Part shown: positions 1 through 33,446 of the stretch, piece after piece | How positions within the stretch are numbered: the first letter of the stretch is position 1 | How the letters are laid out: the number at the start of each line of letters is the position of its first letter | NCBI GenBank assembly: GCA_016928715.1 | Contig: JAFGKG010000066.1 | Coordinates: forward strand, 1-33,446 | Source: Chloroflexia bacterium | Lineage (GTDB): Bacteria > Chloroflexota > Chloroflexia > DTKN01 | Direction of reading: 5' to 3' | DNA: 33,446 nucleotides | Position numbers and translations under genes: made by a program | The notes under the pieces: generated by a model | The model's input: the letters and a program-made list of their open reading frames with translations, nothing else | What the model was told of the DNA's origin: nothing | The model's database searches: none

Positions 1-87
1 GGAGAGTATCACTACACTTCATGGGAGAGTATCACTACACTTCATGGGAGAGTATCACTACACTTCATGGGAGAGTATCACTACACT
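1..87. repeat. 23-bp tandem repeat, nearly 4 copies
   Basis: Three identical units begin at 1, 24 and 47 (ggagagtatcactacacttc followed by atg). A fourth begins at 70 and diverges after 18 bases. The array touches the window edge, so its true length is unknown. There are no spacers, so it is not a CRISPR array. It lies just beyond the stop codon of the MoxR gene. Each unit contains an ATG, but no conserved protein is apparent across it. Confidence 0.95.
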
Positions 88-102
88 CTAGGTGGGCTTG
101 CG

Positions 103-1065
103 CTACGAGGCACCCAGGGGCCGGCCCCCGGGTACTGTCAATTCGCGCAGCAGTTCCTCGACGACCATGCGCGCGGTCACCCCACGAATACGGGCCGAGG
201 GACTGATGATTAGGCGGTGGGCGAGTACCGCATTGGCCAATGCCTTGACGTCATCGGGAATGACATAGTCCCGGCCCCGGATGGCCGCCCGGGACTGACA
301 GGTCCGATAGAGACCCAGGGAGCCCCGCGGGCTGGCCCCCAGGTAAACCTCTTCGTGCTCCCGAGTCGAGTTGACCAGGGAGACGATGTATTCCTTGATC
401 TCTTGGGCCAGGTGGACCTCCCGGATCGCTTTTTGCATGGCCACCAGCTCTTCCAGGGTAATCGCCTGCCCCAACTCCTCGATCGGGTGGCGGAACTGCT
501 GCCGGTCGAGAATGTCCAGTTCGTCCACGTGGCTGGGATAGCCCAGGGAGATGCGCATCAGGAAACGGTCCAACTGGGCTTCGGGCAGGGGGAAGGTGCC
601 CTCGTATTCGATCGGGTTCTGCGTAGCCAGGACGATAAAGGGACGCGGCAGTATGTGGGTGACCCCATCCACCGTGATCTGGTGCTCCTCCATAGATTCG
701 AGCAGGGCGGATTGGGTTTTGGGGGTAGCGCGGTTGATCTCGTCAACCAGGACAATGTTGGCCATAATCGGTCCTGGCCGAAACTCGAATTCCTGCGTCT
801 TTTGGTTATAGATGGATACGCCGGTTACATCGGTGGGTAGTAGGTCCGGCGTGAACTGGATTCTCTTGAAAGTGCAGCCAATCGACTGGGCCAGGGAACG
901 GGCCAGCATGGTCTTGCCCACACCGGGGACGTCCTCAACCAGGGCGTGCCCCTGCGAGAGCAGGGCCACCAGGGTGAGTTCAATCACCGGGTGTTTTCCG
1001 ACAATGACCCGCCCGACGTTGTCGATTGCCTTTTCCGCGTGCTGCTGGACCTGGGACAATTCCAT
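103..1065 (-). CDS. moxR: MoxR-family AAA+ ATPase
   Basis: A 320-residue MoxR-type AAA+ ATPase, the usual family length. Walker A is DVPGVGKT at about residues 45-52 and Walker B is IVLVDE ending at E109, followed by the typical [14 protein letters not shown] stretch. The C-terminal part carries the MoxR lid-like segment with SPRGSLGL. MoxR proteins act as chaperone-like ATPases, usually beside DUF58 and VWA proteins; those partners are not visible and may lie beyond the left edge. I start at the second Met (1065) because GGGGG lies 5 bases upstream; an in-frame ATG at 1092 has a poor ribosome site. It is divergent from an ABC-2 permease gene, with a readable promoter between them. The family call is sure; the substrate is unknown. 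Confidence 0.93.
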
Positions 1066-1118
1066 AAAGGCCCCCTTGAATATATCCAACATCGTCTTGC
1101 CATAACAACAACTCTGCT

Positions 1119-1147
1119 ATTATAGCATACAACTGGTGCATGAACAA
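1119..1147 (-). promoter_or_regulatory. Predicted promoter of the MoxR gene
   Basis: On the minus strand, -35 TTGTTC (1147-1142) and -10 TATAAT (1124-1119) are separated by 17 bp. TGC precedes the -10, making an extended -10. The -35 is only 6 bp from the -35 of the divergent permease promoter, so one regulator could act on both. Confidence 0.7.
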
Positions 1148-1153
1148 ACTCGT

Positions 1154-1182
1154 TTGCCTGGGAGGGCGGATTGTGCTATGAT
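1154..1182 (+). promoter_or_regulatory. Predicted promoter of the ABC-2 permease gene
   Basis: -35 TTGCCT (1154-1159), 17-bp spacer, -10 TATGAT (1177-1182), with TGTGC just before the -10. It is back-to-back with the MoxR promoter. The 5' leader to the chosen ATG at 1208 would be short, about 20 bases. Confidence 0.65.
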
Positions 1183-1207
1183 AGCCTCAGCACACTTGGA
1201 GGAAGCT

Positions 1208-2134
1208 ATGCCCTGGCCGATTGCCAACCCGGTATTGCTCAAGGAAATGCGCTCGCGCATGCGGGGGCTGCGGGCCTTTGTGATCCTAACGGTAAGCCTG
1301 TTGATCATGGCGACGATCTGCGCCCTGATCTATGCCCTGATTGTCTTTGGCGATCCCTATCCGGATCCGGACTTGGGAGAGGCCATTGGACGGGTCCTCT
1401 TTGGGGCACTGGCCATCGGGGAAACGGTGCTGATTTGCGTGATGACGCCCTCGATCAGCGCCGGCGCGATCAGTGAGGAGGAGGAGCGCAAGACCCTGGA
1501 GATCCTCATGGTGACCCCCCTGCGGCCCCACTCGATCCTATGGGGCAAACTGCTTTCCAGTATGGCCTACATCGGCCTGCTGGTCCTGGCGGTTATTCCC
1601 CTGGGCAGCCTGGTCCTGCTCTTTGGGGGGGTCTCTCCGGGCGATATGCTCTTGGCGCTGGTCCTGATGATCGTATTTATGCTGGCCTTTGCCTGTCTGG
1701 GCCTCTTTTGCTCGGTGGCCTTTCGCCGCACGGGTCGGGCCCGCGGTGCCTCTCTGGCCATGGTCGCCCTGATCCTGGGGGGCACCGCCTTTCTGGCCGT
1801 CACGGTGGGCATCATCATCTCTATGAGCAGCTATAGCGAACCCTTCTGGCTCCTGGTGCCCAACCCCATCGTGGCCATGATGGACATTGTGATCCCCGAT
1901 ATGGACCTTGACCTGCCGTTGCTGCCGGCCTGGGCCTACGCCATAATTGGCTATCTGATCTGGTCCGCTATCTTGTATGGGGGCAGCCTGCTTTTGTTGG
2001 GGCGGCGTCACTCGGGACAGCTCGAGACCCGGCGCCGGCTCGGCCCGGTCCTGGTCATTGGGGGAGTTATTCTACTGAGCTTTTTCGGCTTTTGCCTGCT
2101 GCCGGCCCTGCTGACCTGGCTGGTCCCGTTATAG
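1208..2134 (+). CDS. ABC-2 type transporter permease
   Basis: A 308-residue polytopic membrane protein with about six hydrophobic helices. The N-terminus (PIANPVLLKEMRSRMRG) and the segment EEEERKTLEILMVTPLR followed by ILWGKL are typical of ABC-2 export permeases. The start ATG has GGAGGAAGCT directly upstream; the frame stays open further upstream but without a good ribosome site. No ATP-binding subunit is encoded nearby, so the partner is outside the window or elsewhere. It is followed after 87 bp by a coiled-coil membrane protein on the same strand, probably the same transcript. In related genomes such permeases lie near MoxR genes, consistent with the divergent neighbour. The substrate cannot be told from sequence. 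Confidence 0.85.
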   Translation: MPWPIANPVLLKEMRSRMRGLRAFVILTVSLLIMATICALIYALIVFGDPYPDPDLGEAIGRVLFGALAIGETVLICVMTPSISAGAISEEEERKTLEILMVTPLRPHSILWGKLLSSMAYIGLLVLAVIPLGSLVLLFGGVSPGDMLLALVLMIVFMLAFACLGLFCSVAFRRTGRARGASLAMVALILGGTAFLAVTVGIIISMSSYSEPFWLLVPNPIVAMMDIVIPDMDLDLPLLPAWAYAIIGYLIWSAILYGGSLLLLGRRHSGQLETRRRLGPVLVIGGVILLSFFGFCLLPALLTWLVPL

Positions 2135-2221
2135 CTCGGGTGGTACGCTGAAACGCAATCGGCCGCCCGGACGTATATAGAATAGACCGTTTCTTGCAGG
2201 CAATCGCTGTTGGAGCAGCTC

Positions 2222-3709
2222 ATGGCATCCGTTTCCCTACAGACCTGGCTAAGTTCCCTAGCCGGCCGCCTGCAGCGGCGGCGCAGCCTCTACGCGGCCC
2301 TGGTGGGCCTTTGGCCGGTCCTGCTGCTGTCGCTGTTGCTGCTTGTGGCGGGCCGGCTCTGGCCGCTGCCCCACTGGCGCTGGTGGGCGCTGCTGCCCCC
2401 GCTGTTGTGGGCGCTCGTCCAGGGGCTGCGCTTTCCCTTTTTGCGCCCCTCACCGGAGAGGGCGGCCCGCCTGCTGGATCATGAACTGGGCCTGCGCGAA
2501 CGGTTGGCCACCGCCTGGGAACTCGAGCGGCACGGCCAACAGGATGCTTTGCCCCGGGCCCAACGCGAGGATGCCCTGCGCCACGTCCGGCAAATCCGGC
2601 CGGCCCGGGACCTGCCCTGGTGGATCCCCCGGCGAGCCCTGGCCGCAGCCGGCCTGCTTCTGCTGGGCTGCCTGACCCTGTTCTGTCTGCCCAATCCCCA
2701 GGATATCGTGCTGCAGCAGCGCGCGGCCCTGCGCCAGGCGGCTGAAGAGCAGGCGGCCGAACTGGAAGCGCTGGCCGAGGAAATCGCTGCCATGGAGGGC
2801 CTCTCCCCCGAGGAAAAGGAGGCCCTGCTGCAGGCCCTGGATGAAGCCGCCGAGCGGCTGCGCCAGAACCCCGGCCAGGCCGAGGAGGCGCTGGCCGACA
2901 TCGAGGCCGCCCGGGAGGCCCTGGAGCAAGCCCTGGAGAAACGCCGGGCGCGCCAAGCCGCCGTGGACGAGACAGAGGCCTTTCTGCGCGATTTGGCCGA
3001 CCAATTGGCCCAGGGCGACGAGGCCGCTAGGCAGGCCATGCTGGAGAACCTGGAAAAGCTGCCGGAATATTTGCAGGGACTGAGTGACCAAGAGATGGCC
3101 GAGCTGGCCCTGCGCGCCGCCGAACTGGCCCGGCGGGCCGCCAGCGATCCCGAACTGGCCCAGGCCCTGGAGCAGTTTGCCCAGGCGCTCGAATCGGCCG
3201 ACCCCGGAGCCCTGGCCCAGGCCAGCGAGGCCCTGGAACAGGCCTTGGAGAATGCCGAGGCCCAGATCGCGGCCCAGGCCCAGACCGAGGCCGACTTGGA
3301 GGCCGCGTTAGAGGCGCTGGGCCAGGGAGAAGAGGCCCTGGCCGAGGCCGGCGCGGGCGAGGGCGAAGGAGCGGGCGAGGAGGCGGGTGAAGGAGAGGGC
3401 GGTGGTTGGCATCCGGACCCCGGCCAACCCGCGGAAGGCCAGGACTCCTCCGGCGAGGAGGTCTATGTCCCGTTGGGGCCAGATGGCCAGCCGGCCTATG
3501 TCCCTGGCGAGGTCGAGGGCGGTGGGAGTGAGGACGTTGCGGTCCTGCCCAGCCTTGACCCGGAGGAGGGCGCGGAGGGTGCCGCCGTGCCCTATGACGC
3601 CGTGTACTATGATTACCGGGAGGCCGCGGCTCGGTCCCTGGAGCGATCCTACGTCCCGGCCGGCCGGCGCGAGTACGTGCAGGCCTATTTTGCAGGCCTG
3701 GAACCATAG
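2222..3709 (+). CDS. Membrane-anchored Ala/Glu-rich coiled-coil protein
   Basis: A 495-residue protein. Two hydrophobic helices lie near the N-terminus (about residues 18-65) and a third near 140-160. Next comes a long Ala/Glu/Leu-rich region (about 170-370) of predicted helix and coiled coil, then a Gly/Glu-rich low-complexity stretch (GEGEGAGEEAGEGEGGG). A short, more ordered C-terminus has several Tyr residues (YDAVYYDYREAAARSLERSY). The layout recalls DUF4175-like or large membrane proteins found in MoxR neighbourhoods, but I cannot assign a family firmly. The start ATG is preceded by GGAG at 6 bp; a TTG at 2210 is less likely. It is probably cotranscribed with the ABC-2 permease. Its stop lies 6 bp from the convergent zinc-ribbon gene. 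Confidence 0.8.
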   Translation: MASVSLQTWLSSLAGRLQRRRSLYAALVGLWPVLLLSLLLLVAGRLWPLPHWRWWALLPPLLWALVQGLRFPFLRPSPERAARLLDHELGLRERLATAWELERHGQQDALPRAQREDALRHVRQIRPARDLPWWIPRRALAAAGLLLLGCLTLFCLPNPQDIVLQQRAALRQAAEEQAAELEALAEEIAAMEGLSPEEKEALLQALDEAAERLRQNPGQAEEALADIEAAREALEQALEKRRARQAAVDETEAFLRDLADQLAQGDEAARQAMLENLEKLPEYLQGLSDQEMAELALRAAELARRAASDPELAQALEQFAQALESADPGALAQASEALEQALENAEAQIAAQAQTEADLEAALEALGQGEEALAEAGAGEGEGAGEEAGEGEGGGWHPDPGQPAEGQDSSGEEVYVPLGPDGQPAYVPGEVEGGGSEDVAVLPSLDPEEGAEGAAVPYDAVYYDYREAAARSLERSYVPAGRREYVQAYFAGLEP

Positions 3710-3715
3710 CCAGCG

Positions 3716-4333
3716 CTACTGCTGCTGCGGGCTCTTTCTATGATCCTCCTCGCCCAAATCCTGCTGCCGTACCGGCCATCCCGTTAGCTCGTGCAGGGCA
3801 TGGGCCAGGCGGAGGGCGTGGTGATGAGACCGCAGCGGTCCGGGGAATTGACGCTCGGCCGTGATGCGCCCCAGGGGCAGGCGTCGCTCATCCTGCAGCA
3901 GCAGGGCGATGTCCCAGTGATGCTGATAGGGATGGTTCTCGCGGGAGAGTATCTCCAGGTGGTAGACAATCTCGACGCTCCTGATCGCGTCGAAGGAAAT
4001 TTGCTCTCGGTCCCCTTTGAGCCGTTTCCAGAGCATCGAGACGCCCGGGTTGGCGCTGGCGTCGCCCAGGATCAGGAGCGCCCCTTGCTGGAATTTCAGG
4101 CGCAGCCCTGGCGCCAGGAGGACCCCTTGAGGGGTGAACTCGGCCTCCTCCTCACTCAGCCTGTACTCGTACAGATCGGAACGCCCCTGCAGCACCCCCC
4201 CCTGGTGCAGCGTCTCGCTGACCTCCAGCAACTGCAGGTCGCAGCCGCAGTTGCGGCAGCGGGAGAGGCTCATAAAGCGGGCAAAGCTCGAATTGACAGT
4301 GCCGCATTGGGGGCAGCGGATATCATCGATCAT
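3716..4333 (-). CDS. Zinc-ribbon protein of unknown function
   Basis: A 205-residue soluble protein. The N-terminus has a zinc ribbon: C7-P-Q-C10 and C26-R-N-C29, with another Cys at 31. The rest is a mixed strand and helix domain with alternating hydrophobic segments (for example VLLAPGLRLKFQQGALLILG), which might be a PH-like or jelly-roll-like fold; no known family is recognised. The start is fixed by GAGGAGG a few bases upstream of the ATG. It is the last gene of an apparent glnA - membrane protein - zinc-ribbon set, with an 11-bp gap to the gene before it. Ending in a charged tail (HRKSPQQQ), it is likely cytoplasmic. The function is unknown. Confidence 0.82.
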   Translation of the reverse strand: MIDDIRCPQCGTVNSSFARFMSLSRCRNCGCDLQLLEVSETLHQGGVLQGRSDLYEYRLSEEEAEFTPQGVLLAPGLRLKFQQGALLILGDASANPGVSMLWKRLKGDREQISFDAIRSVEIVYHLEILSRENHPYQHHWDIALLLQDERRLPLGRITAERQFPGPLRSHHHALRLAHALHELTGWPVRQQDLGEEDHRKSPQQQ

Positions 4334-4344
4334 GGGGCCTCCTC

Positions 4345-4713
4345 TCAGCCGGCTCCGCCCCGTTGCAGCAGGCGTTCCGCCAGTCGCCACAGCAGCAGTG
4401 CCAGGCCCCAGGCAGCATAGCCCGACAGGATGACCATCGGGAAGGGCCAGCGGCGGCGCAGGGCCAGCCAGGCGGCCAGGACGAAACAGCCGGTGGCCAC
4501 GATACCGCTGAGCATGCCCTGGACGAGTTCGGTCGTTTTGAGCAGGTCCTTGCTGCTGGTGCGATAGATAATGATCATGGCCAGCGGAATGGTCAATGGC
4601 ATGGTCGCCAGGATGCCAGCGAGGCCGCGCCAGCGCTCGCCGACCCAAGCGACCAGGATGATGACGGCGATAGAGATCAGGACTTCGTATATTCCTTTCA
4701 CCGAGGACCCCAC
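4345..4713 (-). CDS. Small four-helix membrane protein (DUF3147/GlpM-like)
   Basis: A 122-residue protein, mostly hydrophobic, with four probable membrane helices (about residues 9-24, 31-49, 65-85, 91-110). The segment LAGILATMPLTIPLAMIIIY resembles GlpM/DUF3147 small membrane proteins, a tentative match made by eye. The GTG at 4713 overlaps the glnA stop codon by one base; an in-frame GTG at 4701 is an alternative start with GGGG about 8 bp upstream. It lies between glnA and the zinc-ribbon gene with tight spacing, so cotranscription is likely. The role is unknown; ammonium transport is not suggested by the sequence. Confidence 0.72.
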   Translation of the reverse strand: MGSSVKGIYEVLISIAVIILVAWVGERWRGLAGILATMPLTIPLAMIIIYRTSSKDLLKTTELVQGMLSGIVATGCFVLAAWLALRRRWPFPMVILSGYAAWGLALLLWRLAERLLQRGGAG

Positions 4714-6140
4714 TAGAGGTCGAAATAGAGATCCATCTCGAAGGGATGGGGCCGGATCGAGATGGCCAGCGCCTCTTTATGCCGGGATTCGATCCAGAGA
4801 TCGATCAAGGCCGGGGAAAAGATATCCCCCTGGAGCAAAAAGTCGTGGTCCTGCTCCAGCGCCCGCAGGGCCTCTGGCAGTGAGGCCGGCAGGGCTTTGA
4901 TTTGCTGCCGGCGTTCTGGAGGCCAATCAAAGACATTTTCGTCACAGGGGCCAAAATCCATCTCGGTGGGATCGAGTTGGCGCTGGATGCCGTCGAGGCC
5001 GGCCAGCAGTTGGGCCGACAGGGCCAGGTAGGGATTGCAGGTCGCGTCTGGAGGGCGGAACTCGATCCGTTTGGATTGCGGGGTCGTGGCGTACTTGGGG
5101 ACGCGGATGGCCGCGCTGCGGTTGGCCAGGGAGAAGAAGAGGCTCACCGGGGCCTCAAAGCCGGGGACCAGCCGGCGGTAAGAGTTGGTGCTGGGGTTGG
5201 TCAGGGCCAGCAGGGCCGGGCCGTGGGCCAGCAGGCCGGCGACATAGGAGAGCGCCAGTTGGCTCAGGCCGCCATAGCCCGAGGCATCGTAAAAGATGGC
5301 CTGGTCGTCCTTGCGCAGGGTCTGGTGAAAGTGCAGGCCACTGCCGGCCTCGTTGTACAGGGGCTTGGGCATAAAGGTGGCCGTCTTGCCGTGGCGATAG
5401 GCGGTCATGCGGATGACGTATTTCGCCAGCAGGATCTGGTCGGCCGCCTGGACTAGGGGGATCAGGCCCAGCTCGATCTCGTACTGTCCAGGGCCGCCGA
5501 CCTCGTGGTGGTGGTACTTGACGGGGACGTTGAGGGTTTCCAAGATTTCGACCATCTCGGCCCGCAGGTTATAGGTGCTATCGGCGGGAGGTATGGCGTG
5601 GTAGCCGCCGTGCGGCGGGATTTGAAAGCCATAGTTCTGGAACTCGCCCCCCTCGCTGTTCCAGTAGGCCTCGCCGGCATCCAGTTGGTAGCTGGCGCGA
5701 TTGACGCTGGTGCCATAGCTGACCCGGTCAAAGAGATAGAACTCGAGCTCGGGCAGCCAGCGGCTCTCGCTGGCGATGCCGCTTTTGCGCATATAGTCGG
5801 CGGCTCGGATGGCCAGCCCGCGGGGGTCGAGGGGGTGCCGTTGGTGGGTATCGGCCTCGACAATGTCGCAGATAAAACTGAGTGCGGGCAAGTCCCAAAA
5901 GGGATCGCGGAAGCCGGTCTTGAGGTCGGGGATCAGGCACATATCGCCGGATTCGACGGTGGCCAGACCCACGCTGGAGCCATCAAAGCCAAGGCCTCGC
6001 TCCAACAGGTCGGGGCCGAAGCGTTTGGAGGGCAGGGTAACGTGATGCCAACGCCCGGCCATGTCACAGAACTTGAGATCGACCATGGCAATTTCTTGCT
6101 GCTGGATGTGATGCTGTACCTGCTCAATTTGCTCAAACAC
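4713..6140 (-). CDS. glnA: Glutamine synthetase, type I
   Basis: A 475-residue glutamine synthetase (ATP, glutamate and ammonia to glutamine), close to the usual GSI length of about 470. Visible signatures are GFDGSSV, a metal-site HHHEVGGPGQYEIE, NPSTNSYRRLVPGFEAPV in the ATP/ammonia region, RIEFRPPD, and the C-terminal HPFEMDLYFDL. The length and insertions fit the GSI-beta group. Where GSI-beta enzymes carry the adenylylated Tyr (about 397 in E. coli), this protein has Phe404 in NVFDWPPERR, so control by adenylylation at that site looks impossible. The GTG start has AGGAGG at 6 bp. It leads a three-gene minus-strand set. The enzyme family is sure; whether it is the main GS of the cell is not known. 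Confidence 0.95.
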   Translation of the reverse strand: MFEQIEQVQHHIQQQEIAMVDLKFCDMAGRWHHVTLPSKRFGPDLLERGLGFDGSSVGLATVESGDMCLIPDLKTGFRDPFWDLPALSFICDIVEADTHQRHPLDPRGLAIRAADYMRKSGIASESRWLPELEFYLFDRVSYGTSVNRASYQLDAGEAYWNSEGGEFQNYGFQIPPHGGYHAIPPADSTYNLRAEMVEILETLNVPVKYHHHEVGGPGQYEIELGLIPLVQAADQILLAKYVIRMTAYRHGKTATFMPKPLYNEAGSGLHFHQTLRKDDQAIFYDASGYGGLSQLALSYVAGLLAHGPALLALTNPSTNSYRRLVPGFEAPVSLFFSLANRSAAIRVPKYATTPQSKRIEFRPPDATCNPYLALSAQLLAGLDGIQRQLDPTEMDFGPCDENVFDWPPERRQQIKALPASLPEALRALEQDHDFLLQGDIFSPALIDLWIESRHKEALAISIRPHPFEMDLYFDL

Positions 6141-6196
6141 AATCGCCTCCTGGTAGGTTTGGGGCCCTGGCGGCCCGGGTTATTCCGCTTGGCTAC

Positions 6197-6207
6197 ATTA
6201 TAGCACA
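6197..6207 (-). promoter_or_regulatory. Predicted extended -10 promoter of glnA
   Basis: The minus strand reads TGTGCTATAAT, a perfect extended -10, 57 bp upstream of the glnA GTG. The -35 region at 16-18 bp spacing is poor (AAGCCA), consistent with dependence on the extended -10 or an activator. Confidence 0.6.
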
Positions 6208-6231
6208 ACTTTTGCCGCTGTGGCTTGGGGT

Positions 6232-6255
6232 TTGCCTAGGTTCGGCAACTATGAT
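6232..6255 (+). promoter_or_regulatory. Inverted repeat and -10-like box before the giant gene
   Basis: TTGCC (6232-6236) and GGCAA (6244-6248) form an inverted repeat with a 7-bp centre, directly followed by TATGAT (6250-6255). The TATGAT could be the -10 of the 2002-residue gene starting at 6304, with the repeat acting as an operator between it and glnA. No convincing -35 is present. Confidence 0.3.
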
Positions 6256-6303
6256 AGTATGGAAGCAGCTACAGTTCCTTGGCCTTTGTAAGGGAGGTGT
6301 GCT

Positions 6304-9300
6304 GTGTCCCAACGCTTTGGACGGGTGTTGCTCTATGTGATTTTGGTGTGGGTTTGTGGCGGAGGCTGGCTCTACTTGGGCCGGCCGGTTGGGCTGCCCT
6401 CATCGAGGGCCTCTCATACCGAGGTGTCGTTCACAATCCCCTACAATATTTCCAATTCGGGCAATCCGCCGGTCGGTGAGAATGGCTCTCAGCGCGTTCG
6501 GGCGGACATTGCCGACGATGGCAACCTGCAGGCGACCTGGATGGAGGGGACGATCGATGTGGCCAACGGTCCGGCCTATACTTGGGAAGAGGGCGGCTTT
6601 TGGCAAAGCTGGGAATGGGCCGGCCCCCACGACAATTCGGGCTATACCAACCCGGTGTTGGCCTTGGACAGCTCTGGATCGTTGCACCTAGTCTGGGCCG
6701 GAGGGGGCACTTCTCCCTACGACATTCTTTATGCAGTCAAACATCCCGGAGGTGATTGGTCTCAACCGGAGAACCTCTCCCAAGATCCCCAGCACAGTTT
6801 TTACCCCAGTATTGCGGTGGATAGCCAGGACAAGGTTTGGGTTGTTTGGGAAAGTGAGGTCGCCGATCAGAATTTCGAGATTCTGATTCGCTGCAAGCCG
6901 GTTGGGGGCAGTTGGGATGGTCCGACGAATCTCTCGAATCTACCCGGCAACGATTTGGAGCCGGACATTGCCGTCGATGCTGAGGATGTTCCACATGTGG
7001 TCTGGCGCAACAATGAGGCCGCAGCGAACTGGGAGATTTATCACAGCAAGTATCTCGGCAACGCTTGGAGCGTCCCCCTCAACCTCTCGGCCAATCTTTC
7101 GGCCTCGCACTTTGCCCGTGTCACGGCCACTGCCTGGGGTGACGTTTACGTGGTTTGGGAGGACGAGCTGGACGGTATAGATCGGCTGCAGATTCTCCTC
7201 CGGCGTTGGAGTGGGGGGCAGTGGTACGCTGCGACCCGCGTTTCCGCCTCCCCGGTCAAGGCCCTGTGGCCGGCGGTGGACGCCCAGGATGGCCAAGTTG
7301 GCGTGGTCTGGACCGACTATCGCGACGACAGCACCGAGACATACTTTTCCTATTCCAGCGACGGTGGCGTGACCTGGCAGGGGGACGAGAATGTGTCGAG
7401 CAATGTCAGCGCCTCCTTCTTCCCCGAGGTGGCCGTCAAGGCCGGATATGCCCACGTTTTTTGGCAGGACGATGCGCCTGGGGAGCAATTTGATATTTAC
7501 TACAGCCAGGGAGTGCTTCCCTTGCCGCCCCACACGGCCACGCCCGCGGAGCCGCCGACTTTAACGCCGACGCCCTCTTCTAGTCCCAGTCCTACCTGTA
7601 CTGAGACCCCCTCGACCACGCCAACGCCCTCACCTCTACCCTTTTTCTCCGTTTCGGGCCGGGTTCGGGACGTATATGGCAATCCCTTGGCCGACGTGGT
7701 GATCTCGGCCGGACCTGACCATGAAGCGAGCACGGGTGACGATGGATTTTATCATCTAGTCGATCTGCCGGCCGGCGGATATCCGTTGGTGCCGTTCCGG
7801 GAATCCTATACGTTTTACCCCATTTCCCGCTCTGTCTCGCTGCCTCCGGACAGCGTTCGCCAGGACTTTGTCGCTGCGGGGCCGGCACTCGGCCGGCCCA
7901 TTGTGCAGATAGTCCGTCCCTGCCTGAGCGGGCCCTATTTTGCAGCGGATGGCGTGTTGTCCGATCGTTTCGACGCGCTGGTTGACTGGCAGGATTCTTT
8001 TCCCGGCTATGTGGAATTTGCCCTAAACGACGTGATCAGTCGGGTGGTTGCTCTTGAGCAGGGCGGGTCCCAAACGTATGATCTGGGCCACGATTTGCAG
8101 TACAGCCCCACGGGTCGATACAACGAGCTTGGCATTAGCGCGATCGATGCGCAAGGTCTGCATTCGGCCGTGTACCTACTCAACTTGATTGGATTTGAAT
8201 TGCCCCCGTGGGTACCGGCCTATACGCTTGTCAGAGGACAGGATTGCCCCCGCAGGCCAGGTCGTATCGAGTCCATGCTGGCCTTTCCGCAACCTCCATG
8301 GGAAGGAGAGACGATCCCGCCCGACGAATTTCCCTACTTTGGCCAACAGCCTTTGGGTATTACGAATACTGTGGGCCAGCTCCGCTTGGCCCTAGACCTG
8401 AAAGGCTTGGGCCAGGCCTCCTTGTCCGGAGAGACGCAGATTACGGCCTGGGGCCAGCAACTTGCCGGTGTACTTGAGGGCCAGGGCCGGCTGAGTGTTA
8501 TGGGAGGCCGAGGGTTTGAAGTGGAGCGTGGTCTGCTAGAGCTGCGTGCAACCGGCTGGTTGCGGGATGAAGCGCAGGTGTGGTCGGTACTGCCAAGCCT
8601 GGAACCATTGGAACTGCTGTACCCCGTCGGAAAATTGCTACAGTGGTTCCGTCCACGAGCCCAACTGACGGCGTGGGCCAAGGTCAGCCTGCACAGCCAG
8701 GCCCAATTTCAACGGGCTTGGTCGGGTTGGGAGTGGAATCGCCATCAGGGTGGGGCCGACTTGCACACACACCAACTGCTCGCTCTTGGCGTGGCCGGGC
8801 GGATGGATAGCCGGGTTTATGGTGGAGGCACGGCGTCCTTGCAGTTACAGGTCCCCCCCGAACCCTCGTTTCTGGCAGGCGCTCAACTGAAGCATCTATC
8901 CGGTATCCATGTGCGGCTTTGGGGGTTTGAGAACACCATTACCGACACCTTTGCCTGGTCTTGGCTCCAAGAAGGGCCGGTCCAGCAAGAACACCGCGGT
9001 GGATGCAGTGGATGGCAGGCCCTGGGTAGCGCAAGCGCCTTTTCCCCTACCTTGCCCATACTTACGGGAACCGAGATCGTCTCTCAGGTCTATTCTTATG
9101 CCGAGCCAAGCCTCGCTTTCAGCGGCAGCCAGGGCCTGCTCCTGTGGACCGATCATGTGGCCGACAAGCTGCCTTTGCAGGGGGAGGAACTCTTTTACGC
9201 CGCATACGACGGTAATGCTTGGAGTCCCCCAGCCCTGCTCACCGACGATTCTTACGAGGATTGGGCGCCGCAGGTGGTTTTGGACGATCGGGACCAGGCC

Positions 9301-12300
9301 GTGGTCGTTTGGGAACGACAGAGAGACGTTCAGCCGCCTAGTGCTACGCTTGACCTGACCTATACTCGGGGGCTAGAGATTGTTTATGCCGTGGGAAACG
9401 GTTTGACCTGGACCGCTCCATTAAGTGTAACCGACAACAGTTTTCTTGACCACCTGCCTCGGCTGGCCCAGTCCCCCGATCGCCACTCCTTGATGCTGCT
9501 CTGGCGGCAGAACCGGCAGGGCGATCTCGTCGGCAGCGCCGCAGTATCCGACACCCTCTACAGCGCTCTGTGGAACGGCGACGGTTGGACTTTGACGGTG
9601 GCCCTCCTGGTCAGCGACAGCCTGGAAATGCACCTGGCCTGCTACAGTGACACGCTGGCCATGTTCGCCTATACCCGCGATTTGGACGGCGACCTGAGTA
9701 CGGCCACTGACCAGGAGCTTTATATCCGTCATTGGGATGGCTGCATCTGGCATCACCCCATTCGGTTGACATACGACGATCAGGCCGATAGTGCCCCCCG
9801 CGTGCTCTACAGCGCGGATGGCACGAGCCACCTGGTCTGGCTGGGGGGGACGACCCTTTACTACTGGGAGAACGCTCCCAGTGGAGAGCGGCGGCCGATC
9901 CTGGAGTCAAGCTCGTCGGCGCTACTGGACTATGGCGTGGTATTGGGGCCACCGGGGCAATTGTTCTTGTTCTGGCAGGAGCCTTCGGCAGTGGGAGGGG
10001 ACCTGGAGTACACGGTCTATGATTGGGCCACGGCTCAGGCTATGCCGCCAGCCCGGTTGACCCAGGATCGACCATTGGAGCGAATGCCGGACCCGGTTTT
10101 CGAGGATGGGCTTGTCTGGCTGGCATTGCTCAAGGACGAGTTGCTCAGCGAAACCATCACCGTCTCGCCCACGCTGATCGTCAGCGACGTGACCGTTTTT
10201 GGTGGCAGCCGGCTCTGTGTGTTGAGCCACAGCCTCGGGGTGGATTTGCATGTCAGGCCGGAGGATATCGTTTTGCTCCCCGCGAACCCAGAACCTGGCC
10301 ACACAGCTACCGTCAGTGTCAGCGTGCGCAATCGGGGCGACCTGCCCCTATCTTGTGCGCATGTGCTCGCTTACCAAGGGGATCCCGAACTGGAAGGCAA
10401 TCTGCTCGTGAGCCAAAGCCTTTCCCTGGGCGCCGGCCTGAGCACGACAATTTCGTTTGATTGGTCGGTGCCCCCCACGGCCTCGCAGCAGCAGTTAGCG
10501 GTGCTACTCGATCCGGACAACTTGGTGGCCGAATGGCGCGAGGACAACAACCAGGCCTGGATTCGACCGCTGCGGCCAGATTTGGTCATGGCCGCTGTCT
10601 GGGTCTCCTACGGCTCTGGTCAAGCGGTCACCCTGAGCACCGTAATCAGCAACAGTGGCGTGATCGCGGCGGATGTCTTGACGGTCTCTTTCTACCTGGA
10701 CGATCCCATCACGGGTGTCCTGGTCGCCCAGAGCCAGATCTGCGGTCTGAAAGTTGGCCAAGCGGTAGAGACATCCTACAACTGGGACACAGCCGCCTAC
10801 TCGGAAGGTTGGTACCTGCTCTATGCGGTGGTCAATGGGCCGTCCGTTTTGCCGGAGGCGGATGGGGACAACAACATGGGTTGGACTGTGCTGGGCTTGT
10901 TGCCCGACCTGGGCGTTCATTCAGAGAGTGTTCGGGGCAAGTTGTTGGAGGAATCGCTATCGCTGGTGATTCCCGTGTACAACAGCGGGCCGCGTGACGC
11001 TTTGGGGGCTAAATTAGCGCTGTACGAGTGCTGGCCCGATCCAGGAGATCTACCGCTTGTGCAGCAGACTGTGATGGTGCCGGCCGGGGATCATGTGGAA
11101 AGCGTGTTGGAGTGGGGTGGTCCTTGGCGGCCAGGCCTCTATATAGGGATCAATGTGGATGGTGCTCTGGCAGAGCAGGATTTGAGCGATAACCTGGCCC
11201 TGTTTGGGCGGATGCCGCAGCGAGACTACCTGGCTTTGGTCCGGCGCGATCCCACCCCCACACCGACTGCTACCCCCACCGCCACACCGACACCCACCAC
11301 TTCTCCAACTCCGACTCACACACCGGAGCCTACATCCACGCCCACGGACACGCCCACGCCCACGGACACGCCCACGCCCACGGACACGCCCACACCGACA
11401 CCCACTGCGACCGCCACACCCACGCCCAGTGCAACTCCGACTGCCACGCCCACTGCTACACCTACTGCTACCCCAACCGCCACACCGTGGCCCTGGCTGC
11501 CGTATGTCAATTACTACCGGGATATGGCGGAACTGCCGACGGTGAGCGAACATAGTGACTGGAGTCTCGGTTGCTGGTACCATGCCCGCTATATGGTCAA
11601 GAACGATATGGTCGACCATTACGAGGACCCTGCCAATCCCTGGTACACAGTTGAAGGGGATGCGGCGGCACGGGCGAGCAATCTGATGGGTGGCGGGCTG
11701 AACACCTTGGACGAATATGCCATCGAACTGTGGATGCGTGCGCCCTTTCATGGGGTGGGCATCATCGATCCGGCTTTGCAGCAGGTTGGCTTTGGCAGTT
11801 ATCGTGAGGCCGATGGTGGCCTGCAGATGGGCGCGGCACTGGACGTGATTCGAGGACGGGCCGGTATCTCGCCTTCGGTAAGCTTTCCGGTGATGTGGCC
11901 CGGGGACAATACAATCGTGCCGTTGTATCTGGGCACCGCTGAATATCCCGACCCGCTCAGCAGTTGTCCCGGGTATAGCCATCCCAGCGGTCTGCCGCTT
12001 ATAGTGCAAATCGGTCCGGGGAATCTCACCCCCGATGTTACCGCTCACTCTTTCCGACAGGGAGGCACAGTCCTGGAACACTGCGTCTTTGATGAGACCA
12101 ACTATAGCAATCCCGACAGCGAGGCCCAGAGACTGGGGCGGAATATTCTCAATGCTCGGGACGCCATCGTGCTTATTCCCCGGGATCCTCTGGTGCCAGG
12201 AAGTACTTATGAGGTCTCGATTCAGGTAAATGGGCAGACCCATAGCTGGTCTTTTACAGTGTCCACCGACATCGCCGCGGGACCGAGCCACTGGGACTAC

Positions 12301-12312
12301 CAGATCCGTTGA
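6304..12312 (+). CDS. Giant secreted multidomain protein with propellers, CARDB and CAP domain
   Basis: A 2002-residue exported protein. An N-terminal signal-like helix ([19 protein letters not shown]) is followed by about six repeats of the type P-x-IAVD-x-VWVVW (residues 60-405), a beta-propeller. Then come a Pro/Thr/Ser linker (about 412-445), a carboxypeptidase-regulatory-like beta-sandwich (446-525: [19 protein letters not shown]), an unassigned region (530-925), a second propeller (about 928-1296), and three CARDB-like domains (about 1313-1640, with REDNNQAW and [10 protein letters not shown]). A second PT linker (1650-1730) leads to a CAP/SCP domain (1733-1853), whose [14 protein letters not shown] matches the CAP signature, and an Ig-like C-terminus. 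The GTG start has GGGAGG upstream. No sortase signal or anchor is seen. It stands alone as a transcription unit. A surface or extracellular adhesion, binding or scaffold role is inference. Confidence 0.92.
11341..11394 (+). repeat. 18-bp in-frame tandem repeat in the PT linker
   Basis: Three near-identical copies of cccacggacacgcccacg begin at 11341, 11359 and 11377, each encoding PTDTPT. They lie in a longer Thr-Pro linker (about 11254-11489) between the CARDB-like and CAP domains. Being a multiple of three, copy-number changes would alter linker length without breaking the frame. Confidence 0.9.
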
Positions 12313-12387
12313 GGTGTAGAGGTAGGGCGGCCGATGCCAGGCGCGCACGCGGGAATCTGTAGAGTGCCGTTCACGGCTGGCGGAAGG

Positions 12388-12435
12388 ACCGGCCTCCCGC
12401 AGGTCCGAGGACTGCGGGAGGCCGGTTCACTTTTG
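12388..12435. terminator. Strong hairpin terminator between convergent genes
   Basis: A perfect 15-bp GC-rich stem (12388-12402 with 12412-12426) with a 9-base loop, followed on the plus strand by TCACTTTTGG. It lies between the stop of the giant gene (12312) and the stop of porB (12463) and can serve the plus strand, perhaps both. Confidence 0.85.
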
Positions 12436-12462
12436 GTTGTTCAGGCGCGAGTGATGCGAGGC

Positions 12463-13392
12463 CTAAGCCTCGCCGCAGCGTTGCAGCAGGCGCTGCCACT
12501 CGGCGTCCACTTGCTCCTGGATCTCGTCAATGATATGCTCAAAGGCTGGGGTAAAGAGATGGCGAAAGCGGCCCTGCATCTTTAGCCAGACGGTGACGGG
12601 CAGTTTTTCCTTGGGCTTGTAGTTGAGTTTCCACTCGCCGTCCTCGACCTCAAAGAGGGGCCAGATGCAGGTCTGGGTGGCGATCTTGGCCACCTCGATG
12701 GTCTGGGCGGAATCGTGGCGCCAGCCACGCGGGCAGGGCGAGAGGACGTTGATAAAGGCCGGCCCGTCGACGGCGACGGATTTTTGGGCCTTGGTCATCA
12801 GATCGCGCCAGCGCCAGGGGTTGGCCTGGGCCACGTAGGGGATATTGTGGGCGGCGATGATCTCGGTAAGGGGCTTGCGCGGCTGCTGCTTGCCGGGGAT
12901 CTTGGTGCCGGCCGGCGATGTGGTGGTGTGGGCGCCCAGCATCGTCGCGCTGGAGCGCTGGATGCCGGTGTTCATATAGGCCTCGTTGTTGAGGCAGACG
13001 TAGGCGACCTGGTGGCCGCGCTCGATCACGCCCGAGATCCACTGCAGGCCGATATCATAGGTGGCCCCGTCCCCCCCAAAGGCCATGAACTTGATGCCAC
13101 GATCGTCGATCTTGCCCTTGCGCAGCAGTGCCCGGTACATCGCCTCCATGCCGGAGGCGGTGGTGGAGGCGTTCTCAAAGGCGTTGTGGACCCAGGGGAT
13201 TTTCCAGGTCGTGGTGGGGAACATGGAACTGGCCACTTCCAGGCAGCCGGTGGCGCAGGCCGCGACCACGGGCACCTCAATGGCGTTCAAAATTTGGCGC
13301 ATGATAATTGATTCGGCACAGCCGGCGCAGAGACGATGCCCGGGGGCAAACTTTTCCTCGCGACTGGCGACTTCCTTCAGCTTGATGGCCAT
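12463..13392 (-). CDS. porB: Pyruvate/2-oxoacid:ferredoxin oxidoreductase, beta subunit
   Basis: A 309-residue beta subunit of a four-subunit 2-oxoacid:ferredoxin oxidoreductase, which oxidises a 2-oxoacid with CoA to acyl-CoA, CO2 and reduced ferredoxin. It binds thiamine diphosphate: the GDG motif is at 107-109 and the matching NN at 135-136. The four Cys expected for its 4Fe-4S cluster are visible: C22 and C25 in LCAGC, C50, and C220 in SPCPRGW. GGAGGAAAG precedes the ATG. It is last in a gamma-delta-alpha-beta operon, 75 bp after porA. Pyruvate is the most likely substrate by length and motif; a branched-chain (Vor-type) specificity cannot be excluded from sequence alone. Confidence 0.92.
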   Translation of the reverse strand: MAIKLKEVASREEKFAPGHRLCAGCAESIIMRQILNAIEVPVVAACATGCLEVASSMFPTTTWKIPWVHNAFENASTTASGMEAMYRALLRKGKIDDRGIKFMAFGGDGATYDIGLQWISGVIERGHQVAYVCLNNEAYMNTGIQRSSATMLGAHTTTSPAGTKIPGKQQPRKPLTEIIAAHNIPYVAQANPWRWRDLMTKAQKSVAVDGPAFINVLSPCPRGWRHDSAQTIEVAKIATQTCIWPLFEVEDGEWKLNYKPKEKLPVTVWLKMQGRFRHLFTPAFEHIIDEIQEQVDAEWQRLLQRCGEA

Positions 13393-13467
13393 AACTTTCC
13401 TCCATTGTCGCCGGGTTAGCCAGGGGCGCAGCCCGCTGTCTTGCCGGCGTTCTCAGCGGCGGCTGCG

Positions 13468-14664
13468 TCACTCCCGCAGGCCGAGGTAACGCACCATGGA
13501 GCCACGCTCCCCAGTGCGGACGATTTCCTGCAAATCCCGGACCGCCTGCTCGATGTCACTGGGCACGGTATCACGCCCGCCCAGGCCAAAGATATAGTTC
13601 ACAACCTGGGTCTCGAACTGGCCGTGGGCGAACAGGGCGGCGCACAGTTCCAAAAAGATGGGGCCTGCGCCCTCCATCGCCCCGAAGGAGATGGAGCGGT
13701 CCATGACCGCCACGGCTTTACAGTTAGCCAGGGTCTGCGCCAACTGCTGGTCGGGGAAGGGTCGAAAGACACGTGGTTTGACCAGGCCGATTTTGACCCC
13801 CTCCTCACGAGCCTGGCGGACAATGGTGCGGGCGGTGCCGGCCGCGGATGAGAGTGCGACTATGGCGATTTCAGCATCCTCCATGCCATAGCTATCCAGG
13901 ATGCCATAGCTGCGGCCGGTCAGCTCGCCATACTCCCGGCCCACCTGCTCAATGATCGGCAGGGCTTTGGAGAGGGCCGCGGTCTGCTGGCGCTTGTGCT
14001 CAAAGTAATAGTCGTACATATCCCAGGCGCCCATGGTGATGGGCTGGTCTATATCCAGCAGGGAGAACTTGGGGGTATAGGTGCCGATGAATTCCTGGAC
14101 GGCCTCGTCGGGGAGAAGGTCCACCCTCTCTACGCCGTGACCGGTGATAAAGCCGTCCAGCATGCTCATCACGGGGGTCAGCAGCTCGGGGTGTTCGGTG
14201 ATGCGGACGGCCTGGATGACATTATCATAGGCCTCCTGGCAGGATTCGGCATAGAGCTGCATCCAGCCGGCCTCGCGGGCCATCATCGAGTCCGAGTGGT
14301 CACAGTGGATGTTCAGGGGAGACGAGAGGGCCCGGTTGACCACGGTCATGACCATTGGCAGGCGCATAGAGGAGGCGATATAGACAATCTCCAACATCAG
14401 GGCCAGGCCGTTGGCCGCCGTGGCCGTCATGACGCGGCCGCCGGCAGAGGCGGCCCCGACGCAGGCGCTCATGGCGGCGTGTTCGCTCTCCACCGCGACA
14501 AACTCGGTGCCGACCTCGCCGTCGGCGACGAACTGGGAAAAGGTCTGTACCACCGCCGTTTGCGGGGTGATCGGATAGGCCGCCACCACGTCGGGGTCAA
14601 TCTGGCGCATCGCCTCGGCCACGGCGTGGGCGCCGTCCATCGCTCTAATCTGCATTTTTACCAT
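13468..14664 (-). CDS. porA: Pyruvate/2-oxoacid:ferredoxin oxidoreductase, alpha subunit
   Basis: A 398-residue alpha subunit. The hallmark YPITPQT is at residues 30-36, and the segments FVAVESEHAAMSACVGAASA and TATAANGLALMLE follow the family pattern for the domain that contacts the thiamine cofactor and CoA. The C-terminal half holds the transketolase-C-like domain with VALSSAAGTARTIVR and DRSISFGAMEGAGP. AAGGAGGAA lies just upstream of the ATG. It sits 31 bp after porD and 75 bp before porB. It forms the catalytic core with PorB in the cytoplasm. Confidence 0.93.
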   Translation of the reverse strand: MVKMQIRAMDGAHAVAEAMRQIDPDVVAAYPITPQTAVVQTFSQFVADGEVGTEFVAVESEHAAMSACVGAASAGGRVMTATAANGLALMLEIVYIASSMRLPMVMTVVNRALSSPLNIHCDHSDSMMAREAGWMQLYAESCQEAYDNVIQAVRITEHPELLTPVMSMLDGFITGHGVERVDLLPDEAVQEFIGTYTPKFSLLDIDQPITMGAWDMYDYYFEHKRQQTAALSKALPIIEQVGREYGELTGRSYGILDSYGMEDAEIAIVALSSAAGTARTIVRQAREEGVKIGLVKPRVFRPFPDQQLAQTLANCKAVAVMDRSISFGAMEGAGPIFLELCAALFAHGQFETQVVNYIFGLGGRDTVPSDIEQAVRDLQEIVRTGERGSMVRYLGLRE

Positions 14665-14695
14665 GGGGTTCCTCCTTCACGTGGGTGCAGTCCAG

Positions 14696-15028
14696 CTACT
14701 CCGCCTCTGTTTCCGGGATCATTTGGATGACGTGGCCCATCTCGCCGGTGACTGCGTGGGGTTGTTTAATATTGACCGGGCAGACCTCGGCACAGATGCC
14801 GCAGCCTTTGCAGTGGTCGTAATCAAAGGCGGTCCAACGACCGTCCTGGACAATGATGGCCGAATCGGGACAATAGACCCAGCAGGTCAGGCAGTGTACG
14901 CACTGCTCGTCGTCGTGCACCGGCCGCGTAGAGCGCCAGGTGCCGGTGTGGTAGTCGGCCGAGCTGCCGGGCCGGGTGACGACGCCGCCCATGGCGGCCT
15001 CTTTCCAGCTAAGAAGTTTGTCTGGCAT
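14696..15028 (-). CDS. porD: 2-oxoacid:ferredoxin oxidoreductase delta subunit (2x[4Fe-4S] ferredoxin)
   Basis: A 110-residue bacterial-type ferredoxin subunit. Two complete cluster motifs are visible: C43-x2-C46-x2-C49-x3-C53-P and C73-x2-C76-x2-C79-x3-C83-P. It carries electrons from the PorB cluster to external ferredoxin. The N-terminal 40 residues are the usual PorD extension. GGAGGAAAA precedes the ATG. It lies 26 bp after porG and 31 bp before porA. Confidence 0.94.
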   Translation of the reverse strand: MPDKLLSWKEAAMGGVVTRPGSSADYHTGTWRSTRPVHDDEQCVHCLTCWVYCPDSAIIVQDGRWTAFDYDHCKGCGICAEVCPVNIKQPHAVTGEMGHVIQMIPETEAE

Positions 15029-15054
15029 GGTTTTCCTCCAAAGGCGGGGCGAAA

Positions 15055-15633
15055 CTAGCCCTCAACCGCTTGCTCGTAGGCCTGCTTCAGGCCATTCAGG
15101 TTAGCCTCTACAATATGGCGCTGTAACTTTTCGCCCAGCTTTTCCTCGACGCACTGTATGAGCGAGTCCAGTTGGATCAGGTCGGTCGCGCGGGCCACCA
15201 TGCCCAGCATGATCGTACTGGGGATATCGCGTCCTATCGTTTCCATCCCGATGCGGCCGGCGTCGACGGTCCAGACCTTGACCGGGCTGTCGGTCAGATG
15301 GAGCCGATGGCGAATTTGGGCCGGGCTTTCCGACGTGTTGACCAGCACCTGGCCCTCGTCGCGCAAACCCTCGACCAGGTCGACGATGCCGATCAGGTTG
15401 GGATTGACCACGATCACGACGTCCGGTTCCAGTATCTGGCTGTGGATCTCGATGGGATGTTCACTGATGCGGGTGTAGGATTTGACCGGAGCCCCCATGC
15501 GTTCGGGGCCATAGTCCGGGAAGGCCTGGAAATACTTGCCCTCTTTCATCGCGGTCTCGGCCAACAGCTCGCCCGCCGTGACGACCCCCTGGCCGGCCCG
15601 GCCGTGCCAGCGAATCTCGATCGGTTTTTCCAT
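15055..15633 (-). CDS. porG: 2-oxoacid:ferredoxin oxidoreductase gamma subunit
   Basis: A 192-residue gamma subunit. The family signature WHGRAGQGVVTA is at residues 9-20, and FPDYGPERMGAPV follows, as in PorG/VorG proteins. It is the first gene of the porGDAB operon. The start is the second Met (15633), with AGGAGG at 7-8 bp; an ATG at 15651 would place that ribosome site inside the gene. Separate small subunits rather than a single fused PFOR are typical of archaea and of several deep-branching bacterial groups. Confidence 0.9.
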   Translation of the reverse strand: MEKPIEIRWHGRAGQGVVTAGELLAETAMKEGKYFQAFPDYGPERMGAPVKSYTRISEHPIEIHSQILEPDVVIVVNPNLIGIVDLVEGLRDEGQVLVNTSESPAQIRHRLHLTDSPVKVWTVDAGRIGMETIGRDIPSTIMLGMVARATDLIQLDSLIQCVEEKLGEKLQRHIVEANLNGLKQAYEQAVEG

Positions 15634-15679
15634 CAGCTTGCCTCCTTGCATTGGTGCCGCTTTTGCAGCCTTATTTGGA

Positions 15680-15691
15680 TTGAACGTTCAA
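15680..15691. promoter_or_regulatory. Perfect 12-bp palindrome upstream of porG
   Basis: TTGAACGTTCAA is a perfect palindrome 46 bp upstream of the porG start, between porG and the LysM gene. Its minus-strand half TTGAAC could double as a -35, but no matching -10 is clear. It could be an operator for the por operon; this is inference. Confidence 0.35.
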
Positions 15692-15736
15692 AGACCCGCC
15701 GCCTAGCCAGGGGGCCGCCCTTTCAGACAACGGGAC

Positions 15737-16108
15737 CTAGGACGAAGGAGTTGCCATGGGTGTCGGTTCTGCCTGGATCGGAATGAGTAGTTCCTGGCCT
15801 ACGGTCAGCGCGTTGGGATCCGACAGGTTGTTCACAGCAATGATCTCGTCCATATCCACACCATAACGCAGGGCGATATCATAGAGCGTATCGCCCTGCT
15901 GGACAATGTAGCGGATGACCTCCGGTGTGGGAGTGCGGGAGGGAGAGGCGTGGGGAGTCCCTGGGGTTGGCATCAGAAACTTGACCCCGGCGGTTGGGGT
16001 AGGTTCCCCTTCGATGGGGGTCGGCTCGACGGCGCACGCCGCCGGCAAGGCCAGCGCCAGGAGCGAGAGCAGTAACAAGCGCTTGATTCCCCGCCGCTGA
16101 CCGGACAT
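15737..16108 (-). CDS. LysM-domain lipoprotein
   Basis: A 123-residue protein. The N-terminus RGIKRLLLLSLLALALPAAC has a positive end, a hydrophobic helix and a Cys at 25, suggesting a lipoprotein, although the lipobox (LPAAC) is imperfect. A Pro/Thr linker follows. A single LysM domain spans about residues 66-110 (YIVQQGDTLYDIALRYGV then VGQELLIPI), the fold that binds peptidoglycan N-acetylglucosamine. The ATG at 16108 has GGAGGAAGTTGG upstream; the frame is open to 16210, but that part is proline-rich and crosses a G/C tract, so I treat it as leader. It is upstream of por on the same strand, with 103 bp between. The cell-wall role is inferred from LysM. Confidence 0.88.
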   Translation of the reverse strand: MSGQRRGIKRLLLLSLLALALPAACAVEPTPIEGEPTPTAGVKFLMPTPGTPHASPSRTPTPEVIRYIVQQGDTLYDIALRYGVDMDEIIAVNNLSDPNALTVGQELLIPIQAEPTPMATPSS

Positions 16109-16159
16109 CCAACTTCCTCCGCGATTCCCGACGTCATTGTCGGTACTGTCCTGATATAT

Positions 16160-16182
16160 CCCCCCCGAATCCGGGGGGGGGG
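16160..16182. other. C7/G10 homopolymer hairpin in the LysM leader
   Basis: Seven C (16160-16166), the loop GAATCC and ten G (16173-16182) can form a very stable stem. It lies about 50 bp upstream of the LysM start, inside its predicted leader. Homopolymer tracts of this length are prone to slippage and to sequencing error. Confidence 0.75.
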
Positions 16183-16187
16183 CGGCT

Positions 16188-16232
16188 AAGGAAACGCCCT
16201 TTTTCGCCATCGAGTAGGGGCGTGTTTCCCTT
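16188..16232. other. Second imperfect inverted repeat in the LysM leader
   Basis: AAGGAAACGCCC (16188-16199) is matched by GGGGCGTGTTTCCCTT (16217-16232), giving an imperfect stem with small bulges. With the neighbouring C/G hairpin it makes the roughly 135-base LysM leader strongly structured. Confidence 0.5.
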
Positions 16233-16248
16233 GAAATTCGCCAGAGTC

Positions 16249-16277
16249 ATTCTAACAGAAGGCCCCAGGTTTGTCAA
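16249..16277 (-). promoter_or_regulatory. Predicted promoter of the LysM gene
   Basis: On the minus strand, a perfect -35 TTGACA (16277-16272), 17-bp spacer and -10 TAGAAT (16254-16249), with TGT before the -10. It predicts a leader of about 135 bases and faces away from the tdh promoter, 8 bp between the two -35 boxes. Confidence 0.72.
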
Positions 16278-16285
16278 AACGCAAC

Positions 16286-16315
16286 TTGCATCACTAGGGC
16301 AGGCTGTGCTATAAT
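16286..16315 (+). promoter_or_regulatory. Predicted promoter of tdh-kbl
   Basis: -35 TTGCAT (16286-16291), 18-bp spacer, -10 TATAAT (16310-16315), preceded by TGTGC, an extended -10. The tdh ATG is 60 bp further on. Confidence 0.72.
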
Positions 16316-16375
16316 CTCTTTGGTGAAATTGGACCTCAATGTGGAGGACGGCTTTAACGACGAAGGAGGTATTCT

Positions 16376-17443
16376 ATGTCAGAAAAAATGCGGGCTATTC
16401 TCAAGGCCCAGGCCGGACCGGGGCTGGAGATGCACATGGTCGACATTCCCGAGCCCGGCCCGCGGGAGGTTCTGATCAAGGTCAAGGCGACCTCGATCTG
16501 TGGGACGGATCGCCACGTGTATCATTGGGACGACTGGTCGGCCAGTCGGATCAAGCCCCCTCTGGTCCTCGGTCACGAGGTCTGTGGGCACGTCGTTCAG
16601 ATCGGTCGCGATGTCACCCTGCTCAAGGAGGGCGACTTTGTCTCGGCCGAGAGCCACATTCCCTGCACGGTCTGTCCAGTCTGCCGCAGTGGGCAGCAGC
16701 ACATCTGCGCCAACCTCAAGATTCTGGGGATCGATACCCGGGGCACCTTTGCCGAGTACGCCGTGATCCCCGAGGTGGTGGCCTGGAAGAACGATCCCGA
16801 CTTGGACCCGGCTATCGCCGCCATTCTGGAGCCGCTGGGGAACGCCGTCTATACCGCCCTGGCCGAGCCGATCACGGGCCAGAGTGTGGCCGTCTTTGGC
16901 GATGGACCGGCCGGCATCAATGTCGTCGGCGTAGCCCGCGCCTCTGGCGCCGGCAGGATCTTTCAGGTCGGCAAATATCCCTTCCGCCTGGACCTGGGCC
17001 GGCAGATGGGCAGTGATGTCTGCCTGAACATCACCGAGCCGGGCACCGACGTGGTGGGCACCATCCTGGATGCTACGGAGGGCATCGGGGTGGACGTGGT
17101 CCTGGAAATGACCGGAAGCCAGCAGGCGGTTTCCGAGGGCCTGCAAGTCCTGCGTAAAGGCGGGCGCTTTTCCGCCTTTGGCCTTCCCGCTGGGCCGATC
17201 CAGATGGACCTGGCCAACGGCATTGTCTTTAAGGGGGCGCGGATCCTGGGGATCAATGGCCGCCTGATGTGGGAGACTTGGTTCCAGATGGCCGGCCTGC
17301 TGCGATCGGGCAAGCTGGACCCCTCACCCGTGATTACCCATCGTATCCCCCTGGACGACTTTGAGCAGGGCTTTGCCGCCATGGATGCCGCCGACCGCCG
17401 GGCGGGCAAGGTGGTGATGTATCCGGATCCGGCGGACATCTAG
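16376..17443 (+). CDS. tdh: L-threonine 3-dehydrogenase (zinc-dependent MDR family)
   Basis: A 355-residue zinc medium-chain dehydrogenase that oxidises threonine to 2-amino-3-ketobutyrate with NAD+. Catalytic-zinc ligands are C42 (ICGTD), H67 and E68 (LGHE); the structural-zinc cysteines are C97, C100, C103 and C111. The Rossmann motif reads VAVFGDGPAG. Related sorbitol or butanediol dehydrogenases look similar, but the next gene, kbl, gives the standard tdh-kbl pair and decides the call. AAGGAGG lies 6 bp before the ATG. The promoter with an extended -10 is visible upstream. The product is passed to Kbl because aminoketobutyrate is unstable. Confidence 0.92.
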   Translation: MSEKMRAILKAQAGPGLEMHMVDIPEPGPREVLIKVKATSICGTDRHVYHWDDWSASRIKPPLVLGHEVCGHVVQIGRDVTLLKEGDFVSAESHIPCTVCPVCRSGQQHICANLKILGIDTRGTFAEYAVIPEVVAWKNDPDLDPAIAAILEPLGNAVYTALAEPITGQSVAVFGDGPAGINVVGVARASGAGRIFQVGKYPFRLDLGRQMGSDVCLNITEPGTDVVGTILDATEGIGVDVVLEMTGSQQAVSEGLQVLRKGGRFSAFGLPAGPIQMDLANGIVFKGARILGINGRLMWETWFQMAGLLRSGKLDPSPVITHRIPLDDFEQGFAAMDAADRRAGKVVMYPDPADI

Positions 17444-17499
17444 TTGCCAGTGAGCTGCAAGTTTTCGGTCCGACGGGGCCGACCAAGGAGAAAAGGACA

Positions 17500-18678
17500 A
17501 TGACCGACAAGTTTGATTTTATTCACGAAGAGATGGAGCGGCTGGAGCGGGAAAAGCTTCTCATTCGCCTGCGCACCATCAATTCCTCCGTGGGCGCCCA
17601 CATGGTTGTGGATGGCAAGCCCGTGCTCAACTTTTGCACCAACGACTACCTGGGCCTGGCCAATCACCCCCGCCCGCGGGAGGCGGCCAAGGCGGCGCTG
17701 GACAAGTGGGGCGCCGGGCCGGCTGCCGTACGTTCCATCGCCGGCACCCTGGATCTGCATGTCGAGCTGGAGCGGGAGATGGCCCGCTTCAAGGGTGTCG
17801 AGGACGCCCTCTACGTACAGTCGGGATTCTGTGCAAACCAGGCCGTCATTCCGGCGTTGGTGGGCAAAGAGGACGTGATCTTTTCCGACCGCCTGAACCA
17901 CGCCTCCATCATTGACGGCTGCCGGCTGGCCCGCTCCAAGATTATCGTGTTTGAACACCGCGATCCGGAGCACGCCGAGCACCAGATCCGCGAGCATTTG
18001 CCTCTGTACCGCCGCGGGATGTTGATCACCGATGGAGTCTTTTCTATGGACGGTGACGTCGCCCCCCTGGACAAGTTGTACGAGGTCGCTTCCAAGTACG
18101 GGGTGATGACCATGGTGGACGATGCCCATGGCGAGGGCGTTTTGGGCAAAGGCCGGGGCATTGTGCACCATTTCGGCCTGCAGGGCAAGTTTGACGTCGA
18201 GATCGGCACCTTTTCCAAGGCCTTTGGCGTGGTCGGCGGGATCATTGCCGGCAGCAAGTTGGTCATGGACTTTGTACGGCAAAAGGCCCGCCCCTTCCTC
18301 TTTTCCAGCGCGGTCACGGCTGCCGATACGGCCGCCTGTCTCGAGTCGGTGCGCATCCTGAGCGAATCCGAGGAGCTGGTGGACAAACTCTGGTCCAACG
18401 CCGAGTACTTTAAGCAGAGCATGCAGCAGCTCGGCTTCGACACCGGCAAGACCGAGACGCCCATCGTCCCGGTCATGCTCGGGGAGGCCCCTTTGGCCAA
18501 GCAGTTCTCGGCCCGTCTTTTCGAGGAAGGCATCTTTGCCATGGCCCTGGGCTTTCCGACCGTCCCGCAGGGCGAGGCCCGCATCCGTGTGATGAACTCG
18601 GCCTCCCATTCACGAGAGGATCTGGACCAGGCCCTGGCGGCCTTTGAAAAGGTGGGGCGCGAGTTGGGCGTGATCTAG
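17500..18678 (+). CDS. kbl: Glycine C-acetyltransferase (2-amino-3-ketobutyrate CoA ligase)
   Basis: A 392-residue PLP enzyme of the alpha-oxoamine synthase family. It cleaves 2-amino-3-ketobutyrate with CoA to glycine and acetyl-CoA. The PLP Lys is K240 in GTFSKAFG, and SDRLNHASIIDG (H134) and VDDAHGEGVLG are the expected cofactor-contact motifs. The length fits Kbl (about 398 in E. coli) better than BioF (about 385). Starting 56 bp after tdh with AAGGAG upstream, it is cotranscribed with tdh. No terminator with a T-tract is seen; the palindromic element at 18760 may end the transcript. Confidence 0.94.
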   Translation: MTDKFDFIHEEMERLEREKLLIRLRTINSSVGAHMVVDGKPVLNFCTNDYLGLANHPRPREAAKAALDKWGAGPAAVRSIAGTLDLHVELEREMARFKGVEDALYVQSGFCANQAVIPALVGKEDVIFSDRLNHASIIDGCRLARSKIIVFEHRDPEHAEHQIREHLPLYRRGMLITDGVFSMDGDVAPLDKLYEVASKYGVMTMVDDAHGEGVLGKGRGIVHHFGLQGKFDVEIGTFSKAFGVVGGIIAGSKLVMDFVRQKARPFLFSSAVTAADTAACLESVRILSESEELVDKLWSNAEYFKQSMQQLGFDTGKTETPIVPVMLGEAPLAKQFSARLFEEGIFAMALGFPTVPQGEARIRVMNSASHSREDLDQALAAFEKVGRELGVI

Positions 18679-18759
18679 GCCGGGCCAGACTCACCGGTAG
18701 GCCCTATGCTCCAGCCGGCGCAGCCGGGATGGTCAAGCACGAAGGATGTAAATGCTCTT

Positions 18760-18818
18760 GTAGGGGCGACGACGATCCAACGATTCGAAGAATCGCCGGA
18801 TCGTTGTGTCGCCCCTAC
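18760..18818. repeat. MITE/REP-like palindromic element
   Basis: A long inverted repeat: the left arm begins gtaggggcgac and the right arm ends gtcgcccctac, and the inner arms carry acgatcc and cgattc with few mismatches, closing on a tiny loop. The ends GTAGGGGCGA/TCGCCCCTAC are typical of small dispersed palindromic elements in many bacterial genomes. It lies between kbl and the next gene, whose frame is open back into its right arm. No target-site duplication is obvious. Confidence 0.75.
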
Positions 18819-18850
18819 GAATCAATACGTCCCACCTCAAGGAGCACCTG

Positions 18851-20380
18851 ATGGAGCAGAAGCCACCGACCTCCGAACTTGAACTGCCGCCACAGGATCG
18901 CCGCATCCTGCTGGGCCTTATCTGGCTGCTGGGTGCGTTGGTGCGGTTCTTTCCCCTGTTCCAGTTTCCCCAGGCCACGCTGCGGCCTTTTGGCATGGGT
19001 GGGCTTTACCTGCTCTTCGCCCAAGAGATCCTGCGGCGGGGCTGGGCTCTCCCGCAGCACATCCCCTATTATACTCTGGAGGGGCTCCCCTACGCCTATC
19101 CCCCGCTGGCTTTTTACCTGGAGGCGCTGCTCCTGCATTGCTTCTCGCCGCCCCGTTTTGTCCTGGTGAACGTCCTGCCGGCGCTTTTCTCCGTGCTGAC
19201 GGTGGGGGCCTTTTTTTTGCTGGCCCGGCAGTTTTTCGACGGGCGCAAGGCCCTGTTGAGCACGGCGATCTATGCCCTGCTGCCGGCGGCCTTTTTGGAG
19301 CACCTGCCTGGCGAGGGCCTGGTAGAGGGCCTGGGGACGTTGTGCTTTATCCTGGGGATCATTGCTTTTCTGCGGTTGAGCCGACATCCGAGTGGGTCCA
19401 ACATCCTGCTGCTGGGTGGAGCGATTGCTTTGAACCTGCTGGCCTCGCCCGGCGGCGCCTACGGCCTGGCCATGTCCCTGGGCTTGCTGTGGCTGCTGCG
19501 GGCCGGGGGGCGGCGCCTCGCTTTTTGGCGCCTGCTCCTGGCCGGCGGGGTTGGGCTGCTGTTCAGCGCTCCCTATTGGTTGACCGTCAGCCTGGAGCAC
19601 GGGCCGGCCATTTTCCTGCGCACGTTTTTCCGGCAGCACGCCGACCTGGGGGCCCTGCTGCTGGCCAAAATGGGCTTGCTCGTCGAACAACAGCTGCCGC
19701 TGTCGCCGTGGGGCATTTTAGCCCTGATCGGGCTGGCGGCCTTGTTGGCCCGGCGGGCCTATGTGCTGCCCTTGTGGACCCTGTTCCTCTATGTCATCCC
19801 CCGCGAGTTCAGCTACCTGGTCGCGGTGCCCCTGGCCCTGCTGGCCGGGGCCGGCCTGCTGGACGTGGTCCTGGCCGGTGCTGAGGCGGAGCCTCTGGCC
19901 AGGCGTGGGCCCGGCCGGCCGCTGTTGGTCGGGCTGCTGCTCCTGGTCCTTTTTGGCTGGGGCATCGTGCGCGCCTTTGCCTGGGGCATGCACCTCTCGG
20001 TGCAGGAGGACATGGTCAGCGTCGACGAGTTGGCGGCGATGGCCTGGATCCAGGAGCACACCCCGCCTGAGGCCAGCTTTCTCGTCATGGGGGACGAGAT
20101 CGAATGGTTCCCCCTGCTGACCGAACGGAACACATTGAACGTGATCTGGGGCAGCGAGTGGGCCGAGGATGACAGCGTGTTTGCTCTGGACCGGGAACTG
20201 CAGGAATGCCCCACCCCCGACTGCTACCTGACCGTAGCCGGCGGCTATGGTTTGCAGCCCACCTATCTTTACCTTTCCAATGCCCCGGACTACCAGGCCG
20301 AGGCGGCATTGGCCGCCCAAAGCGAGCAACTCGAGTTTGTCTGGGCGAACGAGGGGGCCAGCCTGTACCGTTGGCCTTGA
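18851..20380 (+). CDS. GT-C-type polytopic membrane protein (probable glycosyltransferase)
   Basis: A 509-residue membrane protein with about ten or eleven helices. The first periplasmic loop (LFAQEILRRGWALPQHIPYY then LEGLPYAYPPLAFYLEALL) is the pattern of GT-C/PMT-family glycosyltransferases that use polyprenyl-phosphate sugars, with a loop after helix 1. A soluble C-terminal domain of about 120 residues (AAMAWIQEHTPPEASFLVMG onwards) is typical of bacterial members of this class. The ATG at 18851 has AAGGAG at 7 bp; upstream codons run into the palindromic element and are discounted. The donor and acceptor are unknown. It is convergent with the GT87-like gene, 28 bp between stops. Confidence 0.8.
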   Translation: MEQKPPTSELELPPQDRRILLGLIWLLGALVRFFPLFQFPQATLRPFGMGGLYLLFAQEILRRGWALPQHIPYYTLEGLPYAYPPLAFYLEALLLHCFSPPRFVLVNVLPALFSVLTVGAFFLLARQFFDGRKALLSTAIYALLPAAFLEHLPGEGLVEGLGTLCFILGIIAFLRLSRHPSGSNILLLGGAIALNLLASPGGAYGLAMSLGLLWLLRAGGRRLAFWRLLLAGGVGLLFSAPYWLTVSLEHGPAIFLRTFFRQHADLGALLLAKMGLLVEQQLPLSPWGILALIGLAALLARRAYVLPLWTLFLYVIPREFSYLVAVPLALLAGAGLLDVVLAGAEAEPLARRGPGRPLLVGLLLLVLFGWGIVRAFAWGMHLSVQEDMVSVDELAAMAWIQEHTPPEASFLVMGDEIEWFPLLTERNTLNVIWGSEWAEDDSVFALDRELQECPTPDCYLTVAGGYGLQPTYLYLSNAPDYQAEAALAAQSEQLEFVWANEGASLYRWP

Positions 20381-20408
20381 GCGCTGGGCCGACGAGCCTG
20401 TCCCGCGG

Positions 20409-21749
20409 TCAACGGCCGGCGGTGGGCCAGAGGGGTAGGTGCAGCCCGCTTTTGAGCAGGACCAAGAGGCTGCTCAGATAGATGAGCACGGTGGGCAGGA
20501 CCTTGGGCAGGATCAGCAGGTAGCGCGCGTAGGCCGGCCAGTCCACGCTTGGGTCCCACAGGCTGGGATCCTTGGCCTGGTCCAACAGGGCAAAGGGCGT
20601 TGGTAGGGCCAGCAACAGCAGGCCGGCCGCCAGTAGGAGGGGCAGTGCTCGGGGCCGACCCTCCTGCTCTTTCCCCAGTTCGAACCAGAGCAGGAATCCT
20701 ACAACGATTGCTCCGCTTAGGTGATGCTCCCAGACCTGGCTGGTGCTGACCAGGTGGGCAAAGACCATCGTCCCGGCGCCCAGGATTACGCGCCTGTCCC
20801 GGGACAGGAGGACGATCAGGGTACTTGGCCCCAGTATAGCCAGCCGCCACAACGAGGTCCAGGCCGGCCATTGTTCGAGGATCCAGTCGGCTCCAGTGTC
20901 CTGGGCGACCAGATAAAACAGATAGACCAGTCCAAAATTGCCCGAGTCCATCCCCCCGGACAGGTTGGCGACATTCTTGGCGTAAAAGATGTTCAGATCA
21001 GGGGGGTGGGCCATAAAGTAAGGGATGGCCAGGGCCAGCAGCAGGGTGGCCAGGGCCAGGTGCGCTAGGTAGCGGCGGTGCCGCAGGAGGGCAGCGAAGG
21101 TCACCAGGGGGAAGAACTTGAGCAGCAGGGAGGCCGTGTAGCTCAGCGCGCCAAAGCCCCGGGCCCACAGCCCGCGCAGCCAGCCTCTGGGGTATTCCTG
21201 GACCAACAGGGCCAGGCTCAAAAGGGTCAAGGTGAGAAAGGTGAACTGCCCCAGGTGCAATTCCAGCAGATAAGGGCTGCTCAACAGCAGGAGGCAGGTG
21301 CTAAAGCAGCGCCGGCCCGGATCGGGGAGGCGTCGGTTAAAGGCCAGGAGGAACACTGCCAGGCTTAGCTCTAATAGGACGACCCAGATCCAATAGGCCA
21401 GGCGCGGGGAAAAGCAGGACAGAAAACGCCCCAGCGTCTGTCCGATGAGGGGCAGGTAGCGGAAGGGATAAAAGTAGGGCGTGCGTTGGGGGGACTCGGC
21501 GGACTCGTAGGGGCTCAGGCCGGCCCGCAGGGCTTGGCCGGCGTGATACACGGCGAAAAGGTCAGCCCCAGGTCCCCGGCGGTGGACGGTGTCGTTATGG
21601 AGGGGCCAAATGAGGGAGCGTTGCGCGCCGGGTTGGCGGTTGATGTCCAGTGGCTGCCGAGCGATGCTGTAGACAAGTACGAGGTGGAGACAGAGGGCCA
21701 GGGCCGGCAGCAGCCAAGTTGAACGGAGGAGCCAGGCGAGCTTTTTCAC
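20409..21749 (-). CDS. GT87/DUF2029-like membrane glycosyltransferase
   Basis: A 446-residue membrane protein with about ten helices. The first loop has GADLFAVYHAGQALRAGLSPY, resembling the acidic D-x-x-x-Y-x-A-G-x-x-x-x-x-G pattern of GT87 (DUF2029, PimE-like mannosyltransferases) in the GT-C superfamily. The middle contains LGQFTFLTLTLLSLAL and LLLKFFPLV, also usual in this family. The start is GTG, with only a weak GGAA-type ribosome site. A terminator upstream separates it from the Flp pilin gene. The substrate is not known; glycosylation of a surface polymer or pilin is speculation from context. Confidence 0.82.
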   Translation of the reverse strand: MKKLAWLLRSTWLLPALALCLHLVLVYSIARQPLDINRQPGAQRSLIWPLHNDTVHRRGPGADLFAVYHAGQALRAGLSPYESAESPQRTPYFYPFRYLPLIGQTLGRFLSCFSPRLAYWIWVVLLELSLAVFLLAFNRRLPDPGRRCFSTCLLLLSSPYLLELHLGQFTFLTLTLLSLALLVQEYPRGWLRGLWARGFGALSYTASLLLKFFPLVTFAALLRHRRYLAHLALATLLLALAIPYFMAHPPDLNIFYAKNVANLSGGMDSGNFGLVYLFYLVAQDTGADWILEQWPAWTSLWRLAILGPSTLIVLLSRDRRVILGAGTMVFAHLVSTSQVWEHHLSGAIVVGFLLWFELGKEQEGRPRALPLLLAAGLLLLALPTPFALLDQAKDPSLWDPSVDWPAYARYLLILPKVLPTVLIYLSSLLVLLKSGLHLPLWPTAGR

Positions 21750-21763
21750 GGGCTTTTTCCAAG

Positions 21764-21796
21764 AAAATGCCCCCCCCGTAAAGGGAGGGGCATTTT
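21764..21796 (-). terminator. Rho-independent terminator of the Flp pilin gene
   Basis: The minus strand reads AAAATGCCCCTCCC, a short TTTA loop region, then GGGGGGGGCATTTT: a 14-bp stem with one mismatch ending in a T run. It lies 32 bp past the pilin stop codon, between pilin and the GT87-like gene. Confidence 0.85.
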
Positions 21797-21827
21797 GGGT
21801 TCAGACCTGGTTGTACGTAGCACTCAC

Positions 21828-21983
21828 CTAGGTGATGCTGTTGTACACGGAGCCAAAGATTTCGGCGATCCGCGGACCGAGCAGCGCAAGAACAGCAATA
21901 ACGACAATTGCGATCAAGAAAAGGATGAGCGCGTACTCGACCAGACCCTGGCCCTTCTCACGAGCAAAGAAGCGTCGCAGCAT
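21828..21983 (-). CDS. Flp/Fap-type IVb pilin
   Basis: A 51-residue gene, easily missed by length cut-offs. The peptide starts MLRRFFAREKGQGLVEYALI, continues with a hydrophobic helix (LFLIAIVVIAVLALLG) and ends FGSVYNSIT. The G-x4-E-Y processing site of Flp prepilins is exact: Gly11, then Glu16 and Tyr17. Flp pilins form thin adhesive pili assembled by Tad machinery; no tad genes are in the window. AGGAGGT sits 7 bp before the ATG, with a near-consensus promoter and a palindrome upstream and a terminator downstream, so it is a well-expressed single-gene unit. It lies downstream of a DegS-like histidine kinase and beside GT-C-type genes. Confidence 0.93.
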   Translation of the reverse strand: MLRRFFAREKGQGLVEYALILFLIAIVVIAVLALLGPRIAEIFGSVYNSIT

Positions 21984-22035
21984 GTGATTCACCTCCTTCT
22001 TCGATTGGCCTCAGCTCTTGCAAGCTGGCACTCTT

Positions 22036-22063
22036 ATTATACCACAAATCCAATACAAGTCAA
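22036..22063 (-). promoter_or_regulatory. Strong predicted promoter of the Flp pilin gene
   Basis: On the minus strand, -35 TTGACT (22063-22058), 16-bp spacer, consensus -10 TATAAT (22041-22036), with TGG before it (extended -10). The leader is about 45 bases. Confidence 0.82.
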
Positions 22064-22080
22064 TAGTACTTTGGTACTAT
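22063..22080. promoter_or_regulatory. Palindromic operator candidate at the pilin promoter
   Basis: ATAGTAC and GTACTAT (22063-22069 and 22074-22080) form a perfect inverted repeat with a 4-bp centre that abuts the -35. Another AGTACT lies at 22089-22094 and one more at 23402-23407. This position suits an activator or repressor, possibly a response regulator paired with the adjacent kinase; that pairing is inference. Confidence 0.5.
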
Positions 22081-22098
22081 ATCCATCTAGTACTTGCC

Positions 22099-23199
22099 CT
22101 ACCCTTGTTCACCAAGTTCCTGCATGGGGATGGTGGCGATGACGCGGGTGCCGCGACCAGGGGTGCTTTCAATGATCAACTGGCCCTTGAGCAGTGTTTC
22201 CACCCGTTGGCGCATGTTGGCGATTCCCATCATGCGGCGTTGGCCCTGGCGTCGATCTTGTTCCATTTCTTCGATGTTAAAGCCGACTCCATCGTCTTCT
22301 ACAATGGCGACGATCTGATGGCCCTCCAGTTCCAGGGCCACCCGGGCGTGGGGGGCGTGGGCATGCTTGGAAACATTGGTCAGCGCTTCCTGGATCAGGC
22401 GAAAGATCGAGATTTCCAGATGTGCGGGAAGCCGTCCCTCTACGCCCTGGACGACCAGGTTGGTCTCGACACTTGTGCGCTCACTGAAATCCTGAATGTA
22501 GCGGCGGAGGGTGGGCACCAGCCCCAAATCATCCAGAATCATGGGGCGCACGTCAAAGATAAAGCGGCGCATTACCTGTAGGGTGTGATGAATTGTGGTC
22601 TTGAGGCTGGTCAACTCGGTCTTGGCTTCAACGGGGTCCTTGTCCACAAAGCGTTCACAGACCTCGGCCTGCAATACCAGGTTGGACATGGTCTGAGTCG
22701 GACCATCATGAATCTGTTGCGAGATTCGCAGGCGCTCCTCCTCTTGGGCTTGAATGATCTTGGAGATCAACTCCTGCTCAGAAGTGTCATCCTGGGACTG
22801 TAGCTGGCGTGCAGTTCGCCCCCCAGTGCCCTGTTCCTGCAAGGTCTCAAAGAGCAAAATCAGATTTTGTATTTCCTTCTGCCGGGCCTGCAGGGTCTTT
22901 TGTTTGCTCTGCTGCTGTTCCAATTGGGTGCGCATCATATAGTGGCGCAGTTGGACTTCGTGTAAGGAGGTATAAAATTGCTTGATATCCGTGCGGGGAT
23001 AGTTGTCCAGGTTCAATTCCATCTCGCGCATCCGGCTCGAGATGGACAATTCGCGCTGGGAGAGGCGATCCACCTCCACCGAGTTTTGGGGGATGACCAC
23101 ATTGAGCTCCTGCAGCTCCCGGCGCAGTTTCTCCAGCTCTCCTTGTAGGGCCTGTATTTGTTCCTCAATACGTGTGGTCAGGTCTATTCTTGCTTCCAT
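22099..23199 (-). CDS. DegS/NarL-type sensor histidine kinase, cytoplasmic
   Basis: A 366-residue kinase with no membrane helix. Residues 1-140 are a long predicted coiled coil, as in DegS. The HisKA_3 dimerisation motif is at about 150-180 (EEERLRISQQIHDGPTQTM; phospho-acceptor His164). The HATPase_c domain follows, with N box EALTNVSKHAHA, G1 box VEDDGVGF and a C-terminal GIANMRQRVETLLKG then ESTPGRGTRV. Such kinases phosphorylate LuxR-type response regulators; none is encoded in the window, so it is an orphan here. AGGAG lies 6-7 bp before the ATG. It ends 115 bp before the Flp pilin gene start, on the same strand. Which signal it senses is unknown. Confidence 0.92.
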   Translation of the reverse strand: MEARIDLTTRIEEQIQALQGELEKLRRELQELNVVIPQNSVEVDRLSQRELSISSRMREMELNLDNYPRTDIKQFYTSLHEVQLRHYMMRTQLEQQQSKQKTLQARQKEIQNLILLFETLQEQGTGGRTARQLQSQDDTSEQELISKIIQAQEEERLRISQQIHDGPTQTMSNLVLQAEVCERFVDKDPVEAKTELTSLKTTIHHTLQVMRRFIFDVRPMILDDLGLVPTLRRYIQDFSERTSVETNLVVQGVEGRLPAHLEISIFRLIQEALTNVSKHAHAPHARVALELEGHQIVAIVEDDGVGFNIEEMEQDRRQGQRRMMGIANMRQRVETLLKGQLIIESTPGRGTRVIATIPMQELGEQG

Positions 23200-23300
23200 C
23201 TTGTTCTCCTATACCTGTATAACCGCAGGAACTTGCGAAAACCCTTGTAGGGGGCAAGGCATTTCCGTCTGGGAAACCGTCGATAAATCTCAGAATAGAG

Positions 23301-23365
23301 AACCACAAAGGACCCGAAGGACACCAAGTTTTTTCCCTTTGAACCCTTTGTGTCCTTTGTGCTTG
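23301..23365. repeat. Inverted repeat of the CACAAAGGAC type in the 231-bp gap
   Basis: ccacaaaggacccgaaggac (from 23303) is mirrored by ccctttgtgtcctttgtgct (from 23344), an imperfect inverted repeat with T-rich centre. Elements built from CACAAAGGACAC/GTGTCCTTTGTG are scattered in many bacterial genomes. The gap between the kinase gene (23199) and the next stop (23431) holds this element and a short CCTTG/CAAGG stem near 23240; no protein gene or clear kinase promoter is seen. Confidence 0.7.
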
Positions 23366-23430
23366 AAATCCCTGTTATTTCGGCAAGAATTTCGGTGGTA
23401 AAGTACTAATTTTATGGGCGCTCTTTTCAT

Positions 23431-24960
23431 TCAGGGCGCCTTTTGGAACACCGCCGCGGTGGCGTTGAGATAGAGCGGATCCCAGGAAGGGCTTTCCAAG
23501 AGCAGGGTGGCCAAAGCGGTATCGCGCTCGCAGATAGTGATTTGCACATCATAGCTTTCCAGTACCTGTGCCCATGAGGAATCGGTCCTCCAGACGCGCA
23601 TGTACTGGGCAAAGATATCGTCCCCATACAGGTCGGCCCGGCCGTCGATAAAGACCCGTTGCTGCGGGTAGAGCCGCCAGATCAAATAGCCCCCCATATT
23701 GTAGCTGTTGAACAGGCGAGCCTCTTGGGGCAGGTGCAGGATTACGCTGGCGGCTTGTTGTAGGTCTGGATTTTCGCCCAGAAAGCCGTCCTGTTGGCCC
23801 CAGTGGGCATATTCTAAACCGATGGGTAAGAGCAGCAGCAGCAAAAAGAACAGGCTTCCTCCGTACCACAGCCAGGTCCGCTGCTGTTTGGGACGGGGCC
23901 AGGCCCCCCGTCGACTGGGATTTGACCGGGAGGGGGCCAGTCCCTGGCCCAGCAGGCCGGCGATTGACCAGGCCAGCAGGGGGATCGCACTGCCGGCCGC
24001 GCGGACGGAACGTAGGGACAGCCCGGTAAAAAGGAGCAGGGCCATGGTCTCGGCCGGCCCCAGCCCGCTGCGGCGCCAAGCCAGGCCTCCAATCAGCAGG
24101 AGCAGCAGCAGGGCCAGCAGGAGGTTGCTGGGCTGGTGAAAGTCGGGGGAGAGCCACTCCCCGACATAGTGCGTATGCAGGGTAATGTTGCCGAGCCAAT
24201 AGCGGAAAGGGTAGATCAACAGATGCAATCCGTAGGGGTTGAGCAGCAGCGTTGGGACGGAGAGCAGGGAAAAAAGGCCCAATCGCCGCCAGCGGCTCTT
24301 TTCTAAGGGTCTGAGGTCTGGCCAGATGTGGGGGACAAAGAGGGCAATGGCCTCGCCGAACCAAAGGGCGCCCAACAGCAGCAGGCCATAGATCCAACCC
24401 GAGTGCAAATTGGCCCACAGCAGCATCAGCGGTGGTATGGCCCAGAGCGTGTCGCGGCCCTGATACTTGTAGCGGTGCCACAGGTAGAGCAGTAATATGA
24501 CCAGGGCCAGGCTCAAGCTGTTGGGGCGCACCAGCCAAAACTTGGCCGAGGCGAAAAAGGCCAAGAGGATCAGGCTTAGAGACCCGCCCAGGCGGGGCCA
24601 GCGTTCCCAAACCAATTTGAGCAGCAGGGCAAAGCAGGCCGTGTGCAGCAGGGAACGCAGCAGGGGCAGGCTGAACGGTCCGACGTAGCGATAGAGCAGG
24701 TACATAGCCACGTCGCTCAACCAACTGTGCGCGATCCAGGGCTGACCTTGGGCGGTGTAGGAATAATCGTCCTGTTGGGGAATGCTGCCTTGCTCTACAA
24801 TCCATTGGCCTGTGCGCAAATGCCACCAAAAGTCGGGGTCGCCCCCCCGATTCTGGAGGGAAAGGGCCAAAAGCAGAACGCAGAAATAGGCGATCACCAC
24901 CATATGGGGGCGGATTTCCTCCCACCAGCGTAGTGATGGTGGGGCTGCTGCTGTGGACAT
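23431..24960 (-). CDS. Polytopic membrane protein, GT-C-like, function unknown
   Basis: A 509-residue protein with about ten to twelve helices. After the first helix comes a loop with DPDFWWHLRTGQWIVEQGSI and then QPWIAHSWLSDVAMYLLY, a pattern seen in a widespread group of uncharacterised bacterial membrane proteins resembling GT-C glycosyltransferases. The C-terminal soluble part (LFNSYNMGGYLIWRLYPQQR then VFIDGRADLYGD) is also characteristic of that group. The ATG follows GGGGAA at about 7 bp. Another frame on this strand is open for 474 codons but lacks the membrane pattern. A strong promoter sits upstream, divergent from lacI. Role inferred only: glycosyl transfer in envelope assembly. 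Confidence 0.8.
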   Translation of the reverse strand: MSTAAAPPSLRWWEEIRPHMVVIAYFCVLLLALSLQNRGGDPDFWWHLRTGQWIVEQGSIPQQDDYSYTAQGQPWIAHSWLSDVAMYLLYRYVGPFSLPLLRSLLHTACFALLLKLVWERWPRLGGSLSLILLAFFASAKFWLVRPNSLSLALVILLLYLWHRYKYQGRDTLWAIPPLMLLWANLHSGWIYGLLLLGALWFGEAIALFVPHIWPDLRPLEKSRWRRLGLFSLLSVPTLLLNPYGLHLLIYPFRYWLGNITLHTHYVGEWLSPDFHQPSNLLLALLLLLLIGGLAWRRSGLGPAETMALLLFTGLSLRSVRAAGSAIPLLAWSIAGLLGQGLAPSRSNPSRRGAWPRPKQQRTWLWYGGSLFFLLLLLLPIGLEYAHWGQQDGFLGENPDLQQAASVILHLPQEARLFNSYNMGGYLIWRLYPQQRVFIDGRADLYGDDIFAQYMRVWRTDSSWAQVLESYDVQITICERDTALATLLLESPSWDPLYLNATAAVFQKAP

Positions 24961-25016
24961 GTGGGTTCCCCATGCTCTGCGTTCACACTGCTTTGGCCAA
25001 CCATCGCTCTAGGGGC

Positions 25017-25045
25017 ATTATAGCACAGGCACATGGCCCGTGCAA
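25017..25045 (-). promoter_or_regulatory. Predicted promoter of the 23431-24960 membrane protein gene
   Basis: On the minus strand, -35 TTGCAC (25045-25040), 17-bp spacer, -10 TATAAT (25022-25017) preceded by TGTGC. It is divergent from the lacI-family promoter, 13 bp between -35 boxes. Confidence 0.75.
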
Positions 25046-25058
25046 ACCGGCCCAAGAC

Positions 25059-25087
25059 TTGACAAAAGCCCTTCAACATGTTATACT
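25059..25087 (+). promoter_or_regulatory. Predicted promoter of the LacI-family gene
   Basis: Consensus -35 TTGACA (25059-25064), 17-bp spacer, -10 TATACT (25082-25087) with TG one base before. The predicted start site falls inside the palindrome that follows. Confidence 0.82.
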
Positions 25088-25089
25088 GA

Positions 25090-25111
25090 AATCGGTTTAA
25101 TTAAACCGGTT
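25090..25111. promoter_or_regulatory. LacI-family operator, perfect 16-bp palindrome core
   Basis: CGGTTTAATTAAACCG (25093-25108) is a perfect palindrome, extended to 25090-25111 with one mismatched pair. Size, symmetry and position across the start site fit a LacI-family operator used for autorepression. No second copy was seen by eye in front of the transporter genes. Confidence 0.8.
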
Positions 25112-25134
25112 CAATGACGCGATAGGCCCAGACC

Positions 25135-26175
25135 ATGTCCAGCAAAAAGACCATCACTATTCGAGACGTCGCCCGCGCAGCCGGTGTTTCGCCGGGGACG
25201 GTCTCCCGCGCCATCAATGACAGTCCCCTGGTCAATCCCGATACGTGCGAGCACATTTTGCAAATTGTCCAAGAGATGGGCTATCGCCCCAACCTGATGG
25301 CCCGTCGGCTTTCCACAGGCAAAACCCTGGCCATCGCCGTCATCGTGCCTTTCTTCACCCGGCCCTCGGTCTCGGAGCGGCTGAACGGCGCCGTGAGCTT
25401 GCTGACGGAGAGCCGCTACGATCTGGTCATCCACAACATCGAGACGACCGAGCATTACGAGAACTGCTTTGTCAAGATCCCCGACCGCAACCAGGCCGAC
25501 GGTGTCTTGATCATCTCTCTCTCACCGGCCGAGCCGGAGGCCGCCCAACTGGCCGATGCCGATGTGCCCATCGTGCTCATCGATGCGGACCACCCCGCCC
25601 TGAACATGCTGCACCGGGTCACCGTGGATGACGTCGAGGGAGGGCGCCAGGCCACCGAGCACCTGGTCGAGCTGGGCCACCGCCGCATCGGCTTTGTCGG
25701 CGACATTATCGAGAACCCCTTCAATTTTGGCTCCAGCCGGGACCGCTTTTTGGGCTATCGCCAGGTACTGGAGGAGGCCGGCATCCCCTTTCGCCCCGAG
25801 TACTATGTCGAGAACCAGCACGGCCGGCAGGAGGCCCGCGAGTCGGCCCACAAGCTGCTGCGCCTGCCCCAACCGCCCACGGCCATCTTTGCCGCCAGCG
25901 ATACCCAGGCAGTGGGCGTGTTGGAAGCGGCGATGGAGGCCGGCCTGGGCGTCCCGGGGGATCTCTCCATCATTGGCTACGACGATATCGAGCTGGCCGA
26001 TATTCTGCAACTGACGACCATCCGCCAGTTGCTCTTCGAGTCCGGTCGACGTGGGGTGGAATTGCTCCTCGATGCACTGGAGGATGCTTCGAAAGAACCT
26101 GTGCACGAGGTGCTCCCCACCGAATTGGTTGTGCGAAGTACGACGGCTCCCCCCCTACCTAACCAAGGGGGCTAG
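25135..26175 (+). CDS. LacI-family transcriptional regulator
   Basis: A 346-residue regulator of usual LacI length. The N-terminal helix-turn-helix reads TIRDVARAAGVSPGTVSRAI and the hinge helix region is PNLMARRLSTGKT. The remainder is the periplasmic-binding-protein-like sugar domain, with ELGHRRIGFVGD, AIFAASDTQAVGVLEA and GDLSIIGYDDIELAD. It likely binds its own palindromic operator just upstream and releases it on a sugar signal. It stands first in a same-strand run of binding protein, two permeases, fructokinase and amylosucrase, so sucrose or a metabolite of it is the expected effector; that is inference from context. The ribosome site is weak. Confidence 0.94.
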   Translation: MSSKKTITIRDVARAAGVSPGTVSRAINDSPLVNPDTCEHILQIVQEMGYRPNLMARRLSTGKTLAIAVIVPFFTRPSVSERLNGAVSLLTESRYDLVIHNIETTEHYENCFVKIPDRNQADGVLIISLSPAEPEAAQLADADVPIVLIDADHPALNMLHRVTVDDVEGGRQATEHLVELGHRRIGFVGDIIENPFNFGSSRDRFLGYRQVLEEAGIPFRPEYYVENQHGRQEARESAHKLLRLPQPPTAIFAASDTQAVGVLEAAMEAGLGVPGDLSIIGYDDIELADILQLTTIRQLLFESGRRGVELLLDALEDASKEPVHEVLPTELVVRSTTAPPLPNQGG

Positions 26176-26252
26176 TTGAAAAGGAGGTGGCCCCATAATT
26201 TTTGCGGAAAAAGCACCAAGCAAGTTTAGGATGACCGATCGTGGTTGTCCGG

Positions 26253-26275
26253 GGGAACGGTTCAGATTCGTTCCC
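26253..26275 (+). other. Hairpin in the leader of the binding-protein gene
   Basis: GGGAACG (26253-26259) pairs with CGTTCCC (26269-26275) around a 9-base loop. No T-tract follows, so it is more likely an mRNA structure than a terminator. The 142-bp gap between lacI and the next gene holds nothing else clear, and no convincing promoter. Confidence 0.5.
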
Positions 26276-26317
26276 ACGCTGCATGACAGAGAAAGCAGCT
26301 CTAAAGGAGAAAAAAAG

Positions 26318-27616
26318 ATGTTGAACAAAAAGATGTTCTGGTTTCTGTCCGTTCTGCTCGTCGCCTCGATGATGCTGGCCGCCTGTGGGGCCACCGAGAC
26401 CTCCGAGCCGACGCCGGCCGGCCCCGCCCAGGATACGGGCACCATCTTTGTGATGGGCCCCTTCCGTGGGGAGGAAGAGGCCGCCTTCCAACAGGTGATC
26501 GCCGTCTTTGAGGCCGAAAACCCCGACATTGACGTGATCTATGCCGGCACGGCCGAGTTCGAAACCCTGATCAACGTGCGCGTCGAGGCCGGCGACCCCC
26601 CCGATATCGCCGCGATCCCCCAACCCGGCCTGATGATGAAATTCGCCGAAAAGGGTCAAATTGTTCCCCTATGGGACGAGATCATTGCACTCTACGATCA
26701 CAATTATTCGCCGGCCTGGAAGGAGCTGGGTTCGTACAAGGGCGTCCCTTACGGCCTCTTTCACCGCGTCAACGCCAAGGGCTGGATCTGGTACAACAAG
26801 CCGGCCTTTGAGTCCGCCGGCTATACCGTTCCTGCCACCTGGGACGATCTGATGGCCCTGTCCGGGAAAATCGCCGCCGCCGGTACGCCCCCCTGGTGCA
26901 TCGGCATCGAATCCGGCGCGGCCACCGGTTGGGTCGGCACCGACTGGATGGAAAACCTCATGCTGCGCACCCAGCCCGTGGAAAAGTACGACCAGTGGAT
27001 CTCCCACGAACTCAAGTTCGATTCCCCCGAGGTCAAGGGTGCCTGGGAGGTTATGGACAGCATCTGGATGGACGACACAATGGTCTATGGCGGCCCTGCC
27101 ACCATCGCCACCACCGATTTCAAAATCCCCCCCACCTGGCTCTTTGACGACCCCCCCAAGTGCTGGCTGCATCTGCAGGGCAGCTTTGTCACCAACTTTT
27201 TCCCCGAGGATGTCCAGGCCGACCTGGACAACCAGGTGGGCGTCTTTATGATGCCTCCGATCGATCCCAGCCTGCCGACGACCCTCGAGGTGGGCGGCGA
27301 CCAGTACGTAATGTTCCAGGATCGCCCCGAAGTGCGCAAGTTTATGGAATTCCTGACCACCGGTGCCTCGGCCGACCCCTGGATCGCGCAGGGCGGCGCC
27401 CTGTTCCCGCACCAGGATCAGGATCTCTCCCTCTATCCGACCGACATCGAGCGCACTATGGCCAAGGCCATCCTGACCGCCGAGGCGGCCCGCTTTGACG
27501 CCTCCGACAGCATGGCCTCCGCGGGCAACCTGGCTTTCTGGAAGGGCATCACCGAATACGTCGGCGGCAAGTCCATCGACGCTGTGCTCCAGGGAATCGA
27601 CGCCGCCTTCCCCTAG
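26318..27616 (+). CDS. ABC sugar transporter substrate-binding lipoprotein (AglE-like)
   Basis: A 432-residue family 1 extracellular solute-binding protein. The signal ends in MMLAACG, a good lipobox with Cys23 for lipid attachment, followed by a short Pro/Thr linker. Typical segments are FEAENPDIDVIYAG, ARVEAGDPPDIAA-like VEAGDPPDIAAIPQP, and WIWYNKPAFESAGYTVPATW. Aromatic residues are abundant, as in disaccharide binders. It resembles AglE, the alpha-glucoside binder, consistent with the AglF/AglG-like permeases downstream. AAAGGAG lies 8 bp before the ATG; upstream in-frame codons are dismissed. With amylosucrase in the operon, sucrose is the likely ligand, by inference. Confidence 0.92.
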   Translation: MLNKKMFWFLSVLLVASMMLAACGATETSEPTPAGPAQDTGTIFVMGPFRGEEEAAFQQVIAVFEAENPDIDVIYAGTAEFETLINVRVEAGDPPDIAAIPQPGLMMKFAEKGQIVPLWDEIIALYDHNYSPAWKELGSYKGVPYGLFHRVNAKGWIWYNKPAFESAGYTVPATWDDLMALSGKIAAAGTPPWCIGIESGAATGWVGTDWMENLMLRTQPVEKYDQWISHELKFDSPEVKGAWEVMDSIWMDDTMVYGGPATIATTDFKIPPTWLFDDPPKCWLHLQGSFVTNFFPEDVQADLDNQVGVFMMPPIDPSLPTTLEVGGDQYVMFQDRPEVRKFMEFLTTGASADPWIAQGGALFPHQDQDLSLYPTDIERTMAKAILTAEAARFDASDSMASAGNLAFWKGITEYVGGKSIDAVLQGIDAAFP

Positions 27617-27628
27617 GCCCCGACCCTG

Positions 27629-27656
27629 CTCCCATGGCGGCTGAACCGCCAGGGAG
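27629..27656 (+). other. Hairpin 1 after the binding-protein gene
   Basis: CTCCC-A-TGGCGG pairs with CCGCCA-GGGAG around CTGAA, an 11-bp stem with one bulged A, 12 bases past the stop codon. Such structures between a binding-protein gene and its permeases commonly stabilise the upstream mRNA or lower read-through, giving more binding protein than permease. Confidence 0.75.
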
Positions 27657-27677
27657 AACGACGAACTGTGAATGGGC

Positions 27678-27710
27678 AGCAGGGCCGGGCACAATCCGCC
27701 CGGTCCTGCT
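27678..27710 (+). other. Hairpin 2 in the 287-bp gap before the permease
   Basis: A 13-bp stem: AGCAGGGCCGGGC pairs with GCCCGGTCCTGCT (one G-U pair) around a 7-base loop. There is no T-tract. The remaining gap to 27903 shows no protein gene that I would accept and no clear promoter. Confidence 0.75.
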
Positions 27711-27903
27711 CCCACTCACCTGGCATCAGCCCAGCTGCCCTGCGGGTGGGGCCGGCGACACGGTCCTCGCTGTAAACAAGAAGGCAGTCCTCGGCTCTGC
27801 CGGGTTGGACCCTAACCGCTAGAATGCCTGGACATTGCGCCAGGATTCTGGTGACTGACCAGTCGGTTTTGGTTCTGGCTACGCCAGGTTAGGAGTACGA
27901 GCA

Positions 27904-29352
27904 ATGAAACGTCTGGGTATCACCGCGATCGGCGTCTTGCAGTGCCTCCTCGGAGGATTGAACGTTGTTTTCGGCATCCTGTCCATCCTGAACGTGTTCT
28001 TTGGCGAGGTCGGCCTCTTTTGGGCCATCCTCCTCATCGTGTCGGGCGCCCTGATCCTGATCGCGGGAATCGGCATGCTCTCGCGACAGGACTGGGCCTG
28101 GATCAGCACCTTGATCATCCAGGGCCTCAACGCACTGGCCCTGGCCGTCTTTGTCATCACCGGGGGCAGCCTCTGGTTGGGGCTCAGCCTCCTTTTCAGC
28201 ATCGTCATTATCTACTACCTGCTCAAACCCGAGGTGCAGGAGGCCTTTCCCCAGGAGGAAGAGGGCGTCCTGAGTTGGGTGACCACCAACCTCGGGCGGC
28301 TGCTGCTGGCCCTCTTTATCCCCCTGCTGGCCTTTGCCGTCCTCCTCCGTGCCTTTATCTTTCTCCGGGACAGCGCTGCGCCCAAGTGGATCATTGCCAT
28401 TGTGGCCATCTTCTGGGGGGTCGGCGGGGTGGCCCTGCTCTTTGTCCTGGCGAACTGGCTGATCGAACAACTGCCCGCCCGTTGGAAGAGCCGCCTGACC
28501 CCGTTCGTCTTTATCGGTCCCGGCATGGCCATTCTGGCCTGGTACCTCTTTGTGCCCACCCTGCGCACTTTGTGGCTCAGCCTGTTCGGCCCCGAATCCA
28601 AAGTGTTCATCTGGTTAGAGAACTATGTCTATGCCTTTACCAACGAAGGCATGCGCATCTCTTTCCGCAACAACCTGCTCTGGTTGGTCCTGGGGACAGT
28701 CGGCTGCGTCTGCCTGGGCCTGCTCATTGCCGTGCTCGCCGACCGCACCGCGCCCTGGTTCGAGACCCTGATCAAGTCGCTCATCTTTATGCCCATGGCC
28801 ATCTCGCTCGTCGGGGCCGGCGTGATCTGGCTCTTTGTCTACGCCTTCCGCCCGGCCGGGGCCTCCCAGATCGGCCTGCTCAATGCCATCGTCACCGGCT
28901 TGGGCGGCGACCCGCAGGCCTGGACCTTTATCCAGCCCTGGAACAACTTTTTCCTCATCTTGATCATGATCTGGATGCAGACGGGCTTTGCCATGGTCAT
29001 CCTCTCGGCAGCCATCAAGGGCGTTCCCTACGACCTGTTGGAGGCCGGTCGCATCGACGGGGCCAACGAGATCCAGATCTTTTTCCGCATCATTATCCCC
29101 TACATCCGCGGCACCATTGTCACCGTGGCGACCTCCATCGCCCTGGTCACCCTGAAGGTCTTTGATATCGTCCGGGCCATGACCGGGGGCCGCTTTGGTA
29201 CGGACGTCATTGCCAACCAACAGTACGAGATGTTTCGGGTGCAGGACTATGGCAAAAGCTCGGCCATCGCCATCGTGCTGCTTCTCGCCGTGATCCCGAT
29301 CATCTGGTTCAACCTGCGCCAGTTCGCCCAGCAGACGGAGGCCTTTCGATGA
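27904..29352 (+). CDS. aglF: ABC sugar permease (AglF-like) with an N-terminal membrane-domain fusion
   Basis: A 482-residue membrane protein. The AglF-like core begins near residue 160 (KWIIAIVAIFWGVGG) and carries PTLRTLWLSLFGP and the EAA loop (E380-A-G then DGA, ending IIP at about 399) that contacts the ATPase. The first 155 residues are extra. Residues 1-115 form four helices ending in IIYYLLKPEVQEAF, very like free-standing small membrane proteins (pattern MKRLGITAIGVLQ ... YYLLRPEV); a fifth helix follows. AglF proteins are usually about 330 residues. AGGAG lies 9 bp before the ATG. The stop overlaps the next gene in ATGA, so translation is coupled. Confidence 0.88.
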   Translation: MKRLGITAIGVLQCLLGGLNVVFGILSILNVFFGEVGLFWAILLIVSGALILIAGIGMLSRQDWAWISTLIIQGLNALALAVFVITGGSLWLGLSLLFSIVIIYYLLKPEVQEAFPQEEEGVLSWVTTNLGRLLLALFIPLLAFAVLLRAFIFLRDSAAPKWIIAIVAIFWGVGGVALLFVLANWLIEQLPARWKSRLTPFVFIGPGMAILAWYLFVPTLRTLWLSLFGPESKVFIWLENYVYAFTNEGMRISFRNNLLWLVLGTVGCVCLGLLIAVLADRTAPWFETLIKSLIFMPMAISLVGAGVIWLFVYAFRPAGASQIGLLNAIVTGLGGDPQAWTFIQPWNNFFLILIMIWMQTGFAMVILSAAIKGVPYDLLEAGRIDGANEIQIFFRIIIPYIRGTIVTVATSIALVTLKVFDIVRAMTGGRFGTDVIANQQYEMFRVQDYGKSSAIAIVLLLAVIPIIWFNLRQFAQQTEAFR

Positions 29353-30251
29353 TTGGAAAAAAACAGTCCCTCCTTTCGAAAATTCTCATCTATGGCGTGC
29401 TCACCATGATCGCCTTGCTCTGGCTGCTGCCGACGTTTGGACTGCTGATCAGCTCCTTCCGTCACAAGGATGCCGTGAACAGTACCGGCTGGTGGGCGGC
29501 ATTGGGCGACGAACACAGCCTGAGCCTGAATAACTATCGCATTACCCTCGGTGTGGACCTGGACAATCCGGTCCTGGAGGGCGTGCTCGAACCAGGACAG
29601 AGAAATATCAATTTGGGGAACGCCATCCTGAACAGTTTGACGGTGGCCATTCCGGCCACCATCATTCCCATCCTCATCGCCGCCTTTGCCGCCTATGGCT
29701 TTGCCTGGATTCGCTTTCCCGGTCGAAAATCGCTCTTTGTCGTCGTGATCGCTCTGCTGGCCGTCCCGCTGCAGATCGCCCTGATCCCCATCCTGAAGGA
29801 CTATATCAAGCTGGAGTTGAGTGGCACCTACCTGGGCATCTGGCTGGCGCATACCGGCTTTGGCCTGCCCCTGGCCATCTACTTGCTGTACAACTATGTG
29901 AGCATGCTGCCTCGGGATATCCTGGAATCGGCCTTTATAGACGGGGCTTCCCATTTTACCATCTTTACCCGCTTGATCCTGCCCCTGTCGACGCCGGCCC
30001 TGGCATCCTTTGCCATCCTCCAGTTTCTCTGGGTCTGGAACGACCTGTTGGTCGCCTTGGTCTTTCTCTCGGCCAATCCGTCCAACTCGGTATTGACCCA
30101 GGCACTGCTGGGCATGGTCGGCACCTTTGGCACCGATTGGCACCTGCTCACCGCCGGCGCCTTTATCTCGATGCTGCTGCCCATGCTCGTCTTTTTCTCG
30201 CTGCAGCGCTACTTTGTCCGGGGCCTGCTGGCCGGTTCGGTCAAGGGCTAG
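29349..30251 (+). CDS. aglG: ABC sugar permease (AglG-like)
   Basis: A 300-residue permease of the MalG/AglG type with about six helices. The EAA loop is at about residues 193-212 (ESAFIDGASHFTIFTRLILP). A periplasmic loop of about 55 residues follows the first helix. It overlaps the upstream permease by 4 bases (ATGA). The partner ATPase (MsmK/UgpC type) is not in the window and may be shared with other transporters, which is common for this family. Confidence 0.92.
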   Translation: MIGKKQSLLSKILIYGVLTMIALLWLLPTFGLLISSFRHKDAVNSTGWWAALGDEHSLSLNNYRITLGVDLDNPVLEGVLEPGQRNINLGNAILNSLTVAIPATIIPILIAAFAAYGFAWIRFPGRKSLFVVVIALLAVPLQIALIPILKDYIKLELSGTYLGIWLAHTGFGLPLAIYLLYNYVSMLPRDILESAFIDGASHFTIFTRLILPLSTPALASFAILQFLWVWNDLLVALVFLSANPSNSVLTQALLGMVGTFGTDWHLLTAGAFISMLLPMLVFFSLQRYFVRGLLAGSVKG

Positions 30252-30270
30252 TCCCTCAAGGGTGCGCCGC

Positions 30271-30308
30271 CGGGCGTCCTGCGCGGTTCGTTTTGCTCCG
30301 GACGCCCG
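30271..30308 (+). other. Hairpin between permease and fructokinase genes
   Basis: CGGGCGTCC (30271-30279) pairs with GGACGCCCG (30300-30308) around a 20-base loop. No T-tract follows. The 187-bp gap shows no promoter I would accept, so the kinase and amylosucrase are probably transcribed with the transporter, with the hairpin tuning mRNA levels. Confidence 0.6.
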
Positions 30309-30438
30309 CACAAGTGAGTGCGAATAGAGGAACCTTCGCCCATCTCTACCGCGGCGGGGGACAATGTTGGACCGACCACTGCGCATGGTCTGGTGGCGCT
30401 GCCCTGTGGACGTTGGAAAATCAGCGGGAGTTGGACCT

Positions 30439-31416
30439 ATGCCCGACGTGATCGCCCTTGGCGAGCTGTTGATCGATTTTGTCCCCACCGTTACGGGGGT
30501 CAACTTGATCGAGGCGCCCGCCTTTAAAAAGGCCCCCGGCGGCGCGCCGGCCAACGTCGCCGCCGGCCTGGCCAAGCTGGGCGTGCCCAGCGGCTTTATG
30601 GGCCAGGTCGGCGATGACGCCTTTGGTCATTTCTTGGCCCAGACCCTGGCCGAGGTCGGGGTGGACGTGTCGGCGCTGCGCTTTTCCTCCGAGGCCCGCA
30701 CCGCCCTGGCCTTTGTCTCCCTGCGCGCCGACGGCGAGCGCGATTTCCTCTTTTATCGCCATCCCAGCGCCGACATGCTCTACCACCCCGACGACGTGGA
30801 CCAGGCCTACATCCGCGGCGCCCGGGCCTTTCACTACGGCTCGATCAGCCTGATCGGCGAACCCGCCCGCAGCGCGACCCTCAAAGCCGCCGAGACGGCC
30901 CGGGAGGCCGGCCTGCTCCTCTCCTACGACCCCAACCTGCGCCTGGCCCTCTGGCCCGACGCCGCCGCGGCCCGCCGCGGGATACTCACGGGCTGGCCCC
31001 TGGCCCAGGTCATCAAGGTCAGCGAGGAGGAGCTACGCTTCCTGGCCCAGACGGACGACCTGCGGCAGGCGGCGCGCAAGCTCTGGCACCAGGAGCTGCG
31101 CCTGCTGGTCATCACCCAGGGGCGGGCCGGCTGCCGCTATATCACACCCTCCGCTGAGGGCCAGGTGCCGGCCTTTTCGGTCCAGGCGGTGGATACCACC
31201 GGCGCCGGCGACGGTTTTGTGGCCGGCCTGCTCAAGGGCCTGCTGCAGTACCCCCAGGCTGATTGGGATGCGTCCTCCCTCCAGCGCATCTGTCGCTACG
31301 CCAACGCCGTGGGCGCCATCACCACCACCGGGCGCGGGGCCATCCCCTCCCTGCCCACGGCCGCCCAGGTAGAAGGCTTTCTGCAGCAGCACCAGGAGCA
31401 AGCCGCCGATGACTGA
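30439..31416 (+). CDS. PfkB-family sugar kinase, probable fructokinase
   Basis: A 325-residue ribokinase/PfkB-family kinase. The N-terminal [11 protein letters not shown] and [16 protein letters not shown] motifs and the C-terminal [12 protein letters not shown] (catalytic base D258) are complete. The PGGAPANVA form is typical of fructokinases. It would convert fructose to fructose 6-phosphate with ATP. Starting at the ATG at 30439 puts the conserved GELLIDF at the usual distance; in-frame codons back to 30364 are not conserved in look. It overlaps the amylosucrase start by 8 bases, which ties the two: amylosucrase releases fructose from sucrose. Confidence 0.92.
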
Positions 31417-33361
31417 ACAATCGAATTTGTCACAACAGACGGCCTATTCGCTGCAGCGCCTCCTCCCCCGCCTGCAGGATCGCTACCGTGCCTACGCCGA
31501 GTCGGCGCCCCAGGACTGGGCCCTGTTTCTGCAGCGCCTGCAGGAACACTTTGCCCCTCTCTTTGAACGCCTGCTGGCCCTCTATGGCCAGCGCTATGAT
31601 TTTTTCTACTACCTGGAAGAACTCTTGTACACCATGGCCGCCTATTGGAGCCAGCGGCCGGCCGAACTCAAGGCCCTGGATGCCGCCCGCGAGGCCGACC
31701 CCCATTGGTTCCAATCCGAACGCATGCTGGGCGCGGTCTGCTACGTGGACCTCTTTGCCGGCGACCTGAACGGCATCCGCGACAAGATCCCCTATTTTAA
31801 AGAGCTGGGCCTGACCTATCTGCACCTGATGCCCCTGTTCCTCTGCCCCGAGGAGGAGAACGACGGGGGCTATGCGGTCAGCAGCTACCGCCAGGTCAAT
31901 CCGGCCCTGGGCACTGTCGAGCAGCTCACCGAACTGGTCCAGGAACTGCGCCGGGAGGGCATCAGCCTGGTGCTCGATTTCGTCTTTAACCATACCTCCG
32001 ACGAGCACGAGTGGGCCCGCCGAGCCCAGGCCGGCCAGCCCCTCCATCAGGACTATTACTTTTTGTTCCCCGACCGCAGTATGCCCGACGCCTACGAGGC
32101 CCACCTGCGCGAGATCTTTCCCGAGGAGCACCCTGGCGCCTTTAGCTACCGGCCCGATCTGCAGCAGTGGGTCTGGACGACCTTTCACAGCTACCAGTGG
32201 GATCTCAACTATGCCAACCCGGCCGTCTTGAACGATATGGCCGCCGAGATGCTCTACCTGGCCAACCTCGGCGTGGAGGTGCTGCGCCTGGATGCCCTGG
32301 CCTTTATCTGGAAGCGGCTGGGCACGGACTGCGAGAACCTGCCCCAGGCCCACCTGCTGGTGCAGGCCTTTAACCGCGTCGCCCGCATTGCCGCGCCGGC
32401 CATGCTCTTTAAATCCGAGGCCATCGTCCACCCCGACGAGGTCGCCCGCTATATTGACCCCTACGAGTGCCAGCTTTCCTACAATCCCACCCTGATGGCC
32501 CTGCTCTGGGAGGGGCTGGCCACCCGCCAGGTCCGCCTGCTGCGCCACTCGATGCAGCGGCGCTTTTCGATCCATCCCGACTGCGCCTGGGTCAACTATG
32601 TGCGCTGTCACGACGACATCGGCTGGACTTTTTCCGACGAGGACGCCGCCCAGGTGGACATTCACGGTTTTGACCACCGCCAGTTTCTCAATGCTTTCTA
32701 CACCGGCCGCTTTGCGGGCAGTTTTGCCCGGGGCCTGCCCTTCCAGTTCAATCCCCAGACCCGCGATATGCGCATTTCGGGGACCTGTGCCTCCCTGGCC
32801 GGCCTGGAAAAGGCCCTGCGGGAGGGGCCGGCCGAGGCGGTGGAACTGGCCATCCGACGCATCCTGCTCGTCCACAGCGTGATCCTCAGCATCGGGGGGA
32901 TCCCCCTGCTCTACCTGGGGGACGAGGTGGGCGCTCTCAACGACTATGGCTATCGCAGCGACCCGGCCAGGGCCGACGACAGCCGCTGGGTGCACCGCCC
33001 GGCCGCCGACTGGTCGCGGCTGGCCCGGCGCGTGGACGGCGAAACCGTCGAGGGGCGCATCTATGGCCGGCTGCGCCGCTTGATCGAGCTGCGCCGCCAG
33101 CACGCCGCCCTGGCCGGCGGCGATACCGAGATGCTCTACCTGGGCAACGACCACGTTTTCGGCTATGTGCGCCAGAACCAGGGGCAGCGCCTGCTGGTCC
33201 TGGCCAATTTCTCCGAGCGGGAACAGTCTCTCCCGGCCAACGAATTGCGCCTGCACGGATTGAGCTACACCCTGACCGACCTGGTCAGCGGCCAACAGGT
33301 CTCATCCGACCGGGATTTGCTGCTGGAAGCCTATCGTTTTGTCTGGCTGCAGGCCCAGTGA
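31409..33361 (+). CDS. Amylosucrase (GH13 subfamily 4)
   Basis: A 650-residue enzyme that transfers glucose from sucrose to an alpha-1,4-glucan and releases fructose, also able to hydrolyse or isomerise sucrose. By alignment in memory to the Neisseria enzyme (636 residues), the nucleophile is D295 ([10 protein letters not shown]), the acid/base E337 ([12 protein letters not shown]) and the third acid D402 (H401-D402-D403-IGWTF), a constant offset of 9 from D286, E328 and D393. DGGYAVSSY (D152) and DDSRWVHRP (R526) form the amylosucrase-type closed -1 pocket. There is no signal peptide, so it acts in the cytoplasm. Sucrose hydrolase is a close alternative. It ends the run of sugar genes. Confidence 0.93.
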
Positions 33362-33385
33362 GTTTTTGGTGGTGCCCGCCTCTAA

Positions 33386-33432
33386 GGAGTTGAGGTAACT
33401 TGCCGGTTTTGACCGGCTAAAGCCTCAACTCC
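33386..33432. terminator. Hairpin after amylosucrase
   Basis: GGAGTTGAGG (33386-33395) pairs with CCTCAACTCC (33423-33432); inside lies a smaller stem GCCGG-TTTTGA-CCGGC. It may end the sucrose operon or be a REP-like element; no T-tract follows within the window. Confidence 0.6.
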
Positions 33433-33446
33433 GGCCGGCAATTGGA

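Follow-up and report, generated by a model that had tools for sequence, protein, structure and literature searches.

A 51-codon pilin gene (flp), the histidine kinase gene next to it and a recurring element in its promoter point to a dedicated, undescribed pilus control system. The reading that we favor, with a probability of roughly 0.6, is a Tad-pilus regulon switched by an activator, which is probably a response regulator, with the linked orphan kinase as its likely input. The pilin, the promoter, the conserved element, the regulon membership, the synteny and the leader hairpin described below were all read from the DNA sequence.

Sequences and Searches

The window analyzed here is the entire contig C107 (33,446 nucleotides) of draft genome G000, which comprises 3.54 Mb in 226 contigs and is about 89% complete. 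Homologues and synteny were surveyed in this genome and 60 class-level relatives (61 genomes in total). Element scans covered 158 genomes of the class (101 genomes for an earlier 14-base version), with the same pattern reversed as control. A wide scan of genome_contigs (84,980 species, 257 Gb) was run with a 17-bp-spaced variant of the element only. The match counts given below are not independent, since the sequences within family f6 are related. Table 1 lists the features. The window also encodes (6304–12312, plus strand) a secreted-looking protein of 2002 aa that contains tracts rich in Pro/Thr and whose C-terminal stretch looks similar to a CAP/SCP domain.

Table 1. Features of the flp locus (positions in the window; strand as read).
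Feature	Position	Strand	Basis
Intrinsic terminator AAAATGCCCCTCCC-TTTAC-GGGGGGGGCATTTT	~21764–21796	-	stem and T-run
flp, 51-aa Flp/Tad (type IVb) prepilin	21828–21983	-	ORF, translation, Flp_Fap match, homologues
Shine-Dalgarno AGGAGGTG	21990–21997	-	sequence
Predicted 5'-terminal mRNA hairpin CAGCT-tgcaag-AGCTG	22012–22027	-	8 nt after the -10
-10 TATAAT	22036–22041	-	TATACT/TATAAT at the same spacing in relatives
-35 TTGACT	22058–22063	-	sequence
CTATTG box overlapping the -35	22061–22066	-	conserved in relatives
Palindrome ATAGTAC-TTTG-GTACTAT	22063–22080	.	second arm specific to the window's genome
GTAC box 2, also a palindrome arm	22074–22077	-	conserved in relatives
GTAC box 1	22090–22093	-	conserved in relatives
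Orphan soluble DegS/LiaS-like histidine kinase (HisKA_3 + HATPase_c)	22099–23199	-	Pfam; directly upstream of flp

The flp Gene and Its Product

The flp gene runs on the minus strand from an ATG at 21983–21981 to a stop codon at 21830–21828, and its 51 codons translate into MLRRFFAREKGQGLVEYALILFLIAIVVIAVLALLGPRIAEIFGSVYNSIT. The protein has an exact G-x4-EY prepilin site (G11-QGLV-E16-Y17), a predicted leader (MLRRFFAREKG) followed by a mature part of 40 aa that begins with QGLVEY, and a single hydrophobic helix (top 19-residue hydropathy 3.32). Pfam Flp_Fap (PF04964) matches it over profile positions 5–45 of 46 with an E-value of 1e-5. Homologues were found in 46 of the 61 class-level genomes at an E-value threshold of 0.001, the best of them being 60–70% identical. 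Two Tad pilins in the PDB, 8u1k (PilA) and 8u2b (Flp family), match residues 15–44 weakly (E 0.06) and in register. The occurrence of flp in Chloroflexales genomes has been reported before (PMC7332563). An earlier note on this DNA had proposed a short Flp pilin gene that would fall if its peptide were not conserved; the ORF and its homologues confirm that the gene is real, and the peptide is kept in the relatives. The assignment as an Flp pilin is supported by these sequence comparisons. Alternatively, the product might be no pilin but a small membrane peptide whose likeness to Flp is accidental; this would suit the Pfam score of 25.7 bits, which stays under the curated cut-off of 32.2, and the same genome does encode a larger protein with an Flp-like tail. 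Such a coincidence is nevertheless very improbable given the exact prepilin site, the alignment with solved Tad pilins, the presence of a tad cluster and a prepilin peptidase in the genome, and an identity of up to 70% to the flp genes of Chloroflexales-type genomes, the group in which tad genes have been reported (PMC7332563).

The larger protein is encoded by a 151-aa ORF on contig C191 (L038, 2522–2974, minus strand), immediately following an ORF whose end resembles ECF sigma region 4. It has a single membrane segment and a tail (IVVLALLGPRMQEIFGTVYNSIT) that is approximately 70% identical to the window Flp. It resembles a putative anti-sigma factor with an Flp-like tail, and Pfam gave no anti-sigma match. 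At loci L052, L044, L042, L045, L048, and L053, flp is present in two to four tandem, near-identical copies, and in some cases every copy has a promoter element and a terminator to itself. Locus L188 (G015 contig C4, match 1392–1517) encodes a fusion of a pilin with a carbohydrate-binding part, in which a long Pro/Thr linker connects the Flp pilin to a cellulose-binding CBM_2 domain (49 bits). Two further long Flp proteins with linkers are encoded at L187.

The Promoter and Its Conserved Element

An AGGAGGT sequence lies just 5' of the flp ATG (21990–21997), and the promoter TTGACT-16-TATAAT (22063–22036, minus strand) is of the sigma-70 type, with 11 of 12 matching positions and an extended TG. 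It is the best of four promoter-like sites in 3 kb, where shuffles yield 1.0 sites. The ribosome site, promoter and terminator proposed earlier for flp are thus supported by the sequence.

Side-by-side reading of flp upstream regions revealed a conserved element, GTAC-N12/13-GTAC-N7-CTATTG-N19/20-TATAMT, of which the part GTAC-N12-GTAC-N7-CTATTG spans 22061–22093 in the window. The -35 begins with the TTG of CTATTG, and beyond this TTG the -35 sequences of relatives are poor (TTGAGT, TTGAAG, TTGGCA). Compared with 13 relatives of the same spacing, the window is 100% identical at the 14 box positions and 23% identical, which is the chance level, at the 19 positions between the boxes. With both spacings allowed, the full element yields 24 matches in 23 of the 158 class genomes, all before flp, and none in the reversed control. 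The 14-base version gave 14 matches in its 101 genomes, all just before flp (reversed control 3), and the seven matches of the 17-bp-spaced variant among 84,980 species all belong to Chloroflexota and all lie upstream of flp.

The element occurs mainly in family f6 plus a few other families. Its first boxes are weaker in family f8, and it is absent from the flp upstream regions of the f7 genomes, which keep the kinase-flp pair. It remains with flp in three genomes whose kinase is encoded at another place (G049, G057, G033), and its retention at flp after the kinase has moved (G049, G057) indicates that it belongs to flp and not to the kinase gene. The window's genome has a single exact full site, and the element was not found on the contigs that carry the second flp, the tad cluster and the prepilin peptidase. 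Direct reading of the region from the stop codon of the kinase gene to the -10 revealed no CtrA-type TTAA-N7-TTAA sequence. In family f3 (L054, L055, L056), the element is located about 265–300 bases before flp, which predicts a leader of more than 200 nt.

The earlier note had attributed tight control to a palindrome next to the -35. This palindrome (ATAGTACTTTGGTACTAT) is exact and occurs once in the window, 0.14 being expected with up to three mismatches. One arm (22074–22077) is the conserved GTAC box 2. The other (GTAC, 22066–22069) overlaps CTATTG, and the relatives examined read GGC, GAC or GCC there. The notion of control survives in spirit, carried by the longer element at 22061–22093, and the palindrome itself loses that role with one arm conserved. 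The second arm may strengthen binding in the window's genome, the conserved signal being the longer element.

A Group of Tad Pilin and Pseudopilin Genes

A shorter core element (GTACY-N6-CTATTG-N19/20-TAWAMT) has 47 matches in 36 of the 158 genomes, with none in the reversed control and approximately one calculated to occur by chance. The genes following these sites are flp (30), TadE-type (9), TadG-type (4) and other genes (4), so that 43 of the 47 sites precede flp, tadE or tadG. The four TadG-like genes are orthologous and come from one genus, and one of the four other genes encodes a type I restriction methylase. Pfam confirmed TadE (PF07811) and Tad (PF13400) on the three examples tested. 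For comparison, 3.6% of random positions in the sampled loci, which are flp-enriched, have a prepilin-type motif in the 900 bases that follow. Judged by these sequence contexts, the element marks the genes for Tad pilins and pseudopilins collectively, and the occurrence of the same type of site at flp and at tadE/tadG promoters of relatives defines a Tad-pilus regulon.

At one locus (L234, position 454; G011 contig C224), a core element, possibly there by chance, precedes a gene for an HTH_17 DNA-binding protein, with a von Willebrand-type protein encoded further downstream.

The Kinase Upstream of flp

The kinase matches HisKA_3 and HATPase_c with 54 and 60 bits, respectively, and the DegS sensor domain PF05384 weakly (25.8 bits; cut-off 27.6). 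Residues H164, D165, N275, D302, G304, and G306 are invariant in 27 homologues, and no transmembrane stretch was found in the protein. A close homologue (E-value of 1e-80 or better) is encoded in 27 of the 61 genomes. In 19 of these 27 it is the immediate upstream neighbor of flp and is encoded on the same strand, an adjacency that spans families f1, f3, f6, f8, and f10, and in two more it is within 6 kb of flp. One further pair may be adjacent, since in G031 the kinase is at a contig end and flp opens another contig. Three f7 genomes also carry a kinase relative (32–36%) upstream of flp. The outer neighbors of the kinase-flp pair differ between families. At the loci examined, no response-regulator gene was found beside the kinase, with one exception beside a paralogue in G025. 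The description of flp as a self-contained unit finds no support in evolutionary terms, because the kinase is repeatedly syntenic with flp and the same element precedes tadE/tadG genes in relatives.

Tad Machinery and Candidate Regulators

Contig C183 of the same genome carries tadZ-A-B-C, encoding a receiver-MinD protein of the TadZ/CpaE type, TadA (PF00437, 219 bits), and TadB and TadC (PF00482). A prepilin peptidase (Peptidase_A24) is encoded on contig C168. The earlier remark that no tad assembly genes are nearby is right within the window and does not extend to the genome, where the proposed search for tadABC and a prepilin peptidase found both. For Chloroflexales, the pilus genes reported are only of the Tad type (PMC7332563). 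The second flp of the genome (L039, contig C124, 2352–2489, minus strand) is 68% identical and precedes a nucleotidyltransferase gene. Its promoter looks like a plain TTGACA type, and no GTAC/CTATTG element was found at this gene.

The window's genome has 15 GerE matches, and two orphan regulator candidates were traced in the 60 relatives. One of them, a LuxR-type regulator on contig C153, is an orphan in this genome and a plausible partner for the kinase. Its homologues are near-universal in the class, usually with their own adjacent DegS-like kinase, and are also present in genomes without the element. A search with the usual kinase of these regulators gave only partial matches in the window's genome, the window kinase among them, and no conserved GTAC pair was found at the genes of these regulators. 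We did not retain the C153 protein as the regulator of the element and left it unassigned, in view of its near-universal occurrence and the separate DegS-like kinase that usually accompanies its relatives.

The Leader Hairpin

The predicted hairpin at the 5' end of the flp mRNA recurs in relatives. In a positional test against shuffles, 20 of 39 related leaders had a perfect hairpin (5 bp or longer) that begins 4–10 nt after the -10, compared with 1.3 in shuffles, a figure uncorrected for relatedness. The stems vary (GTGGAG, GTAGAG, GTAGG, TGTAAGC; CAGCT in the window), and the f8 leaders have no such hairpin. A hairpin that keeps its place at the 5' end and changes its sequence suggests protection of an abundant mRNA.

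Proposed Mechanism and Alternatives

In the reading that we favor, flp would be transcribed alone, from its sigma-70-type promoter to its own terminator, and the short 5' hairpin would probably protect an abundant message by stabilizing it. The product would be a major-type pilin, cleaved after Gly11 and assembled by the Tad machine encoded on C183 and C168. The GTAC-N12-GTAC-N7-CTATTG sequence would act as an activator-type site within the promoter, with CTATTG merged into the -35; the -35 of relatives, poor beyond TTG, and the boxes just upstream of it fit an activator that touches the polymerase. A response regulator is, we infer, the most likely protein to bind there, given that a kinase is repeatedly next door and that Tad pilin promoters elsewhere are so controlled. 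Its phosphate would most likely come from the DegS-like kinase upstream of flp. A more far-reaching version, which we offer tentatively and hold to have somewhat less than an even chance, is that this orphan soluble kinase was retained next to the Tad pilin gene from an early stage of the class because it senses the state of the pilus or the surface and drives an activator of a new type, not yet described, that binds GTAC-N12/13-GTAC-N7-CTATTG and thereby governs a dedicated Tad-pilus regulon of filamentous Chloroflexota.

The element could be the activator site of a Tad regulon while the kinase is unrelated to it, its synteny being inherited and its true partner another regulator, such as the LuxR-type protein on C153. 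The persistence of the element where the kinase is elsewhere, the f7 genomes that keep the pair without the element, and the lack of an adjacent regulator gene all agree with this possibility. We find it rather doubtful, since the adjacency outlasts changing outer neighbors across families, for which selection is a better explanation than drift.

Other alternatives concern the element itself. If the GTAC boxes abutting the -35 bound a repressor that blocks the polymerase, as the palindrome suggests, the overlap of the site with the -35 would make sense, and the near-consensus promoter of the window (11/12) would suit a strong promoter held in check. Such repression is unlikely in view of relatives whose -35 has little beyond TTG, as expected of an activated promoter, of the position of the GTAC boxes upstream of the -35 and not over the -10 or the start, and of a palindrome that is not conserved. 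It is less likely still that the element is recognized by an alternative sigma factor or represents nothing more than a variant promoter. The fixed distance of the boxes from a -10-like TATAMT would be accounted for, but the -10 and its spacing from TTG (approximately 20 bases from TTG to TATAMT) are ordinary for sigma-70, and a sigma site would not be expected to show additional conservation 11–27 bp upstream of CTATTG that tolerates two spacings. The promoter element that marks the pilin and pseudopilin genes, together with the neighboring kinase gene, narrows the search to a few leads, with the element as possible bait for the regulator and the kinase as a candidate sensor. It also illustrates how comparison can uncover a regulon from a gene of 156 bp in a fragmentary metagenome bin.

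Comparison with Known Systems

Chloroflexales are filamentous and gliding, with Tad pili as their proposed, unproven motor (PMC7332563); in the open-access literature we found nothing on the control of their pilus genes. The closest parallels come from other bacteria. The Tad pilin gene pilA of Caulobacter crescentus has CtrA sites at its -35 and farther upstream (PMC11264516). The window shares with it a site that overlaps the -35 at a Tad pilin gene, with additional boxes upstream, the binding of a regulator being presumed here from sequence. CtrA recognizes TTAA-N7-TTAA, with three irregularly spaced upstream sites, whereas the window has GTAC-N12/13-GTAC-N7-CTATTG at fixed spacing, and unlike in the CtrA-pilA system the kinase is DegS-like, and its gene adjoins that of the pilin. 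In Pseudomonas aeruginosa, the two-component system PprAB controls the flp and rcp-tad promoters (PMC6821963). Two-component genes linked to flp/tad control are common to both cases, the link in the window coming from gene context. The putative PprB site is given as GGCTAATAC (PMC6821963), in place of which the window has GTAC boxes and CTATTG; unlike in PprAB, no regulator gene accompanies the Chloroflexota kinase, which is soluble and DegS-like.

With kinases of the DegS/LiaS/NarX type (HisKA_3), the window kinase shares the H-, N- and G-boxes, a coiled N-terminus and, as in DegS, the absence of a transmembrane segment; it differs from them in having no cognate regulator next door and in its linkage to a pilin gene. 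With the Flp/Fap pilins of PF04964 and the Tad pili of Chloroflexales (PMC7332563), the window Flp has in common a short prepilin, the G-x4-EY site and one hydrophobic helix, although, unlike family members above the Pfam cut-off, it scores below it. The kind of system, Flp pilins and the Tad genes of Chloroflexales are known already; the element and the kinase-flp link appear to be new.
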